DNA of 64,000 bases from Candidatus Nitrosopumilus sp. (GTDB lineage: Archaea > Thermoproteota > Nitrososphaeria > Nitrososphaerales > Nitrosopumilaceae), in the NCBI GenBank assembly GCA_028343855.1, contig JAOLZN010000005.1:1-64000 (forward strand). Reading direction: 5' to 3'. Each line of letters starts with the position of its first letter. Position 1 is the first letter of the stretch. The notes beneath the pieces were generated by a model that had not been told where the DNA came from, did no database searches, and saw only the letters and a program-made list of their open reading frames with translations. The translations under genes and the position numbers were made by a program. Positions 1-64,000 of the stretch are shown in pieces.

Positions 1-725
1 ATGTAAACTTCTCCATAGTTTGTTTCAGTAGATCCTTGTGATACTATTTTTTGATTTTGAATTACAAAAAGTTCCAAGTAACCTTCTTGTGTTAATTTTT
101 GAATTTTTGCACCAAACAAAGCTTGACGTCCCAAATTGGAATTACATTCAAACATAACACTTTCATCATTTTGACCTGATATTTCTGTCAAAGCTATGTT
201 TGAAGATTGGAATGCACCCGACCATTCCGTATCTGAAAATATTAATAATTTTGCTTGTTCGTTAGGTATCTCTTTGTTTAATTCTGATTGTACTGTTTGT
301 TCTATTGATTGTGTTTGCATTGTAACTGCAGGCTGTGAAAACATATGTGTGCCAACAATAGATAATTCATCATTAGATCTTTTGAAAGGTATGGTAATTG
401 TTCTATCATAAGGAGTGATGGTTTCTTCATAAGAAGAAAGTTGCATTCCACGAATAAATACCTCAAATTCAATATCTTCTGAACCAATTTTTGCATCAAT
501 TATGGCTCTGGGTAATGTGATGATTAATTCTCCTCTAGCTCTTGCATCTATGGTAATGAGTAACTCTGTATTTTCTGAATCCAATTCAAAGTTTAGCACT
601 TCTCCTCCTCGAATACTATAATCAAAATCCTCAAACTGTTGTGCAAAAACATTTGGAACCATGACTCCCATTATAATGACAACTGTTATTGTAATTGTAA
701 ATACTGCTTTCAATATCCTTTTCAA
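1..725 (-). CDS. Secreted protein of unknown function (C-terminus outside window)
   Basis: An open frame of 241 codons runs off the left edge without a stop. It opens at a TTG (725-723) preceded by a GGAG stretch about five bases upstream. The first ~27 residues are a classical signal peptide: KR, then a hydrophobic run, then a VFAQ cleavage site. The mature part is rich in beta-type segments with Ser/Thr and acidic residues. No catalytic motif is recognised. The first internal ATG would cut the signal peptide, which supports the TTG start. Likely exported or cell-surface exposed; the true length cannot be judged. Confidence 0.75.
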   Translation of the reverse strand, partial: MKRILKAVFTITITVVIIMGVMVPNVFAQQFEDFDYSIRGGEVLNFELDSENTELLITIDARARGELIITLPRAIIDAKIGSEDIEFEVFIRGMQLSSYEETITPYDRTITIPFKRSNDELSIVGTHMFSQPAVTMQTQSIEQTVQSELNKEIPNEQAKLLIFSDTEWSGAFQSSNIALTEISGQNDESVMFECNSNLGRQALFGAKIQKLTQEGYLELFVIQNQKIVSQGSTETNYGEVY

Positions 726-1021
726 ATATCTCCGATATTTATGAAATTACTTTTAATTTTAAAAAAAGGTTTTTCTAGTAAGATCTCCCCACTTATGATA
801 TCGTTTCTTTTTTTAATGTACTGCCATAGTAGATTTGTGGAATTTTATGACTACCTTATCCTACTAGTTTTACTAAAATCCCCAATTCTAGCTTTAATTG
901 GTTACAAATTAAGCAAAAAAGAGGCCAATATTTCCAGAATTACACATTAATTGTGAAAATGACTTTTTTATTTCATACTTCCTTCCATTTTCCTTAAATT
1001 CTATATTTTAGAAATAGAACT

Positions 1022-1375
1022 ATGACTTGGGTTCCAATTTTTTATGTATCGTCTCAAGATTTTGATGGTGATCTAAAATCTCTCAAAACCGTTTTTTCCC
1101 AATTTGAAAAACAGATTCATCAAAAGGATGGATATAGATTTAGTCCAGATGCTGAATTTGCAATGGGATGGTATTTTTACACCATCTATGTCAAAGTGGG
1201 TTTTATCAAGGAACTAGTAGAGTATAATCATACACGTGACCCTAAAGTTAAAGATGAAAAAGCAATTCTTAAGATTATTCAAAACTATCTAAAAATGCAA
1301 AAGAGTAAAGCTAGAATAAAATTTGATAGAGATAAACCAACTCTTGGGGGATACTGGCATTGGTTGTTGAGATAG
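1022..1375 (+). CDS. Conserved-looking hypothetical protein, 117 aa
   Basis: A complete ATG-started frame of 117 residues, soluble, basic in the C-terminal third and rich in aromatic residues (a cluster of W, Y and F around residues 48-56 and a WHWLLR end). It has no signal peptide, no membrane segment and no motif I recognise. A TATA-like stretch lies about 20 bases before the ATG, so it is probably transcribed alone. It is flanked on the left by a secreted protein on the other strand and on the right by a hairpin that could end its transcript. The 296 bp upstream gap shows no other coding signal. Confidence 0.7.
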   Translation: MTWVPIFYVSSQDFDGDLKSLKTVFSQFEKQIHQKDGYRFSPDAEFAMGWYFYTIYVKVGFIKELVEYNHTRDPKVKDEKAILKIIQNYLKMQKSKARIKFDRDKPTLGGYWHWLLR

Positions 1376-1395
1376 TTAATAATCAAAATAATGTA

Positions 1396-1428
1396 CTGTG
1401 GCAACCAAAGTTACCACAGGAGAATTTT
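1396..1428 (+). terminator. Hairpin plus T-tract downstream of the 1022-1375 gene
   Basis: CTGTGG-c-AAC (1396-1405) pairs with GTT-a-CCACAG (1410-1419) around a CAAA loop, giving nine base pairs with a single c/a mismatch. A TTTTT run follows at 1425-1429. It sits 20 bases after a stop codon, as expected for an intrinsic-type terminator. A small structured RNA is possible. The rest of 1376-1574 shows nothing else. Confidence 0.45.
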
Positions 1429-1574
1429 TGTTTAGTTGCCATTGCTCTTTTGGAGAGTTATCATGGGCCTCTAAACATACCAATTCTCACGGCGTGCAAA
1501 TTGTAATTTTATGAATTCATTGGTTCACAAAAAGGTTGTCATTTCATTAATTCTGTAATTTTATATTGATTTGA

Positions 1575-1718
1575 TTACTCTTCTTCATTTTCTTGCTTTG
1601 AAATTTTCTCTATGGTTTTGAGGATATCTTCTTCTGACATCCCTTGATCTCTCATACGTTGCATGATTTCATTTACAATTCCTTCCATCATTTCTCTTTT
1701 TTTGTTAGCATCTAACAT
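1575..1718 (-). CDS. Small helical protein, 47 aa
   Basis: ATG at 1718-1716 and stop at 1577-1575 give a 47-residue product that begins MLDANKKREMMEG and ends in an acidic tail. It is predicted almost entirely helical and carries a GMSEEDIL segment like those in helical protein-binding domains. It starts 15 bases after the stop of aspS on the same strand, so it is probably co-transcribed with it. Function unknown. The in-frame composition (K, E, M-rich, no rare codons) supports a real gene. Confidence 0.6.
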   Translation of the reverse strand: MLDANKKREMMEGIVNEIMQRMRDQGMSEEDILKTIEKISKQENEEE

Positions 1719-1733
1719 GAAATTTCATTTACC

Positions 1734-3029
1734 TTACGGTGATAATCTATCTGGGTCTCTTGGATATAGTACCACTTCACGAACATTATCAATTCCAATT
1801 AATGTAGTCATGAGTCTATCTAATCCCATTCCCCAACCTGAATGTGGTGGCATTCCCCAATCAAATGTTTTAAGATGATCTTCGAATTGTGCAGGATCTA
1901 GTCCTTGTTCGGATAATCTTGCTTTTAGTAATTCTGAGTCATGAAGTCTTGTTCCTCCTGATGATAATTCTAGATATCCATATTGCAAATCAAAGGAACG
2001 TGAAAGTGTGGTATCTTCATCTTTTTCTCTAATGTAAAATGGTTTGAGTTTCATTGGCCAATCTGTTAAAAAGTAAAATCCTGGGTGGTTATTTCCAATA
2101 ATTCTTAGATGTGCATCTAACAAATCATCACCAAATTCAATTTTTTCACCAGCCTGTTTGAGTTCCTCTACACATTGATTGTAAGTTATTCTTTCAAACG
2201 GTGCAGATGGAACTTCTATTGTATGTTCAATTGATTCTTGTTCTTTTTTACAATTTTCTGCAGTAAATTTGTACACTGCAATTACTAATGATTCTAAGAC
2301 ATCCATAACATCTTCATAATCCATGAATGCTGCTTCTATGTCGATACTTGTAAATTCTGTTAGATGTCTACCTGTATGTGAGTTCTCTGCTCTGTAAAAG
2401 TTTGAAATTTCAAACACCCTTTCTAATCCAATTGTCATTTGCTCTTTGTAAAGTTGAGGACTTTGTGCAAGATATGCTGTCTTTCCAAAATAATCTAATG
2501 AAAATAAATCTGCACCGCCTTCACTTGCACTTCCAATAATTTTTGGTGTTGTTATTTCAATGAATTTTTTTTCTACTAGTGTTTTACGTAATTGTTGTAA
2601 TACATAATGTCTTAATTTAAAAATTGAAGCTGTTTTTTGATTTCTCATATCTAATGCTCGATGATTTAATCTTGTATCGATGTTACTTTCTAATCTTCCA
2701 ATTGGATCAACTGGTAATGGATGAATTGCTTTTGCTAATACTTCTATTTCTTCAGCTTTTATTTCAAATTCAAAATCTCTTGCTTTCGTTTCTTGAACAA
2801 TTCCTTTAATTCTTACAGCACTTTGACGATTAATTTCCCCTAGGTTGTCATTTAATTCCCCTTTTACAATAACTTGAGAAATTCCTGAAATATCTCTAAG
2901 TGTAATGAATGACATTTTCCCTAATTTTCTAAGGTCTTCTATCCATCCACCTAGGACTACTTGTTTTCCAATTAATTCTTCACTTAATTCTGAAATATCA
3001 TGTGTTTTCACAAAAACCATTTTCTTCAT
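1734..3029 (-). CDS. aspS: Aspartyl-tRNA(Asp/Asn) synthetase
   Basis: Class II aminoacyl-tRNA synthetase of 431 residues, the archaeal length. An N-terminal OB-fold anticodon-binding domain (about residues 15-110) is followed by the class II core: motif 1 around the KIIGSASEGGADLF segment, motif 2 around FYRAENSHTGRHL, and motif 3 near the end (GWGMGLDRL). The product charges tRNA with aspartate in the cytoplasm. In lineages lacking AsnRS, such enzymes are often non-discriminating and feed the amidotransferase route to Asn-tRNA; the sequence alone does not decide this. The start overlaps the stop of the upstream zinc/KH-like gene by four bases, so the two form an operon. Confidence 0.95.
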   Translation of the reverse strand: MKKMVFVKTHDISELSEELIGKQVVLGGWIEDLRKLGKMSFITLRDISGISQVIVKGELNDNLGEINRQSAVRIKGIVQETKARDFEFEIKAEEIEVLAKAIHPLPVDPIGRLESNIDTRLNHRALDMRNQKTASIFKLRHYVLQQLRKTLVEKKFIEITTPKIIGSASEGGADLFSLDYFGKTAYLAQSPQLYKEQMTIGLERVFEISNFYRAENSHTGRHLTEFTSIDIEAAFMDYEDVMDVLESLVIAVYKFTAENCKKEQESIEHTIEVPSAPFERITYNQCVEELKQAGEKIEFGDDLLDAHLRIIGNNHPGFYFLTDWPMKLKPFYIREKDEDTTLSRSFDLQYGYLELSSGGTRLHDSELLKARLSEQGLDPAQFEDHLKTFDWGMPPHSGWGMGLDRLMTTLIGIDNVREVVLYPRDPDRLSP

Positions 3030-3532
3030 TTATCCTCAAATTCTATCTCAATGTCAAGGTTTCGGGCATTTTTGACAATTTCCATGACTTTTTTGGTATC
3101 TATTGGAAATTTAGGGGTCCATTTGCCTGATACAATTGCTTTGGTCTTTTGAATTCCTCCTGCCCAAACTGCATTAATTGCTAAAATCTTTGTTGGAAAA
3201 AACAAATCTTCTATGAATTTTTTATCTGTTTCACCTGTTTCTATTAGCCAAATTTTCTCTTTAAATTGATCTTGTAGTAATCTGTACAATGTTCTACTTT
3301 GTCTGATTTTCATTATGTCGTTTTTTGCTAATTCTAGAACTAGGTTTCCTTGAAATTCCTTACAAGAATACAGTGAAAAATCTTCTATTTCTTTATTGGA
3401 CTTAGCAATTTTTGCTAATGTTATTGATGCATCTACGTCTGCCTTTGTTAATTCACCTGATTCTACCTTTGACTCGCATTGAGGACAAAGTACTGCATTT
3501 TTTGCATCAAAGCCACATATTGGAAATATCAT
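3026..3532 (-). CDS. NusA-like KH-related protein with N-terminal zinc-ribbon remnant
   Basis: A 168-residue protein whose order of parts matches the archaeal family annotated as NusA-like/KH transcription factor: a short N-terminal Cys region (C6, C16, C19), a helical segment, then an alpha/beta domain ending in a conserved LAINAVWAGG stretch. Two things are odd. The first CxxC is reduced to C6-x2-D, and the GxxG loop expected of an RNA-binding KH domain is missing; around residues 73-80 there is a basic KIRQSR instead. It overlaps aspS by four bases and precedes it in the operon, which suggests a translation- or RNA-linked role. Family placement is from memory of the pattern, not an alignment. 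Confidence 0.65.
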   Translation of the reverse strand: MIFPICGFDAKNAVLCPQCESKVESGELTKADVDASITLAKIAKSNKEIEDFSLYSCKEFQGNLVLELAKNDIMKIRQSRTLYRLLQDQFKEKIWLIETGETDKKFIEDLFFPTKILAINAVWAGGIQKTKAIVSGKWTPKFPIDTKKVMEIVKNARNLDIEIEFEDK

Positions 3533-3614
3533 TTAAATCGATTTTTTATTTTAAATAATGTTGTTTATATCCCTTAGTGAAAAACAAAAATCCTAGTTTG
3601 GATCTAACAGAAAT

Positions 3615-4550
3615 ATGACTTTGCTATCAATAAATGGATTATTCTGTAAATATCCTAGTTCTAATGGACCTGTTTATGCTGTAGATGATGTAGACTTTGA
3701 ACTAGATTTTGGAGAATCTTTAGGTATTGCTGGAGAAAGTGCATGTGGAAAAAGCACTTTGGGATTATCTTTAATGAAAATGCTTTCTGGTGGAAAAAGT
3801 ACTGGTCAAGTTATTTTTGATGGCGATTCTCTTTTAGACATACCTGAATCTCAATTTGATGATAAATTTCGTTGGAAAAAAATTTCTATGATTTTTCAAG
3901 GTGCAATGAATTCCTTAGATCCTGTTTTTACGATAGAACAACAATTTATTGAAATTTTAAAACAACATAATTTTGATGGCAATTCTAATGAATTAATTTT
4001 AGATTCTATTCATTCTGTTAATTTGGGTGATGATATTTTAAAAAAATATCCTCATGAATTAAGTGGCGGAATGAAACAACGTGTAATAATTGCAATGGCT
4101 TTAATTTTAAAACCTAAATTTGTGATTGCTGATGAGCCTACTACTGCTTTAGATGTTTTAATCCAAGCACAAATAATGAATTTATTAAAAAATTTAAAAA
4201 AAGATGGTATGTCTTTTATGATGATTACTCATGATTTAGCTGTTTTATCTGAAATTGCTGATAAGATTGGCATTATGTATGGCGGACAAATGGTTGAATT
4301 TGGTTCTTCTGAAGACATTTACAAAAATCCAAAACATCCCTATACTCAAGGACTTTTAAAATCCATCCCTACTCTCAAAGGAAATATTCCAAAATATGTT
4401 CCTGGAACTCCTCCAAGTTTACTTGATCCTCCCACTGAGTGTAGATTCATTGAAAGATGTCCATTAGCTATTGAAAAATGTAAAAAGCTTCCACCTAAAT
4501 TTAAAACTGATACTGGTTATGTTCGGTGTTGGCTTTATGATGATGAATGA
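3615..4550 (+). CDS. Oligopeptide/dipeptide-type ABC transporter ATP-binding protein
   Basis: A 311-residue ABC ATPase. The P-loop reads GESACGKST at about residue 40, the signature LSGGMKQR lies in the middle, and Walker B ends in [10 protein letters not shown], followed by the H-loop [10 protein letters not shown]. The C-terminal tail (YTQGLL ... PGTPPSL ... [10 protein letters not shown]) is the Cys-containing extension typical of DppD/OppD subunits of peptide and nickel importers. No permease or binding protein lies beside it. Matching permeases occur 55 kb away at 59231-61656, so the complex may be assembled from scattered genes. A second ATPase subunit is not present in the window. Confidence 0.88.
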
Positions 4551-4553
4551 TTA

Positions 4554-4832
4554 CTATTTTGAATTAAGGTATTTTGAGTCAATTTTTTTTAAATATGTTT
4601 CTTGAATTAAAGATGTTTCTCTTTCTACCGTATTCCTACAAATAATTCTTGCATATTTTATTAAATCCACATCTTGATGATCTTTTTCAAATAAATTTAT
4701 TTTTTTTATCGTATCTTGTTCAAATTTCATTACATAATGTAATTCCTTACTTATTTCTTCAATTTTCATTTGTTCGTATTTTTTTGGTTTTCTTAAATTA
4801 ATTTCTTCAATTAATTTTTTAATATTTTCCAT
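4554..4832 (-). CDS. Small helical hypothetical protein, 92 aa
   Basis: A 92-residue Lys/Glu-rich, probably all-helical protein with no signal peptide and no Zn motif. It is convergent with the ABC ATPase, with only three bases between the stops. I do not recognise the family. Its composition (K and E about a third of residues) suggests a soluble cytoplasmic protein or a helical dimer. The ATG start is followed by a clean frame and the intergenic region downstream of the small zinc protein lies directly upstream. Confidence 0.6.
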   Translation of the reverse strand: MENIKKLIEEINLRKPKKYEQMKIEEISKELHYVMKFEQDTIKKINLFEKDHQDVDLIKYARIICRNTVERETSLIQETYLKKIDSKYLNSK

Positions 4833-4857
4833 GTTTTGTGATTTTTATTTAGATACT

Positions 4858-4986
4858 TTAATTTTGATTTTCTTTTTTATGTTCCAAAATATGTTTTAAT
4901 CCCTCTGACATGTTGAGTGAATCTAAATCAATTTCACAATAAGGACATTTCAAGATGTTTCTAATTTTATGAATGCTTCTTGACAA
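4858..4986 (-). CDS. Small C2H2 zinc-finger-like protein, about 42 aa
   Basis: The frame contains LKCPYCEIDLDSLNMSEGL followed by KHILEH, a CPxC...HxxxH arrangement of a single C2H2 zinc finger, and stops at 4860-4858. The start is uncertain. A TTG at 4986-4984 gives 42 residues and overlaps the end of the upstream roadblock-like gene by 20 bases; a second TTG lies directly before the finger. No ATG is available before the finger. Tiny single-finger proteins of this kind recur in this window. Confidence 0.5.
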   Translation of the reverse strand: MSRSIHKIRNILKCPYCEIDLDSLNMSEGLKHILEHKKENQN

Positions 4987-5341
4987 TTGGTAGGCATGAA
5001 TCTATAATTCTGAGCATTTCAGATCTAATTACTTTTTTATCTATTGATACCCAGACTATTGCTTTCTTAATTGCAAATGAGATTGTTTGTACTTTCTTCC
5101 TTTCTTCCCATACAAATTCCACTTCTCCTAAATTTTTATCAAAGAAACCTTCTAAATCTGTCTTCATGGCAATATGTGAAAATTGATATTTTGTATTTTT
5201 TTCATCTAATAATGGAGTTAATTGCTGTCTTCTTGAATGTGCTAACAGTTCTCCTCTTTCACCAATTACTCCTACAAATCTTATGAATGGACTAATAGAT
5301 CCTATGTTGTCACAAATTAATTTGAATTTCTTTGCTGTCAT
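4967..5341 (-). CDS. Roadblock-like small protein (DUF6659-type family), 124 aa
   Basis: The pattern IRFVGVIGERGELLAH near the start, an LGE...R.K...SF segment in the middle and a hydrophobic helix at the end match the protein at 39528-39908 (IRFAGIVDKDGQLVAG ... RRDKAVLVSF), so the two are paralogues. This layout resembles roadblock/longin-type regulatory folds, and I believe the group corresponds to DUF6659, a family repeated in thaumarchaeal genomes. Cytoplasmic; no catalytic residues seen. A role in small-GTPase or signalling regulation would be inference only. Confidence 0.65.
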   Translation of the reverse strand: MTAKKFKLICDNIGSISPFIRFVGVIGERGELLAHSRRQQLTPLLDEKNTKYQFSHIAMKTDLEGFFDKNLGEVEFVWEERKKVQTISFAIKKAIVWVSIDKKVIRSEMLRIIDSCLPIVKKHS

Positions 5342-5418
5342 CTACCTTGTTCAATTTTGATTGTATTTTAATCATGTCGTTTGTTTTTATCTTCTGAATT
5401 TAGTTACCTGAATTTTTT

Positions 5419-5919
5419 TTAAAAAATTGTACCTAATCCCATTACTACAATAATTGTTTTAATTATTTTGCCTGATACCATAAAAATTGAAAATTTAGTA
5501 AATTTCATTTTTTTTACTCCTGCTGAAATTAAAATTAGATCTCCTACTATGGGAATCCATGCTGCAAAGAATATTGCACTCCATCCAAATTTATCTAATA
5601 ATTTATTGTGTTTTTTATGATGTTTCTCTATATCTGATTTCTTTTTCATTTTTTTAACTAATTTGTTACCTCCAAATCCTATGAAATAATTTAAAATTCC
5701 TCCAATGATTGATCCTATTATCAATACAATTGCTACGAGGACGATGTTCTCTCCACCAATCAATAATGCTGATGTTAAAATTTCTGTTGGCAAAGGAATT
5801 GCTGTAGCTGCTAATAATGAATTTAAAAATAGTCCAATTATCCCATATTCCTGAAATATGTTATTTGTGAGAATTTCCTGCACTTGATGATAATATTCCA
5901 TGAATAATTCAAAACTCAT
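5419..5919 (-). CDS. DedA/VTT-family membrane protein (YqaA-like), 166 aa
   Basis: Membrane segments at about residues 23-45, 50-78, 108-128 and 140-165, with the re-entrant signature of the SNARE-associated/DedA family: AIPLPTEIL before the second hydrophobic block, a G-rich IIGSIIGGILNYFIGFGGNK segment and a second half AAWIPIVGDL. DedA proteins are integral membrane transporters or lipid scramblase-like proteins. At 166 residues it is the short YqaA-type form. A divergently transcribed second DedA-like protein begins 88 bases away at 6007, so the two share one promoter region. Confidence 0.8.
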   Translation of the reverse strand: MSFELFMEYYHQVQEILTNNIFQEYGIIGLFLNSLLAATAIPLPTEILTSALLIGGENIVLVAIVLIIGSIIGGILNYFIGFGGNKLVKKMKKKSDIEKHHKKHNKLLDKFGWSAIFFAAWIPIVGDLILISAGVKKMKFTKFSIFMVSGKIIKTIIVVMGLGTIF

Positions 5920-6006
5920 GAATGTTGATTTTTTCCATGTTTATTATTCACTTTGATTGGAAATAGTTCGTTTTAAAATAAATATCGCCTAAAATTAATT
6001 TGATTA

Positions 6007-6669
6007 TTGGAGTTAACTGATATTTTTCCATTTGCTCCCGATGATGGTTATCTTATATTGATTTTAGTTAATTTCATTGGTTCTCTTATTCCTTTTGTAC
6101 CTCTACCTGGATTTCTATTACTTGCAACAATGTCTGTTGGCTCTGAATATGATTTACATTTACTGGCTATTTTATCTGCCGTTAGTGCTGCAGTGGCAAA
6201 ACAAATTATCTTTTTTGTAAGTTTTGGTGGTCGAAAAATTATGAATCAAAAAACCAGAAAAAGAATGCGTCCTTTTGAACGGTTAGTAAAACGATATGGT
6301 GCAGCTGCTGCATTTTTTGCTGCTGCCACTCCTATGCCTGATGATATAATTTTCATTCCATTGGGCCTTGCAAAATATAATCCAAAAAGATTTTTTGCTG
6401 CAACTCTTGCTGGTAAACTTGTTCTTAGCTACATTATCGTATTCATTTCCCATTATGTCGGATTATCGTTCATTGAACCTTATTTAGAAAATGTTGATGA
6501 TGCAACCCCTGTTTATATTGGAATTGTAATTTTTGCTGCTGCTATGACTGGTGTAATAATTTTAGTTTTAAAATTGGATTGGCAAAGAATTATGGTAAAA
6601 TTTGCTCCTTGGACATTAGATGAAAATTCTGGTGATCAGAATGATGATGATAAAAAAACTGAAAAATAA
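6007..6669 (+). CDS. DedA/VTT-like membrane protein, 220 aa
   Basis: Starts at TTG (6007) and reads MELTDIFPFAPDDGYL. About five hydrophobic segments, including LIPFVPLPGFLLLATMS and AAVAKQIIFFVSFGGRKIM, mirror the P-x-P/FGG signature of the neighbour at 5419-5919, and AAATPMPDDIIFIPLG mirrors its second half. The C-terminus is a charged cytosolic tail of about 35 residues (ending DDDKKTEK). It is divergent from the other DedA-like gene, so the pair may work together or be duplicates that diverged. Substrate unknown. Confidence 0.75.
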   Translation: MELTDIFPFAPDDGYLILILVNFIGSLIPFVPLPGFLLLATMSVGSEYDLHLLAILSAVSAAVAKQIIFFVSFGGRKIMNQKTRKRMRPFERLVKRYGAAAAFFAAATPMPDDIIFIPLGLAKYNPKRFFAATLAGKLVLSYIIVFISHYVGLSFIEPYLENVDDATPVYIGIVIFAAAMTGVIILVLKLDWQRIMVKFAPWTLDENSGDQNDDDKKTEK

Positions 6670-6672
6670 TTT

Positions 6673-7224
6673 CTAAATTTTAAAATTCCATAGCATTTTT
6701 TTTCCTTCTTTGATTCCTATTCTGCTTGATTTTTTTATTTTTTTATTTTCTATTCCTTCTTCTATGTAAATTTGTGATTTTTTTGTTAAATCTATTCCAT
6801 AGTGCTCTTTTGTAATTTCTAATGCTTGTGTTAACTTTGCAGGACCATTTGTTAAATTTTCTAAATTATTTCTCCCTCTATTCAATTGCATTCTTTTAAT
6901 TCCTTTTTCTGGATTAATCCCACGAATTAATACTGCTCCTGCTGAAATTTTATCATTTTTTGCAACAACATTGAAACAATAGTGCATCCCGTATGTGAAA
7001 TAGACATATGCTATTCCTACTTCTCCAAACATTATACTATTCCTGTCTGTAATTTTTTTAAATGCATGACTTGCAGGATCATCTTTGTGCCTATATGCTT
7101 CAGTTTCAGTAATAATTCCTGACATTTCGTAATTCCCTACTCTTCGAACTAATTTTTTACCTAAGAGATTCTTTGCTACAATTACTGTGTCCCTTTGATA
7201 AAATTTTTTAGGAAGAATAGTCAA
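6673..7224 (-). CDS. 3-methyladenine DNA glycosylase (AAG/MPG family)
   Basis: A 183-residue enzyme with the AAG family hallmarks: LGKKLVRR at the N-terminus, the catalytic region GIITETEAYRHKDDPASHAF (the Glu of TETEAY is the general base), the substrate-pocket stretch VYFTYGMHYCFNVV, AGAVLIRG and the conserved NGPAKLTQAL. It excises alkylated purines by base excision repair. It is the last of three overlapping genes (tldD, uracil-DNA glycosylase, this gene) on the minus strand; the overlap with the preceding gene is 17 bases. Confidence 0.92.
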   Translation of the reverse strand: MTILPKKFYQRDTVIVAKNLLGKKLVRRVGNYEMSGIITETEAYRHKDDPASHAFKKITDRNSIMFGEVGIAYVYFTYGMHYCFNVVAKNDKISAGAVLIRGINPEKGIKRMQLNRGRNNLENLTNGPAKLTQALEITKEHYGIDLTKKSQIYIEEGIENKKIKKSSRIGIKEGKKMLWNFKI

Positions 7225-7813
7225 TATCTATTTTTATTTTTTTCTTATTCTTTATTTCTTCTATTAATTTAAATAATTTTTTCATATCTTTTTTTAATAC
7301 ACTAATTAATTTTTGATTATAAATTGTTGCAGCTGGATGGATTGTTAAAAAATAAAGTTGATCATTTTTTTTAACTATTTTTCCTCTAAATTTTATAATT
7401 TCTTTACCGTCCAATAATGACTTGAATGCAGTATTGCCTAAAATACAAATAATTTCTGGTTTGATTATCTGTATTTCTTTTTCAAGATAATTTTTACACG
7501 TGTCTCTTTCAATAATTGTTGGAACTCTATTTTTTGGTGGTCTGCATTTGACAATATTTGTTATGTATACTTGTTCTCTACTAATACCTGCATTCTCAAG
7601 TGCACTTGATAATTTTTTACCTGCAATTCCTATAAATGGTTCGCCTTTAATGTCTTCATTTTTACCAGGTGCTTCTCCAACAAAAATTACATCTGATTTG
7701 AAATTACCTTTACCTGGAACTGAATTAGTTCTTGTTTGACTAAGTTCACAGTTGGTACATTCTGTTACTTGTTCTTTTATTTTTTTTAATTTTTTTTCCA
7801 TACTAGTTGACAC
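7208..7813 (-). CDS. Uracil-DNA glycosylase, iron-sulfur type (family 4)
   Basis: A 201-residue family 4 UDG. The four cluster cysteines are visible: C19 and C22 (ECTNCELS), the Cys of NIVKCRPPKNR, and the Cys of RDTCKNYL. The uracil-binding motif GEAPGKNEDIKGEPFIG and the late motif IHPAATIY are intact. It removes uracil from deaminated DNA and opens base excision repair. It overlaps tldD upstream by 11 bases and the alkyladenine glycosylase downstream by 17, so two base-excision enzymes are made from one transcript. The Lys-rich C-terminal tail may help DNA binding. Confidence 0.93.
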   Translation of the reverse strand: MSTSMEKKLKKIKEQVTECTNCELSQTRTNSVPGKGNFKSDVIFVGEAPGKNEDIKGEPFIGIAGKKLSSALENAGISREQVYITNIVKCRPPKNRVPTIIERDTCKNYLEKEIQIIKPEIICILGNTAFKSLLDGKEIIKFRGKIVKKNDQLYFLTIHPAATIYNQKLISVLKKDMKKLFKLIEEIKNKKKIKIDIDYSS

Positions 7814-9218
7814 TTTTTACTGTTGCAGTTCCTCGAATCGTAGGTCCTCCATTCCCCATTATCATGGATTGCATTGGATCCCCTTTACCACAATTAGTTA
7901 TTGGTCTTACTGTGAAATCCTTTCCACATGCATCTATTGAATTAAAAAATTCTGGTGCTGTACCCATTACAATTACATCTCTTTGCAAATCTGTTAGTTC
8001 GCCATTTTCAATTTTGTGCGCGTATTGACAAGATATGCTCCAATTATATCGCTTCATGTCTATTGATGGTATTTTCATATTTGAAATATAGTAGCCGTTT
8101 TTTACATCTTTTATTATTTCATCAATATTTTGATCCCCATTACCAATACATGTGCATGCCATGCGAATTAGAGGCATATATCGATAATTTGTTGCTCTCA
8201 TGTTACCTGTAGGCTCTGTGTTGAATATTTCTGATGTTTCTCTATTTTGCATATGATTTTTTAAAATCCCTTTTTCAATTAAACTTGTTTTTTTAGTTTC
8301 TACTCCTTCATCATCAAAATGATACCATCCTAAACTTTCTTTAATTGTTGGATCATCAAATACGTTAAGATTTTCTGACCCAATTTTTTCACCTATTTTC
8401 CCTTTCCACCATGCACCTCCTGCCCATGCCATTTCCTTTCCTAATACTCTATCTGCTTCTGATGGATGTCCTAGTATTTCATGTGTAAGTAATGAAACAA
8501 AATCTGGATTCATTACCACTGTTGTTGTTTCTTCTTTAACTGGTTTTGCAGTAATTAATTCTGATGCTTTTTTGGCAATATCTTTTGCACTTTGTTGAGC
8601 TTTATATGTAATTAATTCTAAACCTCCTCTACCACCTTCTGTAATGTTTACTGATTGGGTTTTTCCTGAATCGTGTGCTGTAGCTACCATTTCTATTATT
8701 GTGTCTGTAAAATTTTGTAAAATTTCTGAACCCTCTGTATTTGTAAAATATTTTGAATTAACTGTATAGTATGGATTTGTAACTGATTTTATTATTTTTT
8801 CTGTATCTTTAATTATTTTATTACATTCTAATCCTATTTTTGTTAATTCATCAATTTCTGGTTTCTTTAAAATTGGAAAATTGATCTGTTTTTTATTTAT
8901 TGGATTACTATGTAATTTTATTCTATTTTTTCTATTTGAAATTGTATAATTTGAATTTCTAATTGTATTATCTAATATTTCTCTAATCTCATTAAACGAT
9001 TTTGGATTAGTTATTGAACAAAAACTCCATGCCCCATTTTTAATTAATCTGACCCCTATTCCTTTATCTTCGGAATTTCTAATATGTTCAATTTCCCCAT
9101 TTTCAATCAGTATTGATTTTTTAACTTGCTGCTCTGCTCTAGCATCACAATATTGGACTCCTGACTCATCTGCATATTTTATTATTTTATCTGTTAGATC
9201 CTGTAATCTTTTGTCCAT
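7803..9218 (-). CDS. tldD: TldD/PmbA-family metalloprotease
   Basis: A 471-residue TldD-type protein. The zinc motif THEILGHPSEAD (HExxxH) lies near residue 240, and the family's NAEG-like segment appears as NTEPTGNMRATNY. TldD subunits pair with TldE/PmbA to form a barrel protease that processes unfolded peptides, in bacteria including microcin and antitoxin substrates. Only the HExxxH-bearing partner is in this window. It heads the operon with the UDG and AAG glycosylases. The biological link between the protease and DNA repair is unexplained. Start ATG 9218; the upstream 30 bases contain a TAT-rich promoter-like stretch. Confidence 0.9.
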   Translation of the reverse strand: MDKRLQDLTDKIIKYADESGVQYCDARAEQQVKKSILIENGEIEHIRNSEDKGIGVRLIKNGAWSFCSITNPKSFNEIREILDNTIRNSNYTISNRKNRIKLHSNPINKKQINFPILKKPEIDELTKIGLECNKIIKDTEKIIKSVTNPYYTVNSKYFTNTEGSEILQNFTDTIIEMVATAHDSGKTQSVNITEGGRGGLELITYKAQQSAKDIAKKASELITAKPVKEETTTVVMNPDFVSLLTHEILGHPSEADRVLGKEMAWAGGAWWKGKIGEKIGSENLNVFDDPTIKESLGWYHFDDEGVETKKTSLIEKGILKNHMQNRETSEIFNTEPTGNMRATNYRYMPLIRMACTCIGNGDQNIDEIIKDVKNGYYISNMKIPSIDMKRYNWSISCQYAHKIENGELTDLQRDVIVMGTAPEFFNSIDACGKDFTVRPITNCGKGDPMQSMIMGNGGPTIRGTATVKSVN

Positions 9219-9255
9219 ATATTACAAATTATGAGGAGTTCTAAATCTTGTACTG

Positions 9256-9396
9256 TTAGTGACTAGATATTGCAGGCATGGTGAAATAATATTCATCCTC
9301 AAATTCATAGTCTACGGTACTCTTTTTTCTTAAAAATTCAAAATATTGGGTACAATTTTCATAAAATTCTCTATTTTTTGTATTTTCATGATTCAT
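9256..9396 (-). CDS. Small acidic/aromatic protein, 46 aa
   Basis: An ATG-started frame (9396-9394 to stop 9258-9256) encodes 46 residues rich in Tyr, Phe and acidic residues (FYENCTQYFEFLRKKS, then a DYEFEDEYYF stretch). The frame stays open for another 24 codons upstream but offers no ATG, GTG or TTG there. It lies 37 bases upstream of tldD on the same strand and may share its transcript. No family recognised; the biased amino-acid make-up argues against a chance frame. Confidence 0.5.
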   Translation of the reverse strand: MNHENTKNREFYENCTQYFEFLRKKSTVDYEFEDEYYFTMPAISSH

Positions 9397-9515
9397 GATA
9401 TGGGTATCTATTTTACAATTTTTTAATGATAGTGAGTCATTTTGATCCTTGATGTTTGTTTTCTTTAACTAGATTCTATTGGATATTTTTTATATTCAGA
9501 CATTGATTACAATTT

Positions 9516-11336
9516 ATGACTACTATTGTTGCTGATACTAGTGTAATTATTAATGGAAATCTTTCTGAACAAATAAAATCTGGTTCTATTAGAAATTCTG
9601 AAATTATAATTCCTCAGGCAGTATTTGATGAACTTCAATCTCAAGCTTCAAATCACAAGGAACAAGGATTTGTTGGGTTAGAACAAATTCAAAAATTGAA
9701 TAGATTATCTAAAGATTTTGGGTTAAAAATTATTTTAAAGGGTTCTCATCCTGAAATTGATGATATTAAATTTGCAGCAAGTGGGCGAATTGATGCATTA
9801 ATTATTGATATTGCAAAACAAAATAATGCTGTTCTTTACACTTCTGATAAAGTTCAACATTTAGTTGCAGAGGCTGAGGATGTGAAAACTGTTTTCTTAC
9901 AGCCAAAAATTATTCAAGAAGAACTTGAATTTCTGAAATTTTTTGATAATTCCACCATGAGCATTCACTTGAAAGAAAATCAATACCCTTTAGCTAAAAG
10001 AGGGAAACCTGGGGAATTTTTACTTACAAAAATTGGTGAAGATATTCTCACAAAAGATTATTTGAAAATGATTTCTTCTCAAATTTTGTCTGCTACCAAC
10101 ATTTCTGATTCTAGTACAGTTGAAATTTCTAAAACTGGAGCATCTGTAATTCAGCATGATGATTATCGAATTGCAATTACTTTTCCTCCCTTTTCTGAAT
10201 CATATGAGATAACTATTGTTCATCCTACTGTTAAACTATCTTTAGATGATTACACAATTTCTGAATCTTTAATGGAACGTCTTACTGATAGGGCTGAAGG
10301 AATTGTTATTTCTGGTTCTCCTGGTTCTGGAAAAAGTACTTTAGCTTCAGGATTAGCAAATTTTTATCATGATCAGGGCAAAATTGTAAAGACATTTGAA
10401 TCGCCGCGTGACTTACAAGTTAATTCTGGTATTACTCAATATAGTAAATTAGATGGGAGTTTTGATAACACTGCGGATATCTTATTGTTAGTTCGTCCAG
10501 ATTATACCATTTTTGATGAAGTAAGACGAAGAGAAGATTTTACAACATTTTCTGATTTACGATTAACTGGTGTTGGAATGGTGGGAGTTATTCATGCCAA
10601 TTCTCCGTTAGATGCAATTCAACGTTTTATTGGTAAAATTGAACTTGGTATTATTCCAAATGTTCTAGATACTGTTGTGTTTGTAAATAATGGTGATGTT
10701 GAGAAAGTTTATGATTTGGAATTGAAAGTGAAAGTTCCAACTGGAATGACTGAATCTGATTTAGCTAGACCTGTAATTGAAATTAGAAATTTTGAAAATA
10801 ATGTTTTAGAACATGAAATTTATACATTTGGTGAAGAAAATGTAATTGTACCTGTAGCCAAACGCAGTGATGCCGTAGGCATTCAAAAATTAGCTGAGGA
10901 TAAAATTAAAGATTATTTTCAAAGATATGATTCTAATGCTCAAGTAGAAATTTTATCTGAAAATCGCGTCAAAATTAGTGTACATGAAGACTGCATTGCA
11001 TCCATTATTGGTAGGGGTGGAACTAACATTAACGAAATTGAAAAACTCCTAAAGGTTCACATTGATATTGTCGCTAAGGACTCTGAAATATTATCTTTAG
11101 ATTCTAATGATCTTCCATTTAGTTTTTCAGAATCTAAAACTGCTTTGTTGTTAACTGTAAATAGAGAATATACTTCAATGCATGCTGATATTTACACTAA
11201 TGATAAATTTTTTGCATCTGTTAGAATTGGTAAAAAGGGACAAATTAAAATTCCAAAACGTTCTGACATTGGAAGAAATTTACTAAACTCTACTAGTTCA
11301 CAAAATGATATTAAATTATTTCTTAAAGATTACTAG
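9516..11336 (+). CDS. PIN-domain / PilT-type ATPase / KH-domain protein
   Basis: A 606-residue archaeal three-part protein. The N-terminal PIN nuclease domain (VADTSVIINGN; later acidic residues in ARIDALIID-type positions) covers roughly residues 1-140. A secretion-ATPase core follows, with Walker A GSPGSGKST at about 267-275 and a Walker B-like TIFDEVRR near 330. A KH RNA-binding domain with the intact IIGRGGTNINEI loop lies near 498. This order is the widespread archaeal PIN-ATPase-KH family; an RNA-processing role is likely but the substrate is unknown. It is monocistronic, divergent from tldD across about 120 bp. Confidence 0.88.
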   Translation: MTTIVADTSVIINGNLSEQIKSGSIRNSEIIIPQAVFDELQSQASNHKEQGFVGLEQIQKLNRLSKDFGLKIILKGSHPEIDDIKFAASGRIDALIIDIAKQNNAVLYTSDKVQHLVAEAEDVKTVFLQPKIIQEELEFLKFFDNSTMSIHLKENQYPLAKRGKPGEFLLTKIGEDILTKDYLKMISSQILSATNISDSSTVEISKTGASVIQHDDYRIAITFPPFSESYEITIVHPTVKLSLDDYTISESLMERLTDRAEGIVISGSPGSGKSTLASGLANFYHDQGKIVKTFESPRDLQVNSGITQYSKLDGSFDNTADILLLVRPDYTIFDEVRRREDFTTFSDLRLTGVGMVGVIHANSPLDAIQRFIGKIELGIIPNVLDTVVFVNNGDVEKVYDLELKVKVPTGMTESDLARPVIEIRNFENNVLEHEIYTFGEENVIVPVAKRSDAVGIQKLAEDKIKDYFQRYDSNAQVEILSENRVKISVHEDCIASIIGRGGTNINEIEKLLKVHIDIVAKDSEILSLDSNDLPFSFSESKTALLLTVNREYTSMHADIYTNDKFFASVRIGKKGQIKIPKRSDIGRNLLNSTSSQNDIKLFLKDY

Positions 11337-11387
11337 AAATTTATTTTATTACTGATGAATGTTTTAAATTATTTTAACAATTTAAAA

Positions 11388-11852
11388 TTATAAATTTTTA
11401 AAATTGTCAATAATTTTTGGATTTGCTTTTAGAAAAGTTATGAATTTTCTTAATTGTTTGATTGTTTTAGGATTGAGATGATGTTCTATGCCTTCTGTAT
11501 CTTGATTTGCAGTATCGTATCCAACTCCTAAAATTTCAAAAAACTCTAATAAAATTCCGTGATTTTGGCGAATTCCTTCTGCGACATTAGCTCCTTTTTT
11601 TGTTAGATTAATTCCATGGTATTTTTCATATTCTAAAAATCCTCCTTCATCCAGTCTTTGGAGCATTTTGGTGACACTGGGAGCACTAACATGCATGTAT
11701 CTTGAAATATCTAGTGTTGTAGCATATCCTTTTAATTCAACTAATTCTGAAATGATTTCTAAATAATCTTCCATTCTGGAACTTGATCTTGTTTTTTCCA
11801 CTTCATGAGCTGCTTTAATCGATTCTAATCTTTTGGAATTTTTTACTTTCAT
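11388..11852 (-). CDS. DtxR/MntR-family metal-dependent transcriptional regulator
   Basis: A 154-residue regulator. After a basic N-terminal extension of ~25 residues, the winged helix is clear: MEDYLEIISELVELKGYATTLDISRYMHVSAPSVTKMLQRLDEGGFLEYEKYHGINLTKKG. The metal-binding dimerisation part follows (a HHLNPKTIKQL segment with His and Glu ligands as in MntR). There is no C-terminal SH3-like domain, so it resembles MntR rather than full-length DtxR. It would repress metal-uptake genes when Mn or Fe is bound. Divergent from the 11985 gene over 132 bp, which may hold its operator; I could not pick out a clear palindrome. Confidence 0.88.
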   Translation of the reverse strand: MKVKNSKRLESIKAAHEVEKTRSSSRMEDYLEIISELVELKGYATTLDISRYMHVSAPSVTKMLQRLDEGGFLEYEKYHGINLTKKGANVAEGIRQNHGILLEFFEILGVGYDTANQDTEGIEHHLNPKTIKQLRKFITFLKANPKIIDNFKNL

Positions 11853-11984
11853 CTGTTCTTTGTATCTAACATAAATCTACTATAATTGGGTGTCTGTTGC
11901 TTCAATTAGCTATTCTTTGTTGACTTGAGGGTAACCATAGTTGATCCTTGAATCTTAACTATATTTTTCTAAAATGATGTTGAA

Positions 11985-12335
11985 ATGAATGATCCTTTAA
12001 AGGCACGATTAGCAAAATTACAAAAATTTTCTGATTCTGCTAAACGTAGAGCCAATTTGTACTCTGATATTGCAAAAATGGATGATTCTCATACTGCTAG
12101 GTCTTTGGGTGCACTTCAAAAGGCACCTGCTCCAGGTAAAAAATTACAAAAAATTGGGTTTTTGATGTTGTGGATACCTGAACCAACAGGAGTCACATGT
12201 GCTATTGGTGGACCTATGATTGTTGCAGGTAGATATTTGGATAAAAAATACAATGGTAGTACAATTCACGATATTGGCCATCACACCAAAAATACTATTT
12301 CTACCATAAGTGATTTTAAAAATTCAGTAACCTAA
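11985..12335 (+). CDS. Hypothetical protein, 116 aa
   Basis: A 116-residue basic protein. The N-terminal half is helical and Lys-rich (ARLAKLQKFSDSAKRRANLYSDIAKMDDS); the middle has a Gly/Pro-containing hydrophobic stretch (MLWIPEPTGVTCAIGGPMIVAG) that could be one membrane-associated hairpin. No family recognised. It is followed at 38 bases by the DUF192 gene, in the same direction as the next three genes. Confidence 0.6.
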   Translation: MNDPLKARLAKLQKFSDSAKRRANLYSDIAKMDDSHTARSLGALQKAPAPGKKLQKIGFLMLWIPEPTGVTCAIGGPMIVAGRYLDKKYNGSTIHDIGHHTKNTISTISDFKNSVT

Positions 12336-12373
12336 AACATTCATTTTTTAAAAGGAATATCTAAAACTACTTT

Positions 12374-12868
12374 ATGACTACTCGTGCTCAGGCTATTATC
12401 CCTATTTTCATCGCTGCTGTAATTATTGGCTCAATTGGATTACTTACTTTACCTAGTGATATCAAATTAGAACAAGTAAAATTTCCTCGTGGAATGATAA
12501 AGGTGGACAGTGTGCCCCTAGAAGTGCAAATTGCAGACACTGAACCAACTCGTGTCCGAGGATTAATGTTTCAAGATCAACTGCCATTAGATCAGGGTAT
12601 GCTTTTTGTATTTCCTGAACAAGGTTTGTATTCATTATGGATGCTTAACATGCAATTTGAATTAGATATGATATGGTTTGATGGTGATGGAAACGTTGTT
12701 CATATTAAAACCAATGTTCCACCTTGTGTAATTCCAGTTGAAATAGCTGCAGGTTGCCCTAGTTTTGTACCTGATGGTGAGGCAACATATATTCTTGAAG
12801 TGACATCTGGTTTTGTAGAAAAAAATAATATTACAAAAGATTCTATTTTAGAAATTATTTCAATCTAA
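12374..12868 (+). CDS. Secreted DUF192-family protein
   Basis: A 164-residue protein with an N-terminal hydrophobic segment (IIPIFIAAVIIGSIGLLTL) acting as signal anchor, then a DUF192 domain. Its signature is present: VQIADTEPTRVRGLMFQDQLP, QGMLFVFPEQGLYSLWMLNM, and LDMIWFDGDGNVVHI, with the PC...C pair of the DUF192 core. DUF192 proteins are small extracytoplasmic barrels of unknown function. Promoter-like A/T stretch just upstream of the ATG. Confidence 0.85.
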   Translation: MTTRAQAIIPIFIAAVIIGSIGLLTLPSDIKLEQVKFPRGMIKVDSVPLEVQIADTEPTRVRGLMFQDQLPLDQGMLFVFPEQGLYSLWMLNMQFELDMIWFDGDGNVVHIKTNVPPCVIPVEIAAGCPSFVPDGEATYILEVTSGFVEKNNITKDSILEIISI

Positions 12869-12909
12869 AATTGCAAAACCTTATCTTATAATGTATTTCT
12901 AAATTATTT

Positions 12910-13539
12910 ATGAATAAAAAAATTATAATTCCTTTTACTGTTATAATTATATCTGCTATTGCAATATTTTTAATTCCTGAAAATTCTAATATGCCTTCTT
13001 CAGATAATCTATATCAATATGGTTTTACTTTTTATGATGTTGAAAAAATAGAGTCATCTTTAGCAGAACAAAATATTTTCATGTCTACTCCTACTCCTGT
13101 AACAGATCATACTATTGGAAATTATTGTGCGATACGTGACGAAATTTTGTCTGGTATTAATTACTGTACTACAACTGCCATCCAGGGTTCAGATGGACGT
13201 TCTCTTGGAAATATAAGTATGGGCGGTGTCCCTGATAATCCGATAATGGCTATTGCCTTTATTGAGTCCTCTCCGTCTTTAGATTCAAAATCTAATGAAG
13301 TTAAAATTATTTTTGAAACAATGATTGAAACTTTGGTATGTGATTGTTGGAATGATAAACAACCTGGTGGATTTGAATCTGTTAATGCCTGGATAGACGC
13401 TGCTAAAATAAAATATGCTGAATCTTCTCAAACTATACCACTGAAATCAACCATTACTGGATTGAGTGATGAAACATTGATTCTTGAAATAAATTACAAA
13501 AATGACTCATATTTATGGACTTTAATTGTTCTAAAGTAG
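12910..13539 (+). CDS. Membrane-anchored or secreted hypothetical protein, 209 aa
   Basis: Begins MNKKIIIPFTVIIISAIAIF, a signal anchor, and continues as a probably extracytoplasmic domain of 185 residues. Two cysteines at VCDCWNDK and two near NYCAIRDEI ... NYCTTT could form disulfides. No known domain is recognised. It follows the DUF192 gene by 41 bases and precedes the TauE/SafE gene by 38, in the same direction; both neighbours are envelope proteins. Confidence 0.65.
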   Translation: MNKKIIIPFTVIIISAIAIFLIPENSNMPSSDNLYQYGFTFYDVEKIESSLAEQNIFMSTPTPVTDHTIGNYCAIRDEILSGINYCTTTAIQGSDGRSLGNISMGGVPDNPIMAIAFIESSPSLDSKSNEVKIIFETMIETLVCDCWNDKQPGGFESVNAWIDAAKIKYAESSQTIPLKSTITGLSDETLILEINYKNDSYLWTLIVLK

Positions 13540-13577
13540 TCTAAATATATGATAAAATCCTTTGATTGGAGATTACG

Positions 13578-14342
13578 ATGATTGATCAATTATGGTTAAT
13601 TCCTTTAGGATTCGCTGCCGGAATATTGGGTTCTATGATTGGTCTTGGTGGTGGAATAATTGTTGTTCCAGTGTTAACATTTTTGGGATTCCCCCCTACT
13701 GTTGCTGCAAGTAATAGTCTTTTTGCTGCATTTAGTAATTCTGTTGCATCAACAATTTCATATTCTAAACAAAAAAGAATTGAATTTTCTTTAGGAATAA
13801 AACTTGGTTTACTTGCAATTCCTGGAACTATTTTTGGTGCAATAATTTCAACTGACGTGGCACCTGATATTTTTAAAATTTTATTTGGTTTTGTGTTAAT
13901 TGCATCTTCTGTTTACATTTTTTTAAGAAAACAACTTGAATCTCGTGATAAAATAATTTCTAAACAATTAATTATTTTTATTATTGGATCCAGTTTCTTT
14001 GCAGGAATTATTTCTTCTTTCTTTGGGATTGGTGGAGGTATTGTTTTTGTGCCTTTGATGGTTGTTGGAATGGGAATGTCGATGAAGAGGGCTGCACCCA
14101 CTTCTCAATTAATTCTATTATTTGCATCATTATCTGGAATAATTGTTCATAGTATTCTGGGCCACCCTGATTTTCTTCAATCTGGATTTTTAGCCATTGG
14201 TTCATTTTTTGGTGGACTTGTTGGAGCAAAATTATCTTTAAGTGTAAAAGAAAGAAATTTGAAAATTCTTATTTCTGTGGTACTTGGAATTGCAGCTCTA
14301 AAATTATTTTCTGATTCTTTTAGTGATGGATTTTTAATTTAG
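13578..14342 (+). CDS. TauE/SafE-family membrane permease
   Basis: A polytopic protein of 254 residues with about eight hydrophobic segments. It carries the duplicated family signature GSMIGLGGGIIVVPVL (first half) and SSFFGIGGGIVFVPLM (second half). TauE/SafE proteins are exporters or importers of sulfite, organosulfonates or other anions. I start at ATG 13578, with GGAG 9-10 bases upstream; a TTG four codons earlier (13566) is the alternative. Its gene ends before a strong hairpin terminator. Confidence 0.85.
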   Translation: MIDQLWLIPLGFAAGILGSMIGLGGGIIVVPVLTFLGFPPTVAASNSLFAAFSNSVASTISYSKQKRIEFSLGIKLGLLAIPGTIFGAIISTDVAPDIFKILFGFVLIASSVYIFLRKQLESRDKIISKQLIIFIIGSSFFAGIISSFFGIGGGIVFVPLMVVGMGMSMKRAAPTSQLILLFASLSGIIVHSILGHPDFLQSGFLAIGSFFGGLVGAKLSLSVKERNLKILISVVLGIAALKLFSDSFSDGFLI

Positions 14343-14415
14343 CCTCAATTTAAAAAAGATCTTTTTATACTAATTTTTTGATGTAAAGTGTTCATTGGGT
14401 CTTTTGATCTAATGG

Positions 14416-14455
14416 CTGAGGAGACGAGTCGGCTCCTTAGTTTATTTTTATTTTC
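14416..14455 (+). terminator. Hairpin terminator between convergent genes
   Basis: CTGAGGAG (14416-14423) pairs with CTCCTTAG (14433-14440), eight pairs with one G-T wobble, around a nine-base loop. A TTTATTTTTATTTT tract follows directly. It lies between the TauE/SafE gene and the convergent MaoC-like gene and fits a + strand intrinsic terminator. Confidence 0.65.
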
Positions 14456-14888
14456 TAATTCTGTAAATATTTCTTTTTGAAATTATCATTAATTCATTAT
14501 TTTGGGAACTACCTTCGTAATTTATTGTGATTTTTCCAAATTCTTCATTCATATCTTCTTTTTTTATAATTGTGAATTTTAATTTCAATATTTGATCTGT
14601 ATGGTATGGTTTTAGAAATCTTGTATTTCGATTTCCCCATTCTGAATCTCCGTCTGTACCAAGAAAAATAATTTCATTTCCATAAATTTGATTTAGTCTT
14701 GTGAATTCTCCTTCCATTCTTGATAATATTGCTCTTCCAGATACTATCTGATGTTTTTCTTTTATTTTATCTTCTAAAAACACATTTCTTATTCTTGAAA
14801 ATTTTATGTATTCTTCTAATTCATCATTTGAAATACTACATGTAGAATGAAATGATTCACCAACTACAAACTCTGAAAACTTTTTCAT
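14448..14888 (-). CDS. MaoC-like (hot-dog fold) dehydratase-domain protein
   Basis: A 146-residue protein with the layout of single-domain MaoC-like proteins. FVVGESFHSTCSISNDELEEYIKFSRIRN resembles the N-terminal strand-helix entry, and KHQIVSGRAILSRMEGEFTRL resembles the hot-dog central helix with the conserved (V/I)xGxx(L/I) turn. The catalytic D..H pair of enoyl-CoA hydratases is not convincingly present: the H of KHQIVSG is there but no preceding Asp five residues earlier. It lies two bases after the double SDR gene in the same direction, so both may act on the same acyl-CoA-type substrate. Confidence 0.55.
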   Translation of the reverse strand: MKKFSEFVVGESFHSTCSISNDELEEYIKFSRIRNVFLEDKIKEKHQIVSGRAILSRMEGEFTRLNQIYGNEIIFLGTDGDSEWGNRNTRFLKPYHTDQILKLKFTIIKKEDMNEEFGKITINYEGSSQNNELMIISKRNIYRIRK

Positions 14889-14890
14889 TC

Positions 14891-16672
14891 TTATCTTGTT
14901 TCATCAACACAGAATGTTACTTCTGCAGATATAAGTGCATTTTCTGTAACTAAGAAATTAAATGCTTCAGCTATTTTTTGATTATTTGGTTCTGAACCCG
15001 TAACAGAACCTGGGAAAATTGTAAACATTCTAATTTTTGATTTTAATACATCACTTAATTCTTGATTGACTGTGGTAGTAAATGGTCTTAGTGCTCCTCT
15101 GAAAACCTCCACTTGTGCTCTTTGAGTTCCTGTAACTTTACGTCCTATTGGTAAATCTGGTCCTATGATCATGATTGCTCCCTTGGTATCTTTGTATAAT
15201 CTTGGGTCTTTGTCTCCTCCTGGAACAAAGTGTTCTAATGCCCTTTGAGCAACCGTTGCTGGTGTTGAGATGAATTTTGCAACTAATTCTTCCCATCCTA
15301 CTCTATTCAATTCTGTTAATTTACCTATTTCTGGAAGTTTTCCAGTAACATGAATTAATCCTAAAATTTCTCCTAGATTTGTTTTGGCAGTGTTTAGCCA
15401 CCTTTGAACCTCTTCTGGATTTGTAATGTCTACAATGTGTGAATGGAATTTACTACTGATGTGTTCTTGAACTTCTTTTGGAGTTGATTGTGAAATGAAG
15501 CATGCAACTTTTCCTCCATTTTTCTCAACATGTTGTGCTAAAAATTCTACTCTTTCAGCATCTGTTTTATCCGTACCGTCAATTGTGAAAACTACTGATT
15601 TACCTGTAAAGTCTGGTTGATGAACTCCTGGAGCCGTTGTTCCAATGTGTGGCTTTACTGGATAAAATACTCTATCTCCTGGAATTACTTTACCGTTAAG
15701 GATTTTTGCAATTTCATCATCACATAAGTTTAGAACTGATTCTGCTACTTGTGTTTGAGCTAAAAATTCTTTGTTTGCAATCATATGTGATGTGTTATTT
15801 TGAACTTTTTCTGCTATTGTTTGAATTTTAGTTAGTAGATTTGTAAATGTCTCTGTTAATTTTGCAATATCTTTTCCATTTGATAATTTTTCAGCAATTT
15901 TTGCAATTCCTTCTTTATCTATTCCATCTGCAAGAATACATTCCAGCAAATCATCTTTAGCTTCTTCAACTTCAATTGGAGTTAAGTCTTCAAATCCACT
16001 TACTCTCATAAATTCTGCTGCAGCTTTTGGATATACTGTCTTGTAAATTCTATCTGAATGTACTGGTCCTGGGTTTGTTGCAATAGATATGATGCCTTTG
16101 TCAGTTAATTCCCATGACATTGCTTCTGCAAGTCTATTTTTGGCACCCTGTGCAGCAGTATATGGACTTCTAAATCTGTAAGGTCTTTGCTCAAGTGGTC
16201 TTTCTTCTGTAAAGAATGTTGAAATTGTAATAATTTTTCCTCCCTCCTTCATTACTTTTAGTGCTTGAACTGAACCCCAAAATGTACCTGTAAGGTGAAT
16301 TCCTATTGTACTTTTGAAATCTTTTAATGGTGAATTTGGAAAACATGTTACAGGGCCTGAAACTCCTGCATTGTTAATTATGTAATCTAGATTGACATTG
16401 TCATTTTTTAGTGTATCAAACATTGCATTCATTGCTGCCTCATCTGCAACATCTACACCTGCAAAAATCTTCACTGATGCCCCACTATTTTTCTCTGAAA
16501 TTATTTTTTCAAGATCTTTTGATGCATCCTCTAAAGGCTCTTTTCTTCTACCAAGAATAATTACACTTGCACCATTTTCAACAAATTTGGTTGCTATGGC
16601 CTTACCAATTCCTGTACCACTACCTGTAACTAATGCAGTTTTACCTTGGAATTTCAAGTTAAAAAAATACAA
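14891..16672 (-). CDS. Two-domain SDR protein resembling half of a bifunctional malonyl-CoA reductase
   Basis: A 593-residue protein. Residues ~7-250 form a short-chain dehydrogenase domain (ALVTGSGTGIGKAIA; IINNAGVSG; SPYTAAQGAKNRL; NPGPVHSDRI). A helical linker of about 90 residues follows, then a second Rossmann-like domain from about 350 that lacks the glycine motif. The first-domain catalytic Lys of YxxxK is Gln (YTAAQ). SDR, helical linker and degenerate SDR in this order, plus the PGPxxSDRI and ILNGKVIPGD segments, recall each half of Chloroflexus malonyl-CoA reductase. This is a memory-based resemblance, not an alignment. It forms an operon with the MaoC-like gene. Confidence 0.8.
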   Translation of the reverse strand: MYFFNLKFQGKTALVTGSGTGIGKAIATKFVENGASVIILGRRKEPLEDASKDLEKIISEKNSGASVKIFAGVDVADEAAMNAMFDTLKNDNVNLDYIINNAGVSGPVTCFPNSPLKDFKSTIGIHLTGTFWGSVQALKVMKEGGKIITISTFFTEERPLEQRPYRFRSPYTAAQGAKNRLAEAMSWELTDKGIISIATNPGPVHSDRIYKTVYPKAAAEFMRVSGFEDLTPIEVEEAKDDLLECILADGIDKEGIAKIAEKLSNGKDIAKLTETFTNLLTKIQTIAEKVQNNTSHMIANKEFLAQTQVAESVLNLCDDEIAKILNGKVIPGDRVFYPVKPHIGTTAPGVHQPDFTGKSVVFTIDGTDKTDAERVEFLAQHVEKNGGKVACFISQSTPKEVQEHISSKFHSHIVDITNPEEVQRWLNTAKTNLGEILGLIHVTGKLPEIGKLTELNRVGWEELVAKFISTPATVAQRALEHFVPGGDKDPRLYKDTKGAIMIIGPDLPIGRKVTGTQRAQVEVFRGALRPFTTTVNQELSDVLKSKIRMFTIFPGSVTGSEPNNQKIAEAFNFLVTENALISAEVTFCVDETR

Positions 16673-16740
16673 ACTTTTTGCATATTTATTTGGATTGATC
16701 TCTAGTAGATTTTTCTTGAAATCTTTATTTGGGGTGTGAT

Positions 16741-16989
16741 ATGAGATTTTTTATGCATGATACCGAATCTGATACTTTCATTATTCAAACATGGCCAGAA
16801 AAATTTAGTTCTATGTTAAAGGAGATCGGAGTGGATTCTGAATGTAAAGAAATTGGAACTGATGCTGTTGAAAATGATGAATACTATGCACGCTATTTTG
16901 CTCAAACTCCAAGAATGGTTACTAACAAAGGTTGTCTTGATATTAAAAATTCTAACATTGACGTCGTACAAATAATTCAAAAGGGATAG
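16741..16989 (+). CDS. Small hypothetical protein, 82 aa
   Basis: The frame could open at a TTG (16729), but the ATG at 16741 (MRFFMHDTESDTF) is the more natural start. An 82-residue acidic soluble protein, with a C-terminal DIKNSNIDVVQIIQKG. Two bases separate its stop from the ATG of the 16992 gene, so the two form an operon divergent from the SDR gene. No family recognised. Confidence 0.6.
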   Translation: MRFFMHDTESDTFIIQTWPEKFSSMLKEIGVDSECKEIGTDAVENDEYYARYFAQTPRMVTNKGCLDIKNSNIDVVQIIQKG

Positions 16990-16991
16990 TC

Positions 16992-17369
16992 ATGCAAGAT
17001 CCAAATCCACTTCCATGGGGCGCATTAGATAGATTTCAAGCACATTTCATTGTTAGAAAGAATGCTGGTTCTGCTGCAATAAATTATACTGCAAAAACTT
17101 TAGTATCTACAAAAGGTCATTTTGGTACAAAAGTTGTAACTAAAGTTGCATGGAATGGTTATGGTGACTTGGCTACAAAATTAAATTCTGATACTGAACT
17201 CAATGAGATGATTGCAAAACAATCAATTAAAGATGCAACCATATACGTTGAACCTACTGACGCTGGAGTCCGAATACGTGGAAAATGGGATAATCATATT
17301 GCATTTGGTATTACAAAGGAACTTTTTGAAATTTATGATAGAATTGCTGGTCACATAAAATCAGTTTAA
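16992..17369 (+). CDS. Hypothetical protein, 125 aa
   Basis: A soluble 125-residue protein, alternating beta-strand-like segments (FQAHFIVRKNAGSAAINY, GHFGTKVVTKVAWNGYG, KDATIYVEPTDAGVRIRGKWD) with a C-terminal helix. Probably a small alpha/beta fold; family unknown to me. It is co-directional with, and two bases after, the 82-residue gene. Its stop shares a TTAA with the convergent tRNA-splicing endonuclease gene, so the two 3' ends are tightly linked. Confidence 0.65.
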   Translation: MQDPNPLPWGALDRFQAHFIVRKNAGSAAINYTAKTLVSTKGHFGTKVVTKVAWNGYGDLATKLNSDTELNEMIAKQSIKDATIYVEPTDAGVRIRGKWDNHIAFGITKELFEIYDRIAGHIKSV

Positions 17370-17944
17370 GCTTTCCACCAATCTAGAGCCAAAAAATCAA
17401 CTTTATCTTTTCCTTTGGGAATTGCTAAAATGAATTGTTTTCTTACTGTTGTTGCAAGTCTTCCTGCCAGAACAATACCTGTTGTTGTAATTGATTCACT
17501 TCTATTGTAAACTTGAATCAAAAACGGCGCATGATCAATACCTGGCCCCTTTTCATATACTGCAAAATCACATCCAAATTTAATTCCTGGATTAATTATG
17601 TATCCCTTATCTCGAAAATTTTTGTAGACGATATATTTTTTTTCAAACTCATGAACTTCTTTTTTACAAATTTCTGTCATTTTTTCACTGTTTATCTTTT
17701 CTTTTAATCTGGTGATAGTAATTTTTTTATTTTCTAATAGATACAATCCTTCAATCAAATCTAAAATTAGAGGAACATCAATTTCTTCAATCTTTGGTTT
17801 GGGCATTCCAATTGGTTTTCCGTAATATCCTTCACTGAAAAGTTTCTTAGAATCTTCAATATCCCAAACAATTATTCTATTTTCTACTAATTCACTCTTC
17901 ATATCCCTGTTAGATCTAATGTGTATATGAATTCTATAGTGCAT
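17366..17944 (-). CDS. endA: tRNA-splicing endonuclease
   Basis: A 192-residue archaeal splicing endonuclease. The C-terminal catalytic domain has the Tyr-His-Lys triad: Y130 in KFGCDFAVYEK, H138 in GIDHAPF, K169 in TTVRKQF. The N-terminal part (KKLFSEGYYGKP) is the usual companion domain. It cuts bulge-helix-bulge (BHB) motifs in pre-tRNA introns and in pre-rRNA processing stems; a BHB-like stem is visible in the 23S precursor of this window. The true start may be M15 (MKSELVENRII). Its stop shares TTAA with the convergent + strand gene. Confidence 0.93.
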   Translation of the reverse strand: MHYRIHIHIRSNRDMKSELVENRIIVWDIEDSKKLFSEGYYGKPIGMPKPKIEEIDVPLILDLIEGLYLLENKKITITRLKEKINSEKMTEICKKEVHEFEKKYIVYKNFRDKGYIINPGIKFGCDFAVYEKGPGIDHAPFLIQVYNRSESITTTGIVLAGRLATTVRKQFILAIPKGKDKVDFLALDWWKA

Positions 17945-17995
17945 AACTAAAGTTAAGCATATTAAAAATAAAATAGAAATTAAAATTGTTTTTTC

Positions 17996-18649
17996 TTATA
18001 GGCTTAATGCTAGCAGTATGAATGAATCTGAAACTCTTTGACATTTATCAGACATTTCTTCTATTCCTTCTATCACATCTTTGATTAACAACAATTCTTT
18101 TGGATCTTTTACTTCGTTGAGAAGTTTAATTGTTGCATCTCTGTATTTGATGTCTATTTCTCTTTCAATAGTTTGTGTTTCTTGGGCCAATTCAATTGCA
18201 TTGGCAGTATTTGTATTGAGACTTCTGATAATTTCATTTAGTTTGTAGACTTCGTCAACAACTAATGATATCAATTCGCTAATGTCTTTGTCGAGTTTAG
18301 AACTTTTCAATGTAGTTATTTTCACATTTGAAAGTTTGAATGCGATTCCTGTAATGTAACCTGCAATCTCATCCATTGTGTAAGCCGTGTTTAGAAGATT
18401 TTCTCTATTCATGATTAATCCTCCTACATCCGCAACTTCACGTGTGATTTTTCTTCTAAGATTTTCTACTTCTTCTTCTATGGTTGAAATTTGTTCTAAT
18501 GTGTTCTTGATTCCTTTTTTATCTTTTTTCATCAATGATTCAGTTAGTGTTCCAAGTTCTCTAGAAGCGTTTAGAATTCTATTGATCTCATCTTGTAAAA
18601 CTGCTATTGCCTTTCTTTTTGCTTGAACTTCAAGCTCTCCACTATACAT
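17996..18649 (-). CDS. DUF47/PhoU-like protein
   Basis: A 217-residue all-helical protein in the COG1392/DUF47 family, related to PhoU. The features are long amphipathic helices and the EGIEEMSDKCQRVSDSFILLALSL C-terminal helix, whose acidic residues are the typical metal-coordinating E...D positions. Family members are associated with phosphate transporters (PitA) or polyphosphate control. No pit gene is adjacent in this window; neighbours are endA and the DNA ligase. Confidence in the family is good, in the role low. Confidence 0.82.
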   Translation of the reverse strand: MYSGELEVQAKRKAIAVLQDEINRILNASRELGTLTESLMKKDKKGIKNTLEQISTIEEEVENLRRKITREVADVGGLIMNRENLLNTAYTMDEIAGYITGIAFKLSNVKITTLKSSKLDKDISELISLVVDEVYKLNEIIRSLNTNTANAIELAQETQTIEREIDIKYRDATIKLLNEVKDPKELLLIKDVIEGIEEMSDKCQRVSDSFILLALSL

Positions 18650-18715
18650 AACAAAAAGTATGATGTCTCGTGGTAATTTAAATCCTCTATGGTTTTTGAT
18701 ATTTTTTGGGCGTTA

Positions 18716-20482
18716 TTATATCAAATTTTTGTCATGTGCCGCTTTATTCTGTCCTTTGTATAATGAAATTACTTCTTCATCTGTGGATGCATCTTCTGCC
18801 ATTTTTTCTACTCTGATCTTTCCTGTAAATTTTGGAAATCTCAATGCTAGTCCTGCATCTTTTTTTATTTCATCTCTTGCTACTTTGTGAATTGGACTTA
18901 ATGTGATGTCTGATGCAACAATTTCTATTACTAATTCTGGTTCAAACCATACGTCTGCTTCCATTTCACTATTGATACGCGGATTTTTTTTAATTGTAGT
19001 TTTTGGATTTAGGATTTGATACAATTGATCTAAACTGTCATCTGTAAACCCTGTTCCAACTTTACATATGCTGGGAAATGTATCTGTATTTTCGTCATAT
19101 GTTGAAAGCAATAATGTTCCATAACTTCCTGTTCGTCTTCCTTTGCCAAAAAATCCTCCAACTACAACAAGATCTAAACTATCTCCTAATTCGTTTCTAT
19201 ATTCTCTTTTAAGTTTTAACCAGTGACTTCCTCTTGAACCTGCTTGATATGGTTTGTCTAGCATTTTTAACATTAATCCCTCACTTCCTGCATTGATACT
19301 GTTTTCAAAAAATTCTTCTATGTCATTTTCATTATTTGCTATTGTCATTGGAATAAATTTTGCAAATTCATTTTGATTAACTATCTTTTCTAATTTTCTT
19401 CTTCTTTCATTATAATTTAGATCTGTACAATCTTTTCCATTACAATATAGTATGTCGAAAAAATTTACTGTAATTGGATATTCTGTAACTGCTTTTTCAA
19501 TTTTATATTTTCTTCTTCTATGCATTAATTCTTGAAATGGCAGAAAATCTCCCGTATTCTCATTAATTGCAACTATTTCTGCTTCTAGTATTGCATTATC
19601 TGCTTGAATTATTTTTGGAATCTTTTCAATAATGTCTGGATAGTAACTTGAAATCTTTTCTAAACTTCTAGAAAATAATTCTATTTTGTCACCTTCGATA
19701 TGAAGTTGAACTCTTTCACCATCTAACTTGTATTCAATTGCAAACTCATTACCCATTTTTTCAATTACTTCTTTTTCACTTTTTACTCTGTCTGCAAGCA
19801 TTGGACGAATTGGATTGAATAAATCCACTTTAAATTTTTCAATCCCTAGTATTCCGTTTACTGCAATGGTCTCAGCAACTTTTCCTAAATCACTTGAAAC
19901 ATTATACGCATTTTGTAATATTTTTCTATTATCTTTGTCTCCTGAATATGCAATTGCTAATGCATCCATAACTGTATTTTCTGCAATACCTAGCCTCAAA
20001 GTACCCAGTAAAATTTTCAAAATGAAACTTGCTTCTAATGGGGTTGCATCATTCAATAAACTAGATATGTATTTAATTTTCATATCTTGGGATCTTGCTC
20101 CTTCTAATTTTGCAATTTTGAATAATGTTTCGTATACTCTTTCTACTGTAATATTTTCCATTAGAAATGTTGTTTGTGTTTTTTGCTCTAGGATAATTGC
20201 TGCTGCATGTCCTAAGTCTCCTCCTTTCGTATATTCGTCTTCAATTTTTTTAATTGCAATCCCTGATGATTTTGATATTGCTCTTATTGCCAATTTTTCA
20301 GCAACTCCTAATTCTATACCTTCAAAATCTGGTCTAAGTTTTCCTTGAATTAGATAAACTATCTTAGAAATTACTTCATGTGGTGTTTTTTCAAATAATT
20401 CTACTAGAAATTGAGTTAGCTCTAATCTTTTCCTAGTTGATTCCATTTTTTCAAATGCTTCAGCTAAAATGGAATACTCCAT
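18716..20482 (-). CDS. lig: ATP-dependent DNA ligase
   Basis: A 588-residue archaeal ATP-dependent ligase. The N-terminal DNA-binding domain covers about residues 1-215. Motif I EYKLDGERVQL (adenylated Lys at 252) opens the nucleotidyltransferase core. Motif III (LEAEIVAINENTGDFLPFQEL), motif IV (EGLMLKMLDKPY) and motif V (HWLKLKREY) follow, then an OB-fold. It seals nicks in replication and repair, together with FEN-1 and PCNA. Neighbours upstream: the 20519 membrane protein. All catalytic motifs intact. Confidence 0.96.
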   Translation of the reverse strand: MEYSILAEAFEKMESTRKRLELTQFLVELFEKTPHEVISKIVYLIQGKLRPDFEGIELGVAEKLAIRAISKSSGIAIKKIEDEYTKGGDLGHAAAIILEQKTQTTFLMENITVERVYETLFKIAKLEGARSQDMKIKYISSLLNDATPLEASFILKILLGTLRLGIAENTVMDALAIAYSGDKDNRKILQNAYNVSSDLGKVAETIAVNGILGIEKFKVDLFNPIRPMLADRVKSEKEVIEKMGNEFAIEYKLDGERVQLHIEGDKIELFSRSLEKISSYYPDIIEKIPKIIQADNAILEAEIVAINENTGDFLPFQELMHRRRKYKIEKAVTEYPITVNFFDILYCNGKDCTDLNYNERRRKLEKIVNQNEFAKFIPMTIANNENDIEEFFENSINAGSEGLMLKMLDKPYQAGSRGSHWLKLKREYRNELGDSLDLVVVGGFFGKGRRTGSYGTLLLSTYDENTDTFPSICKVGTGFTDDSLDQLYQILNPKTTIKKNPRINSEMEADVWFEPELVIEIVASDITLSPIHKVARDEIKKDAGLALRFPKFTGKIRVEKMAEDASTDEEVISLYKGQNKAAHDKNLI

Positions 20483-20518
20483 ATCTTTTTCTATGTATTC
20501 CTGAATAAAAGTTTGAAT

Positions 20519-20929
20519 CTAAATATATCTAAAAATTGTTGGTTTATCTGAATCCTTTACATCTGATACTAGTGCAAAATTATGTAACGGATATGTTTTT
20601 TTGTATTGTTTCATGAAACTCCATGCTACATCATGTGTTTTGAATTCTGTTCTAATTTCTTGAATTGTGCTTTGTTTACCAAATACATCTATTGGAACTA
20701 CTCTGTAATTTTTTGGACGATTTCTTGGTCTGGCTCTTAGAAACCATGAAAATGCAAAAATCAACACAGTTCCTAAAATCACATATTCTCCAGCCACTTT
20801 GAAAAATGCTATGATTATTCCTGGAATGGTGTGCCCAAATAAGACTACCATGAAACTAGAAAATGAGATTACTGCTAACACTGTGAAAATGTACGTCTTC
20901 CAATCAAATATTCTTTGTAAGGTGTGCAT
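20519..20929 (-). CDS. Membrane protein with two transmembrane helices and a cytosolic C-terminal domain
   Basis: A 136-residue protein with hydrophobic segments at about residues 12-33 and 42-63. A basic linker (RARPRNRPKNYRV) and a soluble domain of about 65 residues follow (FKTHDVAWSFMKQYKKTYPLHNFALVSD). The basic linker suggests the C-terminus is cytosolic. No recognised family. It lies 36 bases upstream of the ligase gene on the same strand and may share its transcript. Confidence 0.65.
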   Translation of the reverse strand: MHTLQRIFDWKTYIFTVLAVISFSSFMVVLFGHTIPGIIIAFFKVAGEYVILGTVLIFAFSWFLRARPRNRPKNYRVVPIDVFGKQSTIQEIRTEFKTHDVAWSFMKQYKKTYPLHNFALVSDVKDSDKPTIFRYI

Positions 20930-20996
20930 ACCTTGAAATCATTACGTATTTTTTTCATTTAACTATTTCGTAATATTGTGAAATTATGATAGATCG

Positions 20997-22133
20997 TTAA
21001 TCTGGATCTTCGTAATTTTCTTTTCTATCTGTATTTGATGGTTCATCTTCCATTGGTTTCATTTTGGTTTCAAGTACATCCATTCTTGCTCTATATCCTT
21101 CAGCATATTCTAATTCTGATGGAACTAATGTTGCTGGATGAATGAATCCTTGACTTCTAATTGCAATTGCTTTCTTTGTTGCAATCTCTCTAATGTAGTC
21201 CCAATCTGGTGTTGAGAATCCATCAAATGGTCCTGTAAATTTACCGTTGTGCATACTGAATACCAATGCTTCAACAATTGGAATACAGAAATTAATTGAT
21301 GCTGCGGAATTTAATTTGACTGGCATCAATGGCATATTGTGACTTCCTCTTGTGTTACCTGCAACGTAATGTGGATTGTTAAACATACTTCCAACTTCTT
21401 CTGTTGCTGGGAAGTTCTTTTGAGTTCTAACTAAACAAATTGGATCATCTTTTCCAACATATGTTCCTGCAATGTTATGGAGTCTATCTGTTGATGCATC
21501 AAGAATTGGTTCCCCATCTCTTGTGTAAACTGAATCTACAACATATCTTCCAGGATACATTAATGCTGCTTCGATTGTTGGTTTATCTTCCCATAATTGC
21601 AGTTCTGCAATTTGTGCTTTTTCAACATCCATGATGTTGAACTTTACTCCACTTGCGAGACTTTTGTTTACAATTAATGCTGTATTACTTAGTGTATCTA
21701 CAAACATTCTGTAAATTGGATAGTTGAACGCACCTGGTTCAGTTTTATCTGCTGCAAATACTGTGAATGCTTCATTTGGTCTTTCTTCGAATTCCATTTC
21801 TGCAACTCCTGGACCCATTCCTTTAACATTGCCTGAAAATGAATCTTTGAGTAAATCTTGACCTGCTCCGTATAGTCCTTCTTTTTTAGCAACTTCTGTT
21901 CCGGCCATAAATGCATCCCATGCTAATTTGTGAATTTTTTCATTATCTACTCCATGTGTATGAGACATGACAATGTGTGTGTCATCTCCACAATAACCAA
22001 TGTAGTGATCTATTAGTAAATCTCCTGAATTTTCAACGGTATCTCTAATTGCTTTGATTAGGCCGTCACTAGGTTTTGTATGTCCTCCGATCCCTCCGAC
22101 ATCTGCTTTGATAACTGAAACTGTAATTTTCAT
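20997..22133 (-). CDS. fbp: Bifunctional fructose-1,6-bisphosphate aldolase/phosphatase
   Basis: A 378-residue archaeal FBP aldolase/phosphatase (FBPase class V). The conserved start MKITVSVIKADVGGIGGHTKPSD contains the metal-binding residues, and CGDDTHIVMSHTHG supplies the D/H metal ligands further on. It condenses triose phosphates to fructose-1,6-bisphosphate and dephosphorylates it, a unidirectional gluconeogenic step suited to an autotroph. Its start is 130 bp from, and divergent to, EF-1A. The C-terminal acidic tail (EDPD) is usual for the family. Confidence 0.95.
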   Translation of the reverse strand: MKITVSVIKADVGGIGGHTKPSDGLIKAIRDTVENSGDLLIDHYIGYCGDDTHIVMSHTHGVDNEKIHKLAWDAFMAGTEVAKKEGLYGAGQDLLKDSFSGNVKGMGPGVAEMEFEERPNEAFTVFAADKTEPGAFNYPIYRMFVDTLSNTALIVNKSLASGVKFNIMDVEKAQIAELQLWEDKPTIEAALMYPGRYVVDSVYTRDGEPILDASTDRLHNIAGTYVGKDDPICLVRTQKNFPATEEVGSMFNNPHYVAGNTRGSHNMPLMPVKLNSAASINFCIPIVEALVFSMHNGKFTGPFDGFSTPDWDYIREIATKKAIAIRSQGFIHPATLVPSELEYAEGYRARMDVLETKMKPMEDEPSNTDRKENYEDPD

Positions 22134-22234
22134 ACATCTGCTTTTTTCTTCTTTGATTTATGTGCTTTTAGTAAAGTTCTAAAAACTAAATATTTCAAAA
22201 AATAATATTTTTTTTTGAAAAAAATTCATTACAG

Positions 22235-22242
22235 TAATATAT
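22235..22242 (+). promoter_or_regulatory. TATA box of the EF-1A gene (leaderless start)
   Basis: TAATATAT lies centred about 26 bases before the EF-1A ATG at 22264. Archaeal transcription starts about 26 bases after the TATA centre, so the mRNA should begin at or next to the ATG, with no Shine-Dalgarno leader. A T-run and A-run sit upstream in the 130 bp divergent region shared with fbp. Confidence 0.55.
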
Positions 22243-22263
22243 CCCCTCGACTACGAATTCGAT

Positions 22264-23562
22264 ATGGCAGATAAACCACACTTAAACATGATTGTAACAG
22301 GTCATATTGATAACGGTAAATCCACAACTATGGGTCATTTCTTAATGGATCTAGGAGTTGTAGATGAGAGAACCATTGCAGCACACGGAGCCGAATCCGA
22401 GAAGACCGGAAAAGGTGATACTTTCAAGTACGCATGGGTTATGGATAACATTAAAGATGAAAGAGAAAGAGGAATTACAATCGATTTAGCATTTCAAAAA
22501 TTCGAATCAAGCAAATTCTTCTTTACTTTAATTGATGCACCTGGTCACAGGGACTTCATTAAAAATATGATTACTGGCGCTTCTGAAGCAGATGCCGCTA
22601 TCTTAGTACTTTCAGCAAAAGAAGGTGAAACTGATACTGCAACAGCAGCTGGTGGACAAGCAAGAGAACACGCATTTTTGCTTAAGACATTAGGTGTAAA
22701 ACAAATTATTGTTGCCATTAACAAGATGGATGCAGTTGAATACAAAGAAGATGCCTTTAAAGCCGCAAAAGAGAAAGGTGAAAAATTAGTTCGTTCTGTA
22801 GGTTACAAAATTGAGGAAGTCCCATTCATTCCAGTTTCTGGATGGAAAGGTGATAACTTGGTCAAGAAAACTGAGAACATGCCATGGTATTCTGGTAAAA
22901 CACTACTTGAAGCATTTGATGATTTCAAAGTAGAAGAAAAACCAATCGGAAAACCATTGAGAACTCCAATTCAAGACGTTTATACAATTACTGGTGTAGG
23001 AACTGTACCTGTAGGTAGAGTTGAAACTGGTATCATGAAAGCAGGACAAAAAATTATTGTAATGCCTTCTGGTGCACTTGGTGAAATCAAATCTATTGAA
23101 ACCCACCACACTGAAATGCCAACTGCAGAAGCAGGTGACAACATTGGTTTTAACCTAAGAGGTATCGAAAAGAAAGATATCAAGAGAGGAGATGTTCTTG
23201 GTACTCCTGATGCCCCACCAAATGTAGCAAAAGAATTCAAAGCCCAAATTATTGTTATACACCATCCAACAGCAATTGCACCTGGTTATACTCCAGTTAT
23301 GCACGCACATACAACACAAGTTGCAGCAACTGTTACTGAGTTTCTTCAAAAAATTAACCCAGCAACTGGTGCAGTTGAGGAAGAAAATCCAAAGTTCCTT
23401 AAAGTTGGAGATGCAGCAATTGTTAAGATTAGACCAGTAAGACCAACTTGTATCGAGACATTCAATGATTTCCCTGAAATGGGAAGATTTGCTCTCAGAG
23501 ATATGGGTGCAACAATCGCAGCAGGTATTGTTAAGGAAATTACTGAAGAGTACAAACCATAG
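22264..23562 (+). CDS. tuf: Translation elongation factor EF-1 alpha
   Basis: A 432-residue archaeal EF-1A. G motifs are intact: GHIDNGKST (P-loop), DAPGHRDF, NKMDA. Domains II and III follow (TPIQDVYTITGVGTVPVGRVETG; RPTCIETFNDFPEMGRFALRDMG). It delivers aminoacyl-tRNA to the ribosome. Codons are richer in C-ending forms than in most neighbours, as expected of a very highly expressed gene. The order EF-1A, S10, then RpoP matches the archaeal arrangement. Confidence 0.97.
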   Translation: MADKPHLNMIVTGHIDNGKSTTMGHFLMDLGVVDERTIAAHGAESEKTGKGDTFKYAWVMDNIKDERERGITIDLAFQKFESSKFFFTLIDAPGHRDFIKNMITGASEADAAILVLSAKEGETDTATAAGGQAREHAFLLKTLGVKQIIVAINKMDAVEYKEDAFKAAKEKGEKLVRSVGYKIEEVPFIPVSGWKGDNLVKKTENMPWYSGKTLLEAFDDFKVEEKPIGKPLRTPIQDVYTITGVGTVPVGRVETGIMKAGQKIIVMPSGALGEIKSIETHHTEMPTAEAGDNIGFNLRGIEKKDIKRGDVLGTPDAPPNVAKEFKAQIIVIHHPTAIAPGYTPVMHAHTTQVAATVTEFLQKINPATGAVEEENPKFLKVGDAAIVKIRPVRPTCIETFNDFPEMGRFALRDMGATIAAGIVKEITEEYKP

Positions 23563-23571
23563 GCGTTTTTT

Positions 23572-23880
23572 ATGACACAAACCGCCCGTGTTAAACTCAC
23601 TTCTACGAGTCTACCTAAACTAGATGTTGTATGTGGTGAGATAATGGGTATTGGTAAAAAAACAGGTGTTAAAGTAAAAGGTCCTACTCCACTTCCAGTA
23701 AAAAGATTACATGTTGCTACAAGAAAATCTCCTTGTGGTAGTGGTACTGAAACTTATGAGAAATGGGAAATGCGTATGCATCGAAGAATTATCAACATTA
23801 ATGCTGATGATAAAGCAATTAGACAATTGATGAGATTAAAAATTCCTGATGACGTATACATTGAACTATCTTTAACTTAA
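23572..23880 (+). CDS. rpsJ: Small ribosomal subunit protein S10
   Basis: A 102-residue S10 (uS10): TARVKLTSTSLPKLDVVCGEIMGIGKKTGVKVKGPTPLPVKRLHVATRKSPCGSGTETYEKWEMRMHRRIININ, with the characteristic RxH-rich loop. It binds 16S rRNA in the head of the small subunit. It begins nine bases after the EF-1A stop and is surely on the same transcript. Codon use follows EF-1A. Confidence 0.97.
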   Translation: MTQTARVKLTSTSLPKLDVVCGEIMGIGKKTGVKVKGPTPLPVKRLHVATRKSPCGSGTETYEKWEMRMHRRIININADDKAIRQLMRLKIPDDVYIELSLT

Positions 23881-23919
23881 TTTGGTATCCTTAAATTATA
23901 GAAATAATTGATGATAAAC

Positions 23920-24114
23920 ATGGCTGAAGAAATCACTGAACAAATAGAAGAAACTCCTGTAGAAACATTTGAAGTAAATTATGCTTGCTTACGATGTGGC
24001 ACAATTGTTTCAAACACTGAACTATCTCGTTTACCTGAAATCAAATGTATTTGTGGATTCAGAGTATTTACCAAAGTTAGACCTCCAGTGGTTAAAACTG
24101 TAAAAGCAATTTAG
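23920..24114 (+). CDS. rpoP: DNA-directed RNA polymerase subunit P (Rpb12)
   Basis: A small zinc protein: LRCGTIV ... IKCICGFRVFTKVRPP, giving the Cys4 zinc ribbon and the conserved GFR(V/I)(F/L)xKxRPP end of archaeal RpoP/eukaryotic Rpb12. The ATG at 23920 is chosen: a TTAAATTATA box lies about 25 bases upstream, which predicts a leaderless start there. An ATG at 23911 and a TTG at 23908 are alternatives. The N-terminus has an acidic extension (EEITEQIEETPVE) longer than many homologues. Confidence 0.9.
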   Translation: MAEEITEQIEETPVETFEVNYACLRCGTIVSNTELSRLPEIKCICGFRVFTKVRPPVVKTVKAI

Positions 24115-24312
24115 TTATCTATCTTTTTTGTAACTATGTTCTCTTTGTAAATGGGTCCTCATATCTTCCATGTTTGAGAAATTTTTGTTGCACTCTTTAC
24201 AATCATATTGTGAATCTTTCCCATGAATTATTTGTTCATGGTGCATTACTTCTTCTTCTTTTGAAAATTTTTTATCACATTTACTACACGAATATTTTTT
24301 AAAAAAATTCAC
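24115..24312 (-). CDS. Two-finger C2H2 zinc-finger protein
   Basis: A 65-residue protein with two tandem C2H2 fingers: CSKCDKKFSKEEEVMHHEQIIH and CKECNKNFSNMEDMRTHLQREH. The spacing (C-x2-C-x12-H-x3/4-H) is the canonical eukaryote-like form. Its stop is directly abutting the RpoP stop. C2H2 fingers of this regular type are uncommon in archaea in general, though common in thaumarchaeal small proteins. It may bind DNA, RNA or protein. It starts two bases after the stop of the 136-residue Cys-rich gene (24315-24725) on the same strand. Confidence 0.85.
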   Translation of the reverse strand: MNFFKKYSCSKCDKKFSKEEEVMHHEQIIHGKDSQYDCKECNKNFSNMEDMRTHLQREHSYKKDR

Positions 24313-24314
24313 TT

Positions 24315-24725
24315 TTAGCCAAACTCTGATTTCTTTTTATCCCAACATTTTCTGCATAATTGACCTTCAATTTTCCAATGTCCTTTTGGATTATGTCTGA
24401 TTAAACCCATCTTTGTTTCACAAAGAGAACAAAAATTTTTCTGTTGATCATGATCTTTTTCTTTTTGATCAAAACATTTTTTGCATAATAGTCCTTCCAT
24501 ATCCCATTGCCATCTAGGCTCCCATAAATCCGTAATTTTTCCTGTAATCCCACATTTTACACATGGTTGTCTTACTTGACCTTCATAGTATTCTTTTGAT
24601 TTATCAAAATGACAGTCCCCGCAAAGTGAACCTTTGATATTCCATTCTTTTTTTGGTTTATGTCTATGCGTTAATTCTTTATTGCAAATTGTACAATTTG
24701 TTGCTTTTTTACTAAATAATCCCAT
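24315..24725 (-). CDS. Triple zinc-ribbon repeat protein
   Basis: A 136-residue protein made of three copies of one unit: CxxC, about 20 residues, then W-x-(I/M)-(K/E)-G-x-L-C-x-(D/K)-C. The first is C11-x2-C14 with C35-x2-C38, and the others start at CVKCGI and CSLCET. Each unit should fold around one zinc. I know no function. It is followed on the same strand by the two-finger protein (24115-24312), a probable two-gene unit of zinc proteins. The gene is convergent with RpoP. Confidence 0.75.
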   Translation of the reverse strand: MGLFSKKATNCTICNKELTHRHKPKKEWNIKGSLCGDCHFDKSKEYYEGQVRQPCVKCGITGKITDLWEPRWQWDMEGLLCKKCFDQKEKDHDQQKNFCSLCETKMGLIRHNPKGHWKIEGQLCRKCWDKKKSEFG

Positions 24726-24844
24726 ACCTATGATTTAATTGAAAAATATTTAATTATTAAATGTAAACAAAACCTTTCACCTGTTGCTAAATTCATCTAT
24801 TATTGTATTGAAAAATAAAAATAATTAAAAATTAGAAAAACTAA

Positions 24845-24967
24845 CTATTTGTTAAGGATTTTTTCAAGAGCTTGGCTTGCATTGAGCATACCATTTTTCT
24901 TGGCAAATTCTTCAATCATTTTGTATTGTTTTTCACTAAAACATACAGGCATTGATCTTGTTTTCAT
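24845..24967 (-). CDS. Small ribbon-helix-helix-like protein, 40 aa
   Basis: The 40-residue frame starts at ATG 24967-24965 and reads MKTRSMPVCFSEKQYKMIEE, then FAKKNGMLNASQALEKILNK. A short strand (RSMPVCF) followed by two helices is the layout of single-domain RHH regulators of MetJ/Arc type, which bind DNA as dimers. It is small enough to be missed by length filters. It lies alone, divergent from the 25043 gene. Confidence 0.65.
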   Translation of the reverse strand: MKTRSMPVCFSEKQYKMIEEFAKKNGMLNASQALEKILNK

Positions 24968-25042
24968 ACGTATCTTTTTGATATTTCCCTAATATCCTTT
25001 TCTCTGGTAACCTTTTTCAAAAGGCATTATTTTAGATCTATT

Positions 25043-25558
25043 ATGGTAAAGAAAAAACAGATTCTAGTAATTGGAAATAATACTACTGGATGTACTCCTA
25101 ATCATGAAAAAATTGCATATGAAATTGGAATGGAAATTGCAAAATCTGACTCTTTATTGATCACTGGTGGTCTTGGTGGGGTGATGAATGCTTGTTCTCA
25201 TGGTGCAAAAGATGCAAATGGTCTAACTATGGGGATAATCCCTCAAGACGATCCAAAATTTGCTAATGAATATTGTGATATTGTTATTCCTTCTGGAATG
25301 GGATTTACACGTGATTTTCTTAATGCATTATCAGCTGATGGTGTAATCATTGTTGGTGGAGGTTCTGGAACTTTATCTGAAGTATGTGCTGCATATATGA
25401 GCAAAAAACCAATGGTAGCAATTCGTGGTTTTGATAGTGCTATTACTCCGTATATTGATGGATATGTTGATCATAGGAAAAATGTCAAAATAATTGGTGC
25501 TGACACTCCAAAGGAAGCTGTTGATAAAATTTTAGAATTAATTACTGCATTGAAATGA
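25043..25558 (+). CDS. TIGR00725/LOG-like nucleotide-binding protein
   Basis: A 171-residue Rossmann-type protein related to LOG/lysine-decarboxylase-like phosphoribohydrolases. Visible motifs are GGLGGVMNACSHGA (phosphate-binding turn) and VIIVGGGSGTLSEVCAAYMSKKPM (the GGGxGTxxE signature). LOG proteins cleave nucleoside 5'-monophosphates, but in this subfamily (TIGR00725) activity is not established. It overlaps the convergent 3-hydroxyacyl-CoA dehydrogenase gene by 17 bases at the 3' end. Confidence 0.8.
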   Translation: MVKKKQILVIGNNTTGCTPNHEKIAYEIGMEIAKSDSLLITGGLGGVMNACSHGAKDANGLTMGIIPQDDPKFANEYCDIVIPSGMGFTRDFLNALSADGVIIVGGGSGTLSEVCAAYMSKKPMVAIRGFDSAITPYIDGYVDHRKNVKIIGADTPKEAVDKILELITALK

Positions 25559-26681
25559 GTAATGGATCTGGTTTGTAAAACTCTCCATGTTTTTCAGCTA
25601 ACTTATTTAATTCATCTACGATATTTTTAATCCCAATTTCTTTTGCAGTTTCAAATAATGGTTTTTTTAACCCTAATCCTAATTGAGCTGCTTTTTCTAT
25701 TTCACCAATATCACTTGCACCGTTTGTAATTAACCAAGCTGCATTGTTTAGAATATTTGCTACTAATTGAATTGGATTAAATTTTTCAGCTAATTGTTCT
25801 GATAATGCTACTCTTTCATATTTATCATCTGAATATTTGTAATATCCTTCTCCTGATTTTTGACCCAATTTTTTTCCATCAAACATTTTTTCAACTGTTG
25901 GATGTGGGTTGATTACCTTTTTATCTCGTAAGTGCATTTCTACGGTTGCTTTATGAATTACATCCATACCTGTAAAATCTGCTAACTCAAATATTCCCAT
26001 TGGGAAACCTAGTTTGAATTTCACCGCAGAATCAATTTCTTCAAGTGTTGCATTTGTTCTATCTTGAGCATAACATGCTTCATGAACCATTGGAATGAAT
26101 AGTCTGTTGATAATGAATCCTGGTACATCTTTTCTACAAAGTACTGCTTGCTTATTCACTGATTTGACATATTCTTGAGTTAAATCTGTAATTTCTTGTG
26201 CTGTTTTTTCACCTGGAATTACTTCTACTAATTTCATTAATTGCGGTGGGTTGAAAAAATGAATTCCTATAAATTTTTCAGGACGGGATGTAGTGTTTGC
26301 AATTTCTGTAATTGGTAATGTACTTGTATTTGATGCAAAAATTACTTCTGGTCCTGCTGCTTTATCTAGTTCTGCATAAACCGATTTTTTTAAATCCATA
26401 ATTTCTGGAACTACTTCAATTACTAATTCTGCATTCTTTACTGCCTCATTCAAATCCACGATTGGTGTAATTCTTGAAAATATTGAATCTCCTTCTTCTT
26501 TGGAAATTTTCTCTTTTGAAACTAATTTGTCTAAACTCCATTTTATTTTCTCCATTGCTTTATCTAAAAATTCTTGTTTGATATCTCGTAAAACTACATT
26601 GTATCCTGCAGTTGCTGATACTTGAGCAATACCATGACCCATTACTCCTGATCCTAATACTGTGATATTTTTCACTGTCAT
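25542..26681 (-). CDS. 3-hydroxyacyl-CoA (3-hydroxybutyryl-CoA) dehydrogenase
   Basis: A 379-residue NAD-dependent enzyme. The N-terminal Rossmann motif is GSGVMGHGIAQVSATAGY. The catalytic His is in GIHFFNPPQLMKLVEVIPG, and the C-terminal domain has KPDVPGF-type (CRKDVPGFIINRLF) and the second helical half with GEGYYKYSD. In thaumarchaeal carbon fixation such an enzyme oxidises 3-hydroxybutyryl-CoA to acetoacetyl-CoA. Role in that cycle is family-based inference. It is a single gene here, convergent with the LOG-like gene. Confidence 0.92.
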   Translation of the reverse strand: MTVKNITVLGSGVMGHGIAQVSATAGYNVVLRDIKQEFLDKAMEKIKWSLDKLVSKEKISKEEGDSIFSRITPIVDLNEAVKNAELVIEVVPEIMDLKKSVYAELDKAAGPEVIFASNTSTLPITEIANTTSRPEKFIGIHFFNPPQLMKLVEVIPGEKTAQEITDLTQEYVKSVNKQAVLCRKDVPGFIINRLFIPMVHEACYAQDRTNATLEEIDSAVKFKLGFPMGIFELADFTGMDVIHKATVEMHLRDKKVINPHPTVEKMFDGKKLGQKSGEGYYKYSDDKYERVALSEQLAEKFNPIQLVANILNNAAWLITNGASDIGEIEKAAQLGLGLKKPLFETAKEIGIKNIVDELNKLAEKHGEFYKPDPLLISMQ

Positions 26682-26736
26682 GATTTGACAAAAATTCAGT
26701 ATCCTTTATAATGTATTTCTTCATCTTTGTGATATT

Positions 26737-26904
26737 ATGGGCTTGTTTAATCGTAACAAATCTAATGAGACTAAAACAAAATGTGATGTCTGTGGAACTG
26801 AATTACATGATCCTGAGAGATTAAAAAAACATATGAAAAAAGCACATGGTAACGTACCTGCCAAAAAATTAGATCCTAATGGTGGGGATGGCGGTACCTG
26901 GTAG
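26737..26904 (+). CDS. Small C2H2 zinc-finger protein, 55 aa
   Basis: ATG 26737 to TAG 26902-26904, reading MGLFNRNKSNETKTKCDVCG ... ELHDPERLKKHMKKAH, a single C2H2 finger (C-x2-C-x12-H-x4-H), ending GGDGGTW. It is too short for common length cut-offs. The next gene (26906) starts two bases after its stop, so the pair is one transcript. Confidence 0.8.
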   Translation: MGLFNRNKSNETKTKCDVCGTELHDPERLKKHMKKAHGNVPAKKLDPNGGDGGTW

Positions 26905-26905
26905 A

Positions 26906-27184
26906 ATGAAATTAAGTTCTAGTCAACAACAAGGTTTAGTATTTGGTGGCGCTTTTTTAGTTGCAGGAATTGTTCTATCTACTATGATTTTCCCTTTTTG
27001 GCATCTAATTCGTGAAGATGTGTTTGAGGATGTTGTAATTCTAAATAATGATGATGGGACATGCTATGTTGAAACTACTGATGCCGTTCCTAAAATTATT
27101 GAAAATTGTTCATTATCTGCAGGAGATTCTGTAACTATAAAATTTGGAAAAGATTTGGCTTGGGCTACAATTGTAGGTCCTTGA
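26906..27184 (+). CDS. Small membrane protein, 92 aa
   Basis: The natural start is ATG 26906 (MKLSSSQQQGLVFGG), two bases after the zinc-finger gene; an upstream frame to 26879 overlaps that gene and is not needed. One membrane helix lies at about residues 9-30 (LVFGGAFLVAGIVLSTMIF). An exposed domain with two cysteines follows (TCYVET ... IIENCSLSAG). The 108-residue protein at 55875-56201 has a similar TCYEYF...NCSFKI pair, so the two may be related. Function unknown. Confidence 0.7.
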   Translation: MKLSSSQQQGLVFGGAFLVAGIVLSTMIFPFWHLIREDVFEDVVILNNDDGTCYVETTDAVPKIIENCSLSAGDSVTIKFGKDLAWATIVGP

Positions 27185-27221
27185 TAGATACTTTGATATT
27201 TTAAAAATTATTTTAATAATT

Positions 27222-27629
27222 ATGGATTGTATTTTTTGTAAAATAATCTCCAAACAAATTCCTGCAAAAATTCTTAACGAAACATCTCATTCTATTTGTT
27301 TTTTAGATGCATTTCCTTTGGCAAAGGGTCATGTATTGGTAATTCCAAAAAAACACCACCAAAAAATTCAGGAACTGAGCACTGATGAAAATTCTGATTT
27401 ATTTTCTTTAGTTCATACAATGATGTCAAAAGTTGATTCTATTACTGGCTCAACTTTAGTTGCAATACATAATGGTGAAAATGCTGGTCAAGAGATACCT
27501 CATGTTCATGTACATTTAGTTCCCAGAGATAAATTTGATTCTGCGGGACCCATACACAGTATGTTTAATTCTTCACCGAAATTGTCTGATTTTGAGATTG
27601 AAAAATATTATGATTTATTAAAAATTTAA
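27222..27629 (+). CDS. HIT-family nucleotide-binding hydrolase
   Basis: A 135-residue histidine-triad protein. CIFCKIISKQIPAKIL is the N-terminal zinc-type CxxC region and IPHVHVHLVPR is the HxHxH triad with the catalytic middle His. HIT enzymes hydrolyse nucleoside phosphoramidates or adenylated products. It is complete with the usual length. Its stop shares TTAA with the convergent DnaJ-ferredoxin gene. Confidence 0.93.
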   Translation: MDCIFCKIISKQIPAKILNETSHSICFLDAFPLAKGHVLVIPKKHHQKIQELSTDENSDLFSLVHTMMSKVDSITGSTLVAIHNGENAGQEIPHVHVHLVPRDKFDSAGPIHSMFNSSPKLSDFEIEKYYDLLKI

Positions 27630-28294
27630 TACGGAAATAATTTTTCTTTTGTTTTAATATTTTCTACTATTATTGCTTTTGTTGGACATGTTTCAGCTGC
27701 ATTCATGATTTTATTTACTCCTGCCCCCTTTTGATTAATTACTTTTGATTTGGGATTTGTTTGAGTGTTTTTATCTATTTCAAAAACTGTTGGTGCAATT
27801 ATTTCACAACTACAACAACCAATACACAATGATTTGTCTACACTGACTTGTAGATCTGGTTGTTTGTTTGGTTCTTTTGCTTTTTCATATTCTCCGTTTT
27901 TACCATCTGCTCTTATTCTAGCATTGTAATCTTCCCAGAATTTTTTTTCATACTCTTTCCAAAAAGTTGGATCTCCTTCTTCAAATTCACGTGTATATTT
28001 ACCCCAATCTTGTTCTGGAATACCTCCATCATCTGGTGCTCCCCACTGTGGTTTTGGTTTAACTCTTTGATTCCCTGAATTTTGTTTTACTTGTTCATAC
28101 ATTCCATCATCTTTTTCATTCTTTTTTAGAAAATTATATGCCTCTGTAATTTTTTTAAATTCTGTATCTCCATTTTTTTGCTTATTTTTATCAGGATGTA
28201 ATTCTAGTGCCATTTTTCTATATGCTGTTTTAATTTCTTCTTGTGACGAATTCTGATTGACATTTAATGTTACTAATGCCTCTCTTCTATTCAT
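27626..28294 (-). CDS. DnaJ-ferredoxin fusion protein
   Basis: A 222-residue two-domain fusion. Residues 1-65 are a J-domain with intact HPD at 33-35 (LELHPDKNK). A Trp/Pro/Gly-rich linker follows (about 75-140). The C-terminal ~80 residues are a single-cluster ferredoxin: CIGCCSCE (C-x2-C-x2-C), a VFEID stretch, then AAETCPTKAI. J-domains stimulate Hsp70 ATPase, so the fusion may couple chaperone activity to redox state or Fe-S assembly. Such fusions are known from plant chloroplasts and Thaumarchaeota, and transfer between them has been proposed. No dnaK is adjacent. Confidence 0.9.
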   Translation of the reverse strand: MNRREALVTLNVNQNSSQEEIKTAYRKMALELHPDKNKQKNGDTEFKKITEAYNFLKKNEKDDGMYEQVKQNSGNQRVKPKPQWGAPDDGGIPEQDWGKYTREFEEGDPTFWKEYEKKFWEDYNARIRADGKNGEYEKAKEPNKQPDLQVSVDKSLCIGCCSCEIIAPTVFEIDKNTQTNPKSKVINQKGAGVNKIMNAAETCPTKAIIVENIKTKEKLFPY

Positions 28295-28345
28295 AATGGG
28301 TATAACCAGTCATATGTTAATAATCATTGTTAGTATTTTTTAATA

Positions 28346-28708
28346 TTATTCTAGAATTTCATCATCTTTTTCATTCCATGCTGGTTCAACAATGCATAAA
28401 AATCGTAAATTTTTCATTCCAATATTTTCAATATTTTGTTTAGAGTTTGGGGGAACATATGCTGAATCATCTTTTTTCAACTGAAAAATTTTTTCATTAA
28501 TTTTTAATTTTCCCTCTCCTTCTAAAATGTAGTAAATTTCAGATGATTTTATTTTATGAAGTTTAGTTTTTTTTCCAGATTCTAATGAAAATTGTGCAAT
28601 ACTATAATTAATCCCATTTGATGTATTGTGTGGTTCAAAATATTGTTTAATTTTTGCACCTTCACCCCCTTCGATAAATTCGATCTTTGAGTTTTCTTTG
28701 ATTGACAT
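28346..28708 (-). CDS. Cupin-domain protein, 120 aa
   Basis: A single cupin: GKKTKLHKIKSSEIYYILEGEGKLKI is motif 1 (with one H and an E) and DSAYVPPNSKQNIENIG is motif 2, in which the last His is Gln (KQN). The metal-binding set is therefore incomplete (one His and Glu remain), which suggests a binding rather than catalytic role. Lies five bases downstream of a second cupin gene on the same strand; they form a tandem operon. Confidence 0.82.
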   Translation of the reverse strand: MSIKENSKIEFIEGGEGAKIKQYFEPHNTSNGINYSIAQFSLESGKKTKLHKIKSSEIYYILEGEGKLKINEKIFQLKKDDSAYVPPNSKQNIENIGMKNLRFLCIVEPAWNEKDDEILE

Positions 28709-28713
28709 TACAT

Positions 28714-29169
28714 TTAAATTATTTTTGTGACTTTATTTCTAAAATCTGATTCATACCATACTGTTTTGTATGTAGAATTTTTTTTAGGCAATATGTTAAT
28801 TGCAATATGTGAAAATTCTTTCTTTTTATCAATGGAACCATGAGTGTGGAGAGTTTTTGCAGGAATATGAACAATATCACCTTCATTTAGATTAATTCTT
28901 TCAGTTCTTTTAATTTTAAATTCTGATTTTTTAGAACCATATTTTTTAAAAATTTCTAAATTTCCCTTTCCTTTTACTGCCATTAATACTTGATTTCCAT
29001 TATGAAAATGAAGTTTAGTTTTAGAACCTTTTTCAAAATGAACATGGTAGATATCTTGATCCTTAGATTTGATCTTTTCTGAAAGTACTTTCATCCATGT
29101 TTTGCCGGTAAACCATTCTGGATTAACTTCTCTCTTATCTGCTGAACCATTAATGTTTGATTTTTTCAT
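28714..29169 (-). CDS. Cupin-domain protein, 151 aa
   Basis: A cupin of 151 residues: KTKLHFHNGNQVLMAVKGKGNLEI is motif 1 (HxH and a Gln at the later position) and VHIPAKTLHTHG is motif 2. It has more of the metal-binding histidines than the neighbouring 120-residue cupin. Begins with a basic-polar stretch that includes KTWMKVLSEKI. Cupins of this single-domain type can act as isomerases, dioxygenases or sugar-binding proteins; substrate unknown. Tandem with 28346-28708. Confidence 0.82.
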   Translation of the reverse strand: MKKSNINGSADKREVNPEWFTGKTWMKVLSEKIKSKDQDIYHVHFEKGSKTKLHFHNGNQVLMAVKGKGNLEIFKKYGSKKSEFKIKRTERINLNEGDIVHIPAKTLHTHGSIDKKKEFSHIAINILPKKNSTYKTVWYESDFRNKVTKII

Positions 29170-29283
29170 AATATTTTTCTTAAATAACCTCTTTTTCTTT
29201 GTTTGGAATTTTTATTTTTCCTATTTAGATATTTTTTAAATCAGAATTGGTTTAATATGATGAATTAAATATTTTGTATAGGC

Positions 29284-29988
29284 TTGAAAAAAAATCATGA
29301 TCAAAAAACAATTGTTTTAAGAAAAAAACTTGATGAAAATGAAGTTTTAGAAATTATCGATGATAAAAAAACTACAGTGTTTAAATCTCTATTTTCACGT
29401 CCAAAAAAAAATGATATCCATATTCATTCTGTAAAATTGTATTATGAATGCATTTTAATGATATCTGGTAAATATATGGCAAATTATTTCCGAAAAGCCA
29501 CTCATTCTATTTCTGTTCCTTCAAATGTATCTGAAGTAATTTTGGGTGATGGTATTTTTCCAGTAAGAAGTAAATCTAATTTTAAAAAAGCAATTGTTGG
29601 AAAACGTGGTAAAAACAAAATTGATCTAAAACTTGAAGAGCATGTTTTTGTTGAAAATGAGGATGAGTTAACATTTGATCATCATGGTAGAGAAATTAAA
29701 TTTCCTTTTAAATTAAATTCTAAAACAACTGAAAATTACCCTAACAGATTATTGGAAAAAAATTCATCCAATGTAAAAAATTCTGAACTATCTCATGATG
29801 ATGTAATAAAAAAATTACAAATTTCATTAAAAAAACCATTGCAAGATGAAGTAAGAAAACTTGAGGAGGAATTCGTTTTACGTGAAATTACTGAAGTCTA
29901 TGTTCCAATTTATGAGGCAAGATTGATTGGGCCAAAAAAGAAAGTTGGAATTATTAGAATAGATGCAGTGCGTAACAAAATCTTATAA
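29284..29988 (+). CDS. Hypothetical protein, 234 aa
   Basis: Starts at TTG 29284 (LKKNHDQKTIVLRKKLDENE); no ATG is closer. A soluble, very Lys/Glu-rich protein with a long helical C-terminal half and basic middle (GKRGKNKIDLK). The segment VPIYEARLIGPKKKVGIIRIDAV at the end is the most structured-looking part. No recognised motif. It shares six bases (TTATAA) at its 3' end with the convergent TPR gene. Confidence 0.6.
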   Translation: MKKNHDQKTIVLRKKLDENEVLEIIDDKKTTVFKSLFSRPKKNDIHIHSVKLYYECILMISGKYMANYFRKATHSISVPSNVSEVILGDGIFPVRSKSNFKKAIVGKRGKNKIDLKLEEHVFVENEDELTFDHHGREIKFPFKLNSKTTENYPNRLLEKNSSNVKNSELSHDDVIKKLQISLKKPLQDEVRKLEEEFVLREITEVYVPIYEARLIGPKKKVGIIRIDAVRNKIL

Positions 29989-30804
29989 TTTTACTAACGC
30001 CCTAAACTTATCATCATTATGTAATATTGTAAACATTGGTTCTTCTTTTGCCCATTTACGAATAATTTTTGGGTTTCTTGAAATTGCTTGTTTCAATAAT
30101 TCTAATGCTTCTGGATATTTTTTTAATGCAGCCTTACTTCTAGATTTTGCATAAATCACATTTACATTATCTTTGTATTTTTTTAGAATGTCGTCAAATA
30201 CATCAAGTGCTTTTTCATGTTTTCCTAGCTCTGCAAGTTGCACTCCTTTTTGAAAAAATGCATCCTGATTGCTAGGATGTTTCTTACAAACGTTTTGAAA
30301 ACAATTGAGTGCTTCTTCATGTCTTTTCATTTTTCCTAATACTATTCCTTTGTATACCATCGCGTTTGGTTTTCTAGAGTCAATTGATATTGCTTTTTCT
30401 AAAACTGTTAGTGCAAGTTCGTGCTCTTGAATTTTATCTAGTAATACCCCTTTGTTGAAAAATGATGCTGCATATTTTGGATCTGCTACAATTGCTTCAT
30501 CATAACATTCTGAAGCTGCTTGAATATTTCCATTTTCTGCCATTGCAATTCCTTTATTGTTTAATGCTTGAGCATCTTTTGGATTAATTTCTAATAATTT
30601 ATCAAAACAAGTTACTGCATCACTGTATTTTTTCATTTGATTTAATGCTAATCCTTTATTGTACAATGCTTCTGTATCTGTTGAATTTTGTTTTAGAATT
30701 TTGTTAAATAATGATACTGCTGCTTTTGGTTGGTTTCTTTCCATCATTGACATTGCATTATACCTGATATCTTCTGGATTCTCTTTTGATCCAAATAATC
30801 CCAT
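29983..30804 (-). CDS. Tetratricopeptide-repeat protein
   Basis: A 273-residue protein of about seven TPR units (for example EALYNKGLALNQMKKYSDAVTCFDKLLEINPKD, repeated as AQALNNKGIAMAENGNIQAASECYDEAIVADPKY). TPR arrays form a superhelix that binds partner proteins. Begins MGLFGSKENPEDI. No transmembrane part or other domain. It sits just downstream of the 39-residue 30842-30961 gene on the same strand and is convergent with the 29284 gene. Partner unknown. Confidence 0.88.
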   Translation of the reverse strand: MGLFGSKENPEDIRYNAMSMMERNQPKAAVSLFNKILKQNSTDTEALYNKGLALNQMKKYSDAVTCFDKLLEINPKDAQALNNKGIAMAENGNIQAASECYDEAIVADPKYAASFFNKGVLLDKIQEHELALTVLEKAISIDSRKPNAMVYKGIVLGKMKRHEEALNCFQNVCKKHPSNQDAFFQKGVQLAELGKHEKALDVFDDILKKYKDNVNVIYAKSRSKAALKKYPEALELLKQAISRNPKIIRKWAKEEPMFTILHNDDKFRALVKL

Positions 30805-30841
30805 ATTTTTAAGATAAAACTATTGTTAATGAAAGTTTATC

Positions 30842-30961
30842 TCAATTCTGAGATTTGAATTTTTTAATTGCTTCTTTTGCCATTTCTTCCTGCTTTTTTG
30901 CAGATGTATCTGTTGGATCATCTGTTGCATATGCTTCTTTTTTTTCTTTTTTCTTATCCAT
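30842..30961 (-). CDS. Very small Lys-rich protein, 39 aa
   Basis: ATG 30961-30959 to TGA 30844-30842 gives a 39-residue product beginning MDKKKEKKEAYATDD and ending KKFKSQN. It is charged and probably disordered or helical. It lies 37 bases upstream of the TPR gene on the same strand. Below the usual length threshold, so support is from frame continuity and its position only. Confidence 0.5.
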   Translation of the reverse strand: MDKKKEKKEAYATDDPTDTSAKKQEEMAKEAIKKFKSQN

Positions 30962-31045
30962 GATTAATCACAATTATCATTTTATAAAAATATGAATAAA
31001 TCTATCAAAGATACCCTTAATTTGATTTAATTATTATTTCAATTA

Positions 31046-31399
31046 TTGTCAGACTATCAATTATCTTATTTAGCTGATAAGGTGTTTATTCATCATTGGC
31101 CAAAGGACACCTCTACGTGGTCTGAATCATTTCAAAAAAAATTAAATGTTTCAATAAATAAAAATTCTGAAAAAAAACAAATTATTGTTAATTCTAAAAT
31201 AATTAAGATTGAAGAGTTTCAATTTTTTAATTTAAAAAAAATTGGTATTTCTGTCCCTTTCTTTAAAGAAGAATGTACTATGATTTTTGAAGCACAAGTT
31301 GAAGATTTTTTTGCTCATATTCATATAACTATAAAATTTAATAATTTTTTAGAAGTTTTTAATGAATTAATTTCTTGGAATAATAAATTTCACAAATAA
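31046..31399 (+). CDS. Hypothetical protein, 117 aa
   Basis: Starts with TTG 31046 (MSDYQLSYLADKVFIHHWPKDT). A soluble 117-residue protein with HxW and several aromatic residues. No known family recognised. It is convergent with the aminotransferase at 31410-32705 and is preceded by 84 bp of intergenic sequence. Confidence 0.55.
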   Translation: MSDYQLSYLADKVFIHHWPKDTSTWSESFQKKLNVSINKNSEKKQIIVNSKIIKIEEFQFFNLKKIGISVPFFKEECTMIFEAQVEDFFAHIHITIKFNNFLEVFNELISWNNKFHK

Positions 31400-31409
31400 T
31401 TTTTGTATT

Positions 31410-32705
31410 TCAAAAATTTTCTGAGGCTTGAATTATCTTTTTAATATCTTCTTTTGTATGACTAATTGATATTGCTCCTAATTTACCTGGTAGGAAAAAT
31501 ATTCCATCTTGAGAAATCATTTTGAAATGATATTTTTGTAACATTGTTGAATTACATTTTGCAACATCTGTTGAATTTGTTATTTCACTAATGCCGTTTT
31601 GAACAAAATGAGTCATGAATAATGATCCTTTACCTGTGACTGCAACTCTTCCATCAAACACCTTTTCTAACTCTTTTCTTGCGTAATCTCCTAATGCATT
31701 AATTTTTTGATACGTTGATTTTTTAGTTTTTAGATAATTTAGTGTTGCATATCCTGATGTCATTGATGTAGGATTTGCTGAAAATGTACCTCCTCCAATG
31801 TATGAGCGTTCTGATTTTTTCTTATCTGTTGTATCTGCATAATCCATCACTTCTTTTTTACCACACATTATTCCTATTGCCATGCCGCCTCCTGCTATTT
31901 TTCCTAATGTTACAATATCTGGATCTAATTTCATTGTTGGATATAAACAACCATATCTAAATCTAAAACCTGTAACAATTTCATCTAAAATAAATAATGA
32001 TTTATTTTTATGAACAAATTCTTGAATTCCTTTTAGATACTCTTTTGTTGCAGGTATACATCCCCCTCCCCCTAACACTGGTTCTATTATAACACCTGCA
32101 AGATTTTTTGAATATTTTTTTAATATTTTTAATGAATTTTCTAAATCATTGTATGGAATCGAAACAATTTTTTCTTCGTTAACAACACCACTACTTTCTG
32201 ATTCTTTGAATGGCCAGTTAACACTTTTTAATAAATCTGAAGTATATCCGTGCCATCCTCCATCTATTTTTGCAATAATTTTTTTCCCTGTAACTGAACG
32301 AGCTAATCTTACTGCATACATTGTTGCTTCTGTACCTGATGTTACATATCGAATCTTCTCTGCAACTGGTACTGCTTTTGAAATTAATTCTGACAACTTT
32401 ATTGTTTGTTCATTTACTGTTCCATACATCCAACTTTTTTCAATTTGGTTTTTAATCGAGTCTTTGATATTTTTTTGACCGTGACCTAATATCAAAGACC
32501 AATGACCCATCCAATAATCTGTGTATTTGTTATTGTCAACATCTATCAAATTTTTTCCTAATGATGATTTTACTACAAATGGATATGGATCGAAATATCT
32601 AATGTTATGGGAAACTCCGTTGACATGAAGTTTTAATGACTTAGAAAATATTTTTGCAGAAGTTGGTGTTTTTTTCTTATAATTTTTTATGTGATCCAAA
32701 ACCAA
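31410..32705 (-). CDS. Glutamate-1-semialdehyde-aminomutase-like class III aminotransferase
   Basis: A 431-residue PLP enzyme. [15 protein letters not shown] binds the cofactor phosphate, [16 protein letters not shown] carries the Asp contacting the pyridine ring, and the Schiff-base Lys is in [13 protein letters not shown]. The last motif (GGGxAxG) and the [14 protein letters not shown] stretch match hemL. HemL makes 5-aminolevulinate for tetrapyrroles. No other heme-biosynthesis gene is adjacent, so a paralogue acting on another substrate is possible. Confidence 0.8.
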
Positions 32706-32852
32706 ATTTCCCCAGATCTACTGAGATTTTAATCAACATTAGTATTTTTACTGGTGCTGTTGCTGATCTAATTTATTTTGAGGCTATTTTTGCTAAAATT
32801 TTGTTGTAATTTTTACAATTTTTGATGCGATCTGGTCAAATTTCACGCATGG

Positions 32853-32859
32853 TTTATAT
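32853..32859 (+). promoter_or_regulatory. Putative rRNA operon promoter (TATA box)
   Basis: TTTATAT lies about 235 bases before mature 16S. Transcription about 26 bases downstream (near 32882) would give a leader of about 200 bases that includes the 16S processing stem. The rest of 32706-33086 (about 380 bp) holds no gene I trust; a 38-codon and a 67-codon frame overlap this promoter and leader and look like chance. Confidence 0.5.
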
Positions 32860-33000
32860 GGATTCTGTCATCTTCGGCTTCTGCATACGTAAAGCAATAG
32901 GCGGCGCTCGTGATGAAGTATGGCAATATGCCACTTTGTGATTCATGGGCCTCCATTTACGCATACAAAAATGAGGATTTGATTGAAAGATCATTTCTGA

Positions 33001-33024
33001 GATGTGAAGATTATGTGCATCCGT
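33001..33024 (+). other. 5' strand of the 16S precursor processing stem
   Basis: These 24 bases pair with 34575-34598 without a gap: GATGTGAAGATTATGT faces ACATAATCTTCACATC, and eight more pairs follow, with two G-U pairs in all. The stem loops out the whole 16S. Archaeal 16S is normally released from such a stem by splicing endonuclease at a BHB motif; no clean BHB was found here, although TTCC (33028-33031) and GGAA (34566-34569) could extend the stem after an internal loop. Confidence 0.85.
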
Positions 33025-33088
33025 CAATTCCAATTTACAAGTACAAATGTACTTCAATAATCAAGACCAAAAAGAAAAAAAATTCAGA

Positions 33089-34560
<1,472 letters not shown>

Positions 34561-34707
34561 GACATGGAAAGTGTACGGGTGTACATAATCTTCACATCAA
34601 ATCATCGATGCAATGCATCACGAAAGTGATGTATGAAGGATGTAGCGGGCCATTTACCGGTGGCTTGCAATGATCGTCGTGCATAGTCGTGTAATATGTG
34701 GCTGAAT
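34561..34707 (+). other. 16S-23S spacer without tRNA
   Basis: This 147-base spacer contains no tRNA. It carries the 3' strand of the 16S stem (34575-34598), a GAAA-loop hairpin (GCATCAC, 34615-34621, with GTGATGT, 34626-34632) and the 5' strand of the 23S stem (34669-34706). A tRNA-free spacer is typical of Thaumarchaeota. Confidence 0.85.
34669..34706 (+). other. 5' strand of the 23S precursor processing stem with BHB-like centre
   Basis: It pairs with 37700-37738. Outer part: AATGAT/ATCATT, then CGTCGT/GCGATG with wobbles, then GCATAGTC/GACTATGC. Centre: GTGTAA (34689-34694) with TTACAT, flanked by unpaired TAT (34695-34697) on this strand and AGA (37715-37717) on the other. Inner part: GTGGCTGAA/TTCAGCCAC. 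Two 3-base bulges on opposite strands around a short helix resemble the BHB motif cut by splicing endonuclease, which is encoded at 17366-17944. The central helix is six pairs rather than the canonical four. Confidence 0.8.
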
Positions 34708-37699
<2,992 letters not shown>

Positions 37700-37778
37700 T
37701 TCAGCCACTTACATAGAGACTATGCGCGATGAATCATTATATTCATCAAGTGGATAACATATACACGACTTGTACGAT

Positions 37779-38037
37779 GATTTCATTTTAAATCACACAT
37801 AGCGTTAGCTATGCATTGTTGATTTCATTTTAAATCACACATAGCGTTAGCTATGCATTGTTGATTTCATTTTAAATCACACATAGCGTTAGCTATGCAT
37901 TGTTGATTTCATTTTAAATCACACATAGCGTTAGCTATGCATTGTTGATTTCATTTTAAATCACACATAGCGTTAGCTATGCATTGTTGATTTCATTTTA
38001 AATCACACATAGCGTTAGCTATGCATTGTTGATTTCA
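37779..38037 (+). repeat. Six perfect tandem 42-bp repeats, each with a hairpin and a T-rich tract
   Basis: Units start at 37779, 37821, 37863, 37905, 37947 and 37989 and are identical by eye; a seven-base start of a seventh unit ends at 38037. Each unit holds GATTTCATTTT, then AAATC, then CATAGC-gtta-GCTATG, then CATTGTT. CATAGC/GCTATG forms a perfect six-pair hairpin, and the next unit's TTTCATTTT follows about ten bases later, like an intrinsic terminator. The array starts 41 bases after the 23S processing stem and ends three bases before the stop of the convergent RDD gene. No spacers, so not a CRISPR array. Confidence 0.95.
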
Positions 38038-38040
38038 AAA

Positions 38041-38520
38041 TTAATCTTTAATATATTTAAAATCTGAATCTGATTCCACTTTTTTAATTTTAATGATTAA
38101 TGTGTCTCCTAATTTATTGAATATTCTTTGACGTTTTTCATTTGTTATGATCAATCCTAATATCATGTCTATTGGAAGAATGAATGATTTACCAAAACTA
38201 CTGATTACCACTCCAATCAAACTTGGTTTTTCACCTTGACTATTTATGATTTTTAGATTGAACATTTTTTTTCCAATTGTTTGACCTGTTTTATATTCTA
38301 AAATTATCCAATATGAAAAAAACATAACACTTGTTGGGATATACATTCCATCATTAGTAATAAAATTTTCAAAATTATAATCTAGGTATAGAAAAGATAT
38401 AAAAAATATTGATGATGATATCAGTGAAATAATGACAAAATCAACTAACCATGCAAAAAATCTGTCTTTCCATTTGGCAAGTATTATTTTTGATGATTCA
38501 GAATTATCTATATTATTCAA
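38041..38520 (-). CDS. RDD-family membrane protein
   Basis: A 159-residue RDD protein: KWKDRFFAWLVDFVIISL carries the R and D of the family, followed by hydrophobic segments at about 26-47, 62-78 and 104-123, and GKKMFNLKIINSQGEKPSL. RDD proteins are membrane proteins of unclear role, some linked to ion or metabolite exchange. It is convergent with the rRNA operon across the 42-bp repeat array; its stop is three bases from the array's end. Confidence 0.85.
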   Translation of the reverse strand: MNNIDNSESSKIILAKWKDRFFAWLVDFVIISLISSSIFFISFLYLDYNFENFITNDGMYIPTSVMFFSYWIILEYKTGQTIGKKMFNLKIINSQGEKPSLIGVVISSFGKSFILPIDMILGLIITNEKRQRIFNKLGDTLIIKIKKVESDSDFKYIKD

Positions 38521-38627
38521 TATTTGATATTTTTTTTACCTAGTAAAATACCTTAATTATTAAAAATAATTCTAAAAATTAACTTAGGAATTAATAGTGG
38601 CAATTTTAATTAAATTTGAATTAATTT

Positions 38628-39467
38628 TTGATATCCATAAATCCTTTTGATGTGTTTCTTTGGACCTTTCGTAAAAATGAAAAAGATGTAATCAATCTTT
38701 ACAATACATTATCCCCAGTAATGCAAATTGCTACAGGTGGATCAATGCTTAATTTTGGTTATTGGTCTACAAAACATAAAGATCCTATTTCTGCACAGAA
38801 AAATTTGTGTAGTGTTTTTGGCGATCTATCTGAATTGTCTACTGCAAAAAATGCTATTGATGTTGGAAGTGGATTATCTGCTCCATCTAAATTATGGCGA
38901 GATATTTATCCTAATCTTAAACTTTATGATGTAAATATTAATTTTAAACAACTATGTTTTTTAAAAAATGAAAAAAATATTCAATTTTTAAATTCTACTT
39001 CAACTAAATTACCTTTTACGAATAATTCTGTTGATCGTGTATTAGCTTTAGAATCTGCTCAACATTTCAAACCTTTAGATGATTTTATTGTTGAATCTAA
39101 ACGAGTTTTAACTTCTTCCGGATTTCTCATAATGGCTGTACCCATTACCGTTGGTAGTTCTTCTCTGGGAAAATTAGGGTTGTTAAAATTTACTTGGTCT
39201 TCTGAACATTACAGCCTAAATTATTTGAAGGATCTTCTAACTAATAATGGCTTTAAAATAATTGATGAACAATTAATTGGTTCCGACGTTTATGATCCTC
39301 TAGCAGATTACTATGTTGAAAACAGAAAAATCCTGAGTAATAATATTCTTGAACATTATCCTGGATATATGGAAAAAATCCTTTACAAATCATTATTAAA
39401 AATGAAAAAAGCTTCACAAGAAAAAATTATTGATTATGTTTTATTGAAATGTATTTTGAAGAATTAA
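38628..39467 (+). CDS. Class I SAM-dependent methyltransferase
   Basis: Starts at TTG 38628. A 279-residue methyltransferase with motif I AIDVGSGLSAPSKLW, motif II around YDVNINFKQL, the later motif VDRVLALESAQHFKPLDDFIVESKRVLTSSGFLIMAVPIT, and a C-terminal substrate region. The layout resembles small-molecule or lipid methyltransferases of the UbiE/erg6-like group (SAQHF as in sterol/tocopherol-type enzymes). Substrate unknown. Confidence 0.8.
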   Translation: MISINPFDVFLWTFRKNEKDVINLYNTLSPVMQIATGGSMLNFGYWSTKHKDPISAQKNLCSVFGDLSELSTAKNAIDVGSGLSAPSKLWRDIYPNLKLYDVNINFKQLCFLKNEKNIQFLNSTSTKLPFTNNSVDRVLALESAQHFKPLDDFIVESKRVLTSSGFLIMAVPITVGSSSLGKLGLLKFTWSSEHYSLNYLKDLLTNNGFKIIDEQLIGSDVYDPLADYYVENRKILSNNILEHYPGYMEKILYKSLLKMKKASQEKIIDYVLLKCILKN

Positions 39468-39527
39468 TTCCATGTACTTTGCTTAATCCTGATAGGTTTT
39501 TATCTTGATATTGAATAATGTGACTTA

Positions 39528-39908
39528 ATGGCTGATTCTACTGGATTTCAATTGTATGGAGAAAAATGTACTCAGTTGTTAGACGAATCTGAAATTCGAT
39601 TTGCTGGAATTGTTGACAAAGATGGTCAATTAGTTGCAGGTGGATTCAAAGAAGGTTTAGTTCCACATGAAGGTGATGAAACTAGATTACAATCATTTTT
39701 AGAATTTGTTTCAAAGGCATCTATTAGAAAAGAATATGATGAAAGTCTAGGTCCTATCAATTACCTTGCTGCAAGACGTGATAAAGCTGTTTTAGTAAGT
39801 TTCCCTTTCCCTATCACTCAGATCCTATTGTTAATTTCTGCTGAACCAACTGCAAATATTGAAAATTTGGCTAAAAAGGTTGTAGAAATTTTTACAGACG
39901 TAAATTAA
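39528..39908 (+). CDS. Roadblock-like small protein (DUF6659-type), 126 aa
   Basis: MADSTGFQLYGEKCTQLLDESEIRFAGIVD with the later RRDKAVLVSFPFPITQILLLIS is the same fold pattern as the protein at 4967-5341. I place both in a DUF6659-type family common in Thaumarchaeota. Soluble, no enzyme motif. A TATA-like AT stretch precedes the ATG. A link to small-GTPase-type regulation is speculation based on fold. Confidence 0.7.
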   Translation: MADSTGFQLYGEKCTQLLDESEIRFAGIVDKDGQLVAGGFKEGLVPHEGDETRLQSFLEFVSKASIRKEYDESLGPINYLAARRDKAVLVSFPFPITQILLLISAEPTANIENLAKKVVEIFTDVN

Positions 39909-39960
39909 TTTTTAATTTAATCAAATCCTTTTAATTTGGTAATCTCAAATATTTATTGAA

Positions 39961-40413
39961 ATGAAAGCTACGTTTGGTGCAGGATGTTTTTGGCATGTTG
40001 AAGATTTACTAAGTAAAACTAAGGGTGTAACTTCTACTGCTGTTGGATATATTGGTGGACAATTACCTAATCCTACATATGAAGAAGTTTGTACTGATAA
40101 AACAGGCCATGCAGAAGCTGTCGAAGTTGAATATAACCCTAATGAAATATCTTATGAAGAATTATTGGATGTATTTTGGAAAAATCATAATCCTACTACA
40201 TTAAATCGTCAAGGCCCTGATGTTGGAAATCAATATCGTTCTGCAATTTTTTATCATGATGAACAACAAAAAACAACTGCTGAAAAATCTAAGGAATCAT
40301 TAGATTCATCTAAAGTATTTGATGATCCCATTGTGACTCAAATTGTTCCAGCTCCTGAATTTTACAAAGCTGAAGACTATCATCAAAAATATTTTAAAAA
40401 ACAGGGATTTTAA
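39961..40413 (+). CDS. msrA: Peptide methionine sulfoxide reductase A
   Basis: A 150-residue MsrA: GAGCFWHVEDLL holds the catalytic Cys (C8) at the N-terminus, VGYIGGQLPNPTYEEVCTDKTGHAEAVEVEY is the second core motif, and the end shows the resolving region APEFYKAEDYHQKYF without a clear extra Cys. It repairs the S-epimer of methionine sulfoxide in proteins. msrB lies 2.6 kb further on the opposite strand. Confidence 0.95.
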   Translation: MKATFGAGCFWHVEDLLSKTKGVTSTAVGYIGGQLPNPTYEEVCTDKTGHAEAVEVEYNPNEISYEELLDVFWKNHNPTTLNRQGPDVGNQYRSAIFYHDEQQKTTAEKSKESLDSSKVFDDPIVTQIVPAPEFYKAEDYHQKYFKKQGF

Positions 40414-40419
40414 AAAAAA

Positions 40420-40851
40420 TTATTTTACAATGAGAACTGGTATCTTTGATGTATGAATAACATAATTTGATACACTTCCAAAGAATATTTCTTTTTTAAT
40501 ACTTCTACCTCTAGAACCCATTACGATCATGTCATATTTTGTTTTACCATGTGTCGCTTTGATAATGTTGTATCCTATTTCTCCCAGTGCTATTTTGTCT
40601 TTAAACACAATGCCATTTTGTGCTGCAAGTGTTTTTGCTTTTTCCATAATTTTTTCTACCTCTTTATTCAATGATTTTTCAACTGATGGACTGCCTTTGA
40701 ATTCTGAATGTGGCTGTGCATTAATTGAATAAAATCCTGTAATAGTTGCACCACAATTTCTGGCTAATGTTATTGCAGTTTCTAGACCTCTTTGTGAATT
40801 TTTTGATCCATCTAAAGGAACAAAAATCTTGGAAATTTTCTTATTAATCAC
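40420..40851 (-). CDS. Universal stress protein UspA-family protein
   Basis: A 143-residue UspA domain: KIFVPLDGSKNSQRGLETAITLAR at the start, IVMGSRGRSIKKEIFFGSVSNYVIHTSKIPVLIVK at the end, where G-x2-G-x9-G(S/T) binds ATP. Cytoplasmic stress-related protein. It is convergent with msrA, with six bases between their ends. Confidence 0.93.
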   Translation of the reverse strand: MINKKISKIFVPLDGSKNSQRGLETAITLARNCGATITGFYSINAQPHSEFKGSPSVEKSLNKEVEKIMEKAKTLAAQNGIVFKDKIALGEIGYNIIKATHGKTKYDMIVMGSRGRSIKKEIFFGSVSNYVIHTSKIPVLIVK

Positions 40852-40989
40852 AAAATTCTCTTATTTTTGATATTAAAATACAATACTATTTGTTATCATT
40901 CCTGAATTTTATTACTTTTTAACAAAAATTAAATTAAATTAATTAAATTATACTCATAATTTATTTTCCAGTTGATTTGAATTAATTTC

Positions 40990-41400
40990 ATGGTAAAGTC
41001 ACAGTATGTAACTTGGAATGATATTGAAAATATGGTTCAAATAATTTCAAATAAAATTTCAAAATCTTCTAAGAAATTTTCTAGTATATCCACTATCAGT
41101 AGAGGTGGATTAATTCCTTCAAGATTGTTGGCAGATTCTCTTGATATTGAAACTATATTTGTCGACCAACAAAATATTTCTTCTAATTCTTTATTTGTAG
41201 ATGATATTTTTGATTCTGGCAAAACATTTGAAAATATTTATAGAAAAGTTGATGACCCTCCTAATTTCATTTTTGCAACTTTGTTTGCTAGACGTGATGT
41301 GATTTATCCTCAACAATTAGTTTATGCCAGCAAAACAATTGACAATTCATATGTTGTTTTTCCTTGGGATAAATTAGAATTTGAAAATAATTTAAAATAA
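40990..41400 (+). CDS. Phosphoribosyltransferase-like protein
   Basis: A 136-residue PRT of the type I fold: STISRGGLIPSRLLADSLD is the PP loop, and LFVDDIFDSGKTFENI is the PRPP-binding motif (DDxxDSGKT). It is short, with a C-terminus DNSYVVFPWDKLEFEN. Candidate purine or other base phosphoribosyltransferase; the same fold is also used in archaeal Gar-like proteins. Substrate unknown. Convergent with the PUA gene. Confidence 0.85.
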   Translation: MVKSQYVTWNDIENMVQIISNKISKSSKKFSSISTISRGGLIPSRLLADSLDIETIFVDQQNISSNSLFVDDIFDSGKTFENIYRKVDDPPNFIFATLFARRDVIYPQQLVYASKTIDNSYVVFPWDKLEFENNLK

Positions 41401-41410
41401 TTTTTTAGTA

Positions 41411-41887
41411 TTAATCATAAATCGTTTTACCTGTTTCCCAAAATTTATCTGAAATGTAGTGAGTATTTTGTATTACTTCTCCTTTTTCCATATTTTCTAA
41501 CTCTAAACTTGACACCATTGATTTACCAACTGCTAAAAATTTATGATGTGTTTCTTCTACAATGCATACTAATTCTCCTTTTTCAAACTCTGTAAATTTT
41601 TTAATACCTGGTCTCATCAAATTTGCTCCTTTACACATAAATTTTACTGCACCCATATCCACTTCTACATTTGGAAATTTTTTTAGCATTTCTGTTTCTG
41701 ATAGAAATGGGAAATAATCCTCGTTTATTTTTAATATTTTTAATCCTTCACCTGTAATGATTTGAGCCTCATTTGATATTTGATGAACTTTAACATTTTT
41801 CATTTTTGGAAATTCTATATTCCATTCTTTTGAAATTTTTTTAAGTAAAGCTGATGTTTCACTCTTAGAAATTAAATTTGATTTCAA
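41411..41887 (-). CDS. PUA-domain RNA-binding protein
   Basis: A 158-residue protein with a pre-PUA N-terminal part and a PUA domain: VEVDMGAVKFMCKGANLMRPGIKKFTEFEKGELVCIV is the core. The layout resembles archaeal MCT-1/Tma20-type proteins, which act in translation. It overlaps the homoserine dehydrogenase gene by four bases (ATGA-type) as the downstream partner, so both come from one transcript. Confidence 0.8.
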   Translation of the reverse strand: MKSNLISKSETSALLKKISKEWNIEFPKMKNVKVHQISNEAQIITGEGLKILKINEDYFPFLSETEMLKKFPNVEVDMGAVKFMCKGANLMRPGIKKFTEFEKGELVCIVEETHHKFLAVGKSMVSSLELENMEKGEVIQNTHYISDKFWETGKTIYD

Positions 41888-42894
41888 TTTTTTGCAATCT
41901 CTTGTCTAATGTCTAAAAGATCTCTTAAAATTGAACTTGCTGTTTCTGTTCCACCTGCTCCTTTACCAATTATTGTTTGAGTTCCCGAATGTTCTGAAGT
42001 AAATGCAATTGCATTTAATGTCCCATTTACTCCCAGTGGATCATTTTTTGATATTTCTTTTGGACTAACTGTTAATTCTTTATCACATGATGCAATTAAT
42101 TTTAAAACAGAATTATTTGCTTCTGCTTTTTTAATATCTTTTATAGTGACTTTCCTTATCCCTGTACATAGGATATCTGGCATAGTAACTTTCATTCCCA
42201 TTATCCAATTTGCAAGAATAACTAATTTTGCTGCCGCATCTAGACCGTCTAAATCTAATGCTTCATCAGCTTCAACATATCCCTTATCTTTTGCATCCTT
42301 TAATGCCTCTTCAAATGATAAACCTGTAGTCATGTTTGATAAAATATAGTTTGTTGTACCATTAAGAATTCCTGCAAATGATGTAATTTTTTCTCCACTT
42401 AAACTATTTTTGGCATAATCTAAAATTGGTGTTCCCCCACCAACGGTTCCACTAAATTTGAACATGACTTGATTGTATGTTGCTAATTCCATTAATGATG
42501 GGAATGCTAAAGCTAATGGACCTTTGTTTACTGAAATTACATGCATTCCTTTTTTCATGGCTGTTGTGATGTGTGTCATTCCTGGCTCTGCATCTTTGTA
42601 GTTACTAGCTGTAGTTTCAATTAATACATCTGCATCAATATTTTTTAAAATTTCAATTCCTGTCATGTTATTGTTTTTTTCTGAATAATTTTTTACACTT
42701 CCAAATTCTTTTTTTATTTCTACAAGTTTTTTAAAATTTAATCCTGATGGATTTACTGCACTACCTTTACTATCAAAAACTGCAAGTAATCTTGGTTTTA
42801 GTCCGTATTTTGAATATAACTCATCTTTTCTTGATTCAAATAATTCTGCTAAGCTTTGTGCGACTACTCCAAAACCACATAGTATTATTCTCAT
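41884..42894 (-). CDS. hom: Homoserine dehydrogenase
   Basis: A 336-residue enzyme. N-terminal Rossmann motif GFGVVAQSLAELFESRKDELY (GxGxVA), the NKGPLAL segment, the GTVGGGTPILDY substrate loop and the catalytic Lys within EADEALDLDGLDAAAKLVILAN are all intact. It makes homoserine for threonine and methionine synthesis. It has no ACT domain or aspartokinase fusion. The PUA gene is co-transcribed downstream. Confidence 0.95.
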   Translation of the reverse strand: MRIILCGFGVVAQSLAELFESRKDELYSKYGLKPRLLAVFDSKGSAVNPSGLNFKKLVEIKKEFGSVKNYSEKNNNMTGIEILKNIDADVLIETTASNYKDAEPGMTHITTAMKKGMHVISVNKGPLALAFPSLMELATYNQVMFKFSGTVGGGTPILDYAKNSLSGEKITSFAGILNGTTNYILSNMTTGLSFEEALKDAKDKGYVEADEALDLDGLDAAAKLVILANWIMGMKVTMPDILCTGIRKVTIKDIKKAEANNSVLKLIASCDKELTVSPKEISKNDPLGVNGTLNAIAFTSEHSGTQTIIGKGAGGTETASSILRDLLDIRQEIAKN

Positions 42895-43032
42895 ACTATT
42901 TCCTCATAATTTATTATGTAATTAACGTTCATTTTTTCTCCTTAGATTTCTTATCCATAATTGTGTTTTATTAATAATTTTTCAATAAATATTTGGTAAG
43001 AATTCTGTTGATGTTATCTGGAATATTGATGA

Positions 43033-43431
43033 CTATTCATCTTTTTCATGTTTTAGCGAAACTGAATTTATGCAATATCTTTGATTTGTAGGCTTAGGAC
43101 CATCGTCAAATACGTGCCCTAAATGTGCTCCACATTTTTTACAATTAACTTCTGTTCTGACCATTCCATAATCTGTATCTGACAAATATTCTATACTTTC
43201 TTCAGATATTGGCTGCCAAAAACTAGGCCAACCTGAACCTGAATCAAATTTCTCATTTGATGAAAAAAGGTTTTCACCACAACATACGCATTTGAAAAAT
43301 CCTTCTAATTTAGTATCATTGTATTTGCCTGAAAATGGCGGTTCGGTACCGTGGTTGACACATACTTCATATTCTTCTGGACTAAGTTGGTCTTTCCACT
43401 TTTGAGGATCACTCTTGATTTTTTCTGTCAT
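43033..43431 (-). CDS. msrB: Peptide methionine sulfoxide reductase B
   Basis: A 132-residue MsrB: GKYNDTKLEGFFKCVCCGENLFSSNEKFDSGSGWPSF, VNCKKCGAHLGHVFDDGPKPTNQRYCINSVSL. The two CxxC pairs bind zinc, and C of RYCINS is catalytic. It reduces R-methionine sulfoxide. It stands alone, about 2.6 kb from msrA. Confidence 0.96.
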   Translation of the reverse strand: MTEKIKSDPQKWKDQLSPEEYEVCVNHGTEPPFSGKYNDTKLEGFFKCVCCGENLFSSNEKFDSGSGWPSFWQPISEESIEYLSDTDYGMVRTEVNCKKCGAHLGHVFDDGPKPTNQRYCINSVSLKHEKDE

Positions 43432-43467
43432 GACTTATCTTGTTTTTATTATTATTAGAATATTGTT

Positions 43468-45090
43468 TTATTTCTTTATTTTTTTCCTTTTTTCTTCTGT
43501 TCTTTTTTCTGATTCAAATCTTTCTAAATCATACTCTTTCAAATCTACAAATTTCATAATTTTACTTAAGTTTGGATGAACTCTATTGATCTCTTTGTAC
43601 ATTTCTTGTGCAACTCGTCTATAATCAATATGACCTTGAGGTATTGTTCGTAATTCAATTAAATGACACGCTTCTCTTAAATTTAATTTCATAAAGTATG
43701 GGTAGTTATATGCAAAATTTACTACATATTGACTTTGTTCAGGAAACTTTTTTCTTATTTTTTCAAAAGTTGACTTTGTATTGTTCATACACTCTTTGAA
43801 TTCCTTTTGAAGTCCTAATGTTTTAATTTCATTTGGTATCACATATCCGTGGTCTGTTGTTAGTAATTGTCTTTCTAATGTTAGTGCCCTATGTCTATGA
43901 AAATCTCTAAACATTCCAAAATTATTGCATAAATCAAAAGTATAATATGTATTTTCAAATGCACGTGACGGTCTGTGTCTTCTATTGGTTCGTATGTTGG
44001 AAAACTCATTTATGATTTTAATTTTTTTAGTTATTGGAATTTTTTTAACTTGTTGCATAATATCATGATATGATGTACTAGGTGATTGTTCATACATTAT
44101 AGATGTAATAATTTTATCTAGAGCTTGTTTTTCTGTTTCAGAATCTGTTAATTTTGTTATTGTTCCTATTGCTGGTTTTGATTTAATTTCTTTTATTGTA
44201 ATTGATTTTGCTTTCTTTTTTACATCTTTGAGATATTTTTGAAATGCTAATCCATATTTGTCATCTGCTCTCCTGACAAATGATTTTATTGTTGTATCTA
44301 GTTCTTTTTTGATTTTTGAGGCTAATTTTTGCTCTTCATCTAGTTCTGACGCTCCTAAAATTGTTAAAAGATATTCAAATGCTCTTCCATTTCCTGTGAT
44401 TCCTACATTTGTTAATGTTGATGATGGAAGCAGACCTCGCAAAATATCTAATGCTTTTGCTTTTGTTGAACCTTTGTAAATCATATTTGCTGATTTAATA
44501 TCTAATTCATTTTTTAATTCAGTAAATAATTTTTCTTTTCCATCTATTGAATCTTTGAAACTGTATTTTTCAATTGGATATTTTTCCCTAATGTATTCTA
44601 TCATTGGTTGAATATTTTTTGAATATGTTTCAAAAGAAATATTACAACTATCTTCATACTCATTTGCAAATTTTGACGACATTATTTTTTCATCCCTGTA
44701 AAATCTATATTTTCCATTTTCTTTTTTATTCCATGTGACATATCTTGATGATTTTTCTAAATATGATAAACCAATTCTTCTATCTTCAATTTTTTTTACT
44801 GCAATGTTTGACAAACCTTCAATTGCAATTTGTGCTTCTCCTAATTCTGCAACTGAATCATCTCCGTATTCAAGTAAAACTCTATCATAAAATTCCTCAC
44901 CTCTATTTTTATTTTTTAAAAATTCATCTAGAAAAATTCTTCTCATACTTTTGTCTGTTCTACTATATCTTGACATCAATGCACCGCGATCTACTTGTCT
45001 TGGAGTAATTATTGCAAACACGTTGTCTTCTGTATTTGAAAAATGTTCTGATAAAGTCTTTTTTTCTTTACTTGAAAATTCTGACAACAT
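43468..45090 (-). CDS. Duplicated ThyX-like protein with degenerate active-site motifs
   Basis: A 540-residue protein with two ThyX-like halves. The first half reads [14 protein letters not shown] at 104-117, which keeps S, E, S, R and Y of the ThyX motif RHRxxSxNExSxRY but replaces the third R and the N. The second half reads [20 protein letters not shown] near residue 430, with RHR intact and S replaced by T. ThyX makes dTMP from dUMP with FAD and methylene-folate. Both copies are altered, so dTMP synthase activity is uncertain. The C-terminus is very Lys-rich. Confidence 0.75.
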
Positions 45091-45118
45091 GAATAAATTA
45101 TTTCACAATTATAATACT

Positions 45119-45421
45119 CTATTTCTTTTTCCCAATCTGAATAAGATCGGGACCTTTATCTTTATTTTTATCATTGCCCTTGGATTGCCATCTTAACAAT
45201 ACTTCTTTGAATCCAGCTGCATCAGCTTCATTTTCTGTATACATTATTGTTGTAACCCAAAATCCTCCTTTAGCTGTTTTTCCGCCAATTGAATTCATCC
45301 AAAAATCATTTGGTAATCCTTCCATTGCTTTGTTGTCTGGCTCTTTTACAGTTGCATCCCATCTACTGGCAACAAAATTTAGAATTTGGTTGAGTTCTTC
45401 TCTTTGAATCATATTTTTCAT
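45119..45421 (-). CDS. Hypothetical protein, 100 aa
   Basis: A soluble 100-residue protein (MIQREELNQILNFVASRWDATVKEPD, with a GGKTAKGGFWVTTIMYTE centre) ending in a Lys-rich tail. No motif recognised. It starts at ATG 45421 and lies upstream of the ThyX-like gene, on the same strand, 28 bases from it. Confidence 0.6.
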   Translation of the reverse strand: MKNMIQREELNQILNFVASRWDATVKEPDNKAMEGLPNDFWMNSIGGKTAKGGFWVTTIMYTENEADAAGFKEVLLRWQSKGNDKNKDKGPDLIQIGKKK

Positions 45422-45519
45422 GAAAAAACTCTAAATTTTAAAATTACTCTTGAGCCCACGATTGAGATTTTGTGAATTTATTCTTACTAAAACTAAAAAC
45501 ATTACTTACACTTTGTCGG

Positions 45520-45527
45520 TTATACAA
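45520..45527 (+). promoter_or_regulatory. TATA box of cdvA
   Basis: TTATACAA is centred about 23 bases before the ATG at 45546, predicting a transcript that begins within a few bases of that ATG. It argues against the longer frame that opens at 45450. Confidence 0.5.
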
Positions 45528-45545
45528 ATCTCATTAGTCATTACC

Positions 45546-46424
45546 ATGACAAACGACGATATCGAAATAATCGGTAAAAACGTCAAAGACATGTACGGAA
45601 CATTCATGGGTAAGGTCGTAGGTACAATCACTGAAATTGACGGAAGTATTCAATCCGTTGGTATTGACTGCGGTTCTCAAGGATTACAGCAAATCCAATT
45701 TGAGCAACTTGTGGCACAAGGTGATAATGTAATCTTCATTCCAAAATGGAGACTCGACTCACAAAGACTCATTCGTGAAAAACAACTCACTCTACGTCGT
45801 CTAAAAGCATTGATGGATATTGTTTCAGAAAATGATGATATGAAAGCAGACGCTGAAATCATTCATGAGAAATACAAATTCAAACTTGCATCTTTAGATG
45901 AAATGGAATCTGAAATCAAATCTAAGCTTGAAGGAAGATTAATTGAGTTAGATACACAAATGAAATCTGCAAAAATGTTATCGTTTGATGCCAAAGTACA
46001 ATTCAAAAGCAACGAAATCTCTGAGGCAACATTTGAAACTGTGAAATCATGCACAACTGAGGTAATTGAGCATGTAGCACACGAACAATCTGAAATTTCA
46101 AATGTAAAGAGTAGAATTGCTGATTTAGAATTGGAAGTGCAAGAGATAACATCACCTGCAGAAGCAAAGATTCAAGAATCTGCCGTTTCATATCTGGAGA
46201 CACCTGAACAACAACAAGTAGTTCAAACAATACTTCCAGAAGCACCAACAGAACCAATCGTAACACCTTCAGAACCAATTGAAGCTCAAGTACACCCTAT
46301 ACCAGAGCCACCTACTGAATCTGAAGTGACATTTGCATTTCCAGAACCACCTCAACAGGTGACATCAGAAACATCTAACGACGACAACGATAATGATTGG
46401 CTTGCTAGAATGGAAGCACAATAA
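45546..46424 (+). CDS. cdvA: Cell division protein CdvA
   Basis: A 292-residue protein. Residues 1-75 form a PRC-barrel-like domain (DIEIIGKNVKDMYGTFMGKVVGTITEIDG), then a coiled coil at about 85-200, a Pro/Glu/Thr-rich linker, and a C-terminal tail ending NDDNDNDWLARMEAQ that would bind CdvB/ESCRT-III. CdvA is the first division-ring protein at mid-cell in Crenarchaeota and many Thaumarchaeota. cdvB and cdvC are not in this window. C-ending codons are unusually common (as in EF-1A), pointing to strong expression. Confidence 0.88.
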   Translation: MTNDDIEIIGKNVKDMYGTFMGKVVGTITEIDGSIQSVGIDCGSQGLQQIQFEQLVAQGDNVIFIPKWRLDSQRLIREKQLTLRRLKALMDIVSENDDMKADAEIIHEKYKFKLASLDEMESEIKSKLEGRLIELDTQMKSAKMLSFDAKVQFKSNEISEATFETVKSCTTEVIEHVAHEQSEISNVKSRIADLELEVQEITSPAEAKIQESAVSYLETPEQQQVVQTILPEAPTEPIVTPSEPIEAQVHPIPEPPTESEVTFAFPEPPQQVTSETSNDDNDNDWLARMEAQ

Positions 46425-46479
46425 TTTTTTTAATCTATTTTTTTAACATTTAGAAAGATCTAATTTCCTACACTTTTTG

Positions 46480-48378
46480 ATGTCTGAGAAATATGATGTT
46501 GGGTTGGGTAACCATAATGTAACTTTAAGAAAAAATGCAAATTCTGATTTTGTATCTTTTTGGGATAACCAGGCAAAGAATCTTCATTGGTTTTCTCCTT
46601 GGAATCAAACTCTTGATTGGAATCCTCCTTTTGCCAAATGGTTTGTTGGAGGTAAAATCAACGCCTGTTATAATGCTCTAGATGTTCATCAGGAGACAAA
46701 ATCTGACAAACCTGCTATTTTATGGGAGGGTGAAAATGGTGATTCTAAAACTATTGCTTATTCTGATTTATTTATAGAAGTCCAGAAATTTGCTAATGTT
46801 TTAAAATCACTTGGAGTAATCAAAGGTGATAGAGTAACAATTTATCTCCCGATGGTTCCAGAATTAATTGTTTCAATGCTTGCATGTGCAAGAATTGGTG
46901 CAATTCATACTGTAATATTTTCTGGGTTTAGTGCTACGTCAATTAAAGATAGAATTGATGATTCAAAATCTGAAATTGTAATTACTGCTGATGGTGGATA
47001 TCGTAGAGGAAAAATTATTAAACTTAAGGAAGTAGTTGATGATGCAATAAAGGATCTTGACTTTGTTAGACATGTTGTTGTTTTGGAGAGAACAAAAAAC
47101 CCTATTTCAATTTCATCTAAAGATAAATTTTGGAATAATTTAATGGATGATGCATCCGATTCATGTGATGCTGAAAGATTAGATAGTGATCATCCTCTTT
47201 ACATTTTGTATACGTCTGGAACTACTGGAAAACCAAAAGGTGTTTTACATGGTACAGGCGGATATCTTACACATCTTTACTCCACTTTCAAATGGGCATT
47301 TGACATAAAAGATTCTGATGTCTTTTTTTGTACTGCTGATATTGGTTGGGTAACTGGACATAGCTATGTCGTATACGCTCCATTACTTCATGGTGCAACT
47401 CAAATAATGTATGAGGGTGCACCTGACTTTCCTGATAATTCACGTATGTGGGAAATTTTGGAAAAATATGGTGCGACTATCTTCTACACTACTCCCACTG
47501 CACTTAGAATGTTTATGAAATTTGGTGATGATATTCCTAACTCATTTAATCTTTCTTCAATACGTTTGCTAGGAAGTGTTGGTGAACCAATAAATCCTGA
47601 GGTATGGAAGTGGTATTTCAAAATTATTGGTAAAGAGAAATGTCCTATTATTGATACTTGGTGGCAAACTGAAACTGGTGGTATGATGATTTCTCCTTTA
47701 CCTGGTTTAGAAACAATTCCTCTAAAACCTGGTTCTGGAACTTTTCCAATTCCTGGTGTCGATATTTCTGTAGTCGATGAGTATGGTTCTGAAATCCCAA
47801 ATAATACTAAGGGATATCTTGTAATTAGAAAGCCTTGGCCTGGAATGCTTTTGGGTTTGTGGAAAAATGATGAAAAATACAAGTCAGTTTACTGGTCAAA
47901 ATACCTTGATTGCTACTATCCTGGAGATTATGCATTGAAAGACGATGATGGGTACTTGTGGTTATTGGGTCGTGCTGATGATGTTTTAAAAATTGCTGGG
48001 CATAGACTTGGTACTGCAGAACTTGAAAGCTGTATTGTATCTGATGAACATGTATCAGAATCTGCTGTATGTGGAATTTCTGATGATATTAAAGGTGAAT
48101 CTATAATTGCATTTGTTGTTTTAAAGGATGGAATAGTTATTGATGAAAGCCTTTTAGAAAAAAATATTTTTAATAAAATTCGAATTGACATTGGACCTAT
48201 TGCTACTCCAAAAAAAATCTATTTTGTAAAAAAACTTCCAAAAACACGTAGTGGTAAAATTATGAGACGATTGTTAAAATCAATTGCCAATGGTGAAAAT
48301 ATTGGTGATACTAGTACTTTGGATGATGAATCTGCTGTAACTGAAATTCAAAAAATTGTAAATAGTGCTTTGAATTGA
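46480..48378 (+). CDS. acs: AMP-forming acetyl-CoA synthetase
   Basis: A 632-residue ANL-family enzyme. YTSGTTGKPKGVLHGTGGY (A3), DTWWQTETGG (A5), the DDVLKIAGHRL hinge and KTRSGKIMRR with catalytic Lys at about 593 are intact. PGSGTFPIPGVDISVVDEYG is typical of Acs. It activates acetate or propionate; in an autotroph it may also serve in carbon-cycle acyl activation, which the sequence alone cannot settle. Starts at ATG 46480, with an alternative TTG three bases upstream. It follows cdvA by 55 bases, perhaps co-transcribed. Confidence 0.92.
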   Translation: MSEKYDVGLGNHNVTLRKNANSDFVSFWDNQAKNLHWFSPWNQTLDWNPPFAKWFVGGKINACYNALDVHQETKSDKPAILWEGENGDSKTIAYSDLFIEVQKFANVLKSLGVIKGDRVTIYLPMVPELIVSMLACARIGAIHTVIFSGFSATSIKDRIDDSKSEIVITADGGYRRGKIIKLKEVVDDAIKDLDFVRHVVVLERTKNPISISSKDKFWNNLMDDASDSCDAERLDSDHPLYILYTSGTTGKPKGVLHGTGGYLTHLYSTFKWAFDIKDSDVFFCTADIGWVTGHSYVVYAPLLHGATQIMYEGAPDFPDNSRMWEILEKYGATIFYTTPTALRMFMKFGDDIPNSFNLSSIRLLGSVGEPINPEVWKWYFKIIGKEKCPIIDTWWQTETGGMMISPLPGLETIPLKPGSGTFPIPGVDISVVDEYGSEIPNNTKGYLVIRKPWPGMLLGLWKNDEKYKSVYWSKYLDCYYPGDYALKDDDGYLWLLGRADDVLKIAGHRLGTAELESCIVSDEHVSESAVCGISDDIKGESIIAFVVLKDGIVIDESLLEKNIFNKIRIDIGPIATPKKIYFVKKLPKTRSGKIMRRLLKSIANGENIGDTSTLDDESAVTEIQKIVNSALN

Positions 48379-48379
48379 T

Positions 48380-48907
48380 TCATTTCAATTTTTTTAAATT
48401 TATTTCTGATAACATCTGAAACATTTTTCTTAATCCTTCACACTCTGATTTTGATTCTTGATCTAATTTTTCAAATTCACTAATTTTGATTTGTTTAATT
48501 CTTTTAATTGATTCTTCAAAAAACTTCTCATATTTTTCAATATTGTTTTCAGTCATTTTTGTCAAATCAAAAATGACAGTATTACTTCCTATCAAATTTT
48601 TATTTTCATCGTACAAACTAGTTGCTTGTAATAAACCTTCAAATGTTGATTTATCTTGTCTGACGAAAACAATTTTTCTATCTGTTACTTTTCCTGTTTC
48701 AAACCAACTTTTTAAGGAATCATTCATTGTTTCCCATGACTCTTTTGGTACATGCTCAAAAATTGGCTTACCTAAAATCTCTGATTTTGAATATCCTAGA
48801 TTAGAAGCATATGTTGAGTTACAATCTAAAATAATCCCTATGGAATTAATTCTTCTCCACATAATTGGTGCATCTTTTAGTGTTTTTCTTGCTTCAGTTT
48901 GAGTCAT
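48380..48907 (-). CDS. PAS-domain protein with helical C-terminus
   Basis: A 175-residue protein. A PAS fold covers residues ~10-115 (GIILDCNSTYASNLGYSKSEILGKPIFEHVPKES ... FEGLLQATSLYDENKNLIGSNTVIFDLTKM), followed by a coiled-coil-like tail of ~55 residues. No kinase or effector domain, so it would act as a sensor that signals by protein contact. Convergent with acs. Confidence 0.85.
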   Translation of the reverse strand: MTQTEARKTLKDAPIMWRRINSIGIILDCNSTYASNLGYSKSEILGKPIFEHVPKESWETMNDSLKSWFETGKVTDRKIVFVRQDKSTFEGLLQATSLYDENKNLIGSNTVIFDLTKMTENNIEKYEKFFEESIKRIKQIKISEFEKLDQESKSECEGLRKMFQMLSEINLKKLK

Positions 48908-48948
48908 TTTTTAAATTTGTATTAACCACTTATTAAATTGAAATCTTC

Positions 48949-49971
48949 TTAAAACCACTGATCTAAATTTTGGCTTTTTCTCTCTAATGCTTTCTTTAAT
49001 CTGTTAAGCGTCGATTGAATTCTATCTTCTGAAAAACTTCTTTCTCTGACTAAGTAGTTTAGTATTCCTTCGTAATCTACCTCATTAAAGACAATTTCAT
49101 CTACATCTGCTACCTCTGGATTGAGAAATATTTTTCTTATTTGTTGAAATTCTATTTCTTCCAACTGTTCTTGAATTTGTGGGATGTCTTCTAGTCTGGA
49201 ATGCTGTTTGATTAACTTCATTGCTGTTTTAGGTCCTATTCTTTCAAATCCATTGGGGTTGAAATCAGTTCCAATTAAAATTCCAACATCAATCAATTCT
49301 TCTCTTGTCATTTTTAATGAATCTAAAGTTTTTTGAGTTTCAATAATTTCTGGAAGTACATCGATGTAAGTATTTCTATTTGGAATTTTTCTTCTACCGC
49401 TGTTTGTAAAATTTCTCACAAGTTTTTTTGCACCACACAAAATTGAATCATAGTCTTGACTTGCTGATGCATAAGCTTGTCCTGTATTTGTTAGGTGAGC
49501 AGCTGTTGCTTCGCCTTCTGACGGTGCTTCAATGTATGGTATTCCAAAATATGTTAGAAATTGTTTTGACTCTTTTACCATTCCATCTTTCATACTAGTT
49601 GTTTGTTGTGCAAACTTTCTTGCATCTTCCATGTTTCCTTCTGCAATTGCTTTTTCATACTTTACAGTAGCATCTTTTTTAATCTGTTTTCGTCGTTCTA
49701 TTTCTGCAGTTTTTAATGATGGTGGTTTGCCATCAAAAACATAAACTGGTTTAATTCCTAAAGATAAAAAATTTACATTTCGATAAAGTAATCCGCTTAG
49801 ATGACTTGTAATCCTTCCTTCTGTATCTGATAATTGTAATCCATCTGGCCCTCTTATGCTTGCAAGAAATTGATATATTGCATTGTATGCATCAATTGCA
49901 ATTATTTTATTTGAAAAAGATTCTAAAGTTGTTTTATCTCTAACTACCAAATCTTTTAGATTTAATCCCAT
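48949..49971 (-). CDS. fen: Flap endonuclease 1
   Basis: A 340-residue archaeal FEN-1. N-domain [10 protein letters not shown] with [10 protein letters not shown] and [10 protein letters not shown]-domain [15 protein letters not shown], and [12 protein letters not shown], with the metal-binding acidic residues. The C-terminus has a PCNA-interacting box QNLDQWF (Q-x2-L-x2-W-F) as its last residues. It cleaves 5' flaps in Okazaki-fragment processing and base-excision repair, together with the ligase encoded at 18716. Confidence 0.97.
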
Positions 49972-50062
49972 TAAGGTATCTCCATCACATGTACTATTTT
50001 GTGTTATCTTTTTTTAAATTTTAAAATTAATTTTAATATGTGGATGTTCTTCGTATTTTATC

Positions 50063-50329
50063 TTGACATCATATGATATTCCTTTTGAATTGAAAGAAAA
50101 AATTTTTGAAATTAAAACTACTGATAATTCTGTTTTGAAAATTATTTCTTATTTCCCTTTAACTGATTTAGAGCAAAATAGTCTGGTTTCAATTATTAAA
50201 CAACCTGACTTCGTTAATTTCAATTCTATTTTTACTGATAACCTTACTGATGATGAATGGAATAGAACTAAATCTCAAATTAAAAAGCGATTTCAAGATG
50301 AGATATTCCATATTGATGATAAATCCTAG
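50063..50329 (+). CDS. Hypothetical protein, 88 aa
   Basis: Starts at TTG 50063 (MTSYDIPFELKEKIFEIKTTD). A soluble acidic 88-residue protein, probably alpha/beta. No motif recognised. It lies between fen and the tRNA-Ser gene. Confidence 0.55.
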   Translation: MTSYDIPFELKEKIFEIKTTDNSVLKIISYFPLTDLEQNSLVSIIKQPDFVNFNSIFTDNLTDDEWNRTKSQIKKRFQDEIFHIDDKS

Positions 50330-50375
50330 TATGTTTTCTAGTCTGTTTTATTATAGAGAAAAAATTACTCTAAAT

Positions 50376-50457
50376 GCCGGGATAGCCAAGTGGTAAGGCG
50401 GCTGTCTCGAAAACAGCTACGTGAAAGCGTGCAGGGGTTCGAATCCCTTTCCCGGCG
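50376..50457 (+). tRNA. tRNA-Ser (CGA)
   Basis: An 82-base cloverleaf. GCCGGGA (50376-50382) pairs with TCCCGGC (50450-50456), with discriminator G at 50457. The anticodon stem GCTGT/ACAGC encloses CTCGAAA, with anticodon CGA at 50408-50410. A long variable arm (CTACGTGAAAGCGTG region) is typical of serine tRNA. T arm GGGGTTCGAATCCC is canonical. No intron, and CCA is not encoded. Confidence 0.96.
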
Positions 50458-50540
50458 TTCATACAAATTTACAGCAATCCTTTTCTAGATCTCAAAAAAC
50501 GAAATCAGGTTTCGTGAATTACTTTAAATAGATGTGATTT

Positions 50541-52286
50541 ATGGATATAATGAATAACATGACAGTATCATCATCTAAATTTACTTTATCTCTTTTCGTA
50601 ATTACTGCTTTACTTATTGGAGGAACTAGTATGGGTGTAAATCAAGCATTTGCTGGTGCACCACAATTCCAAGCAATTCACAATTCTACTACAACTACCG
50701 AAATTGTATTCATAGTTCCAGTTAATGGAACTGCAAGTTTCTTTGATTGGCAAATTAATGGTGTAAATGCAACTGCAATTACAAACGGTACAACCCCATC
50801 TGCTGCCAATATCGTAGTTTCAGGTGGTGGCGCTGCTGGTAGTGGAACTGAAACTTTCGGGTTTTTCAATAGAACTACATCTATTATGTTAACTCACCAA
50901 GCAATAAACACTGGTGATACTTTAGTTGTCAACTATACAGGTAATCCTAACCCTTCAGGTGTGGCAAATGGTAACTTAAGAGACTCACCAATTTCAGCAG
51001 CTGATGATTTATTCACCTTAATGACTCCTGGAACTGAAGTAACTGCATTAGACCAGATACCACCAATCGCTTTATCTGCAAAAATAATTGATGCAAAGAG
51101 AATTCAAGTAACTATGTCTGAACCAATTGCAAATTTCAATACTACTGCCTCTGACTTTACATTAAGTGGAGCTTCTGGTGTAAACATTGGGTCAATAACT
51201 GCAACAAATACTACAAGTCTTCTTCCTGCAACGGGAACAATAGTTTATCTAACTACTGATAGACCTATGAGTCATTTATCACAACACATGACTTTAGCTT
51301 ATTCTAACCAAGGTGGTGGTTGGGAACGTGGTGATGGTGATAACATTTTACCTGCTGATGCCGGTGCATCCGGTCACTATCTTGTAGATGATACACACAG
51401 TTATGCTTGGACCTGTCAACATCACTGTAATGATACTAATGTTAGTAATTATAACACCGCTGGTATTGGTAACAGACTTGCAAACTTTACTGGTTTAACT
51501 GTAGTTAATCCATTAAACAGTAATGGTGATGCTCCATCAATTCACGCTGATAAAGCACCAGAATTAATCGCATCTTCTGTACAAGTTAATTCAAAGATGG
51601 CTCAAGCATTGACCACTTCTAATCCATTGAATGTTGATGTTGAAGTTGGAGATAAATTATCATTTGAATTCTTAATATCTGACGACGCTGGTTCATTCTA
51701 TATACCATATGTTGCACTCTATACTAATTTCATCGATAGACCTGATGATATGAATTTGTTTTATACTAACAACTTTGACAGTGTATCTCAAGAAAGTGCT
51801 ACTTATTATGAATGGAATGTTAGAAGTGATGATGTTGCATATGATTACTCAAATACTATTCAATGGAACGATGCAGAATACTCTTTAGTTGATGAGAACA
51901 CAATTGAATTAAAATTCAACATGGAAATTACTAATACTATGAACCCAACACAAGTTTGGATTCAAATTGGTGATACTACATATAATTTCAATACTGTTCA
52001 ATTACCTTTGACTTTGGATGTTACTGGCGATGAATTGTTAAGTTTTGAAAGCACTAGTAACCAAAAACTTTTGGGTTTCTTGAATGAATCTGTATTAACT
52101 ACAATTGTCTCCAGTTGGACTACTTCTAATGATGACTTGGCAAATGTTGAACAACTATCATCTGCATTAGGTGTGCAGGATCAAGTATTGCCAGCATGGA
52201 CTACTAACTTGGCAAACTGGGTAGTAGATGATGAGATATATGCCGCAGACATGATTGTAGCAATTGAATACATCATAAACCAATAG
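50541..52286 (+). CDS. Secreted, probably glycosylated surface protein, 581 aa
   Basis: A 581-residue exported protein. The signal peptide is KFTLSLFVITALLIGGTSMG with cleavage after AFA (about residue 40). The mature chain is rich in Thr, Asn and Gly with many N-x-S/T sequons (NGT, NAT, NTT, NFT, NDT), indicating N-glycosylation. The pattern NITTSDFTL-type beta repeats resembles surface or bacterial-Ig-like domains. It is smaller than the usual thaumarchaeal S-layer protein, so it is more likely an accessory surface protein. The tail contains no membrane anchor. Ca. 80 bp upstream hold the promoter. Confidence 0.8.
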   Translation: MDIMNNMTVSSSKFTLSLFVITALLIGGTSMGVNQAFAGAPQFQAIHNSTTTTEIVFIVPVNGTASFFDWQINGVNATAITNGTTPSAANIVVSGGGAAGSGTETFGFFNRTTSIMLTHQAINTGDTLVVNYTGNPNPSGVANGNLRDSPISAADDLFTLMTPGTEVTALDQIPPIALSAKIIDAKRIQVTMSEPIANFNTTASDFTLSGASGVNIGSITATNTTSLLPATGTIVYLTTDRPMSHLSQHMTLAYSNQGGGWERGDGDNILPADAGASGHYLVDDTHSYAWTCQHHCNDTNVSNYNTAGIGNRLANFTGLTVVNPLNSNGDAPSIHADKAPELIASSVQVNSKMAQALTTSNPLNVDVEVGDKLSFEFLISDDAGSFYIPYVALYTNFIDRPDDMNLFYTNNFDSVSQESATYYEWNVRSDDVAYDYSNTIQWNDAEYSLVDENTIELKFNMEITNTMNPTQVWIQIGDTTYNFNTVQLPLTLDVTGDELLSFESTSNQKLLGFLNESVLTTIVSSWTTSNDDLANVEQLSSALGVQDQVLPAWTTNLANWVVDDEIYAADMIVAIEYIINQ

Positions 52287-52361
52287 AATTTTTTAATTCC
52301 TTATTCATTCTCAAACATTAATTTAATATAATATTTTTAATAGCTGATCCAGTTTCTAATT

Positions 52362-53270
52362 ATGATGGATAAAAAAATTATTCTAATTCCAATCGTAATT
52401 ATTTTAGTAAGTGTATCTTCAATTTTTCTTATTTTTTCTAATGATGATAATGTGGAGATTGATGAAATTGAATCCACTGAATTATTTGATGTTGATCATT
52501 TCTTAAAGTCGGAATTAATTGATCATACTTTTAAAATCCGTAATACTGGAACCGTTTACGATAGATATTTGATAGAATCTGATTATAGTGTCTATCAACA
52601 GAATATCATGTTAGATGATCCAATTATTAAATATCAATTCTCTGAAGATTTTGAGCTTGATACATCTCTTAGTGGCCCTGAAAACCCTAACACAATTGTA
52701 ATTTATCCTACTTTCACTTCTGCTGCATATTCGGAGCCTGGATTTTATACTTATTTTAGAGGTGATTGCGATGAATCTTGTATTACTGACATAAGTTTTG
52801 TAAATCCTGAATTAAAATACACTTCAAGTGGAATGGGCACTCAATTGTTGCATACACTTGGATATAATTTCATTAGCGATGTGGATGTTGATAAAAATCC
52901 TGAAATTCTAAAAAACTATGATACCTTAATTTTACTCCATAATGAATATGTAACAAAAAAAATGTTTGATGCAATTAGTAGTCATCCAAATATCATTTTC
53001 CTATATCCTAATGCACTATATGCTGAAATTGAAGTAAATCATGTTGATCAAACAATGACTTTGATAAGAGGTCATAATTATCCTCAGACAGAAATTAGAA
53101 ATGGTTTTGGTTATGCTATTGAAGAGGCTTATCATGAGTATGAATATGATACTACATGTATGGATTGGAATTTTATGGAATTTGAGAATGGATATGCTCT
53201 AAATTGTTACCCTGATGCAGTAATTTGGGATATTCCTGGCATCGTTGGTACGTTGAAATTCTTAACATAG
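52362..53270 (+). CDS. Membrane-anchored extracytoplasmic protein, 302 aa
   Basis: One N-terminal membrane anchor (KKIILIPIVIILVSVSSIFLIF) precedes an extracytoplasmic domain of about 270 residues. Motifs are not familiar. The domain has the stretch YDTLILLHNEYVTKKMFDAI and CDESCITD ... DTTCMDWNF cysteines that could form disulfides. A ThuA/glutaminase-like fold is conceivable (ILLHNEY as the strand before the nucleophile region), but this is weak. It follows the surface protein gene by 75 bases. Confidence 0.55.
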   Translation: MMDKKIILIPIVIILVSVSSIFLIFSNDDNVEIDEIESTELFDVDHFLKSELIDHTFKIRNTGTVYDRYLIESDYSVYQQNIMLDDPIIKYQFSEDFELDTSLSGPENPNTIVIYPTFTSAAYSEPGFYTYFRGDCDESCITDISFVNPELKYTSSGMGTQLLHTLGYNFISDVDVDKNPEILKNYDTLILLHNEYVTKKMFDAISSHPNIIFLYPNALYAEIEVNHVDQTMTLIRGHNYPQTEIRNGFGYAIEEAYHEYEYDTTCMDWNFMEFENGYALNCYPDAVIWDIPGIVGTLKFLT

Positions 53271-53326
53271 TTAGATTTAATTTAAAATTACAAATGTTTA
53301 AAGTTCCTTTTTGATAAACATGTTTA

Positions 53327-53512
53327 GTGACTATAGAAACTCAATTAAAAATTGAAAAATCAAATACTTCTCTTGCAGAATTAATTGGTCATTTTCGGGA
53401 AAAATGTGAGGTTTGTGGACATCATAGAATTATGCATAATGAAATTGGTGTATGTGAGGGAGTAATGAATAAACCTTGTACTTCTGGTTGTGACAAATTT
53501 AAAGCAGAATGA
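53327..53512 (+). CDS. Small Cys/His-rich zinc protein, 61 aa
   Basis: Starts at GTG 53327 (MTIETQLKIEKSN). A 61-residue protein with CEVCGHHRIMH and later CEGVMNKPCTSGC, which supplies enough Cys and His for a zinc site (C-x2-C, HH, C...C...C). Function unknown. It precedes the nitroreductase gene by 44 bases on the same strand. Confidence 0.65.
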   Translation: MTIETQLKIEKSNTSLAELIGHFREKCEVCGHHRIMHNEIGVCEGVMNKPCTSGCDKFKAE

Positions 53513-53555
53513 TTTTCCTAATAATCTTTAATATCCATTAGATACTACGTCCTTC

Positions 53556-54206
53556 ATGAGGGATTTTCACCCTGACGACGATGTAGCTTCTCCTGAAGGT
53601 TATGCTCCTCAAATGTCTCCTGATGATTATGATCCTGGAATTCCAAATCAATTATTGGATTTTATTTTACGCTCTGAACCTTCAGAACCTATTGATACTG
53701 ATTTATTTGCGGTAATGAAAAAAAGGAGATCTACAAGAAAATTTTCTGATAAACCTGTTGAAACTACAAAAATTGATAAAATCATTGCAGCAGCTGATAC
53801 TGCTCCTACTGCTGGAAATTTTCAAGGATTTGAAATATTTTATGTAAAAAGTCTTGAAAAGAAAAGGGCCTTAGTTGATGCATGTAATCATCAATCTTAT
53901 GTTGATGCACCTATTGTATTGGTTTTTTGTAAAAACCCCTCTAGAGTAAAATTTAATTTTCCTCCATACGTTTTACGAAAATTTGCAATACAAGATGCAA
54001 CACTAGCTGCAGGATATTCTCAATTAGCTGCACAAGCTATGGGGCTGAGTTCTATTTGGATAGGAATGTTTGATGAGCAAAAAATTATGGATATTTTAGA
54101 AACCACTTTGGTACCTTCATCTGTTTTGTGTATTGGTTACCCTAAACAAACTAAATTTCCTAAATCTCGACGTAATCTTAAAGATCTTGTAAATGTGGTT
54201 TGGTAG
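53556..54206 (+). CDS. Nitroreductase-family protein
   Basis: A 216-residue FMN-type nitroreductase fold: MKKRRSTRKFSDKPVETTKIDKIIAAADTAPTAGNFQGFEIFYV (R/S-rich FMN loop), then LAAGYSQLAAQAMGLSSIWIGMF, and VLCIGYPKQ near the end. The first ~50 residues are an extra acidic/proline-rich extension (MRDFHPDDDVASPEGYAPQM). It reduces quinones or nitro compounds with NAD(P)H; role here unknown. Confidence 0.87.
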   Translation: MRDFHPDDDVASPEGYAPQMSPDDYDPGIPNQLLDFILRSEPSEPIDTDLFAVMKKRRSTRKFSDKPVETTKIDKIIAAADTAPTAGNFQGFEIFYVKSLEKKRALVDACNHQSYVDAPIVLVFCKNPSRVKFNFPPYVLRKFAIQDATLAAGYSQLAAQAMGLSSIWIGMFDEQKIMDILETTLVPSSVLCIGYPKQTKFPKSRRNLKDLVNVVW

Positions 54207-54257
54207 TTTAGCCTAAAATTCTCCATGTTTAAATAATCATCAATATTGCATTATTTT

Positions 54258-54491
54258 ATGACTGATGCGTATGTTATGTTAAACTGTGAGTTGGGAGCTG
54301 AAGAGAAAATTATTGAACAATTAAAGGAATTAGAACAAGTTGTTGATGTTTTTGAAACCATTGGAACTCATGATATGATGGTTAAACTTCAGGGTGACAA
54401 TTTTGAAAAAATTCGAGAAATAGTGTCCTGGAATATCCAAAAACTGGATAAAGTTCGTTCAACTGCTACTTTGATTAAAAAAGATAATTAA
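54258..54491 (+). CDS. Stand-alone Lrp/AsnC ligand-binding (RAM) domain protein
   Basis: A 77-residue protein that consists only of the effector domain of Lrp/AsnC regulators: AYVMLNCELGAEEKIIEQLKELEQVVDVFETIGTHDMMVKLQGDN. No DNA-binding helix-turn-helix is fused. Free RAM domains of this kind occur in archaea and may dimerise with full regulators. ATG 54258 is preferred over TTG 54246. Confidence 0.85.
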   Translation: MTDAYVMLNCELGAEEKIIEQLKELEQVVDVFETIGTHDMMVKLQGDNFEKIREIVSWNIQKLDKVRSTATLIKKDN

Positions 54492-54529
54492 TTCAATACG
54501 CTTAAGTTTAAAATTATTTATGACTTTTT

Positions 54530-54739
54530 ATGGATATATCATCTAAAAAACTTCCAATTATTTTGATAATTGTGTTAATTGGAATTTTAATAATGCAATT
54601 TGTTTCCAATGATAATTCTACCCCTATGATTGATCCTGAAACTTGTGAATTATATATTGTAGATTCACAAATAAATGTCAAAACATACCTAGATGAATTT
54701 AATCAAAAATGTTTAGATTTTAAAAATTTGAATAAGTGA
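54530..54739 (+). CDS. Small membrane-anchored protein, 69 aa
   Basis: One membrane segment (KKLPIILIIVLIGILIMQFV) followed by a short extracytoplasmic part with two cysteines (ETCELYIV, QKCLDFK) that may form a disulfide. No recognised family. Lies 38 bases after the RAM-domain gene. Confidence 0.55.
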   Translation: MDISSKKLPIILIIVLIGILIMQFVSNDNSTPMIDPETCELYIVDSQINVKTYLDEFNQKCLDFKNLNK

Positions 54740-54781
54740 TTGTTTTAATCCTTAATTATGATTAATGTTTAATCATATGTC

Positions 54782-54958
54782 ATGGTTGGAGATAAAAATG
54801 AAATTGATAAATTAATTGATACTATGATTGAAAGCGGTGATGAATTAGTTGAGAACCTAAAAACTGTGTTGCCTAATTCGTTATCTGAATCAATGGTTAT
54901 GTTTCATGAATCTAATGTTGAAAATTTAAAAAAAATTAAAGAATTCCTAAATGGTTAA
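54782..54958 (+). CDS. Small helical protein, 58 aa
   Basis: ATG 54782 to TAA 54956-54958. The product (MVGDKNEIDKLIDTMIESGD ... ending EFLNG) is acidic and should be a helical hairpin. Below common length cut-offs. No known family. It is in the same orientation as its neighbours and may be co-transcribed. Confidence 0.6.
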   Translation: MVGDKNEIDKLIDTMIESGDELVENLKTVLPNSLSESMVMFHESNVENLKKIKEFLNG

Positions 54959-55022
54959 ATGTTAATTTCAATTGGTATGATTACTGCTATACCTTTTTTA
55001 ATTATAAATTGACTTTTTTATT

Positions 55023-55430
55023 GTGATTAGAACTAGAACTATATCTATGGAAGTGAACAAAATTGTGGGTGATACATTTGACTCCATTTTAGCATTGTTT
55101 CCTAAAGTAGTTCCCGATGCAAAAATTAATTCTGATGGCTGGTGGTCATTTATTGGTCCATATGGAAAATCTAAAGTCAAATTTAATCAAAATAAGTCCC
55201 TTGGAGTATTAGATCATGAATACATTGATGAAGAATCTGCGTGGAAAATTCCTATGCGTATTATTCCAAACGGTAATTCTTCAGAAGTAGTAATTATTTT
55301 AAAAAAGCCTAAACAATTAACTGATGCACAATTTGATGAAAGAGTAGAAAAAATTAACAAACTTGCAACTTCCATGAAAAAAATATTGGAATCTGATTTT
55401 AATTCAAATTATTTTAAGAACATGGTTTGA
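55023..55430 (+). CDS. SRPBCC-like protein, 135 aa
   Basis: Starts at GTG 55023. The layout is SRPBCC/START-like: a first strand and helix (RTRTISMEVNKIVGDTFDSIL), a W-containing middle (GWWSFIGPYGKSKVKF) and a long C-terminal helix (DERVEKINKLATSMKKILESD). Such proteins bind hydrophobic ligands in a cavity. No ligand is predicted. A second SRPBCC-like protein lies at 56244 on the other strand. Confidence 0.6.
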   Translation: MIRTRTISMEVNKIVGDTFDSILALFPKVVPDAKINSDGWWSFIGPYGKSKVKFNQNKSLGVLDHEYIDEESAWKIPMRIIPNGNSSEVVIILKKPKQLTDAQFDERVEKINKLATSMKKILESDFNSNYFKNMV

Positions 55431-55485
55431 TGCATTTTTGATATTGTGCTTAAATGCAAATTTTGTAATCATAAATTGAAACAAA

Positions 55486-55596
55486 TTGCCATATGACGAA
55501 GTATGTTATCAGCGATTAGAAGATGATAATTCTAACAATCAGGAAGAATTGATATCTCTTTCACTGATATCCAAATCTGATGGTGAATCTTCATAA
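55486..55596 (+). CDS. Tiny acidic protein, 36 aa (uncertain)
   Basis: TTG 55486 opens a 36-residue frame, MPYDEVCYQRLEDD and a Ser-rich end. Its composition and the clean stop at 55594 suggest a real gene, but no ATG is available and no upstream Shine-Dalgarno is seen. Support is weak. Confidence 0.35.
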   Translation: MPYDEVCYQRLEDDNSNNQEELISLSLISKSDGESS

Positions 55597-55644
55597 TTGT
55601 ATATTAACATAAATTTAAGATAATTAAAATTATTTTTATTAAAA

Positions 55645-55869
55645 ATGAAGTGTAAATACTGTGAACAAATTTTTGAAGATGATGATGATTTTGTCTTAGA
55701 TTACTTTTATCATTTTGAAAGTCATCACTATGATGTTCTTAGTGTAGATGAGAAAATAATGCACGATATTAGAAAAAAAATGATTAAATCTAAAAGTGAT
55801 TATGATGTTAACAAAAAAATTGATGGTGATTCTGATTTAGTTTTTAATGCTAAGAACTCTGATATCTAG
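55645..55869 (+). CDS. Small C2H2-type zinc protein, 74 aa
   Basis: MKCKYCEQIF, then a long insert and FYHFESHH, giving a C-x2-C and H-x3-H site with wider spacing than classic fingers (about 16-20 residues). The rest is acidic and polar. Belongs with the small zinc proteins seen across this window; function unknown. Confidence 0.65.
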   Translation: MKCKYCEQIFEDDDDFVLDYFYHFESHHYDVLSVDEKIMHDIRKKMIKSKSDYDVNKKIDGDSDLVFNAKNSDI

Positions 55870-55874
55870 TAAAT

Positions 55875-56201
55875 TTATTCTTCTTTACCTGGACCTACTA
55901 CATCTTCTGGTTTTATTTTACTATCCCAGTCTCCTTTGACTCCTTTAATTAATGAAATTATTCCAGATATGATAAATGCCATAACTAATCCAAAAAATAC
56001 TGTTTGATCCATTATCTTAAATGAACAGTTAATTTTTGCTGGTGGCTTGTCATCAAAGTATTCATAACACGTTCCAAATTCATTTGATTCTATTGTTGCA
56101 GCTTGATACTCATGACCAAATGCACCCAAAATAATAACTCCTACAAAAATTAATGCAACTCCTAAAATTATAAATCGCATATCACTCATATTTTTTTTCA
56201 A
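55875..56201 (-). CDS. Membrane protein with two transmembrane helices, 108 aa
   Basis: Hydrophobic segments at about residues 8-28 and 66-88 flank an extracytoplasmic loop with two cysteines (TCYEYFD, NCSFKI). The C-terminus is charged and cytosolic (SKIKPEDVVGPGKEE). The cysteine pair resembles the 92-residue protein at 26906-27184 (TCYVET, NCSLSAG). No family recognised. Convergent with the zinc protein at 55645. Confidence 0.7.
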   Translation of the reverse strand: MKKNMSDMRFIILGVALIFVGVIILGAFGHEYQAATIESNEFGTCYEYFDDKPPAKINCSFKIMDQTVFFGLVMAFIISGIISLIKGVKGDWDSKIKPEDVVGPGKEE

Positions 56202-56243
56202 TGACTCACAGTATTTAGATTTTAACCCAAAAAGTAACTAGTT

Positions 56244-56705
56244 TTACTTCTCTAAGGAATTTTTTAAATTTTCTAAAGATGCTTCATAAAATGAACCCAT
56301 AAACACCAAAAATTCTAAAAATTGTTTCTCCGACATTTTTTGACTGTTTAGATATGATTGCCATGTCAATTCAGTTATTGTTTTTGTTTTCTTTTTGATT
56401 GAAATCGTTGCAACATAAGCCCTTAATGGAAGGCCTTCTGTGGCAACATATGTGAAATATTCTCCTTTTTCCCATGCTATAATGTGCTCTTCAATTTCAT
56501 TTCCATCTCCAAATGTAATTAGTCTAATTGACCCCACACCTTTTTTCTTTTTAGATAGATATTCTGTTTTTGTTACATCTACTAACCATGAAGTTAATCC
56601 TACTATGTTGCTGATTTTTCTCCAAACTATCTCTTTTGATGCCTTGATTCTGATTGTTTTTTTCACTGTTCCTGTATGAAATGCTTTTTGAGGGCTTTTT
56701 GCCAT
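56244..56705 (-). CDS. SRPBCC-family ligand-binding protein
   Basis: A 153-residue SRPBCC/polyketide-cyclase-like protein: VKKTIRIKASKEIVWRKISNIVGLTSWLVDVTKTEYLSK, then GVGSIRLITFGDGNEIEEHIIAWEKGEYFTYVATEGLP, and a C-terminal helix ending SFYEASLENLKNSLEK. The fold has a hydrophobic cavity; ligand unknown. Confidence 0.82.
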   Translation of the reverse strand: MAKSPQKAFHTGTVKKTIRIKASKEIVWRKISNIVGLTSWLVDVTKTEYLSKKKKGVGSIRLITFGDGNEIEEHIIAWEKGEYFTYVATEGLPLRAYVATISIKKKTKTITELTWQSYLNSQKMSEKQFLEFLVFMGSFYEASLENLKNSLEK

Positions 56706-56781
56706 GACTCTGAGTAATTATCATTGAATTTTAAGATATGTGTAAGAATGATTTTTAATCCCTCTAACATAATCTTATCAA

Positions 56782-58062
56782 ATGGTATTTGGATGGGGTA
56801 AAAAAAAGCAAGTGGAAGAACCTGTTGAACGTAAAGCAATCAATCAAAATATCGAACTTTCTGATGTTTCTAAAATTATAGACGATTTAAGTAAATTGAG
56901 AGAATCTCAAACTCTTTCTGAAATAAAAAATTTGAGAAATAGTACTGCTCCTCTTATTGATGATTTAATGAAAATAGGCATTGTTCTTGAAAAAGATGAT
57001 CTAAATATTGATGATATTGATAAACACTTAGCTATAATTGTTGTGAGGGGAAAAAAACAAGTTATTGATATTTTGAAAAAAGATGTAAAGAATTTAATTC
57101 AAGTTTCTACAATTGATGATGCAAAAAAATTAGATTATTTTTTGACTCAACTTCTTAAAAAAGTTGGTGACGTTTTAGGAAGACAAACTAGAGTGATTCA
57201 TATTTTTGCAAAAAAATATGCAAATCAATTAACTGACAATCTAAAAATTATGAATGAAAATTCTGATAATATTTCACAACTTTTAAAACATTATGCATCT
57301 AGACAATCTACTTTTGAAGAAATTAATGAAATGTTGATTAAAATTAAATCCCTTAATCAAGAACATTCTGATAAAACAAAAAGGAATTCTGAGATATTAT
57401 TAAATTTAAAATCTATTGAAGAAAAAAAGATCTTGCTACAGAAATCTTTGGATGAGATTCATGCCTCAGAAAATTATAGAAATTATGTTGATTTAGAAAG
57501 TAAACTGAATCAATTTTCTAATCAAAAATCTACTATTAAATCTGAAATTGATACACAATTTACAAAAATCTCTCGTCCTTTAGGTCGATATGCATATGCA
57601 TCATCATTGGATAAGGAACAAACAAAAATTTTGTCTACTTTGGTAGATAATCCATTTGATGCACTTGTGCCTGAAAACTTTGATTCTATAATCGTTATTT
57701 TAGAAAATATTAGAAAAGGAATCTCTACGGGTTCTATATCTGTAAAAGATACTCAAAAAATGATGTCTCAATTGACTGAAACAGAAGAATCTTTGAATAC
57801 TTTCATAAAAAAAGTATCTGATTACAATGACACTTTTAATTCTATGAAAAATGATCTTACTAGTTTGAAACCTGATAATTTGACAACTCTTGAAAATAAT
57901 ATTTCTAAAAATAATAATTCTGAAACTGATTCTCATGAAAAATCTAAAATCATTTTATCTGAAATTAACGACATTGATACTCAAATCCCTGATATTATAT
58001 CTAAAATTGAAGGTAAATTACAATTATTTTCAAATACTAAATACAATATATCACGATCTTAA
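56782..58062 (+). CDS. Large coiled-coil protein, 426 aa
   Basis: MVFGWGKKK at the N-terminus, then a long, almost entirely helical protein with coiled-coil stretches (for example SLNQEHSDKTKRNSEILLNLK and LESKLNQFSNQKSTIKSEID). There is a conserved-looking central segment RPLGRYAYASSLDKEQTKILSTLVDNPFDALVPENFDSIIVILENIRKG. The protein is soluble and K/E/S/N-rich. Not an SMC protein (no P-loop). Its downstream partner (31 bases away) is a JAMM protease; the two look co-transcribed. Role unknown. Confidence 0.75.
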   Translation: MVFGWGKKKQVEEPVERKAINQNIELSDVSKIIDDLSKLRESQTLSEIKNLRNSTAPLIDDLMKIGIVLEKDDLNIDDIDKHLAIIVVRGKKQVIDILKKDVKNLIQVSTIDDAKKLDYFLTQLLKKVGDVLGRQTRVIHIFAKKYANQLTDNLKIMNENSDNISQLLKHYASRQSTFEEINEMLIKIKSLNQEHSDKTKRNSEILLNLKSIEEKKILLQKSLDEIHASENYRNYVDLESKLNQFSNQKSTIKSEIDTQFTKISRPLGRYAYASSLDKEQTKILSTLVDNPFDALVPENFDSIIVILENIRKGISTGSISVKDTQKMMSQLTETEESLNTFIKKVSDYNDTFNSMKNDLTSLKPDNLTTLENNISKNNNSETDSHEKSKIILSEINDIDTQIPDIISKIEGKLQLFSNTKYNISRS

Positions 58063-58093
58063 AATTAATTTACTTAGAATTTGAAGTCTTCTT

Positions 58094-58516
58094 ATGTTTT
58101 TTAAAAATAACAAAATCGAACGTAAGGTCTTACTTGATAAAAGTGTCTTAGATAGTATTGTGACCTTTTGTAAAATGAAGCATCCTAATGAAGGCATTTT
58201 GATATTGAAAGGAAAATCTAAAAATGGTCAAATCAAAATTGATGGATTAGCTATTCCTCCATTTAATTTCACAGGTCCTACATTTGCAGGATTTCCACAT
58301 TCTTTCTTGCCATTTGATAATAGCTATATTGGCATTGTTCATTCTCACCCTTCAGGTTCAGCTGAACCTTCTGTAACTGATTTGAATAATTTTTTTGGTT
58401 TGGTTTCGTTAATTATTCAATCTCCGTATGATGATGATTCCATTTTTGCATGGGATAGTGGTGGCAACACAATTCCATTATCTATAAACGATGAACATGA
58501 AACAGAGAAAAACTGA
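58094..58516 (+). CDS. JAMM/MPN-domain metalloprotease
   Basis: A 140-residue single-domain JAMM protease. The motif is complete: E33 (HPNEGIL), H83 and H85 (HSHP), then S93 and D96 (SAEPSVTDLNNF), i.e. E...H-x-H-x7-S-x2-D. JAMM enzymes remove ubiquitin-like modifiers (SAMPs in archaea). Near-perfect motif, so active. It lies between a coiled-coil gene and a zinc-ribbon membrane gene in the same direction. No ubiquitin-like protein or E1 is nearby. Confidence 0.9.
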   Translation: MFFKNNKIERKVLLDKSVLDSIVTFCKMKHPNEGILILKGKSKNGQIKIDGLAIPPFNFTGPTFAGFPHSFLPFDNSYIGIVHSHPSGSAEPSVTDLNNFFGLVSLIIQSPYDDDSIFAWDSGGNTIPLSINDEHETEKN

Positions 58517-58554
58517 CAAAGCTTTATAACCTTTTTTAAGGAACTTTTAGTGAT

Positions 58555-58899
58555 TTGAATCCTCAATTAAAAAAATATTATATTTTTCTTGGTGCATCAC
58601 TTGTATTTAGTATTGGTTTGCAAATTGTTTTAGGTTATCTTGGTGTTCCTTGGTTTATCAGCATTGGACTAGTTATGGCAATATTTATTTTACTTCCAAT
58701 GTATATGCGAAGACGACAAATGGGACAAATGGGAAATTATGGCGGTAGCTCAAGTGGCGCTGGAGGTGGATTCTTTGGAAGTGGAGGCGGACAAAGTGAT
58801 TCCACAAATGTTCGTTATGTATGTCTTGTTTGTAACAATAAACACAAAGGTGGCTCATGTCCTCGATGTGGTTCAAAAATGCAAAGAGCTGATTTTTAG
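58555..58899 (+). CDS. Membrane protein with C-terminal zinc ribbon
   Basis: Starts at TTG 58555. Two membrane segments (about residues 9-27 and 30-48), then a basic turn (RRRQMGQ), a Gly/Ser-rich flexible linker (GGSSSGAGGGFFGSGGG) and a C-terminal zinc ribbon (YVCLVCNNKHKGGSCPRCGSKMQRADF: CxxC...CxxC). The ribbon probably lies in the cytosol. Follows the JAMM gene by 38 bases. Function unknown. Confidence 0.75.
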   Translation: MNPQLKKYYIFLGASLVFSIGLQIVLGYLGVPWFISIGLVMAIFILLPMYMRRRQMGQMGNYGGSSSGAGGGFFGSGGGQSDSTNVRYVCLVCNNKHKGGSCPRCGSKMQRADF

Positions 58900-58907
58900 G
58901 AAAAAAA

Positions 58908-59225
58908 ATGACTTTAGAAGAATTAAGAAAAAAAGCCCTATATCAAAACTCTATTGAGATATGGATTGGAATTAGTGAAGAGAAAAAACTAGACTGGGTT
59001 GATACTGATAATTATCAAAAGTTTATTGCATTTCTTTTAAAAAATGAACTAAGCATGAAACAAATGACTATTTGTTTTGATGAATCTGATAATGCATCTT
59101 ATGGGGGTCACAGCAAAAAGGTATTTGCTAATAATTTGGCTGCAATCAATGACGTAAATTCACATTGTTATTCAATAAAATTGAAGGATACTGCAATTGA
59201 ATTAATTCGAAAATTTGAACTCTAA
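58908..59225 (+). CDS. Hypothetical protein, 105 aa
   Basis: ATG 58908, eight bases after the zinc-ribbon gene. A soluble 105-residue protein (MTLEELRKKALYQNSIEIWIG ...) with no recognised motif. Convergent with dppC, five bases apart. Confidence 0.65.
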   Translation: MTLEELRKKALYQNSIEIWIGISEEKKLDWVDTDNYQKFIAFLLKNELSMKQMTICFDESDNASYGGHSKKVFANNLAAINDVNSHCYSIKLKDTAIELIRKFEL

Positions 59226-59230
59226 TTTGA

Positions 59231-60604
59231 CTATCTTTTTAATTTTGGATTAATTATTGAATCTAGAGCATTTCCAATAAATACAAATGCCAAACCTGTG
59301 ATTGCAATCATTATTCCTGGAGGTATTATCCACCACCAAAGTCCTCTTGCGGCTGCACCAAATATGTTTGCATCATGCAATATTTGTCCCCATGTTGGAA
59401 ATGATGGATCTCCTAATCCTAGGAAACTTAATCCAGCTTCTGTGGTAATTGCGGCTGGAACTGATATGGCAACACTTGCAAATGCATATGGGAGTAATTG
59501 TGGTAAAATATGCTTGAAAATCATTTTTGAATCTTTTTGACCCATCATGGTGGCTGCTTCCACATACCCTCTAGTTTTGATTTGAAGTGACATACTTCTT
59601 GCCACTTTTGCAATTCCTACCCAACCAAAAATCATTAAAAATCCAATCATCACAAATATGCTGTTGCTGATTGTTACAGAAAGAATAATTAAAAATGGTA
59701 ATGCCGGCAATGCGTAAATCACATCATTAAATCTCATTAACGCTTCATCTGTTTTTTTACCTTTGAATCCTGAATAAACTCCATAAACCAATCCTGCAAC
59801 TACTGATGCTATTGAAACGACTAGACCGATGAATAATGCTAGTGGAGTTCCCCACAATAATCCTATGGCTAAATCCCTTCGTAATTCATCTGTTCCCATT
59901 ATTCCAAATGCTTTTCCGCCTATGATTAAATTTGATTTTATGATTTCGCTTTTTTCATTAATTTCGTACAGATTAATTAAAAATACATAATTTCCTTTTA
60001 ATGGCTCATTACGTTCTGTTTTTGAAAAAATTATGTCTTCTGCAGATAAATTGTCTATTTGAAATCTAAATTTTTCATTATTTAATAATAATTCTTTTTT
60101 AATTATTGCATCTGTTGAAAATATTTTGTCTTCGTGATTTGTTATGGCATTGGAATGTGGGAGTGCTGTTGAAATTAATTTTATTTCAATTCCATCTGGT
60201 CTAATTACTGACATTTCAAGTAATGGCGAATTGATGTATTCTGCTGTATATGAATAAATAAAATCATTTGGAAATTGATCATACTCAAAATTAAAACTAA
60301 ACTGATATGATGATAAATTTATTTCTTGATTTGACTTTTTTTCAATATTTGGATTCATCAAAATTTTGTGTTCTGGAATTTTTTCAAACACCAATAAATT
60401 TACCCATACTGGTATTGCTGTTTTTGGATATGTCATCCAACTATTTGGATTATTCCATTCTTGAAAAGTTTCTACTGGAAAAATTATTATCGTAATTATT
60501 GATATTATGATTAACATTCCTAGAATAATGATTCCTGCAATCCCCATTTTGCTTCTAAAAAATTCTCTTTTGATATCTTGTGGTGTAATACTACTCATTT
60601 TCAT
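59231..60604 (-). CDS. Oligopeptide/dipeptide-type ABC permease DppC-like, with long extracytoplasmic insertion
   Basis: A 457-residue permease, longer than the usual ~300. The permease core is standard: RDLAIGLLWGTPLALFIGLVVSIASVVAGLVYGVYSG, MFNDVIYALPALPFLIILSV and the EAA-loop TRGYVEAATMMGQKDSKMIFKHILPQLLPYAFASV. The extra length is an insertion of about 160-190 residues between TM1 (~20-42) and TM2, probably outside the membrane. Its ATG overlaps the dppB-like stop (TAATG), so they are translationally coupled. Confidence 0.9.
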   Translation of the reverse strand: MKMSSITPQDIKREFFRSKMGIAGIIILGMLIIISIITIIIFPVETFQEWNNPNSWMTYPKTAIPVWVNLLVFEKIPEHKILMNPNIEKKSNQEINLSSYQFSFNFEYDQFPNDFIYSYTAEYINSPLLEMSVIRPDGIEIKLISTALPHSNAITNHEDKIFSTDAIIKKELLLNNEKFRFQIDNLSAEDIIFSKTERNEPLKGNYVFLINLYEINEKSEIIKSNLIIGGKAFGIMGTDELRRDLAIGLLWGTPLALFIGLVVSIASVVAGLVYGVYSGFKGKKTDEALMRFNDVIYALPALPFLIILSVTISNSIFVMIGFLMIFGWVGIAKVARSMSLQIKTRGYVEAATMMGQKDSKMIFKHILPQLLPYAFASVAISVPAAITTEAGLSFLGLGDPSFPTWGQILHDANIFGAAARGLWWWIIPPGIMIAITGLAFVFIGNALDSIINPKLKR

Positions 60605-61656
60605 TACTCCGAACTTGTACGAATCCTAGGATCAAAATACCCATAAAGTAAATCTGAAATGAATATGCTTGCTAGGAAAAATACTGTGAGAATGTATGTT
60701 GCACCAATAATCACCGGCAAATCCATTACGGTAATTGCTTCAAAATAGAGTCTTCCCATTCCAGGCCAATCAAACACAGCTTCAGTAATTATTGCTCCTC
60801 CTAATGAGCCTGATAAACTAAGTGCTAAAATTGTAATTATTGGTGGCGCTGCATTTTTCAATGCATGTGTATATGTAATTTTATTTTGTTTTATCCCGAT
60901 TGCTTTTTTTGCTGTAATGAAATCCTCCTGCATAATTCCTACCATAAAATTTCTCACTAAATATGCCCATGAACCAAATCCTATCATGACAATTGTGATT
61001 AGTGGTAATACCATGTGATACAATAAAGCTCCAATGTATTCTGGACTTGATGATGGGATATCTGGGGTAGCTCTTGCTGGAAATATTTGATATGTAAAAG
61101 CAAATAAAAATATCATCAACATCCCAATCCACCACACTGGAAAACTGGAACTAATAATTGCAAAACTTGATGTTATACGATCTATCAAAGACCCAATTCT
61201 GCTTGCAGAAAAGGCCCCTAGAAAAATCCCTATTATTGAAATTAATATTGTGGCTGTTGTAAATAATAAAATTGTTCTTGGAAGTTTTTCAAAAATAATA
61301 TCTTTTACATCTGATGATCCTAAATCACTAGTTAGAAAAGTTGCTTGTCCAAAATCTAATAATATTATTTTGTACATTGTTAACCCAATTCTTTGAGGCG
61401 AGTACCATGGTTCATCTAGACCTAAATTTTTTATTCGTTGTTCTGTTTGACTTTCAATAAATGACTCAAACTCTTGAACTGATGAAAAACTTTCAACCAT
61501 TGCCGGATTTTCAGTAATTTCAGATCTAACTTGAAACACCACTCCTTGTTTTAGAATCGTATCCATGTTGGAACCGACGAGCATTATGGTGATTAGTAAT
61601 GTGATTAGCAGTACGCCAAACATTGTAACTGCACGTTTAGCAATGTATTTTTTCAT
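60604..61656 (-). CDS. Oligopeptide/dipeptide-type ABC permease DppB-like
   Basis: A 350-residue permease. Start at ATG 61656 (MKKYIAKRAVTMFGVLLITLLI) because the longer frame to 61737 would overlap the divergent 61715 gene. Typical DppB order: N-terminal TM, a longish extracytoplasmic loop, IKQNKITYTHALKNAAPPIITILALSLSGSLGGAIITEAVFDWPGMG (EAA loop and signature) and a final TM. It forms a heterodimer with the DppC-like protein. No binding protein or ATPase adjoins; one ATPase is at 3615-4550. Confidence 0.9.
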   Translation of the reverse strand: MKKYIAKRAVTMFGVLLITLLITIMLVGSNMDTILKQGVVFQVRSEITENPAMVESFSSVQEFESFIESQTEQRIKNLGLDEPWYSPQRIGLTMYKIILLDFGQATFLTSDLGSSDVKDIIFEKLPRTILLFTTATILISIIGIFLGAFSASRIGSLIDRITSSFAIISSSFPVWWIGMLMIFLFAFTYQIFPARATPDIPSSSPEYIGALLYHMVLPLITIVMIGFGSWAYLVRNFMVGIMQEDFITAKKAIGIKQNKITYTHALKNAAPPIITILALSLSGSLGGAIITEAVFDWPGMGRLYFEAITVMDLPVIIGATYILTVFFLASIFISDLLYGYFDPRIRTSSE

Positions 61657-61714
61657 ACTCAATACTCTTTTTTGATAGAAATCGTTTATAATATTATTAG
61701 ATTTTGAGCATGAT

Positions 61715-61963
61715 ATGAGCAGTCCTGCTACTATCAAAAAAGCAAAAAAACTCGTTGATGATGGTTGTATATCTAAAATTGAATCTGATTTATTTCAAAT
61801 TAGATCTTCTTCAGACCCCAACAAATCATATTTTGTAACATCTGATACTTGTGAATGTTTTGGATTCAAAAATTATTACAAATTCCATCATGGTAATGGA
61901 CAAAAAGCTAATTGTTCACATTTAGAGGCAATTAGAATTTTTAAAAAAGAGAATTCTGATTAA
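61715..61963 (+). CDS. SWIM-type zinc-finger protein
   Basis: An 82-residue protein with the SWIM motif C-x-C...C-x-H: CECFGFKNYYKFHH and later NCSHLEAIRIFK. SWIM domains bind DNA or proteins. Divergent from the permease genes and convergent (shared TTAA) with the ArsC-like gene. Confidence 0.8.
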   Translation: MSSPATIKKAKKLVDDGCISKIESDLFQIRSSSDPNKSYFVTSDTCECFGFKNYYKFHHGNGQKANCSHLEAIRIFKKENSD

Positions 61964-62298
61964 TTTTTAATTTCTTTAGGATCTACTTTTCCAACTAATG
62001 CTTTATCTTTCAAAATTATGATTGGACGTAAAATTAATCCAGGATGTTTTACCATTAATTTAATTATTTCTGAATCTGTTTTTTTATTTTGATCTAATTT
62101 CATCTCTTTGTATGTCTTGTCTCTTTTCCTAAGTAATTCTATTGGTTTTTTCCCTGTCATTTTTATTATTTTTTTTAATTCTACTTCTGTAAATGGATCC
62201 TTAAAAAAATCCCTTGTATCCACATCCATCTTCATTCTCTCGAATTCATTAATTGTTTTTTTGCATGTTATACAGGATGATTTATGATAAATTTTCAA
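61960..62298 (-). CDS. ArsC/Spx-family protein
   Basis: A 112-residue thioredoxin-fold protein: SSCITCKKTINEFERMKMDVDTRDFFKDP with CxxC at residues 9-12, and GLILRPIIILKDKALVG near the end (the R of LLRP-type). Family members are arsenate reductases or Spx-like regulators. The CxxC (rather than a lone Cys) fits the Spx/MgsR-like group. Substrate unknown. Confidence 0.85.
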   Translation of the reverse strand: MKIYHKSSCITCKKTINEFERMKMDVDTRDFFKDPFTEVELKKIIKMTGKKPIELLRKRDKTYKEMKLDQNKKTDSEIIKLMVKHPGLILRPIIILKDKALVGKVDPKEIKN

Positions 62299-62377
62299 TT
62301 ACATTTATTTTTAAAATATGCCTTTAAAACCTTTAATTAAAGAAATACTCAAATTCATCTATTGGATATGAATAACT

Positions 62378-62512
62378 ATGATTTGTGCTGCATGTGAAGC
62401 TAGAAAACATTTTGAATGCATTGATTGCATGAGTAATCATCAAACTCATTTATGTACTTGTGATTGTCATGATGAGAATACTAAACCTCATGAAGTAGGA
62501 AAATCCCATTAA
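62378..62512 (+). CDS. Tiny Cys/His-rich protein, 44 aa
   Basis: ATG 62378 to TAA 62510-62512. The product is packed with zinc ligands: two CxxC pairs (CAAC, CIDC), then a CTCDCH run, and eight Cys plus several His residues in 44 residues. It begins MICAACEARKHFECIDCMSN. It could bind one or two metal ions. Shares TTAA with the convergent PAC2 gene. Easily missed by length cut-offs. Confidence 0.7.
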   Translation: MICAACEARKHFECIDCMSNHQTHLCTCDCHDENTKPHEVGKSH

Positions 62513-63198
62513 TTTCTAAATTTTTGATCTACTTCTTGTGCTAACATTTCTAATTCTTCAGTATTACCAAATTTTCTATAAGTTAATTTTTCAATTGTTT
62601 TGATAATACTGATTGCAGCTCGATATTGCGGTATTTCTGGTTTATTTAATTCTCCATACATGCCTATTCCTTGAATTTCATACTTTTTTGCAAATCCTAG
62701 TATCAGTCCATTAAATCCTGTAATCAATGATTTTTGAGGGGTCATTTCCAATTCTAATTTCTCCATTTGTTTTCTTAATCCTTTTGAAGTTGTAGTTACA
62801 TATGTTCTGGGCTTATTTTTTAAAACTCTGTTGGTGTGAAACCCTCCTAATGTGTAAATAAATTTTGCAGAATATTTTTGTGCGGTTTCAATTACATCTT
62901 GACATAATATATTTAATTCATTATTATTTTGTGGTTGACCGTTCCCTCCTCCAAAAATTATTAGATCGTCTGTGTATTTGTATTCCCAACTTTCATTTGG
63001 TAGATCTATATCTCCTCCATTATCTACTACGTAAGTTGGAAATGAAACTTTAGCTGTTCTAAATGATTTTGTTTTTAATGTTTTATTTATGAAATTAATT
63101 ACTATGCTTCCCACATTTCCCATGTCTTGCATTGCTGCAATTATGAGTGGTTTTGTAATGTTTGGCTCTTCATTTTGAATAAATTCCATATTTTCCAT
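62509..63198 (-). CDS. PAC2-family protein (proteasome assembly chaperone-like)
   Basis: A 229-residue PAC2 domain: PLIIAAMQDMGNVGSIVINFI, LIIFGGGNGQPQNNNELNILCQDVIETAQKYSAKFIYTLGGFHTN and SLITGFNGLILGFAKKYEIQGIGMYGEL, the standard alternation of the family. Archaeal PAC2 proteins are related to proteasome assembly factors. No proteasome gene is in this window. Confidence 0.9.
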   Translation of the reverse strand: MENMEFIQNEEPNITKPLIIAAMQDMGNVGSIVINFINKTLKTKSFRTAKVSFPTYVVDNGGDIDLPNESWEYKYTDDLIIFGGGNGQPQNNNELNILCQDVIETAQKYSAKFIYTLGGFHTNRVLKNKPRTYVTTTSKGLRKQMEKLELEMTPQKSLITGFNGLILGFAKKYEIQGIGMYGELNKPEIPQYRAAISIIKTIEKLTYRKFGNTEELEMLAQEVDQKFRN

Positions 63199-63424
63199 TT
63201 TTTTATTTAATTTTAAACCTATGTTACAATATTTTATGAAAATTGATTTTGATGTTTTTTATTTAATAAGATTGCTGATAATTTGAGCCTAATTGCAATT
63301 TTATTTTGTACCAGCTCTGACATTATATGTTATATTTTAACTCTTCTTGATTTTATTTTTTTAGAATTAAGATATTTCACAACCTGAAGATTCATAAGAC
63401 AAAAAAAATTCCTAGCTACAAATT

Positions 63425-64000
63425 ATGGCAACATCACTAGAAAATTATGGTACATTGGAATACGTTCAGGATAAATATTCTAAACTCTGGTGTTGGAAAA
63501 TTACAGGTGATTTGGCTATTGATAAGATATCTAGTTTAACCTCAAAAGCCTGGTATGGTGAGAATGAACATGAAGTAATAATTGAAGATTCTACAGAAAG
63601 TATCAAACAACTAAAACTTCTGATGGATCGCTATCCTTTAGAAATTCTATCTAAAACTGTGTGGCAAAGAAAAATTGTAAAAACTTATGCTCCAAAACCT
63701 ACGTTGCCACCTATTAAACACAAGCTAAAAAGAGCAAAAACTGGCGAACAGTTTAGAGGCAAACTTATGAATTTTCAAAAAGAAGGTTTGGATTTCCTGT
63801 TGAAATCTTCTGGGAATGCATTACTTGCAGATGAAATGGGTCTTGGAAAAACTGTCCAAACTTTATCATACGTCTCCACAGAAAAACAAACTTTTCCTGT
63901 TCTTATTGTTGCTCCTTTGGTCACTCTAAATAATTGGGAACGTGAGATTGAAAAATTTCTTAAGAAAAAAAGTCGAAATGGTAGAATTCTTGAATCTGAA
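63425..64000 (+). CDS. SNF2-family DEAD-like helicase (N-terminal part)
   Basis: ATG 63425, open to the window end (192 codons). After an N-terminal region, LMNFQKEGLDFLLKSSGNALLADEMGLGKTVQTLSYV carries the Q-like motif and Walker A (DEMGLGKT, near residue 139). Then VLIVAPLVTLNNWEREIEKFL gives motif Ia. It is an SNF2/SWI2 translocase; the C-terminal helicase half is outside. The gap at 63199-63424 (226 bp) shows only AT-rich promoter-like sequence. Confidence 0.88.
   Translation, partial: MATSLENYGTLEYVQDKYSKLWCWKITGDLAIDKISSLTSKAWYGENEHEVIIEDSTESIKQLKLLMDRYPLEILSKTVWQRKIVKTYAPKPTLPPIKHKLKRAKTGEQFRGKLMNFQKEGLDFLLKSSGNALLADEMGLGKTVQTLSYVSTEKQTFPVLIVAPLVTLNNWEREIEKFLKKKSRNGRILESE

Follow-up and report, generated by a model that had tools for sequence, protein, structure and literature searches.

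A coiled-coil protein (CC) and a JAMM/MPN+ metallopeptidase (JAMM) are encoded by a conserved two-gene unit of the Nitrosopumilaceae, in which a known protease family is paired with an unannotated coiled-coil partner. The unit lies in a 64,000-nt stretch of DNA (the window) from an archaeal genome of 1.2 Mb that, among named relatives, is nearest to Nitrosopumilus (Table 1). The three co-directional open reading frames proposed in the initial annotation were confirmed, with gaps of 31 nt between CC and JAMM and 38 nt between JAMM and the zinc-ribbon gene ZnR, and we found a fourth conserved gene, u105, that had been overlooked. Among 80 named Nitrosopumilaceae loci, CC and JAMM are adjacent in all 78 that have enough flank; the gap exceeds 38 nt in just 3 of 77 loci, and the six-gene order PKcyc-, CC+, JAMM+, ZnR+, u105+, OppC- is kept in 66. 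Coordinates read by eye also show CC next to JAMM in more than a dozen Nitrosopumilaceae genera, with genome G196 as an exception. Across the 148 Nitrosopumilaceae genomes in a 250-genome sample of the class, 137 carry both genes, 7 carry neither and 4 carry only one. Pairwise dN/dS, in those pairs for which it was estimable, ranges from 0.007 to 0.24. Conservation of order in 78 of 78 loci and these dN/dS values indicate that the cluster is not a chance arrangement.

Table 1 Features of the cluster, in window coordinates, and of the two ubiquitin-like (Ubl) fusions elsewhere in the genome
Feature	Position	Strand	Details
CC, 426-aa coiled-coil protein	56782..58062	+	ORF
JAMM/MPN+ metallopeptidase, 140 aa	58094..58516	+	E33, H83, H85, S93, D96
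JAMM catalytic Glu33 codon	58190..58192	+	
JAMM HxH...D metal site	58340..58381	+	H83, H85, S93, D96
TATA box CTTTATAA	58522..58529	+	32 nt ahead of ZnR
ZnR, 114 aa, TTG start	58555..58899	+	Hydrophobic (TM) segments, Gly-rich linker, zinc ribbon
u105, 105 aa	58908..59225	+	8 nt past ZnR; absent from the list in the initial annotation
Ubl-E1 fusion (P0001)	G000:C9:15984-17351		N-terminal Ubl, junction ...ILPAVAGG|SEDLSSKE
Ubl-Cgi121 fusion (P0002)	G000:C48:22741-23511		N-terminal Ubl, junction ...IIPVIHGG|ASKK

The JAMM protein matches the Prok-JAB family at 48.7 bits (E 8e-13, cut-off 25) and aligns with AfJAMM along residues 12-131 (E 3e-11). Its active site, described at the outset as intact, is indeed complete, and the motif E33, H83-S-H85-x7-S93-xx-D96 does not vary among 17 homologs, each taken from a different genome and together covering many families. 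Both sequence marks of a JAMM/MPN+ metallopeptidase, the intact motif and a JAB match over the length of the domain, are thus present, and JAMM is predicted to be an active zinc metallopeptidase of this known protease family. AfJAMM (AF2198, PDB 1oi0/1r5x) is likewise a single-domain archaeal JAMM with the same metal site, but no coiled-coil operon partner was found reported for it in the literature examined. Against the haloarchaeal desampylase model NF041370, the window JAMM scores 22.4 bits, under the curated cut-off of 130. In other families the JAMM gene adjoins a class-I glutamine amidotransferase gene (L072:7535-8598 and L075:3810-4829).

CC proved to be a real open reading frame with a confident, all-helical AlphaFold2 model (pLDDT 88, pTM 0.62), which bears out its initial description as a 426-residue coiled-coil protein. 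From the N-terminus, the model passes through a helical region, one long helix (residues 144-261) and a series of short helices, then turns back in helices that reach residue 417; the long helices are antiparallel-looking. Conservation peaks at about residues 260-275, within a segment spanning 259-330 (P266, Y270, P291 and K326). The start of the protein, MVFGxGxKK, is also conserved, with six of the first eight positions invariant within Nitrosopumilaceae; CC itself begins MVFGWGKKK and distant homologs begin with hydrophobic and basic residues. No Pfam or NCBIfam family matches CC, and comparison with solved structures returned no significant similarity and coiled-coil hits only (best E 0.03, TM 0.17). 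Homologs across the order are 389-460 aa long and share 16-20% identity with CC; our contig profile scan used Nitrosopumilaceae rows only, the all-order alignment being too diverse. A gene resembling a proteasome beta subunit (PF00227, 157 bits) lies about 40 nt past a CC homolog in genome G028 (L074:5523-7443).

Two readings of the pair are addressed directly by these properties of CC. An ESCRT/AMSH-like module was rejected: the catalytic domains of AMSH-family proteases, which belong to the ESCRT pathway, show profile similarity to JAMM (E about 1e-3), but CC has no ESCRT-III, MIT or CdvA match and its PDB fold hits are insignificant. The initial annotation had further raised the possibility of coiled-coil turnover, in which CC would be the substrate and JAMM would control its level. 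Adjacency is the one observation in its favour; the CC alignment reveals no conserved Gly-Gly or Ubl-like segment, and genome G026 has CC without a close JAMM, and we regard this reading as highly improbable.

Gene order in relatives, which the initial annotation had treated as decisive for the cluster, is conserved within Nitrosopumilaceae but not outside the family. There, CC and JAMM are both present and unlinked, far apart or on different contigs (G025, G027, G031 and G034); in G031, CC, ZnR and JAMM map to 2.00, 2.64 and 2.67 Mb, respectively. This separation is compatible with an unlikely alternative in which the family has simply inherited a gene order without joint function, CC being structural and JAMM a housekeeping Ubl protease. 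Flanking genes, divergent and convergent alike, hold their positions just as well in the 66 loci that keep the six-gene order, and JAMM and the OppC/OppB permease genes (window 59231-61737; L068; L174) are convergent neighbours in Nitrososphaeraceae-like genomes as well as in Nitrosopumilaceae. Mirror-tree analysis also fits such passive inheritance: the partial correlation for CC and JAMM is 0.52 versus 0.55 for CC and its adjacent divergent gene, and we dropped coevolution as evidence for the pair because the signal is not specific. What argues against inheritance of order alone is that the CC-JAMM spacing is close and almost always intact, while inserts break JAMM-ZnR in five loci, and that a genome nearly always has either both CC and JAMM or neither.

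The zinc-ribbon gene presents a different picture. ZnR encodes hydrophobic segments, a Gly-rich linker and a C-terminal CxxC...CxxC zinc ribbon (YVCLVCNNKHKGGSCPRCGSKM), the composition originally assigned to it; its start codon is TTG here and often ATG in relatives. In 72 of 72 loci, ZnR is preceded by a TATA-like motif at -34..-22, and in 60 the motif sits at -32. Within the same range, no TATA-like motif is found upstream of u105 or of JAMM, where 42 of 77 loci have one at -36 that overlaps the CC stop region. The gap between ZnR and u105, 8 nt in the window, has a median of 9 nt in relatives. Inserts of 1.0-2.4 kb separate JAMM from ZnR in five loci (L114, L118, L123, L135 and L162) and hold unrelated, foreign genes, such as a TFB-like gene in L162. 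Together, the ZnR TATA box, the tightness of CC-JAMM and the JAMM-ZnR inserts indicate that CC-JAMM is the conserved unit and that ZnR-u105 is probably transcribed separately, so that two units describe the cluster better than one. The membrane-tethered deconjugation unit that had been envisaged for the three genes is therefore doubtful in its tether, given the predicted promoter of ZnR itself and the JAMM-ZnR splits. u105 has an alpha/beta AlphaFold2 model and no family or fold match; with no PDB match to this model, we rejected u105 as a hidden ubiquitin-like protein. A CdvA gene (Pfam CdvA, 90 bits) lies at window positions 45450-46424, about 10 kb upstream of CC.

The initial observation that no ubiquitin-like protein or E1 lies near the cluster is correct for the window, which contains no match to either, and both were located elsewhere in the genome, as N-terminal Ubl fusions to E1 and to Cgi121 (Table 1). 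Cgi121 is a KEOPS subunit. Ubl-Cgi121 was detected in 25 of 25 Nitrosopumilaceae genomes tested, with HGG kept in all and the following residues variable, and Ubl-E1 was found in most Nitrosopumilaceae. The internal Gly-Gly is retained in every copy of either fusion that we saw, which suggests cleavage; outside the family, in five genomes, a short frame of its own encodes Ubl and the alignment ends at HGG. Ubl-Cgi121 and Ubl-E1-type fusions of Thaumarchaeota were already described in 2010 (PMC2948915).

A second JAMM is encoded on another contig of the source genome (G000:C1:72996-73274; L164:7886-8278). This paralog keeps the HSHP motif and, at 57.8 bits against NF041370 (cut-off 130), is nearer the desampylase model than the window JAMM. 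It sits between a cupredoxin-protein gene and a DUF2024 gene. Seven genomes without the window JAMM retain the paralog, and the six that were checked all still carry Ubl-Cgi121, so processing may need no protease besides the paralog. Both proteases might act on Ubl-Cgi121, or the window JAMM might have a different substrate.

If JAMM acted in E1-dependent deconjugation, E1 would be expected wherever the protease is kept. Counting as E1 a hit stronger than about 1e-60, so that a few fragmentary hits count as absent, we found E1 in 104 of the 137 Nitrosopumilaceae genomes that have both CC and JAMM, and 33 lacked a full-length E1. Profile searches of 14 highly complete E1-less genomes returned no ThiF over the curated cut-off in 13. 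Nearly complete Nitrosopumilaceae genomes without detectable ThiF/E1 that keep Ubl-Cgi121 include G071, G109, G127, G102 and G120, among others. An early co-loss signal had suggested E1-Ubl as an obligatory partner, and this candidate failed on the 250-genome sample with those 33 pairs. The pair thus does not need E1, Ubl-E1 cannot be its only substrate and pure deconjugation is not its obvious job, which weakens the second half of the proposed membrane-tethered deconjugation unit. Rather than simply undoing tags, the pair probably cuts Ubls from larger precursors or does something else.

The same counts bear on a desampylase-type role, in which JAMM would strip Ubl tags after E1-dependent conjugation and CC or ZnR would place the protease. 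This role draws on membership of the JAMM family and likeness to AfJAMM, on the activity of HvJAMM1, which does so in Haloferax according to the available text of PMC4443979, and on the presence of Ubl-E1 in most Nitrosopumilaceae genomes. The presence of JAMM and E1 is also correlated (Fisher p 0.005, uncorrected for relatedness), but it stems mostly from four genomes of a single genus that lack CC, JAMM and E1 together. At least three of these four also lack the neighbouring OppC, which points to loss of a whole segment. With the retention of CC and JAMM in E1-less genomes set against it, we judge tag removal unlikely.

Our preferred reading, which we hold tentatively and at less than even confidence, is that CC and JAMM form a two-gene operon in which JAMM is a Gly-Gly-directed Ubl-processing peptidase and CC its adaptor. 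JAMM would cut after the Gly-Gly of a Ubl domain, with the N-terminal fusions Ubl-Cgi121 and Ubl-E1 as the likeliest substrates, and the cut would release Cgi121 or E1 and make the Ubl C-terminus available for sulfur carriage or conjugation. CC would act as a dedicated adaptor or scaffold, with its long helical stalk, the conserved tip segment in the middle of the protein and a short N-terminus of hydrophobic and basic residues, and ZnR-u105 would be a neighbouring unit of uncertain relation. We infer the substrate, the contact between CC and JAMM and the adaptor role of CC. This reading is favoured by the invariant catalytic residues, the adjacency and joint presence of CC and JAMM, the conserved Gly-Gly of the fusions and precedent in the literature. 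Counted against it are the paralog in JAMM-less genomes, the pairs without E1, the non-specific mirror-tree signal, the lack of linkage between CC and JAMM outside Nitrosopumilaceae and the fact that neither Ubl gene adjoins the pair.

Retention of the pair in E1-less genomes, and a substrate gene unlinked to it, would also suit a regulated site-specific protease whose substrate has no relation to the two known Ubls, such as a membrane-associated protein that CC would hold; the N-terminus of CC looks like a docking or membrane motif. However, the characterized prokaryotic JAMM/MPN+ proteases in the literature examined all act on Ubl C-termini, and no result of our analysis suggests an alternative substrate, which makes such a protease rather unlikely. 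Defence and viral readings were likewise rejected. PADLOC matches the JAB motif only and none of the other cluster genes, and, of the E1/E2/Ubl or CD-NTase partners that a CBASS/Bil-type antiphage JAB operon would have, no E1 or Ubl match was found in the window. Searches for relatives of CC in phage records and of JAMM in viral contigs found none, and we discarded a viral origin.

Precedents exist for Ubl processing by JAMM proteases. Cleavage after Gly-Gly is documented for CsJAMM on SAMP precursors and for CsRpn11 on its Ub precursor (PMC6043591), and activation of a MoaD-MoaE fusion requires DRJAMM, which cleaves the fusion (PMC8832034). The desampylase HvJAMM1 and the SAMP protease CsJAMM resemble the window JAMM in being archaeal JAMM proteins and act on Ubl C-termini, with precursor cleavage shown for CsJAMM, but the window JAMM reaches just 22 bits against the desampylase model and the paralog 58. 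DRJAMM matures a Ubl-enzyme fusion and exposes the C-terminal Gly of the Ubl; it differs in being bacterial and in the fusion partner. A Ubl fusion with a conserved internal Gly-Gly, as a DRJAMM-like role would call for, occurs in the source genome. The Ubl-Cgi121 and Ubl-E1-TBP fusions of Thaumarchaeota (Makarova and Koonin 2010) are the same fusions present here; the available text of that paper names a cytidylyltransferase as the common Jab neighbour, and no mention of a CC partner or of JAMM fusion processing was found in it.

The Nitrosopumilaceae rank with the most abundant marine archaea, and no description of the maturation of their ubiquitin-like proteins was found in the literature examined. 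CC defines an unannotated coiled-coil family spread across the order. A bolder and quite improbable extension of the Ubl-processing reading is that JAMM and its dedicated coiled-coil adaptor make up an E1-independent Ubl machine, and that part of the Nitrosopumilaceae use the Ubl cut from Ubl-Cgi121 without an adenylating enzyme. The conserved Gly-Gly poses a sharp question, namely whether the window JAMM or its paralog cuts Ubl-Cgi121 or Ubl-E1 after it, and the nearly complete genomes that have JAMM but no detectable full-length E1 separate processing from conjugation.
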